DNA of 64,000 nucleotides from an uncultured Pseudomonadales bacterium. Lineage in GTDB: Bacteria; Pseudomonadota; Gammaproteobacteria; Pseudomonadales; Azotimanducaceae. Under the pieces are notes generated by a model. The model was not told the origin of the DNA, did not search any database, and saw nothing but the letters and a program-made list of their open reading frames with translations. This document shows positions 1 through 64,000 of the stretch, piece by piece (position 1 is the first letter of the stretch; each line of letters begins with the position of its first letter). The translations under genes and the position numbers were made by a program. The stretch is taken from contig OY282455.1 of NCBI GenBank assembly GCA_958296195.1, forward strand, positions 1,054,001-1,118,000, read 5' to 3'.

Positions 1-75
1 CGCAGCGCCACCATCGAGCGGGCCGCCGCCAAGGGTGGGGAAGCCCGCCGCAACAACCGGGCGGGAAGGCGCCTA

Positions 76-2517
76 GTGGCGGTGCCCACGCAAGGCGCAA
101 CACCGCGCCGGACGCATGGAGCAACGGCCGGCCTTGGCGGCCTGCAGGTGCTGGACCTCACGGACGAAATGGGCCTGATGTGCGGGCAGCTTCTCGCCGA
201 CATGGGCGCTCAAGTGCATCAACTGGTTCCTGCGGCGCTGTCCGCTCGCTTGTCCAGCGACTTCTGGCAAGCCTACACCCTCGGCAAGCGGGTCGAAGTC
301 ATCGACTGGCCGCGGACGCCCAAGTTGGTTAAGGGGTTTGCCGCCGAAGCGGACTTGCTGCTGGACAGTTGCGGAGCTTCAAGGCTCAGCGCCTTGGGGA
401 TCAGTTGGGAAGAACTGCACACCGCCAATCCCGGCCTGATCCACATCTCCATAACCGGCTTCGGGGGGTCCGGACCCAAGGCCGGCTACGCCGCAACAGA
501 CCTGACCATCGCCGCCGCCTCTGGACACCTCCATCTTTCCGGTGACATGCAAAACCCACCGCTGCGGATCGGTGCCGATCAAGCCCATGCCCACGCATCG
601 GCGGACGCCGCGGTGGGTGCGCTCATCGCCTTGGCTGACCGGGACCGCACCGGCTTGGGCCAGCATTTGGACATATCCGCACAACAGTCCATGACTTTGG
701 CGTTGCTGTGCCGCAGTTTGGACAAGCCGGCCGGCCAACCGCCGGCGCAGCGCATGGCTTACGCCATGCAATTGGGAAGCGTTGCCCTGAAAACCCAATT
801 CCGCTGCGCCGATGGCTGGGTGGTGGCGCTGCAGGGCGTGTTGCCGCCGCTGGCCGGCTTCATGGAGCGACTGATGGCTTGGGTTCTTGAAGCCGGCCAT
901 TGCAGCGCCGCGGACCTGCAATGGGATTGGGGCGGCACCGGGATGCGCATGGCGGCCGGCGAGATCGACGCACAGGCTTGGGCACCCGTGCAAAATGGCA
1001 TTGAAAAGCTGTTGGCCGGCCAGACCAAGGCGCAGCTTATGGAGGCCGCCGTCGCCCGACGTCTGCTGCTGGCGCCCGTGCTGGAGTTGGGCGAAGTGCT
1101 CGACAGCCCCCAGCTGGTGGAGCGGGGACAGGCACTCGACAGCCCGTCCGGCAAGCGCTTGGGCGTCTTCGCCAAGTTTTCCCAAACGCCTCTGCCCCTA
1201 GGGCCGCTGCCGCAAGGAGGATCGGAATTCAGCCAACCCCGCAACGGCCAAGACCCAAGCAGGATCGACCAAGGGAATGGACGCGGGCCGCCGAAAACGC
1301 CAGACGGGGCCAAATGCCCCCTGGAAGGCGTCAAGATACTGGATATCTTCTGGGTGGTTGCCGGCCCCGGCGCGACGCGGATGCTGGCCGACTACGGAGC
1401 GACCGTGGTGCATGTCGAGTCAACCGCTCGCATCGACATGCTGCGCAACGTGCCGCCCTATTTGGGCGGCGTCATGGCCCCGGAGCGGGCTGCCGCCCAC
1501 CACAGCACCAACGCCAACAAGCTCAACGTCACCTTGGACATCAGCACGGCGGCCGGTAAGGACGTGCTGCGCGATCTCATCGCTTGGGCGGACGTCATGA
1601 CCGAGTCGTTCACGCCGGGGGTGATCGAGCGGCTGGGCTTCGGCTACGCTGCGGCGTCCCGCATCAACCCCGGCATCATCTTCATTTCCAGCGCCCTAAT
1701 GGGGCAAACCGGCCCTTGGCGCAGCTACTCCGGCTACGGCAACCTCGGCGCCGCCGTTTGCGGCTTCCACGCCCTAACCGGCCGGCCGGAGGCGCCCCCA
1801 GCCGGTTGCTTCGGCCCCTACACGGATTTCACTTCCGTGCGCTTCAACGCCTTGGCGATCCTGTTCGCCTTGCGGGAGCGGCGGCGCAGCGGCGTCGGCC
1901 AGCACATCGACATGGCCCAAGCCGAAGCCGCCCTGCAATTCCTGGCCCCGCAATGCTTCGCCTACTGGCGGGCCGGCACAACGCCCAGCGCCCTAGGCAA
2001 CCGCCATCCGGACTACGCGCCCCAAGGGTTGTATCCCGTGCGGGGGAGCGACCGCTGGCTGGCTCTGTCCATCCGCGATGACGAGGAATGGCGGCGGCTT
2101 TGCGACCTCAGCCAAGACGTCCCCCTGCAAGGTGCCCGCCACTGGAGCTTAACCGAGCGGCGGCAACGCCACGATGAGTTGGATGCCCGCCTCGCCGCTT
2201 GGCTGGCCAACCAGAACGGCGAACAAGCCGAACGCGCCCTGCAGTCGGTCAACATACCCGCCCACCAAGTGCTGGACACCCACCAACTGTTTGCGGATGC
2301 GCAACTCAACCACCGCGAACACTTCCTCACCGCCCCCCACGCCGAATTCGGCCCGGCGGCCATCGAAAGCAGCCGCCTGCGCTTTTCCCGCACCCAACCC
2401 CGGCAACCACAGGCGGCGCCCCATTTCGGCATCGACAACCATCGGGTGTTCAAGGACATCCTCGGCTACGACGCGGAGCGGATAACGGAGCTGGGGCAGG
2501 CGGGGGCGTTGCGGTAG
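76..2517 (+). CDS. Tandem CaiB/BaiF family III CoA-transferase (two fused domains)
   Basis: Two family III CoA-transferase domains are fused head to tail, at about residues 20-390 and 415-813. Each begins with the typical strand 'LQVLDL' / 'VKILDI' followed by 'LADMGA' / 'LADYGA'. This family moves CoA between carboxylic acids through an active-site aspartate. The first domain keeps the Asp motif (ATDL, D142). At the matching place the second has GYGNL, with Asn556, so it is probably inactive in chemistry. DddD (DMSP CoA-transferase/lyase) has the same tandem layout, but its catalytic Asp is in the second half, so a DddD call is not supported. The start is the GTG at 76. The frame is open to the window edge, so a start further upstream is possible. 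Confidence 0.85.
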   Translation: MAVPTQGATPRRTHGATAGLGGLQVLDLTDEMGLMCGQLLADMGAQVHQLVPAALSARLSSDFWQAYTLGKRVEVIDWPRTPKLVKGFAAEADLLLDSCGASRLSALGISWEELHTANPGLIHISITGFGGSGPKAGYAATDLTIAAASGHLHLSGDMQNPPLRIGADQAHAHASADAAVGALIALADRDRTGLGQHLDISAQQSMTLALLCRSLDKPAGQPPAQRMAYAMQLGSVALKTQFRCADGWVVALQGVLPPLAGFMERLMAWVLEAGHCSAADLQWDWGGTGMRMAAGEIDAQAWAPVQNGIEKLLAGQTKAQLMEAAVARRLLLAPVLELGEVLDSPQLVERGQALDSPSGKRLGVFAKFSQTPLPLGPLPQGGSEFSQPRNGQDPSRIDQGNGRGPPKTPDGAKCPLEGVKILDIFWVVAGPGATRMLADYGATVVHVESTARIDMLRNVPPYLGGVMAPERAAAHHSTNANKLNVTLDISTAAGKDVLRDLIAWADVMTESFTPGVIERLGFGYAAASRINPGIIFISSALMGQTGPWRSYSGYGNLGAAVCGFHALTGRPEAPPAGCFGPYTDFTSVRFNALAILFALRERRRSGVGQHIDMAQAEAALQFLAPQCFAYWRAGTTPSALGNRHPDYAPQGLYPVRGSDRWLALSIRDDEEWRRLCDLSQDVPLQGARHWSLTERRQRHDELDARLAAWLANQNGEQAERALQSVNIPAHQVLDTHQLFADAQLNHREHFLTAPHAEFGPAAIESSRLRFSRTQPRQPQAAPHFGIDNHRVFKDILGYDAERITELGQAGALR

Positions 2518-2597
2518 CGGCAGAAGCCGTCGCCCCTCGCCAGCAGGCGATATGGGGTAGGATGCGGCGGTTCAGTCTTCCGCAGCGTTGCTTGTTC

Positions 2598-3509
2598 ATG
2601 CACATAGGGCTCACTCCTTGGGACTTTCAAGACCGCTCCGCCAAGTCCTTGGTGCGGCAGGCGGAAATCGGCGAGTCATTGGGCTACCAGTCCTTTTGGC
2701 TGCCGGAGAGCCACTTCACGCCCAACGCCATCCCGGACCCGCTGATGCTGCTGGCGGCGGTGGCCGGTGCCACGGAGCGCATTCGGCTGGGCACCACCTC
2801 CTACCTGTTGCCGATGCGCAACCCGCTGTTGGCGGCGGAGCAGGTGGCGGTGTTGGACCAGCTGTCCGTAGGGCGGGTGTTGTTGGGAGTGGGGCGCGGC
2901 TACGCCTCGGCCACACTGAGGGCGTTTGACGTCGCCCCAAAGGAAAAAAGGGAGCGCTTTGAAGCCAATCTGCAAACGATGCTGCGGGCTTGGAGCGGGA
3001 CGCCGCTTTCGGTGGACGGCGCCGCTGACGCCATCGCGCTTGATCCGCTGCCGGCGCAGCGCCCCCACCCGCCCATCTGGGTGGCCGCCTTCGGCCCCAA
3101 AGCCTTGGCCCAAGCCGGGCGGTTGGGCCTGCCCTATCTAGCTTCGCCCATGGAGACATTGGCCGATCTGGGGTCAAATCTGGCGTTGCACGGGCAGGCT
3201 GCTGCGGCGGCTGGGCACGGCGAGATTGAGGTGCGGCCCATCATGCGCTGTGTCTTTGTGGGGCGGCGCCGCCGGGAAATAGAAGCCGTCCGCACCCGCT
3301 TGAGCGAAGCCGGGCGGCCGCGGCAAGGCGATGGCGCAGCGGTGGACGATTGGGCCTTGGTCGGGGACCGAAGCTATGTGGCGGCCAAGCTGGCCGAATA
3401 CCGCGAAGGACTGCGGCCAACCCACTTGGTGGCGACCCGCCTGCGCATCGGCGGCATCGAACAGCAGCGCCTACTGGAGTCCATCACCGATTTCATGGCG
3501 TTGTTTTGA
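2598..3509 (+). CDS. LLM-class flavin-dependent oxidoreductase (luciferase-like)
   Basis: This 303-residue protein begins MHIGLTPW and carries the luciferase-like TIM-barrel pattern: 'GESLGYQSFWLPESHF', 'TERIRLGTTSYLLPMRNP', 'LDQLSVGRVLLGVGRGY'. Members use reduced FMN or F420 to oxidise small organic substrates, and the substrate is not evident here. It lies 80 bp downstream of the tandem CoA-transferase on the same strand, so the two may be co-transcribed. The ATG at 2598 fits the conserved N-terminus. An in-frame ATG at 2562 would add 12 residues. Confidence 0.85.
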   Translation: MHIGLTPWDFQDRSAKSLVRQAEIGESLGYQSFWLPESHFTPNAIPDPLMLLAAVAGATERIRLGTTSYLLPMRNPLLAAEQVAVLDQLSVGRVLLGVGRGYASATLRAFDVAPKEKRERFEANLQTMLRAWSGTPLSVDGAADAIALDPLPAQRPHPPIWVAAFGPKALAQAGRLGLPYLASPMETLADLGSNLALHGQAAAAAGHGEIEVRPIMRCVFVGRRRREIEAVRTRLSEAGRPRQGDGAAVDDWALVGDRSYVAAKLAEYREGLRPTHLVATRLRIGGIEQQRLLESITDFMALF

Positions 3510-3591
3510 TGCTCCGCCGCCAGGTCCGCCGTAAAAGAGACGCCGAACCGGTTCCGCCTGCTGTCGATGGGTGTGCCCAGTGGGATCCGAG

Positions 3592-4455
3592 ATGGCCAAG
3601 ACGCCAACGCCTAGTGTGGCCGCCGTGCAGTCCAACTTGGGGATGGACACTAGGCAAATGACGCAAACGGACCGAGCGGCAAGCTGTCCAGCGCCGGCGC
3701 CGCCAGATTTTGAGAAGCGGCGGCAGCGGGTGTACCTCATCCTGTCCGGCGTCTTTCTCGGTACGCTGTCGCTGCTGAACGTGCTCGGCATCAGCCGCTT
3801 CGTCGATCTGTCCTTTCCCCTGTTCGGCTTGACCATTCCCATGGTGGTGGCCATTGGGGTGCTGCCCTATCCCATCACCTTTCTCTGCACGGACCTCATC
3901 AGCGAGCTGTTCGGGGAAAAGAAGGCGCGGGACATGGTTTGGGTGGGGATGCTGCTGAACGGCTGGGTCGTGTTCCTGCTGTGGCTGGGCGGGGTGCTGC
4001 CGGGCACCGAGACGATGGATCCCGCCACCGGGCTGCCGCTGCGGGACGCTGCGGGGCGCCTGCCGACGTTCTACGAGATTCGGGAGCTTACCTTCGGCAC
4101 TGTGGCGGCCTCGATGATCGCCTACTTGGCCGCCCAGCTTTGCGACGTCCGCCTGTTCCATTTCTGGAAGAAGGTCACCGCCGGCCGGCATCTATGGCTG
4201 CGCAACAACGCCTCCACCATGACCAGCCAGATAGTCGATACCACGGCGGTGATTCTCATCACCCATTTCTACGCCGGAGTGCTGCCCATAGACGCCGATG
4301 CGCCCTTGGCGCTGCAGTTGCTGACGTTCATCCTGTCCGGCTATGTGTTCAAGGTGCTGGTCGCCGCCTTGGACACCGGCCCGGCCTACCTGTTGGTCGG
4401 CTGGCTGCGCCCCTATCTAGGGCTGCGCCACAACGAGGAGGCGGCCCACACCTAG
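3592..4455 (+). CDS. VUT family queuosine precursor transporter (YhhQ-like)
   Basis: A polytopic inner-membrane protein of the DUF165/VUT family, whose E. coli member YhhQ imports queuosine precursors (preQ0/preQ1). It shows about six hydrophobic helices. The family signature 'FLCTDLISELFGEKKAR' is followed by a charged loop, and 'NNASTMTSQIVDTT' lies near the fifth helix. About 30-40 residues before the first helix are poorly conserved, so the start is uncertain: GTG 3571, ATG 3592 and ATG 3643 (preceded by a weak TTGGGG) are all in frame. A QueD/PTPS-like gene lies about 1 kb away on the other strand, which fits a deazapurine theme. Confidence 0.8.
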   Translation: MAKTPTPSVAAVQSNLGMDTRQMTQTDRAASCPAPAPPDFEKRRQRVYLILSGVFLGTLSLLNVLGISRFVDLSFPLFGLTIPMVVAIGVLPYPITFLCTDLISELFGEKKARDMVWVGMLLNGWVVFLLWLGGVLPGTETMDPATGLPLRDAAGRLPTFYEIRELTFGTVAASMIAYLAAQLCDVRLFHFWKKVTAGRHLWLRNNASTMTSQIVDTTAVILITHFYAGVLPIDADAPLALQLLTFILSGYVFKVLVAALDTGPAYLLVGWLRPYLGLRHNEEAAHT

Positions 4456-4517
4456 GTGCTCTACGCCCCAACGCGAAGCAAGCGCCGCGTGGCGGAGCCG
4501 ATGCTGGACCCTGGTGC

Positions 4518-5213
4518 CTAGCGCTCCACTTGGCCGAGGTTGGCGTGCAGCACGGCACCGTTGACGACCGGGTTGGCGGCGGCCCAAAACAGGGTTTCGG
4601 CAATTTCCTCCGGCGCGATTAAGCGTCCGTAGGCCGACATTCCGGCCACCGCCGGCATGGCCTCGGCCGGCACATGGGCGCGCAGCATCTCCGTATCCGT
4701 GAAGCCGGGGCAAATGCACGCCGTGTGAACGCCGCGGCCCGCTAGGTCTTGGCAGGTGGCCCGCATCATGCCGACCAAGGCGTGCTTGCTGACCACATAG
4801 GAGTAGCTGTTCGGGACGGCCTTCTCGGCCAAGGTGGAGCCGACGTAGAGAATGGCGGAGCCCGGCCGCATCCGCGGGATGGCGAGGCGGTTCAGGGAGT
4901 TGGCCGCCACTAGGTTGATCTCAAGGACCGTTCGCAACTGTTCGCTGGGGGTGTCCGTGGCGCTGTCGCTCAGCAGGCGGGAGGCGTTGTGGATGAGCAC
5001 GACCTCATCGGCCGCCTCCAACGCCGCACTTAGAGGCGAATGCAGATCGTCTGGAAAGTCCGGCGCCGCTAGGTCGCCGTGCAGATGGTTGACCCCTGCA
5101 AGCGGGCAAGGACGCCGGGAGATGTTGGTGACCGCCCAACCGGCGGCGGCGAAGCGCTTGGCTGCGGCGAGACCAATGCCGGCGCTGGCGCCCGTGATGA
5201 TGAGGGTCTTCAC
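4518..5213 (-). CDS. Short-chain dehydrogenase/reductase (SDR)
   Basis: A classical SDR of about 231 residues. The N-terminal nucleotide-binding motif is TGASAGIG, the NNAG-like segment is IHNASR, the catalytic Ser lies in YVGST and the Tyr-Lys pair in YVVSK. The tail 'ICPGFTDTEM' is typical. It would oxidise or reduce an alcohol/ketone with NAD(P)(H); the substrate is unknown. GTG 5213 gives M-KTLIITGASAGIG, the usual SDR start. A TTG at 5246 would add 11 residues with no conserved content. Confidence 0.85.
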   Translation of the reverse strand: MKTLIITGASAGIGLAAAKRFAAAGWAVTNISRRPCPLAGVNHLHGDLAAPDFPDDLHSPLSAALEAADEVVLIHNASRLLSDSATDTPSEQLRTVLEINLVAANSLNRLAIPRMRPGSAILYVGSTLAEKAVPNSYSYVVSKHALVGMMRATCQDLAGRGVHTACICPGFTDTEMLRAHVPAEAMPAVAGMSAYGRLIAPEEIAETLFWAAANPVVNGAVLHANLGQVER

Positions 5214-5368
5214 GGCAAGCAGGGCCGGAAAGTGCCGATGCCGCAAACAGCCGAGCGCGAAGAAACACGCCCGCCGGGCGATGTCTGCGCCATCAACTGA
5301 ACCACTCCAACGCGCATTCTCCGAGATTCTCCGCCTATCGCGTCAGTGGCCATAGCTACAGCCTCCAC

Positions 5369-5845
5369 TCAAGCCTCCGCCCGCGCCCATTGTCCCGGGC
5401 CGGAAGACACTCTGACCACCCAGCGGTGGATGCCAAGCCCGGCCAAATAGGGCTTGCCGCGCAGTTCTTCGAGCACCCAGGCGGCCAGCGCCTCCACGGT
5501 GATGTTACCAACCGGCAAGGTGACTACGTCGCGGTGCAGGAAGGGCAGGCGCTCACCGTTGAACAACGCCACAGTGTAGCCGTCCTCCTGAACGATGCGC
5601 AGATGGGGCGAGCGCTCCGGCAGCAGGACGTGTTCGTCAAGTCGGTCGCACAGCCCTTGCAGCGCCCTCTTGAGGATGTTGTAGTCGAAGGCGAGGCCGT
5701 CGTCCCCCACTTCGGCCTCCACTTCAAGCTGCACTAGGAAGTTGTGGCCGTGCAGGTTCTCCCGCTCCGTGGCGGAGAACAGGGTGAAGTGGGCGGCGGC
5801 GAAGTGCAGCGCCTCCTTGCTGATCTCAATGGTGGTGGTCGGCAT
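5369..5845 (-). CDS. 6-pyruvoyl-tetrahydropterin synthase / QueD family, PTPS-III-like active site
   Basis: A 158-residue member of the PTPS/QueD T-fold family. The Zn ligands are visible as FAAAHF (N-terminal His) and LHGHNF (His-x-His). Canonical QueD has a catalytic Cys shortly before the second motif. This protein instead has TERENLHGHNF, with Glu near that position and no Cys, resembling PTPS-III enzymes that feed folate synthesis. The C-terminal VKE motif with the second catalytic Glu is also absent (VVRVSSG). The fold is clear, but the reaction (QueD, PTPS-III or divergent) is uncertain. It lies 92 bp downstream of the HAD hydrolase on the same strand. Confidence 0.75.
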   Translation of the reverse strand: MPTTTIEISKEALHFAAAHFTLFSATERENLHGHNFLVQLEVEAEVGDDGLAFDYNILKRALQGLCDRLDEHVLLPERSPHLRIVQEDGYTVALFNGERLPFLHRDVVTLPVGNITVEALAAWVLEELRGKPYLAGLGIHRWVVRVSSGPGQWARAEA

Positions 5846-5937
5846 TGGTCTGGATGCCCGGCAATTCCCTCAAGTTCATCTTTCGCTGGCCTAGGTTCCG
5901 CCGCCGGCGCCGTCACTGGTCGTCGAGAAGGCGCGGC

Positions 5938-6612
5938 CTAGCACACCGCAGCCGCAAATTCGGCCAAGCTGGTGAAGGTCCAGGTGGGGCTGGCTGCGAC
6001 GGGTTTGGCGGCGTCCTTGGCGGGGCGGTTGATCCACACGGTGTCCAGCCCGGCGGCGGTTGCCGGAACTATGTCGTGAAAACGGCTTTGCGCGACATGC
6101 AGCACCGGCCCCTTGACCCGGCTGAGCGCCAGTTCAAACACCCTGGGGTCAGGCTTGTACACCTGCGCCTGCTGCGCCGTGACCACATGGGCGAAGGGCG
6201 CCTGCAGGCGCTTGGCGGAGTGCTTGAACAGGTCGTCGTCTATGTTGGAGACCACCGCCAACTCGAAGTGGCTGGCCAGCGCTTCCAGCGCCGCAATGCT
6301 GTCCTCAAAGGCCGGCCACTGCGCAATGCTGTCCGCGAAGCCGGCCAACTCCTCCGGCTTCGGCTGGAAGGCCAGCCGCTCGCCAAGACGCTGCAGCAGG
6401 CGGGCCAGGACGTCGCGGTAGGCGCCGCCCTCGGCTTGCAGCTCCGGCTCCAGCTCCGCGAACGCCTCCAGCAGGAATTCGTCGATGACGTGGACGTCAT
6501 AGCGCGCCAGCAGCGGCTGCAGATAGCCGGTGATGCCCGCTCCCCAGTCGATTAGCGTGCCGTAGCAGTCGAAGGTCAGGGTGGCGTAGTCCCGGGCGTT
6601 AATCTTGGTCAT
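5938..6612 (-). CDS. HAD-superfamily hydrolase, haloacid dehalogenase-like
   Basis: 224 residues with HAD motif I 'FDCYGTLIDW' (nucleophile Asp in FDCYGT), motif II 'VVSNIDDD', the motif III Lys in 'QVYKPDPRVFE', and a weak motif IV region 'SRFHDIVPATAAGL'. The order and length fit the type II 2-haloacid dehalogenase / phosphatase-like branch. The substrate cannot be read from the sequence. Its ATG lies inside the last codons of the upstream CULT gene (14-bp overlap), so the two are almost certainly translated together. Confidence 0.85.
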   Translation of the reverse strand: MTKINARDYATLTFDCYGTLIDWGAGITGYLQPLLARYDVHVIDEFLLEAFAELEPELQAEGGAYRDVLARLLQRLGERLAFQPKPEELAGFADSIAQWPAFEDSIAALEALASHFELAVVSNIDDDLFKHSAKRLQAPFAHVVTAQQAQVYKPDPRVFELALSRVKGPVLHVAQSRFHDIVPATAAGLDTVWINRPAKDAAKPVAASPTWTFTSLAEFAAAVC

Positions 6613-6994
6613 GTTGAATGCGGTTCAGAATCAAGCCGTAAAAGTAGGTGGTGTCCTTGCGGTCGAAGTACCAGCCTAGATGCCGGCGGCATTCGCCGCA
6701 ATTGGCGATGCGCCAGCGAAAGCCCATGAACCAGGAGTCCGCCGCCTGCGGGGAGCCCTCGATCTCGCAGCCCAGCGCCTCCTGAAAGCAGCCGATGTGG
6801 AATTGCAGCCCGTGCGGATTGATGCAGTAGTGGTCGTGGCCGCCGTTGACCTCGATGCGGTCCGCGCCGCGCCCGATCACCGACGAGCAAACGGCGCAGT
6901 AGATGTAGTCCTTCCTTTCCTGCTGCTCCCGCTCGAGCAAGCGGTCCAGAGCCGGGTCAAGGCTCTTGCGCTCCTTATCAACCACTTCCGCCAT
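6599..6994 (-). CDS. Bacterial cereblon-like CULT-domain protein
   Basis: A 131-residue single-domain protein whose whole length after residue 30 fits the CULT domain, the thalidomide-binding domain of cereblon. Zn-binding cysteine pairs are CAVC (33, 36) and CGEC (99, 102). The three tryptophans of the aromatic cage are present: W88 in SWFMGF, W94 in RWRIANC and W108 in HLGWYF. The end 'FYGLILNRI' also matches the bacterial domain known from Magnetospirillum (MsCI4). In that protein the cage binds cyclic imides and uridine-like ligands; a physiological role in bacteria is not established. It overlaps the HAD hydrolase by 14 bp. Confidence 0.85.
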   Translation of the reverse strand: MAEVVDKERKSLDPALDRLLEREQQERKDYIYCAVCSSVIGRGADRIEVNGGHDHYCINPHGLQFHIGCFQEALGCEIEGSPQAADSWFMGFRWRIANCGECRRHLGWYFDRKDTTYFYGLILNRIQHDQD

Positions 6995-7121
6995 GATTCA
7001 GCCCGGCAATCTCATGGGCGCGGACGCCCGTAGGCGGACGTCCCGCTGCACTCTTTTCCAAAGAGGGCCTTTTACCATGCTCTTGGGCGCTCTAGCCACC
7101 GCAAAGGATGACGTTTCCGGC

Positions 7122-7961
7122 TTAGCCGCTCCATCGCAACAGCCCCTCCTGAGTGCAGGTGGCGACCAGGCTGCCGGCGCGGTCAAAGAACCTGCCCTGC
7201 ACCAACCCGCGCCCGGCGCCCGTAGCCAAAACAGTTTGTTCAAAGAGCAGCCACTCGTCAGCCTTGGCGGGGCGATGGAACCACATGGCGTGGTCCAGAC
7301 TGGTGCTCTCCAAATCTGGGTCTAGCCAACGACGCCCGTGGGGCAGCACGGCGTTGTCCAACAGGGTGGCGTCCGAGAGGTAGGCGATGCCGGCTTGGTG
7401 CAGGGCGGCGTCATCGGGCAAGGGATCCCTAACCCGCATCCACATCAGTTGCGGCTCCGTCACCGCCTTGCCGCGAGCGCCCGGTGTATTGACGTAGCGC
7501 GTGTCCATGGGTCGGTCGGACCCAGGCCAGGAGGATGCGCCCAGTTGGGCCAGAACGAAGTCGTCATAGGTCCGGTCCACCTCCTCCGGCGGCGGCGCAT
7601 CCGGCATTGGCGCACCGCAGTACGCAGGGGAACTCTCCGGCGCGTGAAAAGACGCCGTCATGCGGAAACGCTCCTTGCCCAGTTGCTGGGCATGGGTTTG
7701 GCGAGACGAGAAGGCACGGCCCTGCCGCACCCGCTCCACGCCGATCTCCACCGGCGCGTCCACGTCGCCGGGGCGCAGAAAGTAAGCGTGCAGCGAATGC
7801 GCCGGGCGTTCGCCGTCAACCGTGGCCGCAGCAGCCATCAGGCACTGGGCCAAAAACTGCCCGCCGAACAGCGTCTCCCCTTTGTCCGGCGCCGGCGGTC
7901 CTGCAAAGCGGTCGCCGTCTAGCCGCTCAAGCCTCATCAGCGCTGCGAAGGTGGTACACAT
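7122..7961 (-). CDS. Acyl-CoA thioesterase II (TesB family)
   Basis: 279 residues forming a double hot-dog TesB protein. The N-terminal half has 'LFGGQFLAQCLMAA' and 'HSLHAYFLRPG'. The C-terminal half has 'TSLDHAMWFHRP', carrying the Asp of the Asp-Thr-Gln catalytic set, and 'GRGLVQGRFFDRAGSLVAT', the usual end. It hydrolyses acyl-CoA to free acid and CoA. It starts 213 bp from the divergent CBS gene, so both promoters should lie in 7962-8174. A gap of 127 bp separates it from the CULT gene. Confidence 0.9.
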   Translation of the reverse strand: MCTTFAALMRLERLDGDRFAGPPAPDKGETLFGGQFLAQCLMAAAATVDGERPAHSLHAYFLRPGDVDAPVEIGVERVRQGRAFSSRQTHAQQLGKERFRMTASFHAPESSPAYCGAPMPDAPPPEEVDRTYDDFVLAQLGASSWPGSDRPMDTRYVNTPGARGKAVTEPQLMWMRVRDPLPDDAALHQAGIAYLSDATLLDNAVLPHGRRWLDPDLESTSLDHAMWFHRPAKADEWLLFEQTVLATGAGRGLVQGRFFDRAGSLVATCTQEGLLRWSG

Positions 7962-8174
7962 GCCGACTAAGTTTGACCCGTCTTGGATATGCGCTCAAGG
8001 CCGCAAATGCCAGCCAGACTTGGCGGGCCGGATATTGGCGACGGCAGACCGGAAATTCGCAGTGCATAGGCGAGAAGGCCCCCATTCGCGCCACGCCCAA
8101 ATTTTGTCCGCCGGCGGGGTTGCGCAACGGGGGCTTTCGTTCTACTTTGAAGCCCTGATGCGGAGGACCGAGCG

Positions 8175-8588
8175 TTGCGTTGCGTCGGCGACATTTTGGA
8201 GGAGAAATCCGAGCGGCTGGTTTGGGTTGGGCCGCTGGAGTCAGTCTTTGACGCCCTGAAGATCATGAACAAGGAGAATGTCGGCGCCGTTCTGGTGCAA
8301 ATCGACGGCTACTTGGTGGGCATCCTTTCCGAACGGGACTACATGCGCAAGGTCATTCTGGACATCCACGCCTCGCGGAAAACCAAGGTTTCAGAGGTGA
8401 TGACACGGGATGTGGTGACCGTCACCCGCAGCGACACCGTCGTTCACTGCATCGCCTTGACCAGGAAGCATCATGTCCGCCACCTGCCGGTGGTGGAGGA
8501 AGGCAAGGCCATCGGCATGATCTCCTTGCGGGATCTGTTCCTCGACGTCATTCACCACAAGGTCGGGGAAATTCGGGAGGACGAATAG
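8175..8588 (+). CDS. CBS-domain pair protein
   Basis: A 137-residue protein made of two CBS motifs only: residues about 8-60 ('ALKIMNKENVGAVLV', 'GILSERDYMRKV') and about 70-130 ('VSEVMTRDVVTV', 'HVRHLPVVEEGKAIGMISLRD' in part). Such stand-alone pairs bind adenine nucleotides and act as energy sensors, but no partner is fixed by the context here. The start (TTG at 8175, 'MRCVGDIL') gives the standard N-terminus. Confidence 0.85.
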   Translation: MRCVGDILEEKSERLVWVGPLESVFDALKIMNKENVGAVLVQIDGYLVGILSERDYMRKVILDIHASRKTKVSEVMTRDVVTVTRSDTVVHCIALTRKHHVRHLPVVEEGKAIGMISLRDLFLDVIHHKVGEIREDE

Positions 8589-8590
8589 CG

Positions 8591-8616
8591 GCCAGGCCCG
8601 CACGTCCGGCCTTGGC
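8591..8616. terminator. Possible shared hairpin between convergent genes
   Basis: GCCAGGCC (8591-8598) can pair with GGCCTTGGC (8608-8616) with one bulged base around a 9-nt loop. It lies just after the CBS gene stop and before the stop of the facing peroxidase gene. There is no clear T-tract, so Rho-independent function is uncertain. Confidence 0.3.
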
Positions 8617-8720
8617 GTTGCTGGTTGCCGCTTGGTCACGGCCAACAAGCGCCGTTTCCGTGGCTAGCTAGGCACAGCAGCCTGTTTGGCCGGTGTCGGA
8701 GGTGCGCAGGGCGCGGGGTC

Positions 8721-10016
8721 TCAGGGCGGCAACAACCATTTGTGCGCCGTCGCTGGCGGGGCGTCCAAGCTGCGCAAAAACGCCTCCAAGCGCTTCAACT
8801 GGTAGGGAAGCAGGCGCAGCGGCTTGGCTTCGTTGTGCCCGACGATGGCGTTGGGCGCTCGGTTGTAGTGGTCCAGAACCTCGCCTAGGTTGCGCAACTG
8901 CCCGGCGTGCATGTAGGGCGCCGTTCCTTGGAGGTTGCGCAGCGAAGGGGTCTTCCGCGCTCCAATCAGATCCTCCCCGGTGCGGAGGAAGCGCAGTTCC
9001 ACACAGTCCTTGGCGGTGCCGACGCTATGTCGTCCTAGGCAATTGAGGGGATCGCTGCGAACCAGTTCGGCGCCGACGACGCGGCCTAAGTCGGGCAGGG
9101 CGCCGGGTGCCGGCAACACGCCGGTGTTGTGGAATTCGTGATTGGTGAACAGCGGCCCGTTGTGGCAGTTCATGCACTGCGCTTGGCCGATGAACAGACG
9201 CAGGCCCTCGACTTCCACGCGGTTCAGGTGGTCTGATGGCAGCGTTTCGACGCCATTGGCGGGCGGCCTTGGGAAGTCTCCAGCCAGCAGGTTGGCGGCG
9301 TAGCGGTCGAAGCGCGTCTCTCCCGGCAGCAGCCGCCGTTCGTAGGCGGCTAGGGCCTTGGCGGCGCTGACAAACACCTCCGTGGCCGCCTGCTGTTCGG
9401 CGGCGTTGGCCGGCTCGCCTCTGGGCAGTTCCGGCAGCGGGCCGAACAAGTTCCGATAAAGCCTTGCGTAGGCCGGGTCCGCGGCGATCAAGCGGGCGAT
9501 TGCGGCGCGGCTGCCGCCATGCTCCAAGGGGTTTTCCAGCGGAGATGCCGCCTGCGCCCACAGGCTGTCCGCCCGGCCGTTCCAAAACTGCCAAGGGCTG
9601 TAGGCGGTGCCCACCAGGCTGGGCGTGTTGAAGTTCCCCAAGCCCAGCCCGACGGCGCGGGCCAGCCCGTCGGTGAAGCGCTGCTCCGGCCTGTGGCAGG
9701 TGGCGCAGGAGACGGCGCCGTTGGCGCTTAGGCGAGCGTCGAAGAACAGCCTATGGCCCAAGCGTTGGGCCAATGGGTGGTCGGCGACGGCGTTGGTCGG
9801 GTCCTTTGGCAATGGTGGCAGGGCGCCGATCCACAATGAGCCTATTGCCCGCAGTTCGGCGTCGCTCCAAGATTGCGGAGGGTCCGGCTGATGCACCGAG
9901 TAGGCAACACCCAGTGCAGCCGCGAAGGCCAACAGTCCGGCAAGGGTGTACCAGCGCTGTTTGCGCTGGGCAGACGCCCAAAAAATTTTCGGCCACTTGA
10001 CAATGGGGAGGAACAC
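8721..10016 (-). CDS. Di-haem cytochrome c peroxidase (CcpA/MauG family)
   Basis: 431 residues with an N-terminal hydrophobic anchor or signal (about 25-43). Two c-type haem sites follow, CATCH (104-108) and CMNCH (281-285). Family motifs include 'RLGHRLFFDARLSANG' and 'FNTPSLVGTAYSPWQFWNGR' in part, and the end has 'TPSLRNLQGTAPYMHAG'. Members reduce H2O2 or modify proteins in the periplasm using c-type cytochrome electrons. The next gene upstream is on the opposite strand, so this looks monocistronic. Confidence 0.9.
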   Translation of the reverse strand: MFLPIVKWPKIFWASAQRKQRWYTLAGLLAFAAALGVAYSVHQPDPPQSWSDAELRAIGSLWIGALPPLPKDPTNAVADHPLAQRLGHRLFFDARLSANGAVSCATCHRPEQRFTDGLARAVGLGLGNFNTPSLVGTAYSPWQFWNGRADSLWAQAASPLENPLEHGGSRAAIARLIAADPAYARLYRNLFGPLPELPRGEPANAAEQQAATEVFVSAAKALAAYERRLLPGETRFDRYAANLLAGDFPRPPANGVETLPSDHLNRVEVEGLRLFIGQAQCMNCHNGPLFTNHEFHNTGVLPAPGALPDLGRVVGAELVRSDPLNCLGRHSVGTAKDCVELRFLRTGEDLIGARKTPSLRNLQGTAPYMHAGQLRNLGEVLDHYNRAPNAIVGHNEAKPLRLLPYQLKRLEAFLRSLDAPPATAHKWLLPP

Positions 10017-10166
10017 CTAGCTGTGGAACAGGCAGTTTGGCGGCCGCCCACCGCTGCCGTCGGGCGCCAGTATAATGAGGCGCGGCGTCGGATGCGTCGC
10101 CCACCGCGCCTTTATCGCTCAACCAAGCAGGCGCCGACCGCCGCGTCGCGAGGGGAAAACTGACGC

Positions 10167-10382
10167 ATGGCCTTGAAAAAATCCCAACTCTACGCCTCTC
10201 TTTGGCAAAGCTGCGACGAGCTGCGCGGCGGCATGGATGCCTACGAGTACCTGATGCGGCACTTCGCCACCGAGTCTGGCAAGAGCAAAGCGAAACTTGC
10301 TCGCCCCATCTTCTCAGATGCCAGCTTTGATCGGGCAATCAATGGCTGCCAACGGCTGCTTAATCCTGACAAAGGGCGGTGA
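10167..10382 (+). pseudogene. hsdM remnant (type I R-M methyltransferase, internally deleted)
   Basis: The first 24 residues, 'MALKKSQLYASLWQSCDELR' then GGMDA, are the N-terminus of HsdM. The next 16, 'AYEYLMRHFATESGKSK', belong roughly 150 residues further on in a normal HsdM, just before the QFYTPAEV segment, which is missing. The frame then runs into unrelated residues and stops. All SAM-binding and NPPF-type motifs are gone, so no methyltransferase activity is possible. The break at MDA/DAYEYL suggests deletion through short homology. This is inference from recall of the family; no alignment was run. Confidence 0.75.
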
Positions 10383-11908
10383 GAGTCGTGGATCCCATTC
10401 GCATTTTTATTAGCAGCGTGCAAAGCGAATTTGCGCAGGAGCGCGAAGCACTGCGGAACTACCTGCATGAAGACCCACTGCTAAAGCGGTTCTTCCATGC
10501 CTTCCTGTTTGAGGATGTGCCGGCATCCGATCGGCGGCCGGATCGGCGTTATCTGGACGAGGTGGAACGAAGTGACCTCTATCTAGGGCTGTTCGGACGC
10601 GACTATGGAACCGAGGATGCCGAAGGTTACTCCCCGACCGATCGGGAATTTGACCGAGCAACTGAAAGAGGTGTGCATCGTCTCATTTTTTTGAAAAACG
10701 TAGATGACAATACTCGCCATCCCAAAATGCAGGTGCTAATTGGCAAAGCGCAATCAGGGCTGGTCCGCAAGAAGTTCAGCACACCAGAGGAGTTAAAGAC
10801 CAGGGTCTATGCGGCATTGGTGGAATATCTGGAGAGCAGGGAGTTGCTTCGTCGAGTGCCTTTTGACGCGGCGCTGTGCAATGGGGCAACTCTGGACGAT
10901 CTCGATTCTGACAGAATGCGTTGGTTTATCCGTCGGGCACGCAGGGCACGGCAGTTCCCCTTGGCTGAAGAGGCGTCGCCCGAGGAGTTGCTGACGCATC
11001 TAAACCTGTTAAACGCAGGGCGGTTGACCCACGCCGCAGTGTTGTTGTTCGGGAAGGCACCGCAGCGATTTTTAATTTCCTCCGAGGTCAAATGCGCCCA
11101 CTTCCACGGAACAGAGGTCGCCAAGCCGATTCCATCCTACCAAGTCTATAAAGGCACAGCGTTCGAGCTGGTCGATCACGCGGTGGATTTTGTGCTGAGC
11201 AAGGTCGCGTTGCACGTCGGTACCCGTGCCGAGAGCGTCCGCGCAGCCGTAACCTACGAGATCCCCAAGGAAGTAGTCACTGAGGCGATTGTCAACGCCG
11301 TGGCGCACCGTGACTACACGAGCAACGGCAGCGTACAAGTGATGCTGTTCGCCGACCGGATGGAGGTCCGAAATCCCGGCCGATTGGCACCCCCGCTAAC
11401 TCTCGAAAAGCTGCGCGAACCGCACAACTCTCTGCCAAGCAACCCCTTGCTGGCTGAGTCACTGTATCTGACCGAGTACATTGAACGAATGGGAACCGGA
11501 ACGCTGGACATGATCCGCCGCTGCATCGGGGCTGGTTTATCAGAACCTGAATTTGACGTTACCGATGGATTCGTCACAAAAATTCGGCGGAAGGCACTCA
11601 CAGGGCGGGTTATGGGTGAGCCGGGAGTGCAGCCAGAGTCGCAGCCAGAGTCGCAGCCAGAGTCGCAGCCAGAACCCCTCGAAGATCGCGTGTTGCGTCT
11701 TCTGATCAGTGGAGCGCTGTCAAAGGCAGAACTATCCAGAAACTTGGGGCAGAAGACGATTTCGGGCCAACTCAACAAGGTCGTCCGGTTGCTCTTGGCT
11801 GACGAAATGATCGAGTTCACACTGCCAGACAAGTTGAAAAGCCGATTGCAAAAATACCGCCTGACGGACAAAGGGAAGGCCGCGGCAGCTATCTCGGAGC
11901 GTAGGTAA
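10379..11908 (+). CDS. DUF4062 + HATPase-type ATP-binding protein embedded in a type I R-M locus
   Basis: 509 residues. An N-terminal DUF4062 domain (about 5-130; 'IRIFISSVQSEFAQERE', 'LDEVERSDLYLGLFG') resembles the TIR/nucleoside-binding fold. The middle and C-terminal part (about 180-420) is Schlafen/AlbA-like with a GHKL ATP-binding motif 'EAIVNAVAHRDY' and 'MEVRNPGRLAPPLT'. A winged-helix-like tail ends the protein. It sits between hsdM and hsdR remnants, as accessory genes in type I loci often do, and is itself intact. GTG 10388, after GGTGAG, is an alternative start that fits 'DPIRIFIS' better. A QPES repeat lies at about residues 418-432. Base composition is lower in GC than the flanking housekeeping genes. 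Confidence 0.8.
   Translation: MRVVDPIRIFISSVQSEFAQEREALRNYLHEDPLLKRFFHAFLFEDVPASDRRPDRRYLDEVERSDLYLGLFGRDYGTEDAEGYSPTDREFDRATERGVHRLIFLKNVDDNTRHPKMQVLIGKAQSGLVRKKFSTPEELKTRVYAALVEYLESRELLRRVPFDAALCNGATLDDLDSDRMRWFIRRARRARQFPLAEEASPEELLTHLNLLNAGRLTHAAVLLFGKAPQRFLISSEVKCAHFHGTEVAKPIPSYQVYKGTAFELVDHAVDFVLSKVALHVGTRAESVRAAVTYEIPKEVVTEAIVNAVAHRDYTSNGSVQVMLFADRMEVRNPGRLAPPLTLEKLREPHNSLPSNPLLAESLYLTEYIERMGTGTLDMIRRCIGAGLSEPEFDVTDGFVTKIRRKALTGRVMGEPGVQPESQPESQPESQPEPLEDRVLRLLISGALSKAELSRNLGQKTISGQLNKVVRLLLADEMIEFTLPDKLKSRLQKYRLTDKGKAAAAISERR
11630..11674 (+). repeat. 12-bp tandem repeat encoding QPES units
   Basis: Three exact copies of CAGCCAGAGTCG followed by a partial fourth, in frame inside the DUF4062/ATPase gene. 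The unit is a multiple of three, so slippage changes the linker length between the ATPase and the winged-helix part without breaking the frame. Confidence 0.9.
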
Positions 11909-11922
11909 GGGAACTCAAGAAC

Positions 11923-12756
11923 ATGAGCGTCGTCGGCCAAAAAGAGATTTTGACACAACAATGCGTGGTTGAATTCTTCCAGGACGCTCTCGGCTACGCC
12001 TATCTTGGCGATTGGCAGGGTCGACAGTACAACTCCAACATGGAAACATCCAAGCTTGCCATGTGGCTGGCTGGGCAGGAACACGACGATACGGTCATCG
12101 ACAAGACGCTGTACGCACTGCACAAGGCCGCGGGAATTAGCGGCAGTACGGCGCTCTACGACGCCAACCGGGAGGTTTATAGCCTGCTCCGCTACGGCAT
12201 GAAAGTGCAGCCCGCCCCGGGGAAACAGCGCGTTACTGTCTGGTTGATCGACTGGGCAAACCCTGCCGCTAACCACTTCGCCATCGCCGAGGAAGTGACC
12301 ATCGCTGGGGAGAACAACAAGCGGCCGGACATCCTGATATACGTCAACGGCATTACCTTCGGTGTGCTGGAATTGAAGCGCTCCACCGTTTCCGTGGCCG
12401 AGGGCATCCGGCAAAACATCGACAGCCAGAAAAAGGAGTTCATCCGCCCCTTTTCTCCACGGTGCAACTCCTGATGGCCGGCAACGAAAGCGAGGGACTG
12501 CGCTACGGCGTAATTGACACGCCGGAGAAGCGCTGGCTGCGTTGGAAGGAGGTGGACGCGCACCCGAAGGCCGGCAACAGCCCACTGCTGCGGGAAATCG
12601 ACCAACTCTGCAACAGTTCGGCGGGGTGGATGAGGCCTATATTGACGCCTTTGTGAAAGGCATCCACGCCCACTTGCCCAGGGGCTTTCACGCCAAAGGG
12701 GGAACTGTTCGTCTTTGTGGATGAATGCCGCCGAACCCATTTCGGTAAGCTGACCA
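11923..12756 (+). pseudogene. hsdR remnant (type I restriction subunit, frameshifted and deleted)
   Basis: Residues 1-175 are a normal HsdR N-terminus with its PD-(D/E)xK nuclease ('RPDILIYVNGITFGVLELKR'). At 12451-12454 the frame breaks: CGCCCCTTTTCTCC reads to a stop at 12474. One more T would continue as RPFFSTVQLLMAGNESEG, which is in fact encoded in the next frame from 12462. Further on, in another frame, GFHAKGG and a degraded DEAD-box 'VDECRRTHFGKL' appear, so most of the helicase has been lost. The motor and restriction functions are gone. Confidence 0.85.
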
Positions 12757-13509
12757 ATGAGATTTTTGCGATCGTTAAAGCCCAACAAAGCCGTTATTGA
12801 GCGGCGTTGCCTGGAAGTCAACGGCATCGCCGTGGAGGTGCTGCGCAAGAACATCAAGAACCTGCACCTAAGCGTCTATCCGCCGGATGGCCGGGTGCGG
12901 GTGTCCGCGCCGCACTACTTTGACGATGCGGCGGTGCGCTTGGCGGTCATCACCCGGCTGGACTGGATTCGCCGGCACCAAGCGGCCTTGCAACAACAGA
13001 GCCGGCAGTCGCCAAGGGAGTTCGTGACCGGCGAGAGCCACTACTTCGCTGGGCACCGCTACCGATTGGACGTCATTGAAGGGGCGGGATCGCCGAGCGT
13101 GCGGCTACGCGACAATCAAACGATGGAGTTGCGCATTCGTCCCAATACGGAGCGGGACAAGCGCGAAGCCATCCTGCACGGCTGGTACCGTCAGCAGCTT
13201 CGCGCCCAGTTGCCGGCGCTGGTCGCCCACTGGGAACCGATAGTCGGCGTCACGGTCAACGAAGTGCGCATCAAGCGGATGAAGACCCGCTGGGGTTCCT
13301 GCAACATCAACGCCAAGCGCATCTGGCTGAACTTGGAACTGGCCAAGAAGCCGAGTTCCTGCCTGCACTACGTTCTGGCGCATGAAATGGTGCATCTGCT
13401 GGAGCGGCGCCACAACCGCCGCTTCCGTGCGTTGATGGATCGGTTCATGCCGCAATGGCGTTTGCATAGGGACGAACTGAACCGCGCCCCGCTGCCGCAC
13501 GAAAACTGA
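12757..13509 (+). CDS. M48/YgjP-like (SprT-type) metallopeptidase
   Basis: 250 residues of the DUF45/YgjP family. The Zn motif HEMVHLLERRHNRRF provides HExxH, and 'RWGSCNINAKRIWLNLEL' is the standard preceding strand. This family is commonly the last gene of type I R-M operons; its substrate is unknown. The first residues (MRFLRSL) overlap the last trace of hsdR, so the native start may have been lost. The conserved part begins near residue 15. No frame break is seen. Confidence 0.85.
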   Translation: MRFLRSLKPNKAVIERRCLEVNGIAVEVLRKNIKNLHLSVYPPDGRVRVSAPHYFDDAAVRLAVITRLDWIRRHQAALQQQSRQSPREFVTGESHYFAGHRYRLDVIEGAGSPSVRLRDNQTMELRIRPNTERDKREAILHGWYRQQLRAQLPALVAHWEPIVGVTVNEVRIKRMKTRWGSCNINAKRIWLNLELAKKPSSCLHYVLAHEMVHLLERRHNRRFRALMDRFMPQWRLHRDELNRAPLPHEN

Positions 13510-13591
13510 CGCTATTGATGCGGAAACAGAGCGCTGGCCTGCGCACCACCCCCTTGGTACGGCCATGGCTTGGCCGTGCCCATGCTCGCCG

Positions 13592-14002
13592 CTACAGGTC
13601 CAGCGACAGGGACAAAGAGTCCTTGCCCTGAGCCGCTTCCACCGTTAGCACAACCTCCCAAGCGCCGCCCATGTGGAACTTCATGCCCTCGAGCAGATAG
13701 CGTCCGTCACCGAGATAGACGGTTGTTCGGGGCGCTGTCGGCAGGCCGTGGTCGTGGGCCGGCATGCCGCCGGACACTTGGATGCTGGCGTTTTCCACCG
13801 GATTGCCGTTGGCGTCCGTCACCCGGACCGTCCATTGGTGCATTTGATTGATGGCGATGGGCTGCAGGGTGGCGGCGTATCTGATCTGGTAGCGTTCCAG
13901 CTTCGTGAATTGAGGAGGCGACGAAACCGGCTCAGGGTCGTCAACTTGACCGAATGCGCCGGCCGCGCAGCACAGGGCCAACAGCAGAAAACGAGGATTC
14001 AT
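13592..14002 (-). CDS. Exported YtkA/FixH-like domain protein
   Basis: 136 residues. A signal peptide (MNPRFLLLALCCAAGAFG) precedes a small beta-sandwich domain with 'QWTVRVTDANGNPV', 'GGMPAHDHGLPTAP' and 'GMKFHMGGAWEV'. This is the YtkA-like pattern, related to FixH and often found beside copper or cytochrome genes. The His-rich 'PAHDHG' could bind a metal. Function is not known. It is on the opposite strand from the metallopeptidase and ends 82 bp from it. Confidence 0.75.
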   Translation of the reverse strand: MNPRFLLLALCCAAGAFGQVDDPEPVSSPPQFTKLERYQIRYAATLQPIAINQMHQWTVRVTDANGNPVENASIQVSGGMPAHDHGLPTAPRTTVYLGDGRYLLEGMKFHMGGAWEVVLTVEAAQGKDSLSLSLDL

Positions 14003-14200
14003 GGCCGCGAGATTTTAGCCCGCAAATTGCATCAAGGGCCGCGATGATCGCCGGATTTTGGCTTCCGGCGCACTTTGCGCCTAGGACGTTCCCGAACGGC
14101 GGCTAGACAACCTGTTGCAGGAATTGATCACTTCAGCTTGGGCCAAGCGGCCACGGCTGGATGACGGGACGACGGTTGCAGGGCTAGCTGCGCCGGAGCG

Positions 14201-14506
14201 TCAGCTCATTACGCCGCCAGTCACCTTTGGTTTCAGATCCGGCAGAAAGGTGGGTGTGCCGCCCTCGACAGCGCAGCCGAGCAGGGTGGTTTGGATGAAG
14301 GGATTGGCGATCTGGTCGTCAGCGGGAATGAGCTTGCCGTGTTCAAAGCCGCCGAAGCAGATGTTGCCTCGGCCTCGGTCGGCTTGGACGGGCGCTGCAT
14401 CGGGTTCCTCCGCAGCGTAGGCGACAGCGCTGTAGGCCAGCCCGAGGGCGGCTAGCACGACTGAAGCTCTTTGGTTCAATGGACGGCCCGCAAGCAAAGA
14501 CAGCAC
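14201..14506 (-). CDS. Small hypothetical exported protein
   Basis: 101 residues with a good signal peptide (cleavage likely after AVAYA, about residue 31). The mature chain is short with two cysteines, 'GNICFGGFEHGKL' and 'LLGCAVEGGTP'. No family is recognised. It is followed after 198 bp, on the same strand, by the YtkA-like gene, so a shared periplasmic role is possible but unsupported. Confidence 0.5.
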   Translation of the reverse strand: MLSLLAGRPLNQRASVVLAALGLAYSAVAYAAEEPDAAPVQADRGRGNICFGGFEHGKLIPADDQIANPFIQTTLLGCAVEGGTPTFLPDLKPKVTGGVMS

Positions 14507-14678
14507 TCACCCTAGGCGGTAAAAGTGACAGTTTTATGACGATGCGGCCCAAACGCCCAGATTGATCTCCATGCCCTGACCCGCGCCAGCAACGCAACTG
14601 CGTCCTGTGGTTCGCAAGCAGTGCGCAACTGCCCTACAATTGCGCCGCATCCATGATTTCTCATCGTGTGGGGATCAA

Positions 14679-16526
14679 GTGACGCGACTGCCCGTCATCG
14701 TCGGTTTCGGAGGGATCAATTCCGCCGGCCGAGCATCCTGCGACCATGCCTACAAGCGCATGGTCATTGACGCGCTGCCGGAGGCCGAGCGCCGGCTCAC
14801 TTACCGGAGCTTGGCTGCGCTCATGAATCTCGATGAGGATCCGGCTTCCGCCGAGGCGCGGCGCTACATGGACGAGCACACCCTCATTCGGCGGATTGAG
14901 CTTTTCGACCCGGAAGCCGTGCGCTGCAACCGGGAGGTCAGCCTCAGAGCCGCCGCCGCTCCGCTGGAGTTCCTGATCGGCAAACGGCAGATGCCGCGCC
15001 GCCTGCCGGAGGGCTGGCGAGTCGAGCCGGCCGGGGAGCGGGACTTCAAGGTGGTGGTCGATGACCAGTTCAAGGTGCTGCTCGCCGATGGGCGGGTGTC
15101 CAGAGTCTCGAGCGCCGGGCAGGTGCCCACCGGATTCGACCCTGGAGCCATCTACTCCTCCCGCAGCCATCCCCGCGGCCTGCAGCTTACGGTGTTCGCC
15201 GCTTCGGATGCGTTGCGCTCGTCCGGGCTGCCGTTGGACCTCCTGAAGAGCAAGGTGCCGCCGGACCAGTTTGCGGTTTACTCCGGCAGCGCCATCTGCC
15301 AACTGGACGCGGACGGCTACGGCGGCATGCTGCAAAACCCTCTGCTGGGCAAGCGCCCCACCTCCAAGAATGGCGCCCTTGGCTTGCCGGAAATGCCTGG
15401 GGACTTCATCAACGCCTATGTGCTGGGCCTAGTCGGCGGCACCGCCGGCATCATCGGCGCCTGCGCCTCCTTTCTCTACAACGTCAAGCAGGGCATGGAC
15501 GACATTCGCTCCGGGGCCAAGCGGGTGGTGATGGTCGGCAATGCCGAGGCGCCGATCATTCCCGACGTCATGGAAGCCTACCGAACCATGGGCGCTCTGG
15601 CGGAGGACGAATCCCTGATGGCGCTTGACGGCAGCGACACGCCGGACCATCGCCGCGCCTGCCGCCCGTTCTCCAGCAACAGCGGGTTCACGGTGGGTGA
15701 GTCCGCCGTTTACGCCTTGTTGATGGATGATGAGCTGGCCCTTGAAGTCGGCGCCGAGGTGTTGGGCTCGGTGGCCGACGTGTTCGTCAACGCGGACGGC
15801 TACAAGAAGTCCATCCCCGGCCCCGGCGTCGGCAACTATCTAACCATGGGCAAAGCCATGGCGCTGACGCGGAGCGTCCTCGGTGACGAGGGCCTGCAGC
15901 GCGGCACCTACGTTCAGTCCCACGGCACCGGCACCCCTCAGAACCGGGTTACGGAATCCCAAATACTGAATGAACTGGCCAAGACCTACGGCATTGAGCG
16001 GTGGTTGGTCAGCGCGGTCAAGGCTTATGTGGGCCATTCCATGGCGCCCGCCGGGGGAGACCAGCTCGCCTCGGCTCTCGGCGTTTGGCGGCATGGCTGG
16101 GTGCCCGGCATCACCACCATCGACCACATTGCCGAGGACGTGCATGACAGCCATCTGCACCTGCCCATGCAGCATGTGGAGATTGACCCGGAAGCCATGC
16201 CTGGGGCGATCATCAACTCCAAGGGTTTTGGCGGCAACAACGCCTCCGGCCTGTTTCTCTCCCCGCAGCGCACCCGCGCCATGCTGGCCAAGCGCTGGGG
16301 CAAGGCGGCCTGCACCGCCCACGCAAAGCGCAATGAAGCCGTGCGGCGCGCCCGCGAGGAATACGACGACGCCATGTTGCACGCCACCATGGCGCCCATC
16401 TACAAGTTTGGGGAGGATGTGTTGGCCGGAGAGGACCTGTCCATCAGCACCGTCGCGATCCACCTGCCTGGCTTCGGCTTGCCTGTTAGCTTGGACCTGC
16501 CGAATCCCTACGCGGACATGATTTGA
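14679..16526 (+). CDS. fabY: FabY-type beta-ketoacyl-ACP synthase
   Basis: 615 residues, closely resembling as recalled Pseudomonas aeruginosa FabY, the KAS that condenses acetyl-CoA with malonyl-ACP to start fatty acid synthesis. The start MTRLPVIVGFGG is the FabY N-terminus, and GTG 14679 is preceded by GGGGA. The catalytic set is C262 (GACASFLYN), H415 (SHGTGTP) and H453 (AYVGHS). 'GFGGNNASGLFLSP' near the end closes the thiolase fold. In-frame codons upstream to 14607 carry no conserved residues. Confidence 0.9.
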   Translation: MTRLPVIVGFGGINSAGRASCDHAYKRMVIDALPEAERRLTYRSLAALMNLDEDPASAEARRYMDEHTLIRRIELFDPEAVRCNREVSLRAAAAPLEFLIGKRQMPRRLPEGWRVEPAGERDFKVVVDDQFKVLLADGRVSRVSSAGQVPTGFDPGAIYSSRSHPRGLQLTVFAASDALRSSGLPLDLLKSKVPPDQFAVYSGSAICQLDADGYGGMLQNPLLGKRPTSKNGALGLPEMPGDFINAYVLGLVGGTAGIIGACASFLYNVKQGMDDIRSGAKRVVMVGNAEAPIIPDVMEAYRTMGALAEDESLMALDGSDTPDHRRACRPFSSNSGFTVGESAVYALLMDDELALEVGAEVLGSVADVFVNADGYKKSIPGPGVGNYLTMGKAMALTRSVLGDEGLQRGTYVQSHGTGTPQNRVTESQILNELAKTYGIERWLVSAVKAYVGHSMAPAGGDQLASALGVWRHGWVPGITTIDHIAEDVHDSHLHLPMQHVEIDPEAMPGAIINSKGFGGNNASGLFLSPQRTRAMLAKRWGKAACTAHAKRNEAVRRAREEYDDAMLHATMAPIYKFGEDVLAGEDLSISTVAIHLPGFGLPVSLDLPNPYADMI

Positions 16527-16536
16527 GCCTTAGGGG

Positions 16537-17295
16537 TTAGTGCCAGACGGTGTCGCCGTCCTCCACGCCATCGAATTTGCGCTGCGCGACCCGGCGCAGG
16601 CCGGAATCCGAAGCGCCTTCCACCACCTTGGCGTAGGACTGCTTGGCGGCGTCCGGGGCACCGAGCAACTCCCAGACTTGGCCCCTTTCAAAGTAGAGTT
16701 CGGAGTTATTGGGCAGCAGGATCATTTGATAGCCGAGCACTTCGAGCACTTGGTCGAATCTGGCCTCCTCCAGCAGTTGCGCCTTCACGTTGTTCAACAT
16801 GCGCAGCGCGATCGTGCGGCTGGTGGCCACGGCGAAGGGGTCCCTAGGCGGCATGTCGGTCAGTTGTTTCAGGCAGGCCTCCTTGCTGATTGGCCGGAAG
16901 GTCTGTGGGTCAACGAGAAGTTCGTTCACGCGGGTGAGGAACCGCCCCGGAAAATTGACGCCCTGGGCCTCCAAACCTTGGCGGCGGGCCACATGCACCA
17001 GCAGCACCCCCAAAGAGATGGACAGCCCCTGCCCGGTTTCCAGCACGTCAGCCAAGCGGCTGTGGGCTAGGGAAATGGGCGGCTGCCCTTGGCCGCCGAA
17101 GCCGAGGCTTTCCAAAAAGGCCCAAGGCGGCACCTCAGCCGGGCAGGAGTCCGCCAAGGCGTCCACCCGCAGGCGCAGGGCGTCCCGGTTGACGGTTGGG
17201 TCCAGAACCAAGTTCACCAAGAGGGCGGCGGACAACTCGTCGCTGGAAGAGTCATCGATGAACTGGCGGAATTGATCTTCGTGGTTGGGGGTCAC
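16537..17295 (-). CDS. SirB1 family transglutaminase-like/TPR protein
   Basis: 252 residues. 'LAHSRLADVLETGQGLSISL' and 'GVNFPGRFLTRV' are the SirB1_N (transglutaminase-like) signature, and a TPR-like C-terminus follows ('PNNSELYFERGQVWELLGA'). The usual catalytic Cys of transglutaminases is not conserved in SirB1. The role is unknown; the family is widespread in proteobacteria. GTG 17295 gives the conserved start. It lies 50 bp downstream of prfC, so the two are likely co-transcribed. Confidence 0.8.
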   Translation of the reverse strand: MTPNHEDQFRQFIDDSSSDELSAALLVNLVLDPTVNRDALRLRVDALADSCPAEVPPWAFLESLGFGGQGQPPISLAHSRLADVLETGQGLSISLGVLLVHVARRQGLEAQGVNFPGRFLTRVNELLVDPQTFRPISKEACLKQLTDMPPRDPFAVATSRTIALRMLNNVKAQLLEEARFDQVLEVLGYQMILLPNNSELYFERGQVWELLGAPDAAKQSYAKVVEGASDSGLRRVAQRKFDGVEDGDTVWH

Positions 17296-17345
17296 CCGCT
17301 CATGATACTCCGTTGGCGTGGAATAGGCGCGTTTTCCGGCATCCG

Positions 17346-18941
17346 TCACGCCGTGCGCTCCCGGGTCTTCCGGAACTCCAGCTCCGGCCAGCGCTCTTCG
17401 GTTAGCTGCAGGTTGGTTTGGGAGGGGGCAAGGTAGGCCAAGTGGCCGCCGCCGTCGATGGACAGATTGCCGGCATGCTTGTGGCGGAAGGCGTCCAACT
17501 GGACGCGATCCTTGCCGACCACCCATCTGGCGGTGCTGATGTTGCTCTGTTCATAGAGGCAGTCGGCCCGGTACTCCTCCCGCAGCCGGTGGGCGATCAG
17601 GTCGAATTGCAGAGTGCCCACGGCGCCCACCACCAAATCGTTGCGGGTGAGGGGCTTGAACAGCTGGGCGGCGCCTTCCTCAGCCAGTTGCTCCAGGCCC
17701 TTTTCCAGTTGCTTGTTCCTGAGGGGGTCCCGTGTGCGCACCCGGCGGAACAATTCCGGTGCAAAGTTGGGGACGCCCAAAAACTCCAGGGGCTCCCCCT
17801 CGCTGAACGAGTCGCCGATGCGGATGGCGCCGTGGTTGTGCAGGCCGATGATGTCGCCGGGCAGGGCCAAGGTCGCTTGGTTGCGCTCCCCAGCCATGAA
17901 GGTGAGGGCGTTGCTGACCTTCAGGGTCTTGCCGGTGCGCACCTGACGCAGCTTCATGCCCTGTTCATAGCGGCCGGAGCAGACGCGCAGGAAGGCGATG
18001 CGATCCCGATGCCGCGGGTCCATGTTGGCTTGGATTTTGAAAACGAAGCCGGAGAACTTCGCCTCTTCAGGACGCACCGAGCGGCTGGCCGCTTGGCGCG
18101 GCTGCGGGCCGGGAGCGTGGGCGACGAGGCCGTCCAACATTCGCTGGACGCCGAAGTTGCCGAGGGCGGTGCCGAAGTAGAGTGGGGTGAGGGCGCCTTG
18201 GCGGAAGTCGTCAAGATCGAATTCCCGGGCGGCGCCGCGCACCAGTTCCACCTCTTCGGCCAAGGCGTCATGGTCTTCGCCAAGCAGGTCCCGCGCCGCC
18301 GGACTGCCTAGGCCCTCAATGATCGGATACTGGTGCAGGTGGCTGCCGTGGCCGGGTTGGTAAACCTCCACGGCGTTTTCCGCCAAGTGGTGGAGGCCGT
18401 GGAAGTGGCGCCCGGCGCCCAAGGGCCAATTCATCGGGGCGCATTGGATTTGCAGGATGTTCTCGATTTCGTCCATGAGCTCCAGCGGGTCGCGAATGGC
18501 GCGGTCCAGCTTGTTGATGAAGGTGATGATGGGGGTGTCCCGCAGACGGCAGACCTCCATCAGCTTCACCGTGCGCGGCTCCACTCCCTTGGCCCCGTCG
18601 ATGACCATCAGGGCGGAATCCACGGCGGTGAGGGTGCGGTAGGTGTCTTCGGAGAAGTCCTCGTGACCGGGGGTGTCCAACAGGTTCAGCAGATGGTTCT
18701 TGTAGGGGAACTGCATCACGGAGGTGGTAACGGAGATGCCTCGCTCCTGCTCCATGGCCATCCAGTCCGAGGCGGCATGGCGGTCGGCCTTTCTAGCCTT
18801 CACCGTGCCGGCTAGCTGAATGGCGTTGCCAAGCAACAGCAGCCGTTCGGTCATCGTCGTCTTGCCGGCGTCCGGATGCGAGATGATGGCGAAGGTGCTG
18901 CGCTTGGCCGCTGTAGCGCAGGGCGTTGCCGGCGACTCCAT
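17346..18941 (-). CDS. prfC: Peptide chain release factor 3 (RF3)
   Basis: 531 residues. This GTPase recycles RF1/RF2 from the ribosome after termination. Motifs: G1 SHPDAGKTT, switch region '[14 protein letters not shown]', G3 DTPGHEDF, G4 NKLD. They are followed by the RF3-specific domains '[20 protein letters not shown]' and '[15 protein letters not shown]'. ATG 18941 gives the conserved start ([20 protein letters not shown]). Longer in-frame starts at 18974 and 19043 add unconserved sequence. Confidence 0.95.
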
Positions 18942-19076
18942 GACCGCAGAAGGAAGTGGGAAAGGCGTGACCATACCACGAAATGCCGCGGCGGCGACGC
19001 CAGCGGCAGGATCGACCCCCTCGGCCATTGAAATTGGTTGCAATGCAAGGCCCAGGGCCGCTCGGGCAGTGCAGTC

Positions 19077-19751
19077 TTAGCTCTGGCCTTGCAGTCGCCG
19101 CCACAATTCCCGCTTGGCGTCCGGATCATCGAGTTGCTCCAAGTCGGGAATGGTTATGTAGTCGATGGCGCCGGACGGGATTTTGTTGGCCATGGACGCC
19201 GTCACTAGGAGGCGTCGGACCGCGAAGTCCTGCATCTGCCTTTCCAGAAACGCGCCGAGAGCGGGGGCCGCGCTTCCGCCGACGCCGGGCAGCGGCCAAT
19301 CAAAGCGCAGATGCTTGAGGTCGGCGGTCCAGTCGCGACAGGCGCAGCGGGCGATGTCGCCGGCCAGCGCCGCCTGCTTGCGGCTGGTGAATGCGCCGGT
19401 GGCGAGCATCGTTCCCTTGGTGCAGGTGGCCAGCAACGTAAATGCCGCATCGGTTGGCGTTGCTGCGGCGGGAGACGATCGTTCCGGCCTTGCGCCGGCC
19501 TTCGCTGGCCGCCTAGCCGCATCCATTGGTGCGGAGGGCGGCCGTCGCCTTGGCTGACGCCCTTCCCGAGGCGCCCCCGCACTCCGCGCTTGAGCGGCCA
19601 CAGGCATCGAGGTGCCCGCTAGGTTGCCGGTGGGTGCCGGTTTTGGCGCAAGGCGGCGTTGCCGCCAGACCTCAATGCCCATGTCCTGCAGGATTTGCGT
19701 TCGGTGCGGGTCCAACGTCAGGGCCTTTTCGTGGCTGGATTCTGCTAGCAT
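19077..19751 (-). CDS. DNA polymerase III psi subunit (HolD)-like protein
   Basis: 224 residues. The N-terminus 'RTQILQDMGIEVWRQR' has the psi-subunit pattern (short helix, then MGI..W..R). The end 'KIPSGAIDYITIPDLEQL' then DDPDAKRELWRRLQ matches the HolD C-terminus. Between them is a long Ala/Pro/Arg-rich stretch (about residues 40-110) not typical of the 137-residue E. coli protein. E. coli has holD just upstream of prfC (holD-rimI-yjjG-prfC), and here it precedes prfC by 135 bp, which supports the call. ATG 19751 was chosen. Confidence 0.6.
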   Translation of the reverse strand: MLAESSHEKALTLDPHRTQILQDMGIEVWRQRRLAPKPAPTGNLAGTSMPVAAQARSAGAPREGRQPRRRPPSAPMDAARRPAKAGARPERSSPAAATPTDAAFTLLATCTKGTMLATGAFTSRKQAALAGDIARCACRDWTADLKHLRFDWPLPGVGGSAAPALGAFLERQMQDFAVRRLLVTASMANKIPSGAIDYITIPDLEQLDDPDAKRELWRRLQGQS

Positions 19752-19782
19752 TCCACACCCTCTCCGCCGACGCCACCGCAAC

Positions 19783-20853
19783 ATGCAGTATCTGACCGAC
19801 GACACGCGCATCGCCGGGATGCAGGAAGTGACGGCGCCGGCTGAACTCATCAGCCAGATACCGGTTTCCCCGCCGGCGTCTGAATTGGTGTTCAGCAGCA
19901 GACGGCGGATCAGCGACATCGTGCATGGGCGAGACAAGCGGCTGCTGGTGGTCATCGGCCCCTGCTCCATTCACGACCCCAAGGCCGGCATGGAGTACGC
20001 CGCGCGCCTGCGTGAGCAAGCGCAGAAGTACGAGAACCAACTGCACGTCATCATGCGGGTCTATTTCGAGAAGCCGCGCACCAAGATCGGCTGGAAGGGG
20101 CTCATCAACGATCCCCGCATGGACAACTCCTACCGCATCAACGAAGGGTTGCTGCTGGCCCGCACGCTGCTGCGGGACATTGTTGAGCTGGGCATTGGCG
20201 GCGGCACCGAGTACCTGGACCCCATCTCCCCTCAGTACTTCGGGGACTTCGTCAGTTGGGGCGCCATCGGCGCCCGCACCACGGAAAGCCAGATTCACCG
20301 GCAGTTGGCCTCCGGGCTCTCCTGTCCCATTGGCTTCAAGAACAGCACGGACGGCTCCATTCAGGTGGCGGTCGATGCCATCGGTTCCGCGCAGCATTCG
20401 CACATCTTCCTGTCGGTGACCAAGCAGGGCCGTTCGGCCATCTTTCAGACCTCCGGCAACGAGGACTGCCACGTCATTCTGCGTGGCGGCGGCGGCAAGA
20501 CCAACTACGACAGTCCCGCCGTGCATTGCGCCGGCCGCCTGCTGGAGGAGGCGGGTGTTTGCCCCAGAGTCATGATCGACATGAGCCACGCCAACAGTCA
20601 AAAGGACCATCGCCGCCAACTCCTAGTTTGCGAAGACCTGTGCCGGCAACTGGCGGACAACGAGCCGCGCATTCTCGGCGTGATGATCGAGAGCCACCTA
20701 GTCGAAGGCAAGCAGCCCATCGCCGCGCCGGAAGCCATGACTTACGGCCAGAGCGTTACCGACGCCTGCCTAGGCTGGGAGGATTCCGTCGAGTGCCTCG
20801 CCCAATTGGCTGAAGCCAACGCAGCGCGGATGGCGCAACCGGCACCCTCTTAG
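19783..20853 (+). CDS. 3-deoxy-7-phosphoheptulonate synthase, AroF/G/H class
   Basis: 356 residues. First step of the shikimate pathway: PEP + erythrose 4-phosphate to DAHP. Class I AroG-type motifs are 'VVIGPCSIHDPKAGMEYA', 'RVYFEKPRTKIGWKGLI', 'TEYLDPISPQYF', 'GFKNSTDG' and 'MIDMSHANSQKDH'. The metal-binding Cys (GPCSIHD) and His (MSHANS) are present. Which aromatic amino acid inhibits it cannot be told from sequence alone. ATG 19783 gives the native start, 31 bp from the divergent holD-like gene. Confidence 0.93.
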   Translation: MQYLTDDTRIAGMQEVTAPAELISQIPVSPPASELVFSSRRRISDIVHGRDKRLLVVIGPCSIHDPKAGMEYAARLREQAQKYENQLHVIMRVYFEKPRTKIGWKGLINDPRMDNSYRINEGLLLARTLLRDIVELGIGGGTEYLDPISPQYFGDFVSWGAIGARTTESQIHRQLASGLSCPIGFKNSTDGSIQVAVDAIGSAQHSHIFLSVTKQGRSAIFQTSGNEDCHVILRGGGGKTNYDSPAVHCAGRLLEEAGVCPRVMIDMSHANSQKDHRRQLLVCEDLCRQLADNEPRILGVMIESHLVEGKQPIAAPEAMTYGQSVTDACLGWEDSVECLAQLAEANAARMAQPAPS

Positions 20854-21758
20854 GCAGCGGGCTCCGCAGGCGGAGGATAAACGCCGGTTAGCTCGACCCG
20901 CACGTCGTAGCGATCGATGATGGCCTGGATCGCCGCCTCCGTGCGCTCCCGCGCCAAACGCCGCCGAGCGTCCTTCCTCGCCTGCTCCGCCACTTCGACG
21001 AATTCCGGCCGGCGGCCGGGGTTGTTGCTGGTGACCAAGGCCACATGGAAGCCGTGCTTGGACTCGAACGGCCCGCGCCAGCGCCGAACGTCCGCAGGCT
21101 CGGCGAACAGCTGTTTGGCCATCGCTTCCCCGAAATGACTGGCGACGAACTCAGGGGTCCGCTCCACATAGTTGACGTGGTACAGGAAGCGGTCGCCGTG
21201 GCGGGTGGCCGCCGCCAAGGGCGCCGCCAACTGGTTCAGTTCATCCCGTTTCTCCACCGCCAAAGCGCGGGCGGCCTCAGCGCCCCGTCGTTGCCGGTCA
21301 AAGTAAACGTGGGTGAAGGTGATCGCCGGTTCGATGGTGTAGTCATCGAGGTTCTGCTCGTAGTGGCGCTCGGCGTCGCCGTCCCGAAGTTCGACGATGG
21401 CGGAGCTCCCTTCGGCGATGAACTCCATCTTCTGCACGAGGCGGCGGCGAATGACATAGTCGTTCGCGTCTAGATTCAGGGCTTTGGCTTCTCGGTGCAG
21501 AGCCTCCTCTCGAATCAGATCGTCGATGACGTCCTCAAGCCCCTCGGGCGACAGGCGCTCAAGGATCTGCGCGACCGCCGCCGCGTCATAGCTGCGGGAG
21601 CGGTATTGAACGAACTCACGCAGGGCTTGATCGTCAATGCGGATGCGGCGCATCTCCGTGGTCGCGCCATCGGCGCCAATCCATTGAGACAGCAGAAAAA
21701 TAGCCGCTCCCAAGGCCGCGAAGTGCAGCAGCGGTTGTTTGATCCAACAAGTCTTCAT
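20850..21758 (-). CDS. Membrane-anchored parvulin-type peptidyl-prolyl isomerase
   Basis: 302 residues. One N-terminal transmembrane segment (about 8-27) is followed by a periplasmic chain with a SurA-N-like helical part. A parvulin/PpiC-like domain follows ('FTHVYFDRQRRG', 'FGEAMAKQLFAE', 'WRGPFESKHGFHVALVTS'). It is probably a periplasmic folding helper like PpiD/SurA, although part of the parvulin active site looks weak. It ends tail to tail with the DAHP synthase, with a 4-bp overlap of stops. Confidence 0.8.
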   Translation of the reverse strand: MKTCWIKQPLLHFAALGAAIFLLSQWIGADGATTEMRRIRIDDQALREFVQYRSRSYDAAAVAQILERLSPEGLEDVIDDLIREEALHREAKALNLDANDYVIRRRLVQKMEFIAEGSSAIVELRDGDAERHYEQNLDDYTIEPAITFTHVYFDRQRRGAEAARALAVEKRDELNQLAAPLAAATRHGDRFLYHVNYVERTPEFVASHFGEAMAKQLFAEPADVRRWRGPFESKHGFHVALVTSNNPGRRPEFVEVAEQARKDARRRLARERTEAAIQAIIDRYDVRVELTGVYPPPAEPAA

Positions 21759-21932
21759 TCTTCAATCCGGCGCCGCCCAACCCGTAGCCTGTGTCCTAGG
21801 AAAGGCATCTCCGGGCCGGTGGCTTTCCCAAGGTCAAGGGCGCATGCAGAGGGGGCACTACATACATGACAATATTTTGGCTGGCGCCGTTCCGCGAATT
21901 GGTGCCAGCTGGTGCTCGCACCCCTAGCTGCG

Positions 21933-22595
21933 TCACAGCAGGCGCACTCCGATGGCGGCGTTGAGCAGAAGCCCCGCCCAAATCGCCCAAACATAGGGAC
22001 GGCAGCGGGCTAGGGACTGCTCCAAAATGTCGTTGTGCTGCTCGCTTGGCCCTTCGGCCACCAAGGCGGCGAAGGCCGGCGCAAAGGGCTTGAGGTGATG
22101 GCGGATCATCACCCCGCAGGCCATCAGCGCTGCAAACACCAGCGTCTTCCAAGCAACCCGGTCCGCCACTAGGTAATCGGCGCCGGCCAAGCCGAAGCCC
22201 GCCGCCAACGCCAGCAGCACGATCGCCACTAGGCGGAAGCGGAAGTCCACCGCCGCCAGCTCGGCCACGAATGCTCTGCCCTGCCAGTGATGCAGAATCA
22301 GCACATTGGCGAACCAGAGCAGGCACACTCCCCAAACCGTCCAAGTCAGCCAATCCGGCACCGCCAACATGCCCAAGGACACCGCCATCTGATAGCCCAG
22401 CACCAACGCGGCCGGCATGGCCAACTTAGGCCCTTGGTCGCAAGCCAGCATGATCTTCAGGGCCACCTGCCGCGCCTCCACGCCAAGCTCCCGCCGCACC
22501 ACCTGCCGGCTGGCGAAGAAAGTTCCCAAGTCGCCCCCCAGCCAATAAACGAAGGCAAGGATGTGGGCGTATTGCAGCCAGAGGTAATGCTCCAT
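21933..22595 (-). CDS. Conserved integral membrane protein
   Basis: 220 residues with about six to seven hydrophobic helices. Conserved-looking features are 'YAHILAFVYWLGGDLGTFF' and a His-containing loop 'ILHHWQGRAF'. This resembles the CopD/DUF2269-type membrane family, but the assignment is tentative. No partner gene is adjacent: gaps of 174 and 177 bp separate it from its neighbours. Confidence 0.7.
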   Translation of the reverse strand: MEHYLWLQYAHILAFVYWLGGDLGTFFASRQVVRRELGVEARQVALKIMLACDQGPKLAMPAALVLGYQMAVSLGMLAVPDWLTWTVWGVCLLWFANVLILHHWQGRAFVAELAAVDFRFRLVAIVLLALAAGFGLAGADYLVADRVAWKTLVFAALMACGVMIRHHLKPFAPAFAALVAEGPSEQHNDILEQSLARCRPYVWAIWAGLLLNAAIGVRLL

Positions 22596-22772
22596 GAGGG
22601 TCCTCTATCGCTTGGAGCCGACGATACAGACCGGCGATGGGTTCGACAACGGCATACGCAAGGCGTCAAAGCCGGGCCGGCTGACGTCCGACTTCACTAA
22701 GGAGGACGGTTCCAATCCCACCTAGCCTCGACCAACATTTTGCGCAGTTTGGCCGTTGTCGGATTTTGGGCC

Positions 22773-23414
22773 TTAACGAGCCTGCATGAATGCCCGCAAG
22801 CCTTCCTCCATCTCCGTCAATACCTTGGCGGCGGGTTCTTGAGACTGCGCCCAGCGCCACCAGTTCGCCAGCCGGGGCGCATCGGCCAGGGCGTCGCCAC
22901 CGCCGAGCCTCTGCGGCAAGTAGGTGGCGTAGAACATGAAAGGCGTCAGGGCGCAGTCGGCTAGGTCTAGACGAGTATGGTCCTCGCGCCCGAAGCGCTC
23001 GATGAGTTCATCCAACAACCGTAGTTGCGCATTGAGCGCGACGACGCTCTCAGCCGCATCCTGCCCAGTTTGGGACGGCGCCATCAACAAGCGGAACAGG
23101 GGCAGCAGCACCGGCTGGACGTAAACGTCGGGAAAGCGGAGGAAGACGTTCATCACCGCTCGGCCCTCCGGGTCTCGGGGCCGGCAGGCCGGTTGGGGAT
23201 GGACGTCCTCCAAGTAGTCCATGACGACGATGGACTCTGGAAGCAATTGGCTGCCAGTGTCCAGCACCGGCACCTTGCCGAGCACGTTGAAGCGCTTGAA
23301 CTGCGGCGTTCGCAGGCCCTCCGGCGCCACATACTCCAGCTCGACGCCCTTGGCGTAGGCCAGCATGCGCACCCGCGCCGCATAAGGCGAGTGGGCCAGA
23401 TTGATCAACTTCAT
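22773..23414 (-). CDS. Glutathione S-transferase family protein
   Basis: 213 residues. The N-terminal thioredoxin-fold domain has 'SPYAARVRMLAYAKGVELEY', the cis-Pro motif 'GKVPVLD' and 'LLPESIVVMDYLED'; the rest is the all-helical GST C-terminal domain. It could be a transferase, isomerase or reductase. It starts 12 bp after the MFS gene, so it is the last gene of a three-gene operon with that transporter and a membrane protein. Confidence 0.88.
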   Translation of the reverse strand: MKLINLAHSPYAARVRMLAYAKGVELEYVAPEGLRTPQFKRFNVLGKVPVLDTGSQLLPESIVVMDYLEDVHPQPACRPRDPEGRAVMNVFLRFPDVYVQPVLLPLFRLLMAPSQTGQDAAESVVALNAQLRLLDELIERFGREDHTRLDLADCALTPFMFYATYLPQRLGGGDALADAPRLANWWRWAQSQEPAAKVLTEMEEGLRAFMQAR

Positions 23415-23426
23415 TGCGTTTCCTCC

Positions 23427-24779
23427 TTAGTCGCCCGCAGCGGGGCTTTGCGCTCTAGTTTGGGCTGCCTCACCCGCTTCATCCACTGGGTACACCTTGC
23501 CGCCGACCAGCAACCCCCAAACCAGCACCACCAAAGCGAACAATCCGAACGTGATGAAGGGCGCAGCCTCTCGCCAAGCGTCAAAGAGGATGCCGCCGAC
23601 CTTGCTGGCCACCAAAATTCCCACCGCCCCACAGAGATTGAACACCCCGATCACGGCGCCGCGCATCCGTTGCGGGGTCTGCTGCGCAATCAGCACCGAA
23701 CTGGTGACGATGCAGCCCACTTCCGACATGCCAATCAGCACTCCACATAGAATCATGCCGGCGCCAAAGGGGTTCTCCACAAACCAAGTGCCGCCGTAGC
23801 CCAAAAAGGCCAGCAGCAGCGTGAGGTTCAGGGCGCTCACCCGGTTGATGCGGTCCGTCAGAAACCCGAACAGCGGGGCGCTGATCAAGGCGGCGGTTTG
23901 GGTGATGGCGATGATCATGCCGGCTCTGGCCATCGCGTCCGCTCGGTTCATGCCCAGTTCCGTGGTGCCGTAGTTGGCCAGCCAGAGGGTGAAGAAGGTG
24001 CCGACGATGGCGAGGTTGCCGCGGGCCACGAAGGAGGCGCCGTAAGCAAGGGCGACGCCTCGGTCCCGGGCTGCGAGCAAACCTTCCCGGGCTTGCTGCA
24101 GCAGGCTGTGGCGCTGCTCTTGGTGCTGCACTTCCCGCTTGTTCAGGCCGAGCCACATGATCGCCGCGGTGGCGAAGGTCAGACCGGCGATGATCCAATA
24201 GACGGAGTAACCGGCCTCCACCGGCCTCTGCCCGGCCTCCTGAAACATCTTCGGCAGGCGCAGCAGAAGCATCACGGTGATTAGAGCACCGATGCCGTTG
24301 CAGAAGCCCACCAAGCCCGTGGCCTTGCCCCGGCTTTGGTCGCTTATGTAGTCGGCAATCAAAGTCACCAACATCACGCTGAAGGCCGCCGCCCCGACGG
24401 AGAAGGCCAACCGCGCCGCCAACAGCGCCTCGTAGCTTTGGGCGCGAGGCAGGAACAGCAGGCCGACGGCCATGATGAGGTAGCCTAACGCCATGATCGG
24501 ACGCCGCCCCACCCGATCGGACAGGGTGCCCCAGAAGCCGACCATGACGATGATGACCAACTCGCTCCAAAAGGAGAGGTTGCCGCTGACCTCGCCCTGC
24601 TGGTTTTCCGGGATGCCGAGAAACTCCGTCAGCAGATAGGGCTGCATCTGCGGCACAAAGGTTTGCAGCAGAATCCCCACCAAGCAGGCCCAATAGAAGG
24701 TGACCATGTTGAAGCCGCTGGTGGACCCGGCGAGGTCCAGCCCCAGAAAGCGGTTGCCGGCGGCGGATGCGTCAGTCAT
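23427..24779 (-). CDS. Major facilitator superfamily transporter
   Basis: 450 residues with twelve predicted helices. The MFS loop 2-3 motif is 'GFWGTLSDRVGRRPIMALG', repeated in the second half as 'PLFGFLTDRINRVSALNL'. Likely a proton-coupled importer or exporter of a small organic compound. It is coupled to the neighbouring genes: an 8-bp overlap with the upstream membrane gene and 12 bp to the GST gene. Confidence 0.9.
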   Translation of the reverse strand: MTDASAAGNRFLGLDLAGSTSGFNMVTFYWACLVGILLQTFVPQMQPYLLTEFLGIPENQQGEVSGNLSFWSELVIIVMVGFWGTLSDRVGRRPIMALGYLIMAVGLLFLPRAQSYEALLAARLAFSVGAAAFSVMLVTLIADYISDQSRGKATGLVGFCNGIGALITVMLLLRLPKMFQEAGQRPVEAGYSVYWIIAGLTFATAAIMWLGLNKREVQHQEQRHSLLQQAREGLLAARDRGVALAYGASFVARGNLAIVGTFFTLWLANYGTTELGMNRADAMARAGMIIAITQTAALISAPLFGFLTDRINRVSALNLTLLLAFLGYGGTWFVENPFGAGMILCGVLIGMSEVGCIVTSSVLIAQQTPQRMRGAVIGVFNLCGAVGILVASKVGGILFDAWREAAPFITFGLFALVVLVWGLLVGGKVYPVDEAGEAAQTRAQSPAAGD

Positions 24780-25488
24780 GGGTCTTGGGTCCTAAACTTG
24801 GGTGGATTCCGCTATGGCAACTGTCGAGGGATGGCGCAACGGGCCTAAGCCGCCATACGCCGAAGGCGAAGCAGCCTTGGGCCAAGAGGTTGATGCTTTC
24901 CTCCAGCCATTGCAACGCCGCCGTTTGCTCCGGGATGCGCGCCAAGGCGCTCAGGCCCAGCGTCAGCAGGATGCTGAGCAGAAAGAACGCTCCGGCGAAG
25001 CCTTGTCCCCAACCCCAACTTAGGCGAACAAGCATCAGCGCCAAGGCTATGTTGGCCAACGCTCCCGCAGTCAGCAGCAGGAAAAACCAAGCCCTGCCTT
25101 CGGCGAAGACCGCCACCAAGCCCGCCGCCACAAGCAGCGGCATTGCGAGCAGCAGGCTGTTGCGGCCGGGATGTGTCGCGCCGGCCGCGTTGCGCCAGCG
25201 CTTGGAGGCTGCCGCGGCATGGCAGGCCAGCAGAAGCATCCCCGGCGCGATGCAGATGAACAGCAAGGCGTCAAGCCAGGCGATGTCCTGCCCGGTCAGC
25301 ACCCAAATCAGCTTCCAGGTCGCCTTGCAGAGTCCCCCGGCAACGACCAAGCCGGCCCCGAAAAACAACAGCCCCAAGGAAGCCGGCAGCGCCCGGCTGA
25401 GCAGTTGCGCCAACAAGCCCAAGCCCACTGCCGACATGGCCACCGGCAGGTAGTCGAACAGGGCCAACCCCAAGCTGTAGTCCTGCAA
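24772..25488 (-). CDS. Hypothetical polytopic membrane protein
   Basis: 238 residues with about seven hydrophobic segments and no recognised family. The hydrophilic C-terminal tail (about 215-238) overlaps the start of the MFS gene by 8 bp, so it is the first gene of the membrane protein-MFS-GST operon. It has the alternating Leu/Ala-rich helices of small sensory or transport membrane proteins, but no conserved charged pair that would suggest a function. Confidence 0.65.
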   Translation of the reverse strand: MQDYSLGLALFDYLPVAMSAVGLGLLAQLLSRALPASLGLLFFGAGLVVAGGLCKATWKLIWVLTGQDIAWLDALLFICIAPGMLLLACHAAAASKRWRNAAGATHPGRNSLLLAMPLLVAAGLVAVFAEGRAWFFLLLTAGALANIALALMLVRLSWGWGQGFAGAFFLLSILLTLGLSALARIPEQTAALQWLEESINLLAQGCFAFGVWRLRPVAPSLDSCHSGIHPSLGPKTHD

Positions 25489-26088
25489 CGGCGCTCTCCG
25501 TTCCGGCCAAAGGTTCAGGCTGAGGGACGAAGCGGACCGCCAACGGATCGGTCAGCCATCCTTGTCCACCTTGCGCAGGCCTTGACCGGCGCTGCTATCT
25601 GAATGGTTTCGCCAAGCGTGAAGGTGTCGCCCGTCTCCGGAGCTTTGCTGCGGGAGTCGCTTCCCACCACCGACAGGGTTTTCGCCTCGGCGAAAGATGT
25701 GCGGAAAAACCGCGGAGCGTCGGCTAGGGGCGCACCGCAGGGACACATGAAGCATGATTGGAGTCCGCCAGAGTGACTGAGGCCAAAGCGTTAATTGACT
25801 TAAAGATATGCTTATACTACTTTTACGAGAACTTCCAAACTTTTCGCATTGTGTGTGGCGGTCTTCTTGGTCGCTGGGAACTTAACCAACGATGGATGTT
25901 CGGGTTTCCTATGCCTTGTTTGCGAGTTGCCGAGCTAGGAGCATGGCTCGCGCCGCAGCTAGTCGCTGTTTTTGGCGGCGCATCTTGGAAATGAGGAAAG
26001 CCGGTTTGCAGCCGGTGCGGCAGTCAGGGCGCTTGGGGATCAGTTTGGGCGGCTTGACCGCAAGCCGGGCAACGGAGGTTGGCGGCTG
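25489..26088. other. 600-bp intergenic stretch without a supported gene
   Basis: The part near 25780-25880 is clearly richer in A/T than its surroundings. Only short frames without recognisable motifs were seen. The stretch separates the divergent membrane-protein operon from the nitrilase-like gene and should hold the promoters of both. Confidence 0.5.
25795..25823 (+). promoter_or_regulatory. Possible sigma-70 promoter
   Basis: TTGACT at 25795-25800, a 17-nt spacer, then TACTTT at 25818-25823, inside the AT-rich patch. TATACT with a shorter spacer also occurs. It would give a leader of about 260 nt before the nitrilase-like gene. Based on pattern only. Confidence 0.3.
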
Positions 26089-27933
26089 ATGCGGGTGGCC
26101 GTGGCGCAGTTTGGCGTTGGCGCCGATGTGGATCGCAACTTGGCGGCCTGCTTGGGCGCCTTGGACGATGCGGTGCGGCTGCGGCCGGATTTGGTGGTGC
26201 TGCCGGAGTTCTGCAACCACGCCTCTTGGTATGAGGACCCGGCCCATTGTTACGCCGTTTCCTTGGCGATTGACGGCCCCTTCCTGCAGGCGGTCGCCGC
26301 CAAGGTGCGGGCGATCAAGGCCCATGTGGTCATCAACTGCACCCTGCGCCGGGAGGAGGGGCAATGCACAGGCACCAGCCTGCTGTACGGACCGGATGGG
26401 GCGCTCCTCGGCACCAGCGACAAGCAGGTGCTGATCGGCCACGAGAACGAATTTCTGCGCAAGGCTCAACAGCCAGGGCCGATTGTGCAGACCGCCTTGG
26501 GGCGATTGGGCTTGTACGCCTGCATGGACGGCGTCATCTTCGAGACGCCCCGCTGCTTGGCGTTGCGCGGCGCCCAGTTGCTGTGCAACAGCCTCAACTC
26601 CTTCGCGTCCGATGAGGGCTCCCTGCATGTGCCGGTACGGGCCGCGGAGAGCAAGGTGTTTGTCGCTGCCGCTAACAAAGTCGGGCCGCTAATACCGGAG
26701 GCCATTCTGGAGCAGGCGTCCCGGCAGACCGGCATTCCGGTGCGCTTCCTGATGGGGGCCGGCGAAAGCCAGATCGTGGCGCCCGACGGCGAGGTGCTGG
26801 CCAAGGCGTCCAAGGACCGGGAGGAGGTGGTTTGCGCTGACATTGACGTGCTGGCCGCCGACCGCAAGGATCGGCCTGACGGCAGCAGCCTCTTCGCTTG
26901 GCGCCGCCCTAAGCTGTACGCCGCCTTGGCGGAGGACCCGGCTGGCCAGCAGCAAAGCTACGGCGGTGCGGAATCCGTCCGCTGCGCATTGGTTCAGCTT
27001 GCCGCGACTGGTGCTGAGGCGGTGGCCGAGGCGACGGCAAGGGTTGCCGAAGCCTTCGCGGATGGTGCCCAGTTGGTCACTCTGCCGCCGCTGTTCTTCC
27101 TGCCGGACCAGCAAATTTCTGCACCTGAAGCCGCCGCCGAAGCATCCGCCAAAGTGATCGGCCAGCTAGCAGCGCAGTGCAGCGCCGGCCGCTATGTCGC
27201 CACGACCTTGGTGGCCGGCAATCCCCCACGGCTCTGCGCGGCGCTCATCGGTGCCAAGCAATTGCAGCTTCATGCGGTTGGCGGGGTGGATGCCGCCGCC
27301 GAGCAGCCGGCCACGGCGCCCGACGCCCTGTTCAGGGACGGGCGACGCCACCGCTCCGAAGCGCATCCACTCGGCGTGGCAAGCGAGGAAGAAGATGGGT
27401 TGGCCTTGCTGCAAGGTCCCTTGCACCGCAGCGAACGCTACGCTTGGTCACCCTTGGCGGAGCGGGTTGAAGTTGCTGATTTGGGTTTTGCCCGGGTGGC
27501 CGTTTTAACCTCGGACGACGCCTGCATCCCGGAAGCCTTCCGCTTGGCGGCCTTGGCCGGAGCGGATACGGTCATTGTTCCGGTCTTGCCCCTGGAGCGC
27601 TGGGAGATGCACACCGGCCTGCTGGAGCGCTCGGCGGAGAACCGGGTGAATCTGCTGGCCTCTGTTCAACCGGGGGAATTCGGCGCCAGTTTCGCCACCT
27701 CCCTTACCGAGGACTTCACCGTGCGCACCCCTTGGAAGACGCGCCCCTTCGACGGGCTGCTCAGCCAGCCGCCGGTGCTGCGGGCCAGTGCCGAACCGGG
27801 CGTCACCGTGCTGGAAATTCATCCGCGCTGGGCGGGCAACAAGGTGGTGTCCCGGGGCACGGACTTGCTCGCCGGCCGCCCTTGGCGCTTGCTTGACCCG
27901 ATTTGCGCTGACAAAGGCCGGGAACAGCCATGA
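26089..27933 (+). CDS. Nitrilase-superfamily carbon-nitrogen hydrolase with degenerate second domain
   Basis: 614 residues. The first nitrilase domain (1 to about 290) has a complete Glu-Lys-Cys triad: E40 (VVLPEF), K112 (SDKQVLIG) and C145 (LYACMDG). The second (about 305-614) repeats the fold ('VRCALVQLA', 'AQLVTLPP', 'VAVLTSDDACIPEAF') but has lost the Glu and Cys. Such enzymes split amides, nitriles or carbamoyl groups. The start (ATG 26089) gives MRVAVAQFG, the usual nitrilase start, after GGAGG. It is the first of four same-strand genes ending at 30810. Confidence 0.8.
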   Translation: MRVAVAQFGVGADVDRNLAACLGALDDAVRLRPDLVVLPEFCNHASWYEDPAHCYAVSLAIDGPFLQAVAAKVRAIKAHVVINCTLRREEGQCTGTSLLYGPDGALLGTSDKQVLIGHENEFLRKAQQPGPIVQTALGRLGLYACMDGVIFETPRCLALRGAQLLCNSLNSFASDEGSLHVPVRAAESKVFVAAANKVGPLIPEAILEQASRQTGIPVRFLMGAGESQIVAPDGEVLAKASKDREEVVCADIDVLAADRKDRPDGSSLFAWRRPKLYAALAEDPAGQQQSYGGAESVRCALVQLAATGAEAVAEATARVAEAFADGAQLVTLPPLFFLPDQQISAPEAAAEASAKVIGQLAAQCSAGRYVATTLVAGNPPRLCAALIGAKQLQLHAVGGVDAAAEQPATAPDALFRDGRRHRSEAHPLGVASEEEDGLALLQGPLHRSERYAWSPLAERVEVADLGFARVAVLTSDDACIPEAFRLAALAGADTVIVPVLPLERWEMHTGLLERSAENRVNLLASVQPGEFGASFATSLTEDFTVRTPWKTRPFDGLLSQPPVLRASAEPGVTVLEIHPRWAGNKVVSRGTDLLAGRPWRLLDPICADKGREQP

Positions 27934-28090
27934 GCGCGGAAATTCACCCCCACCGAAGGTTCTTGCCGTCTCGACCTAAGCATTGGGCAATCCAACTCGC
28001 GCCCTGTCCTCATGCCACACCCTCCTATGCGCGGGGCAACCTGTCTAGCGTGCATGATGCCCACTTGCTCGACTTTGGAGGCGAACCGGC

Positions 28091-28846
28091 GTGAACAAAT
28101 CTGCTTCCTCCCTGCCGGAGGCTCTGCTGCAGCGGACCCTAAACCGGGTCATTCAAGAATTCGGCCTTACGGAAGTGACTGGGGAGAACGACGGGCCTTG
28201 GCTGCCCTTGGTCTGCCAAGCGCCCCTGTACGAGGGCGGCATCGGCCAAGTGCGCCTGTACCGAGGCGGCTCGCTGTTTCAGGTGGTGACTTCCACCATC
28301 GTGGTGCCGCCCATTCAGCTGGACTCGCACATGATGTTCGCCTTCACGCCTTCGGACAGCGCCGTGCCCCACTTCACCTTGGATTCCGTCCGGGCCGGCG
28401 ATCATCACGCCTTCCACCTGGATCTGATCCCACGCTTGGACCTAGGCGCTCACCTAGCCTACATGGACGCCTGCTTCACGCCGCTGACGCCGACCTTCGA
28501 CCAGGGTCAAGCCATGCCGGGCCTGTCCCCGGCGCACCTAAGCCCGCGCCAATACGCCATCATGTCCCCTTGGATGCTGGCCAAGCGGGCCACGGCGGAA
28601 GCCTTCGCCGCCATTGACGAGCTGGTGGACGCCTACTTGGACCACTGGCTGGGCCTCGTGCATGGCGGCATCCCTGACGCGGCGCTGGAAGGAGCGGACG
28701 CCGAAGCGCTCATCGAACGGGATCGCCGCAACAAGGCCATCATCTTCAATCGGGAGGTCGATAAGGTCTGGGATCAGATCACCCCGTTGGTGGGGCCGGA
28801 CGCCGCCCAGCGGCAAATCGACCTGCTGCGCATGACCAGTGGATAG
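28091..28846 (+). CDS. Bilin-reductase / red chlorophyll catabolite reductase-like protein
   Basis: 251 residues. 'PHFTLDS', 'FHLDLIPRLDLGAHLAYMD' and 'SPRQYAIMSPWMLAKRAT' resemble the pattern of the ferredoxin-dependent bilin reductase/RCCR fold ('DL.PR.DL' and a trailing helical part). That family reduces linear tetrapyrroles with ferredoxin electrons, but this branch is distant and no haem or bilin gene is near, so the substrate is unknown. It starts with GTG after GGAGG, 157 bp after the nitrilase-like gene and 41 bp before the acyl-CoA dehydrogenase. Moderate confidence in the fold only. Confidence 0.5.
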   Translation: MNKSASSLPEALLQRTLNRVIQEFGLTEVTGENDGPWLPLVCQAPLYEGGIGQVRLYRGGSLFQVVTSTIVVPPIQLDSHMMFAFTPSDSAVPHFTLDSVRAGDHHAFHLDLIPRLDLGAHLAYMDACFTPLTPTFDQGQAMPGLSPAHLSPRQYAIMSPWMLAKRATAEAFAAIDELVDAYLDHWLGLVHGGIPDAALEGADAEALIERDRRNKAIIFNREVDKVWDQITPLVGPDAAQRQIDLLRMTSG

Positions 28847-28887
28847 CCGCCGCCCGGATAGAGGAAACTCCAGAGGAAAAACGGAAA

Positions 28888-30165
28888 ATGAGCAAGCTGA
28901 CCGCCGAGCACTTGATTGAGGACTACAGCGCCGAGGAGCGCGCCATGCTAGAGCGAGTGGAGGAGATTCTGCCGACCTTGGCGGCACGTTCCGGCGACAT
29001 GGACCAGAACAGCTACCTAAGCCCGGAAAACGTCCAAACGCTCGGCGAAGCCGGCCTGCTCGGCCTAGTGGTCCCCAAGGAACACGGCGGTTTGGGCGGG
29101 GACTTGAGGGCTTGGGCCGGGGCCTGCTTCGCCATCGGCACGGTCTGCCCCTCCACCGCCTTGGCCTATTTCTTCCATCTCACCTCCGCTTCCCGAGGCA
29201 ACCTGTCCCTAAAGGCCTTGGACGCCGGCCTGTTCAACGCCGAGGAAGCCCCAAGGGTACGGGCCTTCGCCGAAAAGGTCCTCTACAGCATGGGCCGGGA
29301 CCGGCAATGGCTGGCCAACTTCGCCAGCGAGTCCGTGAAGTCCGAGGCGGCGGCCATCACCATCACCACCAAGGCCAGCAAGGTGGATGGCGGCTGGGAA
29401 TTGAACGGCGTCAAGTCCTTCGGCTGCGCCACCGGCATCGCCCACCGCTACTTGGTCGCCGCCAGCTTGGAAGGCATTGATGACGCCAGCGGCCTCTGCA
29501 CCTTCCTAGTGGAGCGGGGTGCGCAGGGCACCCGCAGCCGCATCAAATGGAATGCTTTGGGGATGCGCGGCTCGGCTACCGAAGGCTTGGTGCTGGAGAA
29601 TGTGTTCGTCGCCGACGATGACGCCTTGGCCATCCCCGGCGCCTTCGTCAAGATGTGCTCGCAAAGCCGCTCCGGTTATGTGGGCAACCAGGTGGCGGCG
29701 TCCAGCATCTACCTCGGCGGCGCCTACGCCGCCTACCAAGCCGCCTTGAAGAACATGCGGCAGCGGAAGTTCGAGGACACCGGCCGGCCCTTGGGCACCG
29801 GCCCCTATCAACAGCAGTTGATCGGCGACATGTACGCGGACCTCAACACCGCTCTGCTTTGGGCCCGCCGCATGGTTCAGATCGAGACAGCCGAGCCGCC
29901 CATCCTGCCCAAGGAGGAAGTGCTGCCCTTCTGGCGCACCTGCAAGGGACAGGTGGCCGAGCACAGCTTCAAAGTGGCCCAGGCTGCCCTAAAGTTGGCC
30001 GGCACCGCCGGCACCCTGTTCGGCACTCCCTTCTCCCGGGCGCTGCGCGACTTGGCGATGGGCTTGGTGCAGGCGTTTCCAGCCGAACGCGGCCGCTTGG
30101 AGACGGCCCAAATGTTGGTGGACGGCACCGAACAGACTTCCTTTGACGCCTTGCGGAAAAAGTAG
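28888..30165 (+). CDS. Acyl-CoA dehydrogenase family protein
   Basis: 425 residues with the ACAD layout: helical N-terminus ('LGEAGLLGLVVPKEHGGLGG'), middle beta domain ('KVDGGWELNGVKSFGCATG', 'WNALGMRGSATEGLVLENV') and C-terminal helices. The usual catalytic Glu cannot be placed, so it may be an ACAD-like flavoprotein acting on a non-standard substrate, as in monooxygenase members (DszC/HpaH branch). It has a purine-rich site (AGAGGAAAAACGGAAA) before ATG 28888. It lies third in the nitrilase run. Confidence 0.82.
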   Translation: MSKLTAEHLIEDYSAEERAMLERVEEILPTLAARSGDMDQNSYLSPENVQTLGEAGLLGLVVPKEHGGLGGDLRAWAGACFAIGTVCPSTALAYFFHLTSASRGNLSLKALDAGLFNAEEAPRVRAFAEKVLYSMGRDRQWLANFASESVKSEAAAITITTKASKVDGGWELNGVKSFGCATGIAHRYLVAASLEGIDDASGLCTFLVERGAQGTRSRIKWNALGMRGSATEGLVLENVFVADDDALAIPGAFVKMCSQSRSGYVGNQVAASSIYLGGAYAAYQAALKNMRQRKFEDTGRPLGTGPYQQQLIGDMYADLNTALLWARRMVQIETAEPPILPKEEVLPFWRTCKGQVAEHSFKVAQAALKLAGTAGTLFGTPFSRALRDLAMGLVQAFPAERGRLETAQMLVDGTEQTSFDALRKK

Positions 30166-30204
30166 GCTTCGTTTAGCCAGTGCTCAAGGGGTGAGGATTA
30201 GCCT

Positions 30205-30810
30205 TTGGACTTGCAGCGCAACCATTTGGGTCTAGGCCGGCGGCCAGCCTTGGTGTTGGTGGATCTGATGATCGGCTTCACCGACCCCGCCTGTCCGTTG
30301 GGCACCGATTGCCCTTCGGTGGTGGAAGCCAACGCCAAGCTGCTGCGGTTGTTTCGGCAGCGCCGGCTGCCCATCTTCTTCACCGCCGTGGTCTATCGGA
30401 ACCAAGGGCAAGCCGGCGTGTTTCGCCGTCGCATTGAAGCCCTGAACTTGCTGCAGCCGGGCTCGCATTGGGTGAAGATCGATGAGCGGCTGGCGCCCCA
30501 TGACGACGAGCCAGTGATCGAGAAGCGCTGGGCCAGCGCTTTCTTCGACACCGACTTGGCGCAACGGCTGGCCGCGAGCAAGGCCGACTCCCTGATCGTC
30601 ACCGGCCTGACCACCAGCGGCTGCGTCCGTGCCACCGCGGTGGACGGCCTGCAGCACGACTACCCTGTGGTGGTGCCCCGTGAAGCGGTGGGGGACCGCA
30701 ACCCGGACGCCCACGAAGCCAACCTGTTTGACTTGGACGCCAAGTACGCCGATGTCATCTCCCTGCAGGAAGCACTGGACATGGTGGCCGCCAGCGTGGG
30801 GGAAGGGTAG
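30205..30810 (+). CDS. Isochorismatase-family cysteine hydrolase
   Basis: 201 residues with the Asp-Lys-Cys triad: D20 (LVLVDLMIGF), K107 (VIEKRWASAF) and C140 (LTTSGCVRAT), including the cis-peptide motif before Cys. The closest branch by pattern is N-carbamoylsarcosine amidase/ureidoacrylate hydrolase-like. It hydrolyses an amide or carbamoyl bond. TTG 30205 with GAGG upstream is the best start. It ends the nitrilase, bilin-reductase-like, ACAD run with a 39-bp gap, suggesting a nitrogen-compound breakdown pathway. Confidence 0.88.
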   Translation: MDLQRNHLGLGRRPALVLVDLMIGFTDPACPLGTDCPSVVEANAKLLRLFRQRRLPIFFTAVVYRNQGQAGVFRRRIEALNLLQPGSHWVKIDERLAPHDDEPVIEKRWASAFFDTDLAQRLAASKADSLIVTGLTTSGCVRATAVDGLQHDYPVVVPREAVGDRNPDAHEANLFDLDAKYADVISLQEALDMVAASVGEG

Positions 30811-30923
30811 CGGAACTGGGACCATCTGCCGGAAGGGGCCAAACCAATGGGATCTAGCTGAGGCCTGGCGGCCAAGGTGGCCCTAACTGAAGCCGACGCA
30901 CAGCCGCACACCCCGCGGCAAGC

Positions 30924-31274
30924 TCAGCCGAGCACTTGGTAGCCCCGACCATCCATGCAGTTGCGAAACACCTTCTCCTTGCGTTCCTGCGCTTCGGCGC
31001 CGCCTTGCACCGCGCCGATTAAGGCACCGCCGGCCGCGCCTTCCCCGGCGGACGCATCATCGAGCACAGCACCAGCGATCGCGCCGACCGCTGCGCCCAC
31101 GGCACCATGCTTTGCCGCCTGCCCCACCGTATCGACCTGCTCGGAGTAGCTGCGGCAGTCGGCAAGGTCGGCTTCGTAACGAGCGGGGTCCACGCCGCGT
31201 TCGTCTATGATCGGCTCGCTAGCGCATCCGGCGAAGAATGCACTGCAACTTATCGACAAAATGAACTTGTTCAT
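30924..31274 (-). CDS. Glycine-zipper outer-membrane lipoprotein
   Basis: 116 residues: signal peptide with lipobox FAGC, then a glycine-zipper stretch 'GAVGAAVGAIAGAVLDD' and a conserved-looking tail 'FRNCMDGRGYQVLG'. This resembles the YMGG/glycine-zipper lipoprotein families. ATG 31274 has GGAGAAGAG just upstream. Function in the envelope is not known. Confidence 0.8.
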   Translation of the reverse strand: MNKFILSISCSAFFAGCASEPIIDERGVDPARYEADLADCRSYSEQVDTVGQAAKHGAVGAAVGAIAGAVLDDASAGEGAAGGALIGAVQGGAEAQERKEKVFRNCMDGRGYQVLG

Positions 31275-31807
31275 CTGCTCTTCTCCAAGCTGTGATCGGT
31301 CATTGAAATAAGTTTGCCGAGTGCATCCTGAACGCTCCGTGAACGTGGATTTCCCGGCGGCGGCGTTGGGTGGATTCCGTCCAGCAAGGGCCGGCCCTTG
31401 CACTCCCGGCCAACGCACCACGCTGTCCGCCTCGCTTCGGCGGATGCGATCCGCGAGTAGCCAACGGCTATCGTGCGCTCCAATCCGCAGCGGAGGGCCA
31501 GAGCTTGAACCAGTTGGCCGCCACTAGCAGCGAGCCAGGACGAAGGCGATTATGGGCGCACCAAGCCCCGTCTCGCCTGCAGGACCGCGTTTGGCGGGCA
31601 ATATGGGCCGTTGCAGGAGCCGGCATCCACCAAAGAACGATACGCAGCCCCCTTGCGAGGGGGGTTGTAACCCTCCCTAATAGCGTTACACTGCCCCATT
31701 CCATGACGGCAGCAGGCACCAATCCGCATGTGGTTTGCCACCGCGGCATAAGCGGTCGCGGCGGCAGACTCGTGCCTTAAGCCCTAGCGCACTCAAGGGA
31801 GGCGTAC
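31275..31807. other. 533-bp stretch without a gene
   Basis: No supported frame on either strand. Near 31660-31675 a small inverted repeat (GGGTT-GT-AACCC) could be an operator for the downstream PLD-like gene, but this is weak. The lipoprotein promoter must lie at its left end. Confidence 0.4.
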
Positions 31808-32377
31808 ATGGGAGTCGTGATAGTCGCGTTCATCGGCGGGGTGCTCTACGTCCTCATCTGGATGACGTGCAACTTGCTGACGGTGCGGAAAGTCCGCATC
31901 CAGAACGACGATCATGTGGCGAAGATCACATTCATGGAAATCCTGAATAGCGCCCAGAAGACGCTCTTGGTGCGTGATGACGGTGACGACTCGTCCACAC
32001 TCTACTACGATGACAACATCGTTCAGCAGGTGCGGTCCTGCCTCGACAGCAACCACCAGCTCTCGATACGGGTGCTGTTCAGCTACCGGCAGGAAGGCAA
32101 CAAGCTGGCCGCTGTGCAAGCGGACGAGGCGTACAGGCACCGTGATCGCTTGGATATACGCCATCTGTCGCCGGAACAACGGCCGTTCAAGGAAGTTCAC
32201 GGCAAAATTGCCGACAATGGCAGGAGAGGATGCGTTTCCGTCCACGAAAGCGGGGCGCAGGAACGAGACTTGGAGAAATTCGACTGCTCCAAGTCTTGGC
32301 TAGGGAGACAGTTTGTGTTTAGGCAGCACATCGCCAACTTCAACCGCCAATTCCAGAATGCCACAAAATGGGAATGA
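31808..32377 (+). CDS. Membrane-anchored PLD-like domain protein
   Basis: 189 residues. One N-terminal transmembrane helix (about 3-24) is followed by a cytosolic domain with 'ITFMEILNSAQKTLLV', 'LSIRVLFSYRQE' and 'EVHGKIADNG'. The last is an HxK pattern like half of a phospholipase D/nuclease HKD motif, but the Asp spacing is not standard, so catalysis is unproven. It has a strong ribosome site (GGGAGG). The next gene starts on its stop codon (ATGA), so they are translated as a pair. Confidence 0.55.
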   Translation: MGVVIVAFIGGVLYVLIWMTCNLLTVRKVRIQNDDHVAKITFMEILNSAQKTLLVRDDGDDSSTLYYDDNIVQQVRSCLDSNHQLSIRVLFSYRQEGNKLAAVQADEAYRHRDRLDIRHLSPEQRPFKEVHGKIADNGRRGCVSVHESGAQERDLEKFDCSKSWLGRQFVFRQHIANFNRQFQNATKWE

Positions 32378-32703
32378 GCGATCTTCCGCCGACGCAACTC
32401 TATGCGTCGTTGGCGTTCGTTCTATCGGTGTTCACGTTATGGCTTAGCCGGCTGAAGGACGACGAAGAGGCACGCCGGTTCATACAAGGCCTTAACCGCC
32501 ACGCCGTAAACCACACTGTCACCATCCTGTTGGTGTCGCCAGTCGTGCATGTGCTCTATGTCCTCGTGCTTTCACCGGCGGGCATCGGCCACAAGATCGT
32601 CCACGCCGTTCCTCTGGTGGGAGGAATGTTGGCGATCATTGCATGGTGGATGCAAACCATCGCTGTCACCTCCACAGTTGAAGAAGAAGCCGACTCTTCG
32701 TAA
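32374..32703 (+). CDS. Small membrane protein coupled to the PLD-like gene
   Basis: 109 residues with three hydrophobic helices ('YASLAFVLSVFTLWLS', 'TVTILLVSPVVHVLYVLVL', 'PLVGGMLAIIAWWM') and an acidic tail. No family recognised. The ATG overlaps the preceding stop, so the two genes form a translationally coupled pair. Confidence 0.6.
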   Translation: MSDLPPTQLYASLAFVLSVFTLWLSRLKDDEEARRFIQGLNRHAVNHTVTILLVSPVVHVLYVLVLSPAGIGHKIVHAVPLVGGMLAIIAWWMQTIAVTSTVEEEADSS

Positions 32704-32899
32704 TGGGCCGCAAAGCGCACCGCCCACCACTGCGCAAATACTGCCTTTAACGAGGTTCCCCTTCGGTGAGGACATTGCCCAGAACGCGCCCGAGCACCCG
32801 GATGGAGGGCCGACGCCAGTGGCAAAGAGGCCGCGCAAGATGCAGGTGACCCCAGGCTACCCTGCGCACCGTCGAGTTTAGACACACGAAAAGCGTTGG

Positions 32900-33348
32900 T
32901 CGCGTGAGTCGCCTGCCGGACCGGCTGCGAGAACGCGAAGAACAGCGAAACGCGGTCCCAGTTCGCCCGCCTTGCCAAGGCGGCGACGGCGAGCGGCAGC
33001 ACTGCGCACAGCATGAGCAGGTCCACGCACTCCAAGGCACCGGCGAAGCCGCTCTGCAGCAGGTGCCTCAAACTGCGAGCCACCCTAAGGGTGTCTTGAA
33101 ATCGACGTAGGGCCGTTGCGCCTCCCCCATGCGGTGCATGAGGTTCAGGAACGCGACGAGGTCATGCATGGAGGTGGAGACGTAGGTGGTGCCTGGACGA
33201 ACGAAGCCACCCAAGCCAAGGTCGCCAACACAATGGGCAGGACAGCCAGAAGGGATGGGGATGCGCTTATCGTCCCCGTTGCTGCCCAAAGGCGCAAACA
33301 CCCTGCCAACCACTTCACAACGCCCAACCAACCCCAAAAACACCCCAA
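32900..33348 (-). pseudogene. Frameshifted integral-membrane protein remnant
   Basis: Three consecutive reading frames on the minus strand together give one plausible membrane protein. The first frame (33348-33200) has 'VLPIVLATLAWVASFVQAP', the second (about 33195-33090) has 'MHDLVAFLNLMHRM' and 'YVDFKTPLGWLA', and the third (33083 down to about 32900) has 'FAGALECVDLLMLCAVLPLA'. The order resembles a GT87-like or DUF2029-type protein. Two frameshifts at least have destroyed it. The rest of 32704-33486 holds nothing else supported. Confidence 0.5.
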
Positions 33349-33486
33349 ACTCCATCCGGCTGATTCTTATCAGGGGATCATGCAACACTTTTGCCTCAAC
33401 CTAGCGCTTGACAATGGCGGTCTGGACGACGCACACTAACGCAAGTGGTCGCCAACCGCCCCGCTATAATAACGAAGGACCCAAGC

Positions 33487-35079
33487 ATGTCAGATCATAC
33501 TTCAATCACCCTGAACTTGACTATCTTTGATTTCGAACTGTGCGCGGAACTCGCGCAGCGCTCCGAAGGAGAAGATCGCGACAATTTCGCCGTTACAGCA
33601 ATGAAGATTGGCTCTCTCGCGCTTCGGCAGGCGCAAGGTCGGATTGACGCTGACCGTGTTCGGGCGGAGGGGGACCGCCTTATCGAAAACATGAGCGAAG
33701 CTCTTAATAGGCGCTACGAACAAGTAACCAAGCAAATTAGCGATTGCCTAAAGGACTACTTTGATCCAGAGAGTGGGCGTTTTAATGAACGAGTGCAACG
33801 TCTCATTAAAAGGGATGGGGAGTTGGAGCAGGTTTTGCGGAAGCAGATAGTAGGAGATAGCTCTCCTCTAACACAGACGCTATCGGATTATGTGGGTAAA
33901 GACAGCTTGTTGATGAGGACGCTTGATCCCGAATCTGCTGAAGGCTTGATTCGCTCGCTGATGAAAACAACCGAGGATACGCTATCTGAACGGAACAAAC
34001 TTATAATTCGTGAGTTTTCACTGGATAATACTGATGGTGCCCTTGCCCGATTGGTTTCCGAACTGGAGAAAAAGAACGGTGACTTGATGGGCGAATTCTC
34101 GCTGGACAAGGAAGATTCCGCACTTTCGCGTTTGGTAACCAAGGTTGAAAGCGCACAAAAAGACATTAGTCGCGAGTTCTCGCTTGACGAAGAAGGGTCA
34201 GCGCTAGCACGAATGCGCAAGGAGCTTAAGAGGGAATTCGAAAAATATAATGAGGAAAATCGTGACTTTCGATCAAAGGTGCTAGAGCGACTTGCTGCTA
34301 TGGATGCGACTAGGAAAGAAGTAGATCGTTCACCACGTCACGGTATCCAGTTCGAGAAAGCGGTATTTGAGTTTGTAGCTGACCGCTGCCAAAAATCTGG
34401 CGACATTGCGGAACCAACCGGGAATAAGACTGGTTTCATCAGGAATAACAAGAAAGGTGATATTGTTGTAACAATTGGCCCAGAGCAAGCTGTTTCTGGT
34501 GCAAAAATCGTCGTTGAAGCGAAAGAAAAGGACTCTTACCCTTTAGCTAAAGCCTTGCTCGAACTGGAGGAAGCAAGGAAAAATCGAGAGGCTGATATCG
34601 GTCTGTTTGTCTTCTCGAAGTGCAAGGCCCCCGAGGAAATTGATCCGCTTTTGCGCTACGGTGACGATGTCATAGTTATCTGGGATGTGGCTGATCGTAG
34701 CAGTGATGTTATTCTCAGTGCAGGTCTCGCCGTAGCAAAGGCCATTTGCGTACGGAAACGAGCACAAAGTGCTGAACATTCAGCAGATTTCGAGGTGATT
34801 ATGAAAGCTATTCGTGGAATAGAAAAGCAAGCTGGTGGCTTGGAAGATATAGCCAAATCGGCCAAAACTATCAAGAGCAGCAGCGAGAAAATTCTTAATC
34901 GTGCTGAGATTGTCCGCAACGAACTTCGGAAGCAGGTGGAAACCTTGGAAGGGAAAATCGATGGCTTGCGGGAAGTGGTTAAGGACACTGGACAAATAGC
35001 TTTCGCCGAACGCCAATCAAAACCGCCCCGTAGGTCTAAGTCGTCGAATCGAACAGACTGGACCGACGCGGCGAGCTAA
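33487..35079 (+). CDS. Coiled-coil PD-(D/E)xK nuclease-like protein (candidate defence)
   Basis: 530 residues. Residues 1-175 are mostly helical. Three repeats beginning EFSLD occur at 176, 203 and 230, spaced 27 residues. A coiled-coil (about 245-280) leads to a restriction-endonuclease-like core: E290 (QFEKAV), D325 (NKKGDIVV) and E344-x-K346 (VVEAKEK). A second coiled-coil ends the protein. Base composition is far richer in A/T than the flanking genes, a sign of transfer. Start ATG 33487 has GAAGGA upstream. It ends 23 bp from the stop of a convergent Schlafen-like gene. Family not named; nuclease activity is inferred from motifs. Confidence 0.7.
   Translation: MSDHTSITLNLTIFDFELCAELAQRSEGEDRDNFAVTAMKIGSLALRQAQGRIDADRVRAEGDRLIENMSEALNRRYEQVTKQISDCLKDYFDPESGRFNERVQRLIKRDGELEQVLRKQIVGDSSPLTQTLSDYVGKDSLLMRTLDPESAEGLIRSLMKTTEDTLSERNKLIIREFSLDNTDGALARLVSELEKKNGDLMGEFSLDKEDSALSRLVTKVESAQKDISREFSLDEEGSALARMRKELKREFEKYNEENRDFRSKVLERLAAMDATRKEVDRSPRHGIQFEKAVFEFVADRCQKSGDIAEPTGNKTGFIRNNKKGDIVVTIGPEQAVSGAKIVVEAKEKDSYPLAKALLELEEARKNREADIGLFVFSKCKAPEEIDPLLRYGDDVIVIWDVADRSSDVILSAGLAVAKAICVRKRAQSAEHSADFEVIMKAIRGIEKQAGGLEDIAKSAKTIKSSSEKILNRAEIVRNELRKQVETLEGKIDGLREVVKDTGQIAFAERQSKPPRRSKSSNRTDWTDAAS
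34012..34254 (+). repeat. Three tandem 27-codon repeats (EFSLD units)
   Basis: The unit reads roughly EFSLDxExSALxRL then 13 helical residues, with the third ending in a longer helix. The copies differ at the DNA level, so this is an old protein repeat, not recent duplication. It sits between the N-terminal helical part and the nuclease core. Confidence 0.75.
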
Positions 35080-35102
35080 AGCCAAGCAAGCCCCTTACCG
35101 AA

Positions 35103-36335
35103 TCATATGCCCCTCGTCTTCTTCCACAAGCGGACCATGAAGCGACTATCATCCTCAATCAGGTCTGGCTTAGTGCTGTTATGTTGGCGCATGGAGCCGA
35201 TGATGCGATTTCGTACGCCCATGCCGAGGTGTTCGACATAGCCATAGTCGCGCAATATTTCCTTCAGCAGCTCGTTTCTGGCGGCCCGTAGCCCTTCGGA
35301 CATCTTTTCGACGGTGACCCCATTCGGCAGGCGTCCGGGCGAAATAACTTCTAGACGATCTTGATACAGCGAGATTTCAACATCGGTTCCGGCTAACGTG
35401 TAGTCGCGGTGTGCAACGGCGTTCACTATGGATTCCCGAACGGCATCTACGGGGAACGCCTTTTTCCGACGCCTACGCCCCCTTTCGAGCCATGCGCTGG
35501 ACCCCATGTTTCGGGCCACGAAATCCACTGCCCGGTCGATCACGCCTTTTTCCTCAACGTGCTTTCTTGGCGACAACATGGAGACTAGGGGACCGCGAAT
35601 CAATTCTTCGTCAACCGTGTTGTATTCCTTAGCCGTTCCGGGGAAGGCAGCGGCCGTGATGCCGGCCTGCGGAAGCCGGCGATTAGGATAGGTGCCGAAC
35701 AGGAGCAAACCGGCAACGGTCGTCATGGTGTTGCCGGCCGTCTCCGTTAGTATGTCGATATTGGTTAGAATTCTCCTCCACGCCTCGACATCGTGGCTTG
35801 CTGGCGCAGTGCGCTTCTGAATTCGGAAGTAATTCCTGATCCGTTCCAAGTCCAGGCTTTCCAAATCGGTTTCATGAACGGGCTTAAGATCGTGGCGTAC
35901 GACGCCGGCGGACTGATAGAGACGCCCTTCCTCTTCATAGGTTGCCTTCCTGGAGGTAGTGCCAACGCGAATGTAAGTTTGCCACGCTGTGCCTCGCTTC
36001 GCTTTGTAGGGCTTGCTTGGACTGTCTGCCGGCAAGCCGATGACTCCAACGACCTTACCATCTTCCAGTGAAACACACGACCAAGAAGGAATGCAGGCCG
36101 GCTGAATGTTATGGCTGACGATATTCATTACCCGTTCTTCGGCCTGCTGGCGGCTTTGCGTCAAGCTGCAAATATCGCCATCGTCCTCAACACCAAGCAG
36201 GATATGCCCTCCTTCAAAATTGAGCAGCGCCGAGATTTCCTTGGCGATGGAATCGGGATGCTCGCTGTCCCGCTTGAACTCCACCTTGGAGTTCTCTCCG
36301 TTGCGAATCAGTTCCAGTAGTTCAGCCTTGGTCAT
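35103..36335 (-). CDS. Schlafen-like AlbA_2 + GHKL ATP-binding protein
   Basis: 410 residues. The N-terminal AlbA_2 domain has 'SKVEFKRD', 'EISALLNFEGGHILLGVEDD' and 'TYIRVGTTSRKA'. The C-terminal GHKL-type ATP-binding region carries 'ESIVNAVAHRDYTLAGTDV' and 'LEVISPGRLPNGVT', much like the HATPase part of the 10379 gene. Such proteins are common in defence islands and as putative transcriptional regulators. It starts 7 bp after the PHP-SMC ATPase gene, so it is its operon partner. Confidence 0.85.
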   Translation of the reverse strand: MTKAELLELIRNGENSKVEFKRDSEHPDSIAKEISALLNFEGGHILLGVEDDGDICSLTQSRQQAEERVMNIVSHNIQPACIPSWSCVSLEDGKVVGVIGLPADSPSKPYKAKRGTAWQTYIRVGTTSRKATYEEEGRLYQSAGVVRHDLKPVHETDLESLDLERIRNYFRIQKRTAPASHDVEAWRRILTNIDILTETAGNTMTTVAGLLLFGTYPNRRLPQAGITAAAFPGTAKEYNTVDEELIRGPLVSMLSPRKHVEEKGVIDRAVDFVARNMGSSAWLERGRRRRKKAFPVDAVRESIVNAVAHRDYTLAGTDVEISLYQDRLEVISPGRLPNGVTVEKMSEGLRAARNELLKEILRDYGYVEHLGMGVRNRIIGSMRQHNSTKPDLIEDDSRFMVRLWKKTRGI

Positions 36336-36342
36336 GGTTTGG

Positions 36343-39018
36343 CTAAAACCCGTACTTGCGGCGGCGGCGCTCGAAGGCTTCCTTGCCGCCCTCCAAGACC
36401 TCTTCGATCAGTTCCCGCACTGGCAGCGCGTCGATGGCGCCAACATGGTCAGACGCAATGCGGGCGTTTCCGCCATCCATCCCGCTGGAGGCGGCAAGTC
36501 CGATGATCATTTCGGCATCGCCCAGCACCGGGATGTTGGCGTTGTGGGTGGAGAAAACGAACTGCCGCCGGCGCTTTTCCTCGCGCATTTTGGGAACGAT
36601 GCTTTCGGTTATGAAGCGATTGTCTAGATCGTCCTCCGGCTGATCGACGATCAGCGGCGCATCGGATTCGAGCAGCAGAAGCAGCAGCACTGCGGTGGCC
36701 TTCTGGCCCGTCGATAGTTCTTCCAAGGCTTGCCATTGCGGTGGCTCGCCGGCCGGCGCTGTGTTAAGCCGAATGGCGGTGGTCGGAGCCAGGTGCAGTT
36801 CTTCGACTTGCATGAACACCTCCGGTTTGGCTTCCGCAATGTTGCGGGCTTGGCCAGGGGTGAGATCATACTTGGCTCGCAATTCGTCTGAACCTTGACG
36901 GCAAGCGTCCGCAAATTCGGCAAGGGAGAGTTCTCTGGCGGCCCCCAGCTTTTGGATTGTGCTGCTTAGCTGGCCGCCAATCTCGGTTCTCAGAAGATTG
37001 AACAGCGTTGTCCGGTCGCCGGCTGCGGTCACCTTTGCCTCCACTTGCTGCCGAAGCCCCTTGCTAACCTTTTTTGCAGCCTTGTCCAACACCCGGAACT
37101 CCTCCGCCTTCACATCCTCCCACTCGACTAGCGATGCGCGGCGTTGCGACAAGTGTTCCTGCTCCGTGCGGCGCAGCAAGGCATGGCGCTGCCGAAGGGG
37201 ACGCAGCCCTTCAATCTGCTTCCGCAGGCGAATGAACTCCTCGCCGTCAACAGCGGATTTCTTGAGTTCGCGCAGAATCCTTTGGTAGTCGGCTTGGACT
37301 TCGTTTTTGCGCTGCTCCCAAAGAGTACGGACCTTCGAGATTTCCTGGTCCGCTTGCTGCAAGGCAGCTTCGAGTTGTCGCGCCGCCTGTTCAAGGCTGG
37401 TGCTTAGACGCTCCAGGATTGCGTTCGCGCCGCCTAGGATTTCCTTGCCGGGCAGGTCCTCCAATTCCTTCTCCGACAGAAACGTTCGGTCAATGGGAAG
37501 TCCCTGACGCAGCAAACTCAGGCATTCGTGGAATGCCTCCAGCCGGTCCGGGATGGAGTCGAGTACTCGCTCCTCCTTAACGATTAGGCTTTGCTCGCGC
37601 AAACGGCCCTCAAGGCCGGCATCCCTGAAGCGCTCCAGCTTTTCCTCAAGCCCCGGCAAAGCGGCTAATCTTTCCTCGACTTCCTGGAGTTCCGCTTGTA
37701 CCTCAACAATGGAGCGCCGCACTTTCTTCAAGCTACGGCGCAAGTCGGCCTTGCGTCTATCGAACGAGGTGTTTGGGTCAACAAAGCGGTCCAGAAGACG
37801 GGTGAGCTTCTCCTGGCTCCTAGTGAGTTCCGATATCTCGTGCTGTCCGTACATTTCAATGCGCGGAAGGATATCCTTCGGCTGCAAGTTGGATATCGTC
37901 CCGTCCGCTGCCCGAACGATGGGCGGATTGGGAACGGTTCTCTCAATGCGGTACTTCTGTTTTGTTGGGTGGTGGGAGCGAACATCCAGTGCTATTTTTG
38001 TGCCGCCCCGCAGAACTTGGTCAACGATTCCACTATACGCATCGCGGGCCGCTTCCCCAGCGGGAGTCAGGCCTAGTGCGTACCGCAGGCTCTCAAGAAC
38101 CGTGGATTTGCCGGCGCCCCGTCCGCCGATAAGCACATTCAGATTTTGATTGAAGCGAATGGTCGCCCCGTCCAAAAAGCCGCCTTCCCAAGACAGGGAA
38201 AGCAACTCGGCATGGTCTTCCGGTGGCGGGTCGCTGGCCAAGCGAATTCTGGACCCCGGATCGAGAAACGCTTGACGCAGGCCCTCGACGCCGATTTCGG
38301 ACATTTTGAGCCAGCAAGTGGCGGAGGGATCCTCCAAGTCTTCCGGCTGCACGATATCCTTGGCGTTGACTACGGCAATTCCCAAGTTGTCCCCCGCCGG
38401 TGCGCGTCGGTAGTCTGGGTTCTTGTTGCAGACAATTTGGCGCACTTCACGAGGCAACGCATCGACGGATCCCGGAATTTGGATCGCAAGGAGATCTTCG
38501 GTTTGCCATGCATTGATTCGGGGACGTCCAGAAAGAACTTTGAACAGCCCCTTTTCGTTGGTCGCGTGGGCGGCGATGGCAACGCCTCCCTGTTCTCGAA
38601 TTTTCGTAAGGACTTCATGAAGTGGGCTATCTGACAGGCCCGACCGGATTCCGAATTCGCCAAGAAACCGTTGCATTTGATCTTCTTCAGTATCCGGTGG
38701 ATAGATGCAAAGCACATGGATGCCTTCCGAGGAGGAAAGCTCAAATCCGGGGAATATCACAATTCCTCGGTCCGCGGCCGCATCACGGAACAGGGCCACT
38801 CCGCTCACGCTGTCGTGGTCAGTGATAGCGAGCACGGAAATGCCGAGCTCATTGGCTTTTTCGACAATGGCTTTTGCGTAGGATTGGGCGTCGCCACTGG
38901 CCTCTTGGCCGCGGTATGTGCCCGCATAGTGATGCGGGTTCACCTGCAGGGCGCACCGATGGAACACGGCACCCACCGGCTGCGTCGCCGCTTGAGCGGT
39001 GCGCTCTCTATATGTCAT
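36343..39018 (-). CDS. PHP-domain + SMC-like AAA ATPase (TrlF-like)
   Basis: 891 residues. A PHP phosphoesterase domain (about 30-260) has ITDHD (65-69), PGFEL (E93) and AHATN (H151), although the first PHP His motif is weak ('QVNPHHY'). An ABC/SMC-type ATPase follows, with Walker A GGRGAGKS (298-305), a long coiled-coil (about 410-640), signature LSTGQ and Walker B 'PLIVDQPEDDLDNRFI'. This is the layout of the TrlF-like family. A nuclease/ATPase role in defence or repair is inference. The first gene of a two-gene operon with the Schlafen-like protein. Confidence 0.85.
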   Translation of the reverse strand: MTYRERTAQAATQPVGAVFHRCALQVNPHHYAGTYRGQEASGDAQSYAKAIVEKANELGISVLAITDHDSVSGVALFRDAAADRGIVIFPGFELSSSEGIHVLCIYPPDTEEDQMQRFLGEFGIRSGLSDSPLHEVLTKIREQGGVAIAAHATNEKGLFKVLSGRPRINAWQTEDLLAIQIPGSVDALPREVRQIVCNKNPDYRRAPAGDNLGIAVVNAKDIVQPEDLEDPSATCWLKMSEIGVEGLRQAFLDPGSRIRLASDPPPEDHAELLSLSWEGGFLDGATIRFNQNLNVLIGGRGAGKSTVLESLRYALGLTPAGEAARDAYSGIVDQVLRGGTKIALDVRSHHPTKQKYRIERTVPNPPIVRAADGTISNLQPKDILPRIEMYGQHEISELTRSQEKLTRLLDRFVDPNTSFDRRKADLRRSLKKVRRSIVEVQAELQEVEERLAALPGLEEKLERFRDAGLEGRLREQSLIVKEERVLDSIPDRLEAFHECLSLLRQGLPIDRTFLSEKELEDLPGKEILGGANAILERLSTSLEQAARQLEAALQQADQEISKVRTLWEQRKNEVQADYQRILRELKKSAVDGEEFIRLRKQIEGLRPLRQRHALLRRTEQEHLSQRRASLVEWEDVKAEEFRVLDKAAKKVSKGLRQQVEAKVTAAGDRTTLFNLLRTEIGGQLSSTIQKLGAARELSLAEFADACRQGSDELRAKYDLTPGQARNIAEAKPEVFMQVEELHLAPTTAIRLNTAPAGEPPQWQALEELSTGQKATAVLLLLLLESDAPLIVDQPEDDLDNRFITESIVPKMREEKRRRQFVFSTHNANIPVLGDAEMIIGLAASSGMDGGNARIASDHVGAIDALPVRELIEEVLEGGKEAFERRRRKYGF

Positions 39019-39068
39019 GGTCTGTCCGCCCTAAACTTCCATAGCCATAGCTACACTATCGCACTGTT

Positions 39069-39296
39069 TCAGCGCATTCCACAAGCACCTAGTAGAGGGC
39101 CTTGCACGGGCGGCGGCCTGATGAACGAGCGCATCCGCTCGTGCGCATTGGCGCAGACGCTGCCGAGCGCCATGGCCATCATCACCGCCAGCGCCAAGCC
39201 CACCCGCGCCGCCATTCGATCCTTGCCGCGGATGCTGTGGCTCTCGAAGTGGAACCCATCCTCGATGCGGGCGTTCAGAATAGCGCAAGTCTCTCG
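39069..39296 (-). mobile_element. Transposase C-terminal remnant
   Basis: In one minus frame, 'CAILNARIEDGFHFESHSI' then RGKDRMAARVGLALAVMMAMAL is the end of a DDE transposase (the 'HSIRG.. KM..R' tail seen in IS5/ISNCY-like elements). The rest of the element and its inverted ends are missing. It sits just upstream of the PHP-SMC operon start. Confidence 0.6.
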
Positions 39297-39345
39297 GCCG
39301 GCAAACCGGCTATGGCTCCTTGCGCTTAGGGGCCGGCAAAGAAGG

Positions 39346-41620
<2,275 letters not shown>

Positions 41621-41739
41621 AAAAACAACCAACCGGAGCCCGAGCGCGCCGCTATGAAAGGCCCTTGCCACGTCCACCCCCGCGGCGTCATCATATGCGG
41701 CAGTCGCGACACCTACTCATCCTGATTGTCGCGCCATAG

Positions 41740-42068
41740 CTGGCGAAGGATAGCGTAGCTCTTAAGAGCGTTTGCCACCATTCCCAACAAGCGGCGGAAA
41801 AGGCGTTGAAGGCCGGCTTGGTCATTGACGGCAAGTCTCCCCCGAGGACGCACAACTTGGAAACTCTGTGCGCCTGATGACGCGGCGTGGCGGATGGGAT
41901 CAATTAGAGCCTGAATGGGATTTGCAGCGTGTGATGGATTGGGAGGTTTCCAGCCGCGACCCGGACCCGACCCTGCCGCCAACGGTGAAGGAAGCACACG
42001 TCATGCTTGCGTTGGCCAAGGATGTTATGCGGGTGATAACGGAGCAGTTTGAATCCTGCCATCGATAG
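41740..42068 (+). pseudogene. HEPN-domain protein remnant
   Basis: Frame one (41740-41874) reads 'LAKDSVALKSVCHHSQQAAE' then KALKAGLVIDGKSPPRTHNL and stops. The next frame (41868-42068) continues the helical end ('DWEVSSRDPDPTLPPTVKEA'). The QQAAEKALKA helix is the HEPN hallmark. The N-terminus is replaced by the IS21 right end and there is a frameshift near 41870. HEPN proteins are usually RNase toxins paired with a nucleotidyltransferase, and none is present here. Confidence 0.7.
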
Positions 42069-42128
42069 GCCCGTGGCAGCTTCTTGTCGCGCCGAACTCC
42101 GCCCCATTGGCTATCCAAGAAGTCTGGG

Positions 42129-42147
42129 CAAGGGGCTTTGCCCCTTG
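42129..42147. repeat. Perfect short hairpin (CAAGGGGC-TTT-GCCCCTTG)
   Basis: Eight-base arms at 42129-42136 and 42140-42147 with a TTT loop, followed by further G/C-rich blocks. It lies between the HEPN remnant and the convergent FGE-like gene, so it may serve as a terminator or be part of a dispersed repeat. No T-tract follows. Confidence 0.5.
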
Positions 42148-42198
42148 AAACCCCAGCGGGGGCCAGCCCCGGAACCCCCGAGGTAAGGAGGTAAGGAC

Positions 42199-43050
42199 TC
42201 ACGGCGTGAGCGTCTGGGCCACACGGAAACCGTAGTCGAAGTTGCGGTTGCCGGAGAAGTTCCAGATACGGTTCGCGGAGCGGAGGTCCCTCGGAAAACT
42301 GAAGAACCAGGAGCCGCCGCGCAAAACGCGGAGGTCACATCTCCCGCTCTCCCAAGCGCTTCCATCGTTCGGCGCTCCCTGGTAATGGCCGTTCCAGCAG
42401 TCCTGCACCCACTCCCACACGTTCCCATGCACGTCATGCAAACCGAACCCGTTCGCCAGAAACGAACCCACCAGCAACGTCCGTTCCCGATACAGGCCAT
42501 CTGGAACTCTGTCGTTAGTGGGGTAGGACCAGCGCCCGTCGTAGTTCGCCTGATCCGACGATATCGTCGAACCCGTGTGGAACGGGAACGGGCCCGTCGT
42601 CCCCGCACGCGCCGCGTACTCCCACTCCGACTCGCTCAGCAGCCTGTACCGACGACCCGTCCGACCCGATAGCCACTCCACATACGACTGCGCATCCTTC
42701 CAATCCACATAAATCACCGGGCGGCAGCCGCGGCCCCAGCCCTCGTCATCCGGCCGATAGCCGCCGCAGCCCCCTGCCGCCACGCAGGCGTCCCACTCCG
42801 CAAACGTCACCTCGTAAACACCCGCCGCAAACGACGGCACCGACACCCTATGCACCGGGCGCTCGTCATCCTGAGAATACGCCTCCGACTCCAAGGCGCC
42901 CATCAGGAACGTCCCCGACGGAACCACCACCATCTCCGGGCACTCAGGGCAGTCCCGGAAGCGTTCCCCAAACCCAGGTTCACTCGCCGTCAAGCCGCCC
43001 GCTAGCAAAAGGAGTAGCGGCAAAGCCGTGACCTCAATGCCATTTTTCAT
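42199..43050 (-). CDS. Exported formylglycine-generating-enzyme-fold (SUMF1) protein
   Basis: 283 residues. A signal peptide (about 1-23) is followed by a SUMF1/C-type-lectin-like domain: 'MVVVPSGTFLMGALESEAYS', 'VYEVTFAEWDACVAAGG', 'YRLLSESEWEYAARAGTT', 'GLHDVHGNVWEWVQDCW', and the end 'LRVLRGGSWFFSFPRDLRSA' then NRIWNFSGNR. The name reflects the fold: true FGE activates sulfatases, and no sulfatase is near. The final GGSW block is the same type used as the variable region in diversity-generating retroelements, but no reverse transcriptase is visible here. ATG 43050 follows GGAGGGAAGG. Confidence 0.85.
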   Translation of the reverse strand: MKNGIEVTALPLLLLLAGGLTASEPGFGERFRDCPECPEMVVVPSGTFLMGALESEAYSQDDERPVHRVSVPSFAAGVYEVTFAEWDACVAAGGCGGYRPDDEGWGRGCRPVIYVDWKDAQSYVEWLSGRTGRRYRLLSESEWEYAARAGTTGPFPFHTGSTISSDQANYDGRWSYPTNDRVPDGLYRERTLLVGSFLANGFGLHDVHGNVWEWVQDCWNGHYQGAPNDGSAWESGRCDLRVLRGGSWFFSFPRDLRSANRIWNFSGNRNFDYGFRVAQTLTP

Positions 43051-43165
43051 CCTTCCCTCCGTCTCGTTTGTCAATGCTAAAGACGCCTCAAGCCCCCACT
43101 GGACGGCAACGCGCTTGTCACGCTTTGCGCCAAAAGCGAAGTTGCGCGGCATCGCCATTCCAGCT

Positions 43166-43470
43166 TCATCGCCGTGCGCCGGCCTTAACCAATGTTTCAG
43201 CAACCTGCGGATTCGGATTGTCCAACGCAAACTGCAGGGGCGAGGCCCCCTCCTCGGTCTTTGCGTTAACCTCCGCGTCGGCGGCGATTAGCAGGGCCGT
43301 CACGGCCGCGTCTTCGTTGTCCAGTGCAACGGCGTGTAGCCGTTGTCGTCGTCGGTGTTGTTCCATGAGCCGCCGCGCAAAACGCAGAGGGAGCATTCCC
43401 TGCTCTCCCAAGCGCTCGCATCGCCCGGCACCCCCGCATAGCTGTAGTTCCCGCAGTCTCCCGTCACATT
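43166..43470 (-). pseudogene. Fused debris: FGE fragment plus ankyrin repeats
   Basis: On the minus strand, 43470-43355 matches the C-terminus of the neighbouring FGE-like gene (SAWES, VLRGGSWNN). It then runs directly into an ankyrin start 'DDDNGYTPLHW'. After a frame change at about 43330, ankyrin sequence continues ('VALDNEDAAVTALLIAADAE', then NPNPQVAETLVKAGA) to a stop at 43166. Both parts are incomplete, so this is a joint of two broken genes, not a working fusion. Confidence 0.65.
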
Positions 43471-43674
43471 CAATTGAGCGGCAATCGCTTGGCAACCTCA
43501 CCACAAGGCGTGTTCACCGGGTTAACCAATTTGCAGTTCTTACATCTAGCAGACAACCACTTGGCAGCCTTGCCAGAAGACATATTCAAGGGGTTGCACC
43601 GGCTATCAGTTTTGAGTTTGGATGGCAACCGCTTGACCACCTTACCCCTTAATCCCCGCTTAAGAACTCGCTGA
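43465..43674 (+). pseudogene. Leucine-rich repeat fragment
   Basis: About 65 residues with two and a half LRR units: 'LSGNRLATSPQGVFTGLTNL', 'FLHLADNHLAALPEDIFKGL' and 'LSVLSLDGNRLTTLPL'. There is no start codon context or further repeat, so it is a fragment of a longer LRR protein. Less GC-rich than the flanking sequence. From 43675 to 44021 nothing is recognised. Confidence 0.6.
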
Positions 43675-44021
43675 AGTGCGCTGAAAGGCGCACCGTGCAT
43701 GGTTTTTTCCGGCAAAATGCCGATTGCACGAAAACCACCCTGCAGGTGCGCCGATGGCAAGCATAACACCCTGCCCGCTGAAGGTTGAGCGCGAGACGGA
43801 CACCCGCTTGACTGGCTTCGGGGGCTGGTCCGCCTTGGCCCTGACGGCGGAGCGTCTGGGTTGAATGTAGGCATTTGGGCGGCATTGACTGGGCGGCAGC
43901 AGGATGACATTTGCATGGCGTTGCGCCATGCGGCATCCTCATGCGCAGGAGGAGTCCAGCATTTGCCCATGCTTCTGATGGGGGATGCAGGCACCCGTTC
44001 CGCGTCGGGGATGCATGCCGC

Positions 44022-44400
44022 ATGGTCAAGCTCATTTTGGTCGTTCTACTCGTGGCGGTGGCGGGGCTTGGTGCCTTGGCGTTTTTGTTTTGGCGCATGG
44101 ATGCGAACGTGAAGGAGTTGATGCAGACCGTCATCCCTGTCTCATGACCACGGCTGCTCGGCAGTCGTCATTGAGGGGTTTCAGCCCGCAGATGAGCAAG
44201 GCGTTCAATACTTTGTGGCGCGCTGTCCCGAAGGGCGATACGCCATCGGGATTTCACAGGCGGACGGGGAGTTGGGGGCATCGCTGGTCAATGCGGCGAA
44301 CTGGCCGCCTCCGGGCAAACGTGCGACGACTTCCTGGTGGTGCGCACGCCGAGTCCTTTTTAGGGGGCGGTGTGCGCCACGCTTTCGGTGCGCGTGGGTC
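44022..44400 (+). pseudogene. Small membrane-anchored hypothetical, probably frameshifted
   Basis: ATG 44022 opens 41 residues with one transmembrane helix ('LVVLLVAVAGLGALAFLFW') ending at 44147. The next frame over continues without a start codon as 'SHDHGCSAVVIEGFQPADE' and 'YFVARCPEGRYAIGISQADG'. Read together they give a protein of about 110-120 residues. A one-base loss near 44140 would explain it. No family recognised; low confidence. Confidence 0.35.
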
Positions 44401-44606
44401 TGCTGGTTCTGTGCCGGGCCGCCACTCCATCGAGACCTTCCGAGGCCCAACTGAATGAAAATAGTCCCTGCAGCTAAAGGATGGCCGCCACAAAATGGTG
44501 GGCCATGCGGATGAATCAACTGCAGATGAAAGTACATAAGTCCCAAATCGAATGGGATCTGGGCTTCGACTGCAAGCGCGAACGCAGCCAGCGAAACCGC
44601 TGAACG

Positions 44607-46118
44607 CTAGGCAATCAACGCCCCCACGAACCGCGCAAAAGGCCTGATGTCGTCGGCTACGCTGGCTGCTTCCAACGCCGCCATGTACTCGTTCCTGCGT
44701 CCCGTCGGCACTACGCACCAAGGATAACCCCCGGAGGCGAGCATGGCGTTCATCAAGAATCTTCCTAGGCGGCCGTTGCCGTCCATGTAGGGGTGGATGA
44801 AGACGAACAGGAAGTGTCCGAGCACGGCGCGAACAGCGGGCTTCTCTTCCTCTGACAGCAAATCGAACAGGGTCGGCATGAGGTCCCGCACCGCGGAAGG
44901 GCGGGGCGGAACGTGGCGGGCGTTGCGGATGAAGACCTGTCCGGTTCTGTAGCCGGCCAGTTCGGCGGTACCCAGGATGCCGGCGCGAACGCTTAGTGCG
45001 ATCAGGGCGCGATGCCAGTCCCCGTGGTCGTCGCGCACCGCCACGCCAGGATTCTTGCCAGCCAGAATGTCCGCGACCGTCTCCTTCACCGCCTCAAAGG
45101 ACTCGTAGTAGCCCCGTGCCGCCAAGGCATCCCTCTGCGCCGCGTCGGGCGGGTGCCGCTCCGGGTCCCATGCGCCGCCCCGCACACGCTCGATCAGTTG
45201 CGGCGTCACCTGATAGCCTTCGATGGACAGCGAATGGTAAGCATCCTCAACGTAGGCTGCGTCCATTGCCTTCAGGTAAGCACCGCTTTCAATCGGCAAC
45301 CCCGGCGGAGACGGGAATTGACTGGCAACCACCTCGCGCATTCCATGCCATCTCAAACGCATCCGCGCCACCCACGGGGCTTCGCGGCTGGCGACCACAA
45401 ACGGCGACGGTTCCGCAAACGGGTCCTTTTCGCGCACGTCGTAACCCGCGCCGCGCATGGCTGCGACAATTTCGTCTGCCACGCCACGCCGACCGATGTG
45501 GCGCAAGCCTCCGGCAAGTCGCCCGGCGACGGTGCTGCGGCCACCGCCGAGCAGCAAAACGAGAACCTCGGAGGCGTCGGGGATGCCGGCAAGCGCCGCA
45601 CGGGCTGCGTTGGCCTGCTGCCGGAAGAAGCTGGGCGTTGCGGCAACAAGGGCGGCTGGCAACGCGAACGTCCGCAGGCCGGCCAGTTCCTCCGCATGGC
45701 CCTCAGCGGGAAGTGCAGCGCGGGTCTCCACAATTGAAGCATCATGGGCAAGCGCCGTAATTTTGTTGCGCGCCTTCGGCGAACGCACGAGAAGCTGCCG
45801 CGGCACAGCCCAATCGCCAACTTGGAGGAGCAGGGATTGTTCTGGGGAAAGCGACCAATCGCTGCCGAACCGAGCTTCCAGATAGGTGGCGCAGAAACTC
45901 CAAAACGAGGCCAGCCAAGCCGTGCCGTCACCTACGACGGCACCGGGGCTGGCCGGGACGCACCACCCCTTGATGACTTCCTGCAGAAATCCTGCTTGGA
46001 GCAGCCGCTCCCTGTGGGTGCGGCCCAAGTCCGCGGAGCGGATGGCTGACCGCCCGCCTTTTTGCAGAGCTTCCAGAACCTCCAAGGACGCGGCCAACTT
46101 CTCTTGTGAACCTGCCAT
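44607..46118 (-). CDS. Fic family protein with N-terminal winged-helix
   Basis: 503 residues. The Fic core motif HPYMDGNGRLGR has all catalytic residues for AMPylation-type transfer. An inhibitory helix motif of the S/TxxxE(G/N) type, SLSIEG, is present before the core, so it is a self-inhibited class II Fic. The N-terminus resembles the AbiEi-type winged helix. ATG 46118 was chosen over a TTG nine bases upstream. Its promoter region (46119-46263) holds an inverted repeat and an 11-bp direct repeat (gaattttagct at 46150-46160 and 46216-46226), suggesting self-regulation. Confidence 0.85.
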   Translation of the reverse strand: MAGSQEKLAASLEVLEALQKGGRSAIRSADLGRTHRERLLQAGFLQEVIKGWCVPASPGAVVGDGTAWLASFWSFCATYLEARFGSDWSLSPEQSLLLQVGDWAVPRQLLVRSPKARNKITALAHDASIVETRAALPAEGHAEELAGLRTFALPAALVAATPSFFRQQANAARAALAGIPDASEVLVLLLGGGRSTVAGRLAGGLRHIGRRGVADEIVAAMRGAGYDVREKDPFAEPSPFVVASREAPWVARMRLRWHGMREVVASQFPSPPGLPIESGAYLKAMDAAYVEDAYHSLSIEGYQVTPQLIERVRGGAWDPERHPPDAAQRDALAARGYYESFEAVKETVADILAGKNPGVAVRDDHGDWHRALIALSVRAGILGTAELAGYRTGQVFIRNARHVPPRPSAVRDLMPTLFDLLSEEEKPAVRAVLGHFLFVFIHPYMDGNGRLGRFLMNAMLASGGYPWCVVPTGRRNEYMAALEAASVADDIRPFARFVGALIA

Positions 46119-46162
46119 GCTGCCCAAGCCTGCCGGTGAAGTGATGTGCGAATTTTAGCTTA

Positions 46163-46177
46163 TTCCGCCGTGCGGAA
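46163..46177. promoter_or_regulatory. Perfect inverted repeat upstream of fic (operator candidate)
   Basis: TTCCGC-CGT-GCGGAA, 6-base arms with a 3-nt centre, 45-60 bp upstream of the fic start. It is flanked by the GAATTTTAGCT direct repeats. The N-terminal winged-helix of Fic is a likely binder, by inference. Confidence 0.5.
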
Positions 46178-46263
46178 ATTAGCTTGTTCTGGGGCGGGCC
46201 GTTCGCTCCGTATATGAATTTTAGCTCTTGGGGTGGTTTAAGGCTTTTGAACAAGTTGTGCGT

Positions 46264-48657
46264 TCACTCTGCCAGCAGCCCGCTTGCTTCCCGCAGCTTG
46301 TGTAGATCCCGGCGGATGTCTTGAGCGACCTCATTCACTTCTTGAGCCACATGGGTCTCAAGACCGATATCCTGACCGAGCGCCGTTGTCAGCGGCAGCA
46401 GGGGGTCCGCTGCCGGCGACGCCAAAATCCACTCCCGCACTGGAGCGGCGCCAAGTTTGATGCTGACCAACAGCAACATGTCGATGACAGTTGACGGCGG
46501 AATCTTGAGTTCTGGCAGCATTGCAAGAATTTTTTGGATATCCTCTTGGCATATGGTTGCGTCATCGTTAACAAGGTTTGCTAGCGCTCGCGCCACACGG
46601 GCAGCTATCTGGTCTTCTGTTGAGATATCGGAGGAGTACGCTTCGATTACTTGACTCGCGGTTCTGATGGATGAATCGACGCGGTGGAGTGACAACTCGA
46701 GACTTGACTTTCCTACAAGAGCCGACCCCACTAGTTTTCGGATCGGCTGCTCCTTGTATGTTCCGAACTGGCCAAATACCTCGTCGCACTTGTGCAGAGC
46801 TTCTATTAGTCTCCCCTTCTGTCCAAGCTCTTTCCCTGCGAATAGGAGGGACTTTGCTACAAATTCAGTATTAAGCTCGTCATCTGTGTTGACGAAGCGG
46901 TGCATCATCTCGTCGTAGTTGGCCAAGGCTTCATCAATGCGGTTTAGTAGCAACAGCGAGACTGCTTTGTTCCCAAAGGCAAATACGATTAGCTGTTGCG
47001 CTAAGGCCGCGTCGTAGCCTTCAAGGTGTTGGATGCCCGCTTTGAATTCCGTTAGCGCTTCCTCGAATCGGTCCAAGCTCCTGAAGATTACGCCTTTCCC
47101 TATTTGGGCCATGGCAACCCCTGCGATGTTGGACTGACTGGTGCTGTCCCCGAAGCGATGGACGATCGTATCATAAGCCCCTAGCGCCTCCTCGAACCGG
47201 CCTTGACGACAGAGGTCTTCCGGCACCGACAGCATTTGAAACACGTCATCTTTGTCGGTATCGAAATCATTTGCCTGCTTGGGGTGTACTTTCGGCGATT
47301 CTCCACTCACGGGTGGCCGCCCTTTATCGAGTACTTTCGCCAAGTCCTCTGGCATTTTCGCCAACAACTCGTCGCCGTACTCGGTCAACTCTGGTAGTGC
47401 AAAGATCTGCCGCAATGCGGCCTTGTACAGTAGTTGCATCTCTGCGTTCGCTCCCGGCAGATCTTCGATCATTTGGACGCCAACCCCCTTTAGCTCCTTG
47501 GGCGAGTAGTAGGACGCCATGAAGCGGATAAGGGCTTCAAGCAAGGGATCGGGTCCCCGTCGCTGCCGAAGCAGGTAGTAGATGTTGTACAGCCGTTCGG
47601 CTAGGTAGTGCAGCTTGCGGCGGGCGCTGCCGCCGAAGACCACCACGGCGCCTCGCTCGACAAGGCGCCTTAATTGGGCGCTGCACTTGCTGGTGTCCAA
47701 ACGCGCTTGGTTGGCGATTTCGCGTGTGCTCGCCGGTTTCCACAGTTCCGCCAACGCCAGATAGACCCGCCGTTCCTGGGCCGGCAGCGACTCCAAGTGG
47801 CTCTTGAAGTACTCGGTGTGATCGTCGATCAGGTCGAGCAGTTGCGCCATGAGTTCCTGAAAGGAAAGTCCCCCGCCGAAGCGGGCGAGGATGCTCAGCA
47901 ATCGTGGGCTGCCGCCGGTGAGTATCTCTAGCGACCGGATCGTCGATGGTGCGCGGTGCCGACCGGAAACCGTTTCCCAAAGAACCGCACACTCCTTGGT
48001 GTCGAGAGGACGCAGCTGGAGCGTCCTGAACAAATCATAGAGCGCCCGGTCGGGATGGTCGATTTGGTCAAAACGGCTGGTCGCGCTGGCCAGCAAGATG
48101 AAGCGAGGATCGGTCTGGAGGGTCTCGCGCAGTCGCCATGCCTCGGTGTCCGCATTCGGCATGTCGCCGAACATCATGTTCAGGTTCTCGACGATCAGCA
48201 CCAACCGTTTGGCGGCGCGGTCGGAGAAGTCCTGCACGGCGCCTAGGCAGCGGTCAGCGAGCAATTGGTCATCCCGGATGGTGCGCAGATCTTCGAAAAC
48301 ACTTCTTAGCTCGGGTTCACCCTCCCGCGACGGTGCTTGGTCAGCCAGACGGCGCAGACATTCCAGCCAGAACTCACCCAAGCTGCCCACGCCGTAGCTT
48401 TCCTCCGCGAATACGACTGGGAAAAGGCGAGGCGACAACGCCTCGTCGCGGCGGATTTCCGCGGCTACACGAAGCAGCAAACTGGTCTTGCCGCTGCCCC
48501 GCGGGCCGATCACGAGCTGGTGGACGTTCGATGCGCCTGTGGATTCGCGCAAAGCTTCGACGATGGATTCGAACTCGCTCGTTCGCACACAGAAGGAGGC
48601 GACCAGTTCGTCGTCGGTCAAGAAACCCGGATTGTATTTCTTCGTGGCCACGGTCAT
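46264..48657 (-). CDS. STAND-like AAA ATPase with winged-helix and TPR-like repeats
   Basis: 797 residues. An N-terminal P-loop ATPase (Walker A GPRGSGKTS, about 51-59; 'RLVLIVENLNMMF' as Walker B) is followed by a winged-helix ('STREIANQARLDTSKCSAQL'). A long helical C-terminus follows, with TPR-like units ('RFEEALGAYDTIVHRFG', 'RFEEALTEFKAGIQHLEG', 'RIDEALANYDEMMHRF'). That is the STAND/NLR plan: sensor repeats, switch ATPase, effector. No separate effector domain is seen. Its ATG overlaps the stop of the upstream ATPase (ATGA). The distal part is less GC-rich than the proximal part. Confidence 0.8.
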   Translation of the reverse strand: MTVATKKYNPGFLTDDELVASFCVRTSEFESIVEALRESTGASNVHQLVIGPRGSGKTSLLLRVAAEIRRDEALSPRLFPVVFAEESYGVGSLGEFWLECLRRLADQAPSREGEPELRSVFEDLRTIRDDQLLADRCLGAVQDFSDRAAKRLVLIVENLNMMFGDMPNADTEAWRLRETLQTDPRFILLASATSRFDQIDHPDRALYDLFRTLQLRPLDTKECAVLWETVSGRHRAPSTIRSLEILTGGSPRLLSILARFGGGLSFQELMAQLLDLIDDHTEYFKSHLESLPAQERRVYLALAELWKPASTREIANQARLDTSKCSAQLRRLVERGAVVVFGGSARRKLHYLAERLYNIYYLLRQRRGPDPLLEALIRFMASYYSPKELKGVGVQMIEDLPGANAEMQLLYKAALRQIFALPELTEYGDELLAKMPEDLAKVLDKGRPPVSGESPKVHPKQANDFDTDKDDVFQMLSVPEDLCRQGRFEEALGAYDTIVHRFGDSTSQSNIAGVAMAQIGKGVIFRSLDRFEEALTEFKAGIQHLEGYDAALAQQLIVFAFGNKAVSLLLLNRIDEALANYDEMMHRFVNTDDELNTEFVAKSLLFAGKELGQKGRLIEALHKCDEVFGQFGTYKEQPIRKLVGSALVGKSSLELSLHRVDSSIRTASQVIEAYSSDISTEDQIAARVARALANLVNDDATICQEDIQKILAMLPELKIPPSTVIDMLLLVSIKLGAAPVREWILASPAADPLLPLTTALGQDIGLETHVAQEVNEVAQDIRRDLHKLREASGLLAE

Positions 48658-49958
48658 CGCTTTGGCCCCGCCGCAACGTCGCGATCGGCTATGGGAACGA
48701 AGTGTTGCCCGTGCCGCGCCCGCCACCAATCCTCCAGCAAACCTGACACAAAGCGATAGCCGCCGCCTTCTTCCGGGGCGAGATAGCCATCATGTTCGAG
48801 GGTGTAGAGCACATCTTTAACCGGCACCGACTGGGCTTGGCCTTCGGCAAGTGCATGGAACAGCGCAATAGCGTCGTTGCCTAGTTTGCCGTGGTTTACG
48901 GAGGCTTCCGTCAGCATGTCTAGGGCCGTGGGATAGCCGTTCCCGCCGAGCACCAAGCGCAGCCGGTTTTCGTAGTGGTCCAGCACCATCTGTCCGCGAG
49001 GACCAAGGAGTTCCCGCTGGTAAACGATGTCCACATCCTCAAGTGATGCCTTATTTCGCCCTGCCCGACGCAAATGTTCATGCAAGTGGTCGAAAAACTG
49101 CTGCACATGGTGGGGTATTTGACACCGCAAGCGGTGGCACATGGCAACGCGCACTTCTTGAGGCAGGTCCAACCCATAGTTGGCGGCAAGCGCCTCCAGG
49201 CATTCCTTCGCCGTCTGCTCGTTCCAGGGTTTCAGGTCAAATGAGGAGAAGATGTTGGCGTGGGCGCTCAATCCAGCCTGGCGCAGGATCGGTTCAAGCC
49301 CTACGCTGCCTGAAAGGATCATGCAGATGCGATTACGATGCGTTTGCCCATTGTGGCGCAGCCAGCTAAGGAATGCGTCCGCTGCCTGCCTCCCCTCGGG
49401 CGTGATGTCCCCGTCCTGCCCCTTGAGTAGGCGGTTGACTAAGATTGGCAGTTCGTCCAGCGCAAGCACGACCGGCCGATCGTTCTCCGCCAGTGCCGCC
49501 AGCAGGTCGTCGCCTTTTTGCCGCCAGTCGCCGGCGCTCATGCCGCCCCTTAGCTTGGCTTTCAGGTCGCCAAGCGAAAGCGTTTCGACTTGATCGCCAG
49601 CCGTTCGCAGCGCGTTGGCAAAGGCGGATTGGATGCGATGCCATGCGCCTTGTGCCGACCTCGACCTAGCACCGATCTCGGCGATTGCGTCCGCCGGGTC
49701 CATGGCGGCCTCCAAGTCCACAAAGATAGGCTCGAAGCCGCCTCCATCCCCAAGCCGGCGCAGCAGCTCGCGGACCAAGCTGGTCTTACCCATGCGCCGT
49801 TGCGCGGTAAGCAGCGTATGGGCGCCGTCCCGTACGCGCTCTTCAAGCGCTTGCAGCTCAGACGCCCTGTTGAAGAACCGATCTCCCTCAACCCAATTGC
49901 CGCCAGCCTTCTGGAGTTTCAACACCGCAGTTTTCCCAACAAATTTGTTGCCAACCAT
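48654..49958 (-). CDS. AAA ATPase, first gene of a coupled ATPase pair
   Basis: 434 residues from ATG 49958; the frame stays open to 50102, so the start is uncertain. Walker A is AQRRMGKTS (about 52-60) after 'FFNRASELQALEERV', Walker B 'VVLALDELPILVN', and sensor-like 'MILSGSVGLEPIL'. A winged-helix-like C-terminus ('LYTLEHDGYLAPEEGGGYRF') follows. This is the archaeal-ATPase/ORC-like plan. Two palindromes overlap the start codon. The pair may sense and signal together, by inference. Confidence 0.8.
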   Translation of the reverse strand: MVGNKFVGKTAVLKLQKAGGNWVEGDRFFNRASELQALEERVRDGAHTLLTAQRRMGKTSLVRELLRRLGDGGGFEPIFVDLEAAMDPADAIAEIGARSRSAQGAWHRIQSAFANALRTAGDQVETLSLGDLKAKLRGGMSAGDWRQKGDDLLAALAENDRPVVLALDELPILVNRLLKGQDGDITPEGRQAADAFLSWLRHNGQTHRNRICMILSGSVGLEPILRQAGLSAHANIFSSFDLKPWNEQTAKECLEALAANYGLDLPQEVRVAMCHRLRCQIPHHVQQFFDHLHEHLRRAGRNKASLEDVDIVYQRELLGPRGQMVLDHYENRLRLVLGGNGYPTALDMLTEASVNHGKLGNDAIALFHALAEGQAQSVPVKDVLYTLEHDGYLAPEEGGGYRFVSGLLEDWWRARHGQHFVPIADRDVAAGPKR

Positions 49959-49969
49959 TTTGTTGGCAA
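49937..49969. promoter_or_regulatory. Two overlapping palindromes at the ATPase start
   Basis: CAACAAATTTGTTG (49937-49950) is a perfect 14-bp palindrome. Overlapping it, TTGCCAAC (49948-49955) and GTTGGCAA (49962-49969) form perfect 8-base arms around the start ATG at 49956-49958. Good operator geometry for an autoregulator; the encoded winged-helix domains are candidates. Confidence 0.55.
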
Positions 49970-50123
49970 AATTAGGGACTGTCAACAGGAACCGCCTCAT
50001 GCGGCCGTTGCCGCTCACAGCAAAGGAAGCATCCGCCAAAAACGCGGTGGGTGAGCGCAAAATTGCTGCCGCTACGCAATTGTCAAGCCAAATTAGACAC
50101 ACAGCGGCACATTGGGGGTTTGT

Positions 50124-50387
50124 ATGCCAACCTCACCATCGCAAACCAACATACGACTTGGTCGGCAAGGTCGGCTTGTAGTGCCGGCGGCGATTCGCAA
50201 AGCCCTCGGCTTCCGACCCGGCGAGAACCTTGTTGCTCGCGTCGAAAACGACCGTCTGATCGTCGAGAACGCCGAAGCGGTCGAGCGGCGGCTGCACGCC
50301 TACTTCCGCAAGTTTGAAGGCCGCAGCCTTGCCGAGGAGTTGATCGCGGAGCGCCGCGATGAAGCGCGGCGCGAGTCAAAATCATGA
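50124..50387 (+). CDS. AbrB/SpoVT-type (VapB) antitoxin
   Basis: 87 residues. 'NIRLGRQGRLVVPAAIRKAL' is the AbrB swapped-hairpin DNA-binding domain, followed by an acidic, charged tail that normally wraps the toxin. ATG 50124 follows GGGGG. The stop overlaps the ATG of a PIN-domain toxin remnant (ATGA), the normal vapBC coupling. Confidence 0.88.
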   Translation: MPTSPSQTNIRLGRQGRLVVPAAIRKALGFRPGENLVARVENDRLIVENAEAVERRLHAYFRKFEGRSLAEELIAERRDEARRESKS

Positions 50388-50540
50388 GCGTGGTGCTCGA
50401 TGCGTCGGCCCTGCTCGCCTATTTGCAGCTAGAACCCGGTGGCGGTGCGGATCGTGAACAATCGCCCCCGGCAAGTTCTCGACTGAATGACGCTGCATGA
50501 GGTGTACCATGGCGTCATAGCCCGACTAACCCCAATCTAA
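50384..50540 (+). pseudogene. vapC toxin remnant (PIN domain)
   Basis: ATG 50384 opens 'MSVVLDASALLAYLQLEPGG', the standard PIN start with its first acidic residue (LDAS). It then runs into unrelated residues and stops at 50500. In another frame right after is 'LHEVYHGVIARL', a later PIN helix. The middle of the gene is deleted, so the antitoxin stands without a working toxin. Confidence 0.8.
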
Positions 50541-50595
50541 CCCCAATTGCACTTGAGGCTTGACAACGGGCGGCGAAAGCAGCGGAGAAAGTGCA

Positions 50596-51525
50596 ATGCC
50601 CAGCCATCTGCCAGCGGACTTCACTTGGCCCAATGGGGCGCGTTTGGCGCTGTCCATCGTGGTGAATGTGGAGGAAGGGGCGGAGATGAACGTTCTCGAT
50701 GGCGACGTTGGGCCGGAGCCGGTGGACGAGTTGGGGGCCATTCCCCGCAAGCCGATTCGGGTTCACGGCAACGAGTCCAACTACCAATACGGCATCAACG
50801 CGGGTGCGCCCAGAGTGCTGCGGCTGCTCAGCGAGCGGGAACTGTCGGCCACGGCCACCGCCGCGGCTCTTGCCTTGGAGCGAGCGCCGGCCTTGGCTGG
50901 GCAATTGGTTGCCGATGGGCATGAGGTGGCCTGCCACGGCCATCGTTGGGTGCATCAATTCCGCATGGACGAAGCCGAGGAGCACACCTTCATACAGGAT
51001 GCTTGGCGCAGCATTGAAGCGACCACGGGCGCTCGCCCGGTGGGGTGGCTGTCCCGTTTTTTGCACACCGAAAACACCCAAAGGCTGTTGCTGGAGGAAG
51101 GCTTCACCTACCACATGGACGACTATTCCGACGATCTGCCCTTCTGGAAGTGGGTGGACTGCGGCCCGCGCGGCAAGCAGCCTTTGTTGATTCTGCCTTA
51201 TGCGCTGGACTCCAACGACATGAAGATGTGGAGCGCCCCCTCCCTAGCGCCCCGACAGTGGGCGGAGTACGCCATCGACAGCTTCGACTGGCTGGTCAAG
51301 GAAGCCGCCGCCCTAGGGCCGCGCATGATGTCCTTGGGACTGCACCTGCGCATCATCGGCCGGCCAGGACGCATCGGCGCCTTGCAGCGGGTGCTGGATC
51401 ATGTGAGTGGGCGCAAGGACGTTTGGGTGGCCACCCGCAGAATGATCGCCACAGCCTATGCCGACGCGGCCCCACCCCGCCAAGAGGAGGAACTTGCGCA
51501 ACAGTCCGGCAAGGCCGCGTCCTAA
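50596..51525 (+). CDS. Polysaccharide deacetylase-like (PuuE/imidase-type) hydrolase
   Basis: 309 residues. NodB-like barrel with 'SIVVNVEEG' near the start and the metal His pair 'CHGHRWVHQF'. This branch (PuuE-like) includes allantoinase and cyclic-imide hydrolases as well as peptidoglycan deacetylases; the NVEEG start and PRKP segment fit the non-sugar type. The substrate is unknown. ATG 50596 follows GGAGAAAG. It is followed on the same strand by CoA-transferase, MmgE/PrpD and PaaK-like ligase genes. Confidence 0.82.
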   Translation: MPSHLPADFTWPNGARLALSIVVNVEEGAEMNVLDGDVGPEPVDELGAIPRKPIRVHGNESNYQYGINAGAPRVLRLLSERELSATATAAALALERAPALAGQLVADGHEVACHGHRWVHQFRMDEAEEHTFIQDAWRSIEATTGARPVGWLSRFLHTENTQRLLLEEGFTYHMDDYSDDLPFWKWVDCGPRGKQPLLILPYALDSNDMKMWSAPSLAPRQWAEYAIDSFDWLVKEAAALGPRMMSLGLHLRIIGRPGRIGALQRVLDHVSGRKDVWVATRRMIATAYADAAPPRQEEELAQQSGKAAS

Positions 51526-51612
51526 ACCGATGCGGAAGCTGCGGTCAGATGTGAACCGCAAACGCGGCTCTTTTGCTAACCTGTGCCGGCGAGCAAGAAA
51601 ACCATAGATGCC

Positions 51613-52782
51613 ATGAAGCTTAAGGGCATCCGAGTACTCGATCTATCCGCCTTCCTGCCGGGTCCGCACATGACCATGATGCTGGCGGACCAGGGCGCGG
51701 ACGTCATCATGGTGGAGCCGGCCAACGGCGTCGGAGAGCCGACCCGGGAAATCGGCTACCGCAGCGCGGACGGCGTCTCCGTTTGGTTCCGCAACATCGC
51801 CCGGGGCAAGAGAAGCCTCAAGATCAATCTCAAGGACGCCGAGGGACGCCGATTCTTCCACAAACTGGCCAAGAGCGCGGACGTTCTGGTCGAATCCTTT
51901 CGGCCCGGAGTGACGAAGCGTTTGGGCATCGACTACCAGACCCTCAATGCACTCAACCCCCGCTTGGTCTATTGCTCCATATCCGCGTTTGGCCAGAGCG
52001 GGCCGTTGCGCGACAAGCCGGCCCATGACCTCACGGTGCAGGCGCTGGCTGGCATCGCCGCCCTGAACCTAGGTTTGGAGGACGGCAAGCCGGCGGCGCC
52101 CAACATGCCCAGCGCGGACGCCATTGCCTCGCTGATGGCCATGTCCGCCATTCTGATGGCGCTGCTGGGCCGGGAGCGCAGCGGCAAAGGGGACTACATC
52201 GACCTGTCCATGTACGACGCCTTGCTGGCCTGGACCCCCAATGTCACCGGCCCGGTGTTCGCTGAGGACGCCCATCCCGAACCCAAGCACATGCGCTCCT
52301 TCGGCGGCGCGGCCATGTACCACATCTACGAGACCGCAGACGGTGCCTTCATCGTGCTCGGCGGCTCCGAAGTCAAGTTTGCCCGCAACCTGTTGACCGC
52401 CTTGGGCCGGCTGGACCTGCTGCCCTACGCCGAAATCGAGCCCGGGCCGGAGCAGGCGCCGTTGCGGGCCTTTTTCAAGGACGAGTTCGCCAGCCGCACT
52501 CGTGCGGAGTGGGAAACGTTCCTAGCGCCCATCGACTGCTGCTGGGCGGCGGTGCGCTCCCTTAAGGACGCCTTTGCGGATCCGCACAGCTTGCACCGGC
52601 AAATGCTGCTGACCGACGATCAAGGCAACCGGCACATCGGCGCGCCGATCAAGTACGCCGATGAACCCGCCCAACCAAACCTGAAGTTGCCGGGCTACGG
52701 GGAGCATTCGGTGGAAATCGGCAAGGCTCTGGGGATGGACGAGGCGACGCTTAACGAGCTTGTCGAACGGGGGATTATCTAG
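51613..52782 (+). CDS. CaiB/BaiF family III CoA-transferase
   Basis: 389 residues from ATG 51613 (a GTG at 51583 would add 10). The standard start 'IRVLDLSAFLPGPHMTMM', catalytic Asp in PAHDLTVQA (D139), and the C-terminal 'LPGYGEHSVEIGKALGM' are all present. A single-domain enzyme, unlike the fused one at 76. It likely charges the product of the preceding hydrolase, but this is context inference. Confidence 0.9.
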   Translation: MKLKGIRVLDLSAFLPGPHMTMMLADQGADVIMVEPANGVGEPTREIGYRSADGVSVWFRNIARGKRSLKINLKDAEGRRFFHKLAKSADVLVESFRPGVTKRLGIDYQTLNALNPRLVYCSISAFGQSGPLRDKPAHDLTVQALAGIAALNLGLEDGKPAAPNMPSADAIASLMAMSAILMALLGRERSGKGDYIDLSMYDALLAWTPNVTGPVFAEDAHPEPKHMRSFGGAAMYHIYETADGAFIVLGGSEVKFARNLLTALGRLDLLPYAEIEPGPEQAPLRAFFKDEFASRTRAEWETFLAPIDCCWAAVRSLKDAFADPHSLHRQMLLTDDQGNRHIGAPIKYADEPAQPNLKLPGYGEHSVEIGKALGMDEATLNELVERGII

Positions 52783-53039
52783 TGCCTGTAGGGAAAAAGG
52801 GACCGCACCAGACAGTTGGCAAACGTGGGAAAGGCGGAAGGTCGAGACGTGGGCCACTGGCGGGCGCTCTCTCCAGGCGACGATGCCCAAATTGCGTGTT
52901 CCCCCAAGGATTTTGATGGCCGGTCTAGGGGCGGAAGTACCTGCGGCTATGTGAGGTGCATGAGCTAGCCCGCATATTGCGCCAAGTTGCTTTCCGAGTG
53001 CGAAATGCGGACTAGCAACGCCGTCGCGGAGGGCATTTG

Positions 53040-54395
53040 GTGCTTGATGAACTGGTGGAATTGATCGCCGGCACCGGCTTTGACGACCTGCCGGATACAG
53101 CCGTGCAGGCGGCGCAGGCGTTCATTCTGGACACCTTGGCGGTGGGTGTGGCCGGGCGGCGCAACCCCTACCGGGACGCCGTGCTGAGCGTTGCCCTTGC
53201 TTGGGGTCAAGGGGAGACTGCCCGCCTCCTCGGCGATTCGGTGCGGGTTCCAGCGCCGACGGCGGCCTTCGTGAACGCCTATCAGATGCACTGCTTGGAG
53301 TTCGATTGTGTGCATGAACCGGCCGTGGTCCACGCCATGACCGCGGTGTTGGCGGCAACTCTGGCCGAATGCGAACAGGCGGCTGCACCGGTTGATGGGA
53401 TGCGCTTCATTGCGGCGACGACCTTGGGTGTGGAGGTGGCCGCCGTGCTGGGCATGGCGGCCACGGCGCCGCTGACTTTCTTTCGCCCGGCCACGGCGGG
53501 CACGTTTGCGGCAGCGGCGGCAGTGGCCGTAACGCGACGGTTCAACACCAAGCAGATTCGCAGTTGCTTTGGCCACGCCCTATGCCATGCCGCCGGCACC
53601 ATGCAGGCCCATGAGGAAGGCAAGCCGACCTTGCCGGTGCAGCTGGGCAATGCGGCCCGCGCCGGCTTGGTGGCCGCCGACTTGGCCGCCGCCGGAGTGC
53701 CGGCTCCGGAGGACGCCTTGGCAGGGCCATACGGTTACTTCGCGCTGTTTGAACGCAGTTTCGACACTTCCGGCTTGGCGGAGGCCCTTGGCAAGGTCTG
53801 GCGAGTGACGGAGTTGAGCCACAAGCCCTTCCCGTCGGGACGGGCCACCCACGGCGGCGTGGAAGCGATTCTCAAGCTGCGCGACCACGGCGTCACCGCT
53901 GCTGCCCTGACCGCCCTGCGCTGGTCCGCGCCGCCCTTGATTCACCAATTGGTGGCGCGTCCGCCGTTGCCGGATATGAACGTCAACTACGCTCGCCTGT
54001 GCCTGCCCTATGTGGGCGCCACCGCGTTGCTGCAGGGAGCGGTGGGGTTGCAGCACTTTTCCCCCCAAGCCTTGCAAGACGCGGATGTTCTGGCCGTGGC
54101 CCGGCGTTTCCACGGCAGTATCAACGAGGTGTCCGACCCCGCCGCCTTCACCCCGCAGACCTTCACCGCCGAGCTTGCCGACGGCGCCCGCCGAGCCGTG
54201 CGCATTGACCATTTGTTGGGGTCTCCCGTCCATCCGCTCAGCCAAGCCCAATGCCACGCCAAGGTGCGGGCCTGCCTAGGTTCCGTCTATGCTGATGGGA
54301 GGCGAACCGAGGCCCTAGTCAAGGCGGTGGCCGCCTTGCCGGAGACCAGTGATGTCGATGATCTGCTGAGGCCAGCAACGGGTGCTCCGAGCTAG
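53040..54395 (+). CDS. MmgE/PrpD family protein
   Basis: 451 residues. Family motifs are 'VQAAQAFILDTLAVGVAGR', 'PTAAFVNAYQMHCLEFD' then 'VHEPAVVHAM', 'FGHALCHAAGTMQAHEEGKP' and 'FPSGRATHGGVEAIL'. PrpD dehydrates 2-methylcitrate; other members act on related hydroxy-acids. This one lacks prp neighbours, so the substrate is open. GTG 53040 after GGAGGG is the best start; a TTG directly before it is also in frame. Confidence 0.88.
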   Translation: MLDELVELIAGTGFDDLPDTAVQAAQAFILDTLAVGVAGRRNPYRDAVLSVALAWGQGETARLLGDSVRVPAPTAAFVNAYQMHCLEFDCVHEPAVVHAMTAVLAATLAECEQAAAPVDGMRFIAATTLGVEVAAVLGMAATAPLTFFRPATAGTFAAAAAVAVTRRFNTKQIRSCFGHALCHAAGTMQAHEEGKPTLPVQLGNAARAGLVAADLAAAGVPAPEDALAGPYGYFALFERSFDTSGLAEALGKVWRVTELSHKPFPSGRATHGGVEAILKLRDHGVTAAALTALRWSAPPLIHQLVARPPLPDMNVNYARLCLPYVGATALLQGAVGLQHFSPQALQDADVLAVARRFHGSINEVSDPAAFTPQTFTAELADGARRAVRIDHLLGSPVHPLSQAQCHAKVRACLGSVYADGRRTEALVKAVAALPETSDVDDLLRPATGAPS

Positions 54396-54533
54396 TGGGC
54401 GTGTGCAAACATCTCTGGGAAGTTTCCCACCCGATGGCGTCTGCGACCAGACAGCCAGTGGGCAAGGGGTCAAGTCTTGGTTGGGCGATGCCACATGCGG
54501 GCCTACATTGACGCCGTCCTGCAAGGAAAACCC

Positions 54534-55901
54534 ATGAAGACCTGGTTCAACGCCTTTGACGCCGATGACTTGCTGCGCGAGCATCCCATTGGCGAAGCCT
54601 TTGCCGCCTTTGCCAAGAACATCAGCCGCGACGAGCTCTTTGCCCGTCAAGACCGCCTGTTCCGCCGTTGCTTGGACTGCGCTTGGCGGACTGGCTTCTA
54701 CCGGCGGCTTTGGGGCGCGGAGGGCATTGAGCCGGGCGACATCGGGGGCCTTGCCGACCTTGGCAAGCTGCCGGTCTTCGACAAGAGCGACTTGATGGCG
54801 AGCTTGCAGGCGCATCCCCCCTTCGGCGACTTCGGCGGCTTCGAGTTGGACGACGCAGATCGGCCTCCGGTGGTGATGCACACCACCAGCGGCACCACGG
54901 GAAGGCCCCAAGTGCTGCTGTTCGGGGCGAAGTCCCGGGAAGTGCAAAACTTGCTGCTCGGCCGCCTTTATCGACTGCAGGGCCTGCAGGCCGGGGACGT
55001 CGTTCACTCTGTTTACGGCCACGGCATGATCAACGGCGGGCACTACATCCGCGAAGCCGTGCTGCATTGGACCAATGCGGTGTTCATGTCCGCCGGCACT
55101 GGAATCGAAACGCCCTCCGTTCGCCAGGTGGAGTTAATGAAGGACTTCGGCGCCACGGTGCTGGTCGGCTTCGCCGACTACTTGAAGCGGTTGGCCGAAG
55201 TCGCTCAAGGGGAGGGTTTGGCGATGGGCAAGGACATCCCGATGCGCCTGCTCAGCGGCCAGATGGGGCGCGAGGACAAGGGGTTGCTGTCGGCTCTGTG
55301 GGGCGGCGCCGAGTGCTTCGATTGGTACGGCGTCGGCGACACCGGCATCATCGCCGGCGAGGGCCCTGACCATGACGGCCTCTATGTCATGGAGGACGCC
55401 CACTGCTTGGAGCTGCTCGACATCGACAGCGGCGACCCCGTGCCGCCCGGCGATCAAGGCGAAATGGTCTGCACCTGCCTGTTCAAGGACGACGTCTATC
55501 CCATCATCCGCTTCAACACCCATGACGTCAGCATGGAGCGCTCAGGCGCCTCCGGCCTCGGCTTCAACCTGCGGCGCATTGAAGGCTTCATGGGCCGTAG
55601 CGACAACATGGTCAAGATCAAGGGCATCAACTTCTTTCCCCAAGCCTTGGGGCCGCTGCTGGACGAAGTGCCGCAATTCCTCGGCGAATACATCTGCCGC
55701 GTCAATGCGGACGGCCATTTGACGGTGACGGTGGAGGTCAGAGCGGGCGACCAGGATCTAGTTAATGAAATGAAGGCCCTGCTGAAGCGCAAGCTGGGCA
55801 TTGAAGTGGCCTTGGAACTAGCCAGCAAGGGAGACACCGCCGCCTTGACCGAAATCGACCGTCGCCAAAAGCCCATACGCTTGATTGATGAACGACGGTG
55901 A
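54534..55901 (+). CDS. Phenylacetate-CoA ligase-like (PaaK) AMP-forming enzyme
   Basis: 455 residues. The AMP-binding signature is HTTSGTTGRPQ, followed by 'FDWYGVGDTGIIAGE' (YG.TE-like motif), 'YPIIRFNTHDVS' and the C-terminal 'GRSDNMVKIKGINFFPQAL', as in PaaK. It activates an aromatic or other carboxylate to an acyl-CoA with ATP. ATG 54534 follows AAGGA. It is the last gene of the 50.6-55.9 kb run. Confidence 0.88.
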   Translation: MKTWFNAFDADDLLREHPIGEAFAAFAKNISRDELFARQDRLFRRCLDCAWRTGFYRRLWGAEGIEPGDIGGLADLGKLPVFDKSDLMASLQAHPPFGDFGGFELDDADRPPVVMHTTSGTTGRPQVLLFGAKSREVQNLLLGRLYRLQGLQAGDVVHSVYGHGMINGGHYIREAVLHWTNAVFMSAGTGIETPSVRQVELMKDFGATVLVGFADYLKRLAEVAQGEGLAMGKDIPMRLLSGQMGREDKGLLSALWGGAECFDWYGVGDTGIIAGEGPDHDGLYVMEDAHCLELLDIDSGDPVPPGDQGEMVCTCLFKDDVYPIIRFNTHDVSMERSGASGLGFNLRRIEGFMGRSDNMVKIKGINFFPQALGPLLDEVPQFLGEYICRVNADGHLTVTVEVRAGDQDLVNEMKALLKRKLGIEVALELASKGDTAALTEIDRRQKPIRLIDERR

Positions 55902-56230
55902 AAACCATGCCTCCCGAGCCAGCATATTGCGCCAAGGGCCGGGACCGATCGCCCTGAACCAACTAACGCCGCCGCCCGCCGAATGGTCGTCAGCGACGAA
56001 ATCGATCCCCATGCCTCCAAGGGCTTCCTCTTGACGCAAGCGGCGGACACCGAGCGCCCAATGAGGAAACGGGAGGTGGTTAGCGTAGCGGTGGTAATGA
56101 TGAACGGATACATGGTTTGAAGGCGGTGTTGACTGCCCGGCGCCGAGAAAGTCTAATTCGGCCCATCCGTTGCGGGGCCTGCTACCCGATTGACTCACTT
56201 CTCAAAGCTCTTGCAAGGCGCGGAAGAATA
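55902..56230. other. 329-bp stretch without a supported gene
   Basis: Only weak frames are present. A minus-strand frame across the end of the ligase gene has a patch 'NHLPFPHWALGVRRLRQEEA', which may be a relic, but no start or stop supports it. It should contain the promoter of the restriction-modification pair. Confidence 0.4.
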
Positions 56231-56882
56231 GTGGCTGAATTGACAGTTGAATTGCTCAAGGCGGAGGCCAAGGCATTCGCTGATATTGAGTCTAGGCATG
56301 ATGAGCCTGTGCTCTACGGGGTAACGGATGGGAAGGCGGTGGGGACCTATCTTTGAGCACAAATTTCGCGCCCACCTCCGCGGCAGGTACGACTACCTAG
56401 AAGGGTCATCTGCTCAAGGCGTTGATTTCCCGGAACTCGGCGTGGACATGAAGGTCACCAGTGTCAAGCAGCCGCAGTCGTCCTGCCCCTACAAATCGGC
56501 AAGGCAGAAAATTTACGGGTTGGGCTATTCGTTGTTGATTTTTGTTTACGAAAAGCAAGACCATGCAACAACCTCCACCGGTCGCCTTGGCATTCAGCAT
56601 GTGATCTTCGTGGAAGCCAACAGGACCGCCGACTTTCAAATGACCACTGGAATCTCGGAAATTATCGAGAGGCAGGGCAACAAGGATGACCTAATCGCTT
56701 TCATGATGGATCGGATGTTGCCAGCAGATGATATTCAAGCATCCAACATTGCGGATGAAATTTTGGAACAGCCGCCTAATATCGGATATCTAACGGTATC
56801 AAATGCATTGCAGTGGCGCTTGCAATTCAGACGCGCTATTGACCAAGCAGATTTGATTCGTGGGATAGTCCGCGTAAAATGA
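56231..56882 (+). pseudogene. Type II restriction endonuclease with a frameshift
   Basis: GTG 56231 opens a helical N-terminus ending at 56356 with 'VTDGKAVGTYL' then a stop. The next frame begins in the same place and continues as 'EHKFRAHLRGRYDYLEGSSA' with the nuclease-like core 'GVDFPELGVDMKVTS' to 56882. Removing one T from CTTTGAG near 56354 restores a single protein of about 217 residues. The break is either a real loss or a sequencing error. The stop overlaps the methyltransferase start (ATGA). Confidence 0.75.
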
Positions 56883-58390
56883 CTGTCAATGTCAGCAGAA
56901 GGACGGTTGAGTTCGGCGACTTCCAAACGCCGCAGCATCTCGCCGATGCGATCTGCGACCTGATTGCACGCAGGGGTGTTGCACCTGCATCCGTACTCGA
57001 GCCTTCATGTGGCAGGGGCACCTTCTTGGTTGCTGCTATGAAGGCGTTTCCAAGCGCCATGGTGCGCGGATACGATTGCAATTCTTCGCATGCGGAGGCT
57101 GCGCGTCATCGAGTGTCCGCCTGCCCGTACGCCAGCGTCGCGAACGGGGACTTCTTTCAGCGCAATTGGGACACCGTGCTGGCGGAGCTTGCGGATCCCG
57201 TTCTTGTGCTTGGCAATCCGCCTTGGGTCACGAATGCGGCCATAGGGTCGCTGGGCGGGGCCAACCTGCCAAAAAAGTCCAATGTCGATGGGCTGCGTGG
57301 GATAGACGCCCTTACCGGCAGCGCCAACTTCGACATTTCCGAGTGGATGATTCGCGAGAACTTTCGTTGGCTAAAGGATAGAGGCGGGGCAATTGCGGTT
57401 CTCTGCAAGACCAGCGTGGCGCGCAAGGTGTTGGCGCGTGTTTGGGCGGAGGGCATTTCCATTGAAAGCGCAACCATCTATGGAATCGACTCAGGCCAGG
57501 AATTCGGCGTCTCGGTGGATGCTTGCCTGCTATTCGCCAGGGTTGGGCTATCCAACGCAGGAGTTTACGAATGCGACAGATATGATTCCTTAGATGCAAC
57601 TGAGCGGTCCTCAAGGTTCGGCATGAAGGACGGCATGTTGGTTTCCGATTCGGTGGCCTATGAACAACTAGGCTTTCTCCACACCAAAGGCTTGGGCGGC
57701 TGGCGCTCCGGGCTAAAGCACGATTGCAGCCAAATATTTGAGTTCTCGTCCATGAACGGAAATCTTGTAAATGGTTTGGGTGAGGAAGTGTCAATTGAAG
57801 CCGCAGCAATGTTTCCTCTCTTGAAGAGCTCCGATGTCGCTAGGCAGCGCCCACCGCGCAAGCATGTTCTGGTGCCGCATCGGTCCATGCCCGAATCGCC
57901 GCTAGAACTTCGCCGCACCGCACCCAATGCTTGGCGATACTTAGTCTCCCATCAGGAAATAGTGGCGCGACGTGCTAGCCTGATATACAAAAAAAGACCC
58001 CCGTTTTCGATCTTCGGCATAGGTCCATACTCTTTCTCGCCGTGGAAAGTTGCCATAGCTGGACTCTACAAGGAGCTTCGTTTCAATAAGGTCGGCCCAA
58101 TTGAAGGCCAACCTGTATTGTTTGACGACACCTGCTATTTCTTTCCCTGCGAAACGGAGGAGGAGTGCAACCTACTTCTGCACATGGTGTCTTCTCCACC
58201 CGCCCTTGGTTTTTGGTCCTCGCTGGTGTTTTGGGACGCTAAGCGCCCCGTAACCGCGAGGCTCCTTAACCAACTCAATCTGGCGGCGCTGGCCCGCCAT
58301 TTGGGGATTTGGGGAAATCCAACCGCCAAGCAGCTAGCGGCAAAGCAGACACAACAAAATCCACGCTTAGGACAGCCGGCCTTGCTGTAG
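56879..58390 (+). CDS. Type II N6-adenine DNA methyltransferase
   Basis: 503 residues. The SAM-binding motif I is 'LEPSCGRGTFL' (40-50), the catalytic motif IV NPPW (113-116), and a C-terminal target-recognition part follows. This order fits a gamma-type type II methyltransferase. Its ATG overlaps the endonuclease stop, so the two formed one R-M operon. With the nuclease broken it may now act alone. Base composition is lower in GC than the flanking metabolic genes. Confidence 0.88.
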   Translation: MTVNVSRRTVEFGDFQTPQHLADAICDLIARRGVAPASVLEPSCGRGTFLVAAMKAFPSAMVRGYDCNSSHAEAARHRVSACPYASVANGDFFQRNWDTVLAELADPVLVLGNPPWVTNAAIGSLGGANLPKKSNVDGLRGIDALTGSANFDISEWMIRENFRWLKDRGGAIAVLCKTSVARKVLARVWAEGISIESATIYGIDSGQEFGVSVDACLLFARVGLSNAGVYECDRYDSLDATERSSRFGMKDGMLVSDSVAYEQLGFLHTKGLGGWRSGLKHDCSQIFEFSSMNGNLVNGLGEEVSIEAAAMFPLLKSSDVARQRPPRKHVLVPHRSMPESPLELRRTAPNAWRYLVSHQEIVARRASLIYKKRPPFSIFGIGPYSFSPWKVAIAGLYKELRFNKVGPIEGQPVLFDDTCYFFPCETEEECNLLLHMVSSPPALGFWSSLVFWDAKRPVTARLLNQLNLAALARHLGIWGNPTAKQLAAKQTQQNPRLGQPALL

Positions 58391-58447
58391 CATTATGGGA
58401 TCTGCCTATAGGCACTCTATGGTAAGAGGTGGTGCAAAGTTGGGCGA

Positions 58448-59947
58448 TTGGGCTATCGACCTTTCGCCGCTGCAAGCATAGCAAAGGTCGTGGTTGACCA
58501 AGCATGGCTGTGCGCTGCGGACGCGCAGCAGTTGAGCGGAGCGTTTGCGGAGGGCGCTGTTCTACCCACGGATGTGTTGAGGGCCTGCTTGGCGCGGATC
58601 GAGCAGTGCGACGCCCAGCTTGGCGTCTGCAACCATCGTCTGGAATTGCCCGGATTGCTTGAGGCGGCCCAAGCCGCTGCCGAACGCTGGCGCGAGGGGG
58701 CGCCGCTTTCGCCGTTGGACGGCATTCCGTTTGGGGTGAAGGCCAACATCGCCGTGGCCGGCCAGCCTTGGCATGGGGGCATCCGGGCATTTCGAGAGCG
58801 CCTTGCGGTGGAGGACGCCGCTTGCGTGGTCCGGCTGCGGGCCGCCGGCATGATTCCGATGGCCATATTCAACATGCATGAAGGGGCGCTGGGCGAAACC
58901 TCGAACAATCCAGCCTTTCGGACAACCCGCAATCCGCATGACCCAACCCGGATCCCCGGCGGTTCATCCGGCGGCAGCGCCGCGGCGGTGGCGGCCGGCA
59001 TGGTGCCCGTGGCCTTGGGGACCGACAATTTGGGTTCCGTGCGGCTGCCGTCCGCCCTTTGCGGCGTGGTGGGCTTCAAGCCCGCCCAGGGCGAGGTTTC
59101 GGTGGATGGCGTCATGCCCCTGTCTCCCCGCCTGGACCATGTGGGGGTACATGCCCGCAGCGTTGCCGATGTCATCCAAGTGATGGCTCTGCTTGCCTCT
59201 CAGCCAAGCAAGCAAACTCTTGGCCTAGGCGTGGCGGCCGGCGAACGTGTGGATGGCGGTGCCTCAAGCCCCAAGGCTCGGAAAGCGGCAAGCGCGGCGC
59301 GAACCGGCTTGGCGGAGGTCGGCGGCAATAGTTCTTCGCCCACGGGCATTGGGCCTAAGTCGGGTGGTGGCGCCCGTTTTCTGCGCTGGCGCCTCGGCCC
59401 CCAACTGCGCTTTGACGAGCCGATTGCCGAAGCCTTCTCGCGGCTGCTGCAGCAACGGGCCGCCACCGAAGTTCTGGATTGGTCGGACGCGGACCTCTCC
59501 GCCCTGCGCCGCGCTGGCCTGCTGATTTGCGAAAGGGACGCGGCGCACTGCTACGCAACCGCCTTGCGCAGGCATCCCGACGGTTTCAGCGAGACGTTGC
59601 GGGGCTTGCTTGCCTGGGGCGCTGCACAACCCCAGAAGAAGGTGCTTCAAGCGGAGAGCCGGCTGGCCCAAGCGAGACAGCGTTTGCGCCATGATCTGGC
59701 CGGATCTGTGCTGCTCAGCCCGACCACCGCCCATCTTGCGCCTCGGTGCGATGCCGTCCCGCCGACCACGCTGGCCGACTTGACGACGCCGGCGGCCATT
59801 GCCGGGATTCCATCCATTTCTTTGCCCCTAGGCAGGGCGGCTGGCGGGCTGCCGATGGGCTTGCAGATCAGTGGTCTCGACAGCAGCGAGGTGCTGAGCG
59901 CTGCGCAGGGCATTTTCCCTGGCGCCGCCGAAATCGCCGACGCTTAG
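58448..59947 (+). CDS. Amidase signature family enzyme
   Basis: About 499 residues. The Ser-Ser-Lys triad is visible: K98 (FGVKANI), the Ser pair in PGGSSGGSA (173-174) and nucleophile S197 (TDNLGSVRLP). It hydrolyses amides. The start is uncertain: TTG 58448 gives the length above, and GTG 58490 is shorter and fits the usual N-terminus. It ends tail to tail with the aldo/keto reductase (4-bp overlap). An Ala/Gly-rich insert lies at about 260-305. Confidence 0.88.
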   Translation: MGYRPFAAASIAKVVVDQAWLCAADAQQLSGAFAEGAVLPTDVLRACLARIEQCDAQLGVCNHRLELPGLLEAAQAAAERWREGAPLSPLDGIPFGVKANIAVAGQPWHGGIRAFRERLAVEDAACVVRLRAAGMIPMAIFNMHEGALGETSNNPAFRTTRNPHDPTRIPGGSSGGSAAAVAAGMVPVALGTDNLGSVRLPSALCGVVGFKPAQGEVSVDGVMPLSPRLDHVGVHARSVADVIQVMALLASQPSKQTLGLGVAAGERVDGGASSPKARKAASAARTGLAEVGGNSSSPTGIGPKSGGGARFLRWRLGPQLRFDEPIAEAFSRLLQQRAATEVLDWSDADLSALRRAGLLICERDAAHCYATALRRHPDGFSETLRGLLAWGAAQPQKKVLQAESRLAQARQRLRHDLAGSVLLSPTTAHLAPRCDAVPPTTLADLTTPAAIAGIPSISLPLGRAAGGLPMGLQISGLDSSEVLSAAQGIFPGAAEIADA

Positions 59948-60948
59948 CTTTCATGGACCTCAAAATCAAAGCACTCGGTGTCGATCGTCCTTTGCGCGGC
60001 GTCTGGATAGCGGTTGCCGGCGATGGCGGACGGCTCATAGATCGCGGAGAACGCCGCAATGGCGTCCGCCGGGACCTGCAGCGCCGGCGTCTCAAAATTT
60101 TGCTTTAGGTGCTGGAGTTTCGTGGTTCCGGGAATGGCGAGAACATGGTCGCCTTGCGCCAATACCCAAGCTAGGGCCAGTTGCGGCAAACCGCAACCCG
60201 CGTCCTTGGCGAGTTGCGAGGCGCGCTCCCTAAGCTCCAAGTTTCTGGTGAAGTTGCCAGCGGCGAAGCGCGGCATGGTTCTGCGCAAGTCCTTTTCATG
60301 GAATGCCTCGGGATTGAGCGCTTGGTCGCCAAAATACCCCCGGGCCACCGGGCTGAAGGCGACGAAGGCGATGCCCAGCTCTGCGCAGGCTTTGAGCACC
60401 CCGAGTTCCGGGTTGCGGGTCCAGGGGGAGTATTCGGACTGAACAGCCGCCACCGGATGGGTGGCGTGGGCGCGGCGCAAGGTTGCCGCCGACATCTCCG
60501 AGACGCCGATGTTGAGAACTTTGCCTTCCCGCACCAAGTCCGCCAAGGCGCCGATGGAATCTTCGATGGGGACCTTCCGGTCCAGTCGGTGCATGTAGTA
60601 GAGATCGATGCGGTCCGTCCCCAAGCGGCTCAAGCTGTCTTCGCAATGCTGCTTGATGACCTCCGGCCGGCCGTTCAACGCCCGCTTGCCATCGACGAAG
60701 CCGAGCACACACTTGCTGGCTAGGAAGTAGTCGTCCCGCCGGTGGCCCAGGGCTTGGCCGATCAACCTTTCGTTGTTGCCGTCGCCGTACAGGGACGCCG
60801 TGTCGAAAAAGTCATAGCCGATGTCCAGCGCCTGCTGGAGCAGCTTTGCGGCCTCGTCGGTCGGCAGGGCGGGGCCGTAGGCATGGCTGACGTTCATGCA
60901 GCCCAATCCAACGGCGTGGAGATGGGCGGAGCCGAGCGGTCTCTGCAT
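59944..60948 (-). CDS. Aldo/keto reductase
   Basis: 334 residues with the AKR TIM-barrel. Catalytic set Asp-Tyr-Lys-His: 'FFDTASLYGDGNNERLIG' (Asp and Tyr), 'FLASKCV' (Lys) and 'LYYMHRLD' (His). It reduces aldehydes or ketones with NADPH. ATG 60948 gives the family start (QRPLGSAHLHAVGLGCMN). An ATG in frame at 60987 would add 13 residues. Confidence 0.92.
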   Translation of the reverse strand: MQRPLGSAHLHAVGLGCMNVSHAYGPALPTDEAAKLLQQALDIGYDFFDTASLYGDGNNERLIGQALGHRRDDYFLASKCVLGFVDGKRALNGRPEVIKQHCEDSLSRLGTDRIDLYYMHRLDRKVPIEDSIGALADLVREGKVLNIGVSEMSAATLRRAHATHPVAAVQSEYSPWTRNPELGVLKACAELGIAFVAFSPVARGYFGDQALNPEAFHEKDLRRTMPRFAAGNFTRNLELRERASQLAKDAGCGLPQLALAWVLAQGDHVLAIPGTTKLQHLKQNFETPALQVPADAIAAFSAIYEPSAIAGNRYPDAAQRTIDTECFDFEVHES

Positions 60949-61174
60949 GGCTTTTCCAATCGATGAGCTTGCGTGGAATGATAGCAAAGGGGGATGGATG
61001 CCTTGGTTTGGTTGGGCTACGGCCCATGCACCCGAAAGGTTGCGCCTGACTAACGGCTACAGCAATGGCTCAAGTCCAGGGCTGTAGCCTGTCTCAAGCG
61101 AGCGCCGCCGCCGCGATGGATTTGGCCGGTTGTTTGCATTACACTCGCCGCAAATCCGCAGACTGGCAAAGGTC

Positions 61175-61675
61175 ATGCCGAACCAGACCTTCACCGATGC
61201 CTGCCTCGCCAACAACGCCCGCTACGCGGACGGGTTTGACGCAGGCGGCTTGCCCCTAGCGCCCAAGGGCAAGGCGGCGGTGATTGCTTGCATGGACGCC
61301 CGCATGGACGTCGGGCGGCTGCTGGGCCTCACGGAGGGGGACGCCCATGTGATCCGCAACGCCGGCGGCGTGGTCACCGACGATGCGCTGCGCTCCTTGA
61401 TCATCTCCCAAAGGTTGTTGGGCACGGAGGCGATCATCCTCATCCACCATACGGATTGCGGCATGATGAAGTTTCGGGATGATGACCTGAAGGCCGCCAT
61501 CGAAGCGGACACCGGCATCCGCCCCGCCTTTGCGCTGGAAGCCTTTGCAGACTTGGAGGCCGATGTGCGCCAGTCCGTTCGGCGCATCAAGGCTTGTCCG
61601 TTCATTCCGGTGCGGGACCAGGTGCGCGGCTTCGTCTATGAAGTCGAGACCGGCCGCTTGAACGAGGTGGTCTGA
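61175..61675 (+). CDS. Beta-carbonic anhydrase
   Basis: 166 residues. Zn ligands C39 (IACMDAR), H92 and C95 (HHTDCG), with the D41/R43 dyad and 'HVIRNAGG'. It belongs to the short beta-CA branch and interconverts CO2 and bicarbonate. ATG 61175 was chosen; a longer frame to 61130 adds no conserved residues. It is 2 bp before the Coq4-family gene, so the two are coupled. Confidence 0.92.
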   Translation: MPNQTFTDACLANNARYADGFDAGGLPLAPKGKAAVIACMDARMDVGRLLGLTEGDAHVIRNAGGVVTDDALRSLIISQRLLGTEAIILIHHTDCGMMKFRDDDLKAAIEADTGIRPAFALEAFADLEADVRQSVRRIKACPFIPVRDQVRGFVYEVETGRLNEVV

Positions 61676-61677
61676 GC

Positions 61678-62400
61678 ATGGGCGCCGCCAACAACGGCGC
61701 CGCCCGGATGCGGCCGCTGGTCGCGCTGCGGGCGTTGCGGCGGCTGATCGCGGACCCGGAGGACACGGCAAGGGTTTTTGAGATCATCCACGCCATGGCC
61801 GGTCCAGCGCTGCGGCGCGCCCTGCGCCGGTTCAAGCAAACGGCGGCAGGGCGGCGGGCGCTCGCCGAAAGGAGCAGCCTGCTCCAAACCCTGCGTGACC
61901 GGGAAACCTTGGCCGCCATGCCGGCCGGCACCCTTGGCCGCGCCTATTTTGAATTTGTTTACGGCGAATCGCTGTCCGCCGACGGCTTGGTGTCCGCCAG
62001 CATGGACAGCGACGTGTACAGCTTTGACGATCCCGAACTCAATTGGTTCGGCAAGCGCCTGCGCGACCAACACGATCTCTGGCACACGCTGACCCAGTAT
62101 GGGCGCGACCCGTTCGGCGAGGCCTGCCTGCTGGCGTTCACTTACGCGCAGGGCCGCAACCGCGGCATCGGCCTGATCGCCATCGCCGCCGGTTGGAAGC
62201 TAAGCCAAGAAATCGGCAGCGGCGTCTTCAAGGCTATGTGGCAAGCCTATCGGGCTGGCCAGCGGGCAAGCTGGTTGCCGGGGCAGGATTGGGACAGCTT
62301 GCTGCCCCTGCCGCTGTCGGAAATGCGCCGTCTGCTGCTGATTCAACCGCCGTCCGCATACTTCGCCATGCGCCCCGCGCCCGCCGCCCAACCCGCTTGA
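61678..62400 (+). CDS. Coq4 family ubiquinone-biosynthesis-like protein
   Basis: 240 residues with the Coq4 signature HDLWHTLTQYGRDPFGE, where HDxxH binds metal, and a helical fold around it. In yeast, Coq4 removes the C1 carboxyl during ubiquinone synthesis and organises the complex; bacterial members are less well understood. It starts 2 bp after the carbonic anhydrase stop. Confidence 0.85.
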   Translation: MGAANNGAARMRPLVALRALRRLIADPEDTARVFEIIHAMAGPALRRALRRFKQTAAGRRALAERSSLLQTLRDRETLAAMPAGTLGRAYFEFVYGESLSADGLVSASMDSDVYSFDDPELNWFGKRLRDQHDLWHTLTQYGRDPFGEACLLAFTYAQGRNRGIGLIAIAAGWKLSQEIGSGVFKAMWQAYRAGQRASWLPGQDWDSLLPLPLSEMRRLLLIQPPSAYFAMRPAPAAQPA

Positions 62401-62524
62401 ATCGGTTTAAGGCTGGCGGACTGCAGTTCGCCGGATTACCCGATCTGAAGTGTTTGCACCGTTTTGGTGCGGGCTTGACGCCCAGATGCGAAGTTGCCAA
62501 AGTAACGCCTATTTAGAGGGGGAA

Positions 62525-64000
62525 ATGAACATGTTGGCTAAGAAATTCCGTTGCCGGCTGGCGGTGACGCCGCTCTTTGCCGCGGCCATCTACGCGCTGC
62601 AGGCGGCAGCGCCGGCTTGGGGGGCGGCGGTCGCTACGGAAGGACCGATGATGATGGAGGAGATCATCGTAACGGCCCGCAAGCGGGCGGAGAGCGTCCA
62701 AGACGTGCCAGCCGCGGTGAGCGCCTTCAGCGCTAATGATCTTCAGGAGCGCGGCGTGGAGAACATCACGGAAATCGCCCGCCAGACGCCGAACATCACC
62801 ATCAACGAAACCAGTGGCCTGGTCGCCGGCGCGGTGCAGGTGTTCATTCGCGGCATCGGCAACGACCCTGGTTTTGACCAAGGCGTGGGCATTTACGTGG
62901 ATGACGTTTACCTCAACCGCACGTCGGGCGCGTTGCTGGAGGTTTACGACGTGCAGCGCATTGAGGTGCTCAAGGGGCCGCAAGGCCACCTGTACGGGCG
63001 CAACACCATCGGCGGCGCGTTGAAGTACGTCAGCCACGAACCGGACGGCGAGCCCCGCGGCGCGCTCGAGGCCAAGGTGGGCAGCGACAGCCTGCGCAAG
63101 TTCAAGGCCAGCTTCTCCGGTCCCTTGGCGGAGGACCGGTTGTTCGGTGGCTTGGCCGTTTCCGCCACGGACCGCGACGGCTACCAAACCAACCGGTTTG
63201 ATGGTGGGGAGTGGGGTGCCGCGGACACCATGGCGGCCCGGGCTTCACTGATTTGGGATGCCTCGGATGCCCTTAGGATCAAGCTGGTTGGCGATTACTT
63301 CAAGGACGATTCCGCCCCGCTCATCCCCAAGCGGGTGGCCGTGCAGCGGGGCGGACCGGCCGGTCTCGGCGCCTTTGAGGCGCTGATGAGCACCGCCAAC
63401 CTGTTCGTGCCGGGCGCCGGCTTTCTGGCGCCGGGGCAGACGCTCGACGCCGCCATTGATCCCGATTTGGACAGCGTGAACACCGCATTCCTTGAGGACG
63501 GCTACAACGAATTCAAGATCAAGTCCCAGGGCCTCGCTTTGACGGCGGATTGGGAGCTCAACGAGGCTTGGTCGCTGAAGTCGATCACCGCTTCCCGCTG
63601 GCTCGACAACAACACGCCCTACGACTTTGACGGCTCGGATCAGCTGTTCATCAACACTCTGATACGAGCCGAAGCCCAGGACTTCAGCGAAGAGCTGCAG
63701 CTGAACTACGCCGGCGACGACCTCAATGGCGTGTTCGGTTTCTACTATCTGAACGGGGAGCAGGACTGGCCCACTCTGACCACCCAAAGTCCACTCCTGC
63801 GCCTGACCACTTCCCATGTGAAGGACATGTCCAAGGACGAGCGCAAGATCAAGTCCCTGTCCTTCTACGCCAACCTCGACTGGGACTTAAGCGAGCAATG
63901 GCAGCTGTCCTTCGGCGGCCGGTACACTCGGGACGAGAAGACGCTGGACCAGGTGGCGACGGTCACTCTGACCCAGCATGTGGCCGCCTTCGTCAACCTG
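62525..64000 (+). CDS. TonB-dependent receptor (partial, runs off the window)
   Basis: The first 492 codons of an outer-membrane receptor: signal peptide (about 1-34), TonB box region 'MEEIIVTARKRAESVQDVP', plug domain ('NITEIARQTPNITINE', 'VQVFIRGIGN', 'DVQRIEVLKGPQGHLYGRNT') and the start of the barrel. The ligand is not evident. The start ATG 62525 has GAGGGGG very close, and ATG 62531 gives better spacing. Confidence 0.93.
   Translation, partial: MNMLAKKFRCRLAVTPLFAAAIYALQAAAPAWGAAVATEGPMMMEEIIVTARKRAESVQDVPAAVSAFSANDLQERGVENITEIARQTPNITINETSGLVAGAVQVFIRGIGNDPGFDQGVGIYVDDVYLNRTSGALLEVYDVQRIEVLKGPQGHLYGRNTIGGALKYVSHEPDGEPRGALEAKVGSDSLRKFKASFSGPLAEDRLFGGLAVSATDRDGYQTNRFDGGEWGAADTMAARASLIWDASDALRIKLVGDYFKDDSAPLIPKRVAVQRGGPAGLGAFEALMSTANLFVPGAGFLAPGQTLDAAIDPDLDSVNTAFLEDGYNEFKIKSQGLALTADWELNEAWSLKSITASRWLDNNTPYDFDGSDQLFINTLIRAEAQDFSEELQLNYAGDDLNGVFGFYYLNGEQDWPTLTTQSPLLRLTTSHVKDMSKDERKIKSLSFYANLDWDLSEQWQLSFGGRYTRDEKTLDQVATVTLTQHVAAFVNL

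Follow-up and report, generated by a model that had tools for sequence, protein, structure and literature searches.

A trlF-trlG gene pair, some relatives of which lie in bacterial defence operons, a putative PrrC-like growth-arrest module

Two adjacent minus-strand genes of the window (the whole stretch of 64,000 nucleotides analysed, part of a 4.31-Mb single-contig genome) belong to the trlF and trlG families. We consider that they probably form a growth-arrest module of the abortive-infection type, a PrrC-like set of two proteins in which TrlF controls the Schlafen RNase TrlG, and that the 530-aa gene facing them appears to be an unrelated insert. The conserved pairing, the fold, the conserved catalytic positions and the embedding in defence operons were observed for trlF-trlG; the RNase activity, its control by TrlF, the trigger and the protection against phages are what we infer. 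A previous sequence-only reading had proposed an unnamed three-gene arrangement at this place. The genes are indeed laid out as it described, with the 530-aa gene and trlG convergent and 23 bp between their facing stops (35080-35102), and with trlG and trlF in a two-gene minus-strand operon. The pair does have a name, as the two genes correspond to the trlF and trlG families of PMC7554251. The features of the locus are the following:

33487-35079, plus strand: 530-aa coiled-coil ORF, with its ATG at 33487 (ORF listing)
35103-36335, minus strand: trlG, 410 aa, Schlafen/AlbA_2 domain and HATPase_c_4, proposed RNase effector (ORF listing, Pfam)
36336-36342, minus strand: trlF/trlG gap of 7 bp, consistent with one transcript (ORF coordinates)
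36343-39018, minus strand: trlF, 891 aa, PHP-like domain and SbcC/Rad50-type ABC ATPase, proposed sensor/controller (ORF listing, NCBIfam)

The trlF and trlG genes are a travelling two-gene pair. A TrlF match at E 1e-30 is present in 8 of 274 genomes of the class, including that of the window, and a TrlG relative is adjacent in all 8. We also analysed 80 named TrlF loci, which are the best 80 of 569 from GTDB genomes and are biased towards TrlFs resembling that of the window; L051 and G273 (L004, L108), which appear to be one record, were counted once among them. TrlG directly follows TrlF, with a match beginning at most 600 bp downstream, in 58 of the 76 loci of these best 80 that have at least 400 bp of room. 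The gap between the two genes, determined for 59 relatives, has a median of 10 bp and does not exceed 41 bp in 58 of them, the last one being 172 bp. The pairwise distances of TrlF and TrlG agree as well (Mantel r 0.89 for 49 taxa, with 0/2000 permutations as high). An adjoining TrlG is missing in 18 of the 76 loci with room, again among the best 80 of 569. Four of these TrlG-less loci (L065, L066, L070 and L076) hold type I R-M relatives, and a scan of ten candidate neighbours revealed no recurrent alternative partner in the TrlG-less loci. Two phages also gave TrlF relatives, both without a TrlG match alongside. That of a Peduoviridae phage (L142, 3992-6610) bears the annotation of a chromosome partition protein and retains a PHP motif of the HxH type; that of a Tectiliviricetes Vibrio phage (L143, 1343-3959) is a match extending over two annotated genes. 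These two phage proteins and the 18 of 76 loci indicate that TrlF can to some extent exist on its own.

The 891-aa protein passes the NCBIfam model NF045780 (TrlF_fam_ATP) with an E-value of 1.3e-155 and 520.6 bits, against a cut-off of 350, and scores 199 bits with the Ppl model, below its cut-off of 1000. PHP, AAA_23 and AAA_21 are over their Pfam cut-offs, in line with the PHP domain and ATPase of the sequence-only reading; the SMC label fares less well, SMC_N remaining below cut-off. No HEPN match was obtained in TrlF with Pfam. In an alignment of 84 TrlFs, made of 67 non-solo and 17 solo sequences (one record, L051 and G273, is present twice, and the loci without room for TrlG sit in the non-solo group), the Walker A (G298, G303, K304), signature (S769, G771, Q772) and Walker B (D792-E795) residues are identical in all 84 rows. 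The PHP-like domain harbours several positions that we take to be metal ligands, namely H68 (62/67 non-solo TrlFs), E93 (66/67), H101 (65/67), H151 (67/67) and D221 (67/67), and all five are kept in the 17 solo TrlFs. The first HxH motif, presumably also a set of ligands, is mostly replaced, with Y31 in 57/67 non-solo and 15/17 solo TrlFs. Because this motif is mostly lost, the metal site of the TrlF PHP domain looks reduced, and the alignment makes sensing or binding seem as likely as catalysis.

The 410-aa protein is over the Pfam cut-offs for SLFN_AlbA_2 (PF04326) and HATPase_c_4 (PF13749), and its previous description as an AlbA_2/GHKL ATPase holds. An AlphaFold model generated from 52 sequences is confident (pLDDT 91.9). 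Foldseek analyses with this model retrieved 3lmm (E 8e-21), which has the same two-domain layout by alignment length, as well as 2kyy, the SAMD9 tRNase domain (9o0d, E 7.7e-5) and SLFN5/11/12/13/14 (E from 4.3e-5 upwards); the low TM-scores (0.18-0.26 by query length) are what a match confined to one domain would give. The TrlG alignment consists of 51 relatives and the window protein, leaving out L030 and L052, which have a stop within the match span, and five partial or split matches. E14, F20 and K21 are conserved in 52/52 sequences, E19 in 50/52 (Asp in the other two), D51 in 45/52 and D52 in 46/52. The active site of SLFN13 is composed of E205, E210 and D248, and both glutamate-to-alanine mutants are inactive (PMC5862951). 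E14 and E19 have the same five-residue spacing as E205 and E210, and the Schlafen catalytic E-E-D triad is thus found in TrlG, with D51 or D52 as the candidate counterpart of D248. The model predicts a Schlafen/SAMD9-type tRNase fold for TrlG, and an RNase activity is likely because this confident Schlafen-like model is accompanied by catalytic glutamates kept at the SLFN13 spacing. In two loci (L103, 15222-16376, and L106, 13839-14927), a second, diverged AlbA_2/HATPase protein with 26% identity is encoded beside trlFG.

BREX, type I R-M or DUF1156/DUF499 operons enclose some of the trlF-trlG relatives. We assigned identities to ten representative neighbours, namely PglX, PglZ, BrxL, HsdM, another N6-methylase, HsdR, a DUF1156 methylase, DUF499/HmaC and two helicases. 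Setting the helicases aside, relatives of the other eight proteins occur in 19 of the 80 TrlF loci (best 80 of 569) and in 17 of the 49 loci of at least 15 kb, these being raw counts without a background rate, with many short contigs; when the helicases are included, 24 of the same best 80 loci hold relatives of the ten checked proteins. A looser count of 27/80, obtained by single linkage, was replaced by the count of 19, as one or more of its entries were artefacts (L018, where the ORF overlaps trlG). The gene order PglX, TrlF, TrlG, PglZ, BrxL is found in L051, L061, L064 and L067, the PglX gene of the latter being cut by the contig end. In G133, whose pair is the nearest to that of the window among the class genomes sampled (63% and 70% identity by tblastn), the pair is followed by genes similar to DUF1156-cluster methylases (30-31%) and to a DUF499 ATPase (32%). 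On the Citrobacter plasmid pCFR-0b27 (L144, 2501-13468), hsdM, hsdS, trlF, trlG and hsdR form one same-strand run. Finally, 64 same-strand genes that abut the pair or TrlF in 49 loci were scanned with PADLOC. Among the 25 entries listed out of 212, at least five of the 64 neighbours each match PglX, DUF1156_MTase and HmaB, at least four PglZ, at least three each HmaC and DUF499, and at least two each REase_I and HmaA, these families overlapping one another.

The trlF-trlG pair of the window's own genome seems to stand alone, without a recognised BREX, R-M or DUF1156 operon alongside. The sequence-only reading had placed R-M genes in the island, and a Pfam scan of 20 other window proteins bears this out for a single HSDR_N protein, the sole R-M type match among them, about 23 kb from trlF-trlG; that scan brought up no modification gene in the vicinity of the two genes. 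Elsewhere in the genome, DUF1156 is matched at 8 places and DUF499 at 2, all far from trlF-trlG, and since they are present at a distance, a remote partner is possible. At two places (G000:C1, around 52-65 kb and 494-503 kb), DUF499 and DUF1156 genes lie approximately 9-13 kb apart, and these are possibly two BREX-related systems.

In the mechanism that we propose, TrlG would be the effector, a Schlafen-fold endoribonuclease that probably cuts tRNA or rRNA and is coupled to a GHKL-like domain. TrlF would represent the sensing and control part, with its SbcC/Rad50-type ABC ATPase and its PHP-like domain with a partly dismantled metal site. Within BREX, type I R-M and DUF1156/DUF499 operons, the pair might step in once the main system has been blocked, in the way that PrrC backs up EcoprrI. 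This guard model is motivated by analogy with PrrC, whose gene lies within a type IC R-M locus and which is released upon blocking of EcoprrI by the T4 protein Stp (PMC12707154, PMC3710099). Like PrrC and RloC, the pair combines an SbcC/Rad50-type ABC ATPase with an RNase, and some of its relatives are located in hsd loci; a PrrC-type embedding in a type I R-M locus was found in relatives such as L144 and not for the window pair, among the 20 other proteins scanned. PrrC and RloC are single proteins with a HEPN nuclease, whereas trlF-trlG encodes two proteins, with an extra PHP-like domain and with a Schlafen domain carried by a separate protein in place of a HEPN-ABC ATPase fusion.

A Schlafen RNase with a minimal histidine kinase and a wHTH domain has been described as a backup effector of BREX/BR in at least 1017 taxa (PMC12839542). 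Its domain make-up matches that of TrlG, and several relatives of our pair are found in BREX or DUF1156/DUF499 operons, unlike the window pair, beside which no such operon was recognised. No PHP-ABC partner is named for this effector in the main text of PMC12839542, which contains no match to PHP, AlbA or TrlF. Both the trl operon (2020, PMC7554251) and the Schlafen backup effectors of BREX (PMC12839542) are thus already in print. We found no paper tying TrlF-TrlG to defence operons in the open-licence literature, and either of two works that PMC12839542 cites, Krishnan 2020 and the Taboada 2025 preprint, may already do so. The literature accessible to us, in part as excerpts, yielded no RNase assay or phage test of trlF-trlG. 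Menshen, another candidate, was not indicated by any PADLOC match among those listed, which holds only if the library includes Menshen models.

The 'temperature restriction locus' of Photorhabdus laumondii, trlR-trlF-trlG, was reported in 2020 (PMC7554251). According to that report, the trlG gene of clones tolerant to 36 °C is altered by substitutions, stops or IS insertions; growth is likewise regained when the trlRFG operon is deleted, and supplying the complete operon in trans brings the restriction back. By our own count of its printed table, there are 16 distinct trlG lesions, 14 of which are in genome-sequenced clones, only trlG having been sequenced in clones JA and JB, and the paper reports no trlF lesion. 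Some isolates lacked any trlG mutation; once frozen, these failed to grow again at 36 °C, and two of them had fur or spoT changes (PMC7554251). If lesions fell in proportion to length, the chance that none of 14 hits trlF, whose product is about twice as long, would be approximately 1e-7, an estimate that uses the lengths of the window proteins as stand-ins, takes the events as independent and excludes JA and JB. It appears from this that TrlF is dispensable for arrest in P. laumondii, or that its loss is not tolerated; that no trlF mutants were seen speaks against a need for TrlF to activate TrlG in that strain. The Photorhabdus locus resembles that of the window in having the same two families, trlF before trlG, with AlbA_2 (14-128) and HATPase_c_4 domains in its TrlG (PMC7554251); it differs from it by its genomic site and by trlR, a small regulator gene upstream, which was not recognised in the window ORF listing. 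We attempted to map the published TrlG substitutions on the P. akhurstii protein (L060), but only 4 of 13 residues (S16, V35, A36 and R126) fit the numbering, and the resulting conservation p-value was discarded.

These genetic data also favour another explanation, namely that TrlF-TrlG is a toxin-restrainer pair for general stress such as heat or mobile-element control, in which TrlF checks TrlG and whose role is not mainly antiphage. Growth arrest at 36 °C is the sole phenotype of the pair that we found in print (PMC7554251), trlF mutants are absent in spite of the length of the gene, and the authors speculate that the trl locus controls IS elements (PMC7554251). We nevertheless regard this explanation as unlikely in view of the recurrent positions of the pair within BREX, R-M and DUF1156/DUF499 operons, and of the TrlFs without TrlG, whose proportion in the best 80 loci is odd for a pure antitoxin. 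We tentatively extend the growth-arrest module to a wider proposal, in which TrlF-TrlG might be a widespread two-protein counterpart of PrrC, its PHP-ABC sensor guarding methylation-based defence and freeing a Schlafen tRNase when this defence is blocked. Given its recurrence in BREX, type I R-M and DUF1156/DUF499 systems, the temperature arrest of Photorhabdus would then be an accidental firing of this antiphage guard. If true, the proposal would join a heat-triggered growth-arrest operon of obscure purpose with the Schlafen RNases of BREX-type operons, which are kept apart in the papers accessible to us, and it would provide a plausible controller for those bacterial proteins that are related to the Schlafen and SAMD9 tRNases of humans.

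TrlF itself might instead be the effector, a Ppl-like exonuclease/ATPase acting on DNA ends, with TrlG as a nucleic-acid-binding regulator. Ppl is a single-gene antiphage protein of E. coli in which PHP and NTPase domains are reported to make up a 3'-5' ssDNA exonuclease gated by NTP depletion and 3' ends (PMC12904381). TrlF resembles it in sequence, as reflected by the 199-bit score, and in combining PHP and ABC-type ATPase domains in one chain; TrlF also occurs without TrlG. It departs from Ppl by that same score, far from the 1000-bit cut-off, by its Schlafen partner and by the loss of the HxH motif in most TrlFs examined, solo ones included. With this motif mostly lost, the catalytic glutamates of TrlG kept, and published lesions in trlG and none in trlF (PMC7554251), we find a TrlF effector rather improbable.

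That the nuclease, the PHP-SMC ATPase and the Schlafen ATPase constitute one three-gene defence system, as suggested by the tight convergent layout, is highly improbable, as the 530-aa gene is found in none of the 80 TrlF loci at E 1e-3 (best 80 of 569, 49 of which hold at least 15 kb), has no relative in any of the genome, plasmid, phage and viral contig sets that were searched and differs in GC3 from trlF and trlG. The three families did not co-occur either in 7 longer stretches from class genomes, including 16.5 kb around the closest class-sample relative. In this sample, the nuclease and the ATPase pair are carried independently, which the sequence-only reading had itself named as the outcome that would make them chance neighbours. 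The defence-type role that it proposed finds support for trlF-trlG, to the exclusion of the 530-aa gene, and a false lead, the nuclease, is removed from the window.

The 530-aa gene appears to be an unrelated neighbour or insert and not a part of the trlF-trlG module. Its listed ORF begins at an in-frame GTG at 33445, and 530 residues are counted from the ATG at 33487; the length of the ORF and an AAGGA preceding this ATG make it look genuine as a gene. At E 0.1, neither PADLOC nor NCBIfam gives a match to the protein, and its only two Pfam matches are below cut-off and within the coiled coil. The candidate PD-(D/E)xK label corresponds to a GDI...VEAK motif read by eye, and a single-sequence AlphaFold model is unusable (pLDDT 43). 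A relationship with DUF2130 was considered and rejected, as a profile comparison with four DUF2130 sequences gave no match. The gene was found in its own genome only, among 274 genomes of the class (E 1e-8) and 398 of the phylum (E 1e-5), two overlapping sets, with no match in 72,556 plasmids (E 1e-5), in 50,697 phages (E 0.01) or, by a pattern scan, in IMG/VR viral contigs; the GTDB contig collection was scanned with TrlF as the only query. In a domain-only search with the 530-aa protein, 32 of 274 genomes, its own included, gave matches at E up to 1, the best other one at E 0.0186. Six of these matches were opened, of which four look by eye like HtrA, CheA, ribosomal protein L2 and DNA polymerase I, and two were not recognised. 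The gene is relatively AT-rich, in line with the previous reading, with a GC content of 0.481 and a GC3 of 0.473, compared with 0.550 and 0.635 for trlG, 0.583 and 0.656 for trlF, and 0.646 and 0.854 for the ORF at 28888; GC3 values of nearby genes are for example 0.854 and 0.838. Its GC3, unlike those of trlG, trlF and nearby genes, suggests a separate arrival.

On the other side of the pair, a dispersed repeat (39101-39275) lies immediately upstream of trlF, with partial copies at 7 other places of the genome, 71-92% identical. The ORFs listed just upstream of trlF all overlap this repeat, such as that at 39031-39288 (minus strand, 85 aa). An IS21 IstB gene is also present upstream of trlF, with an IstA that by-eye reading shows as broken, which confirms the IS remnants reported in the island, as does a Fic gene for the Fic protein reported there. 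At 10379-12474, an AT-richer patch encodes a DUF4062 and HATPase_c_4 protein, with an HSDR_N protein directly after it. The Fic protein is encoded in the 44607-50102 segment, together with an AAA_16 ATPase that also matches TPR weakly and another protein whose AAA_16 match remains below cut-off.
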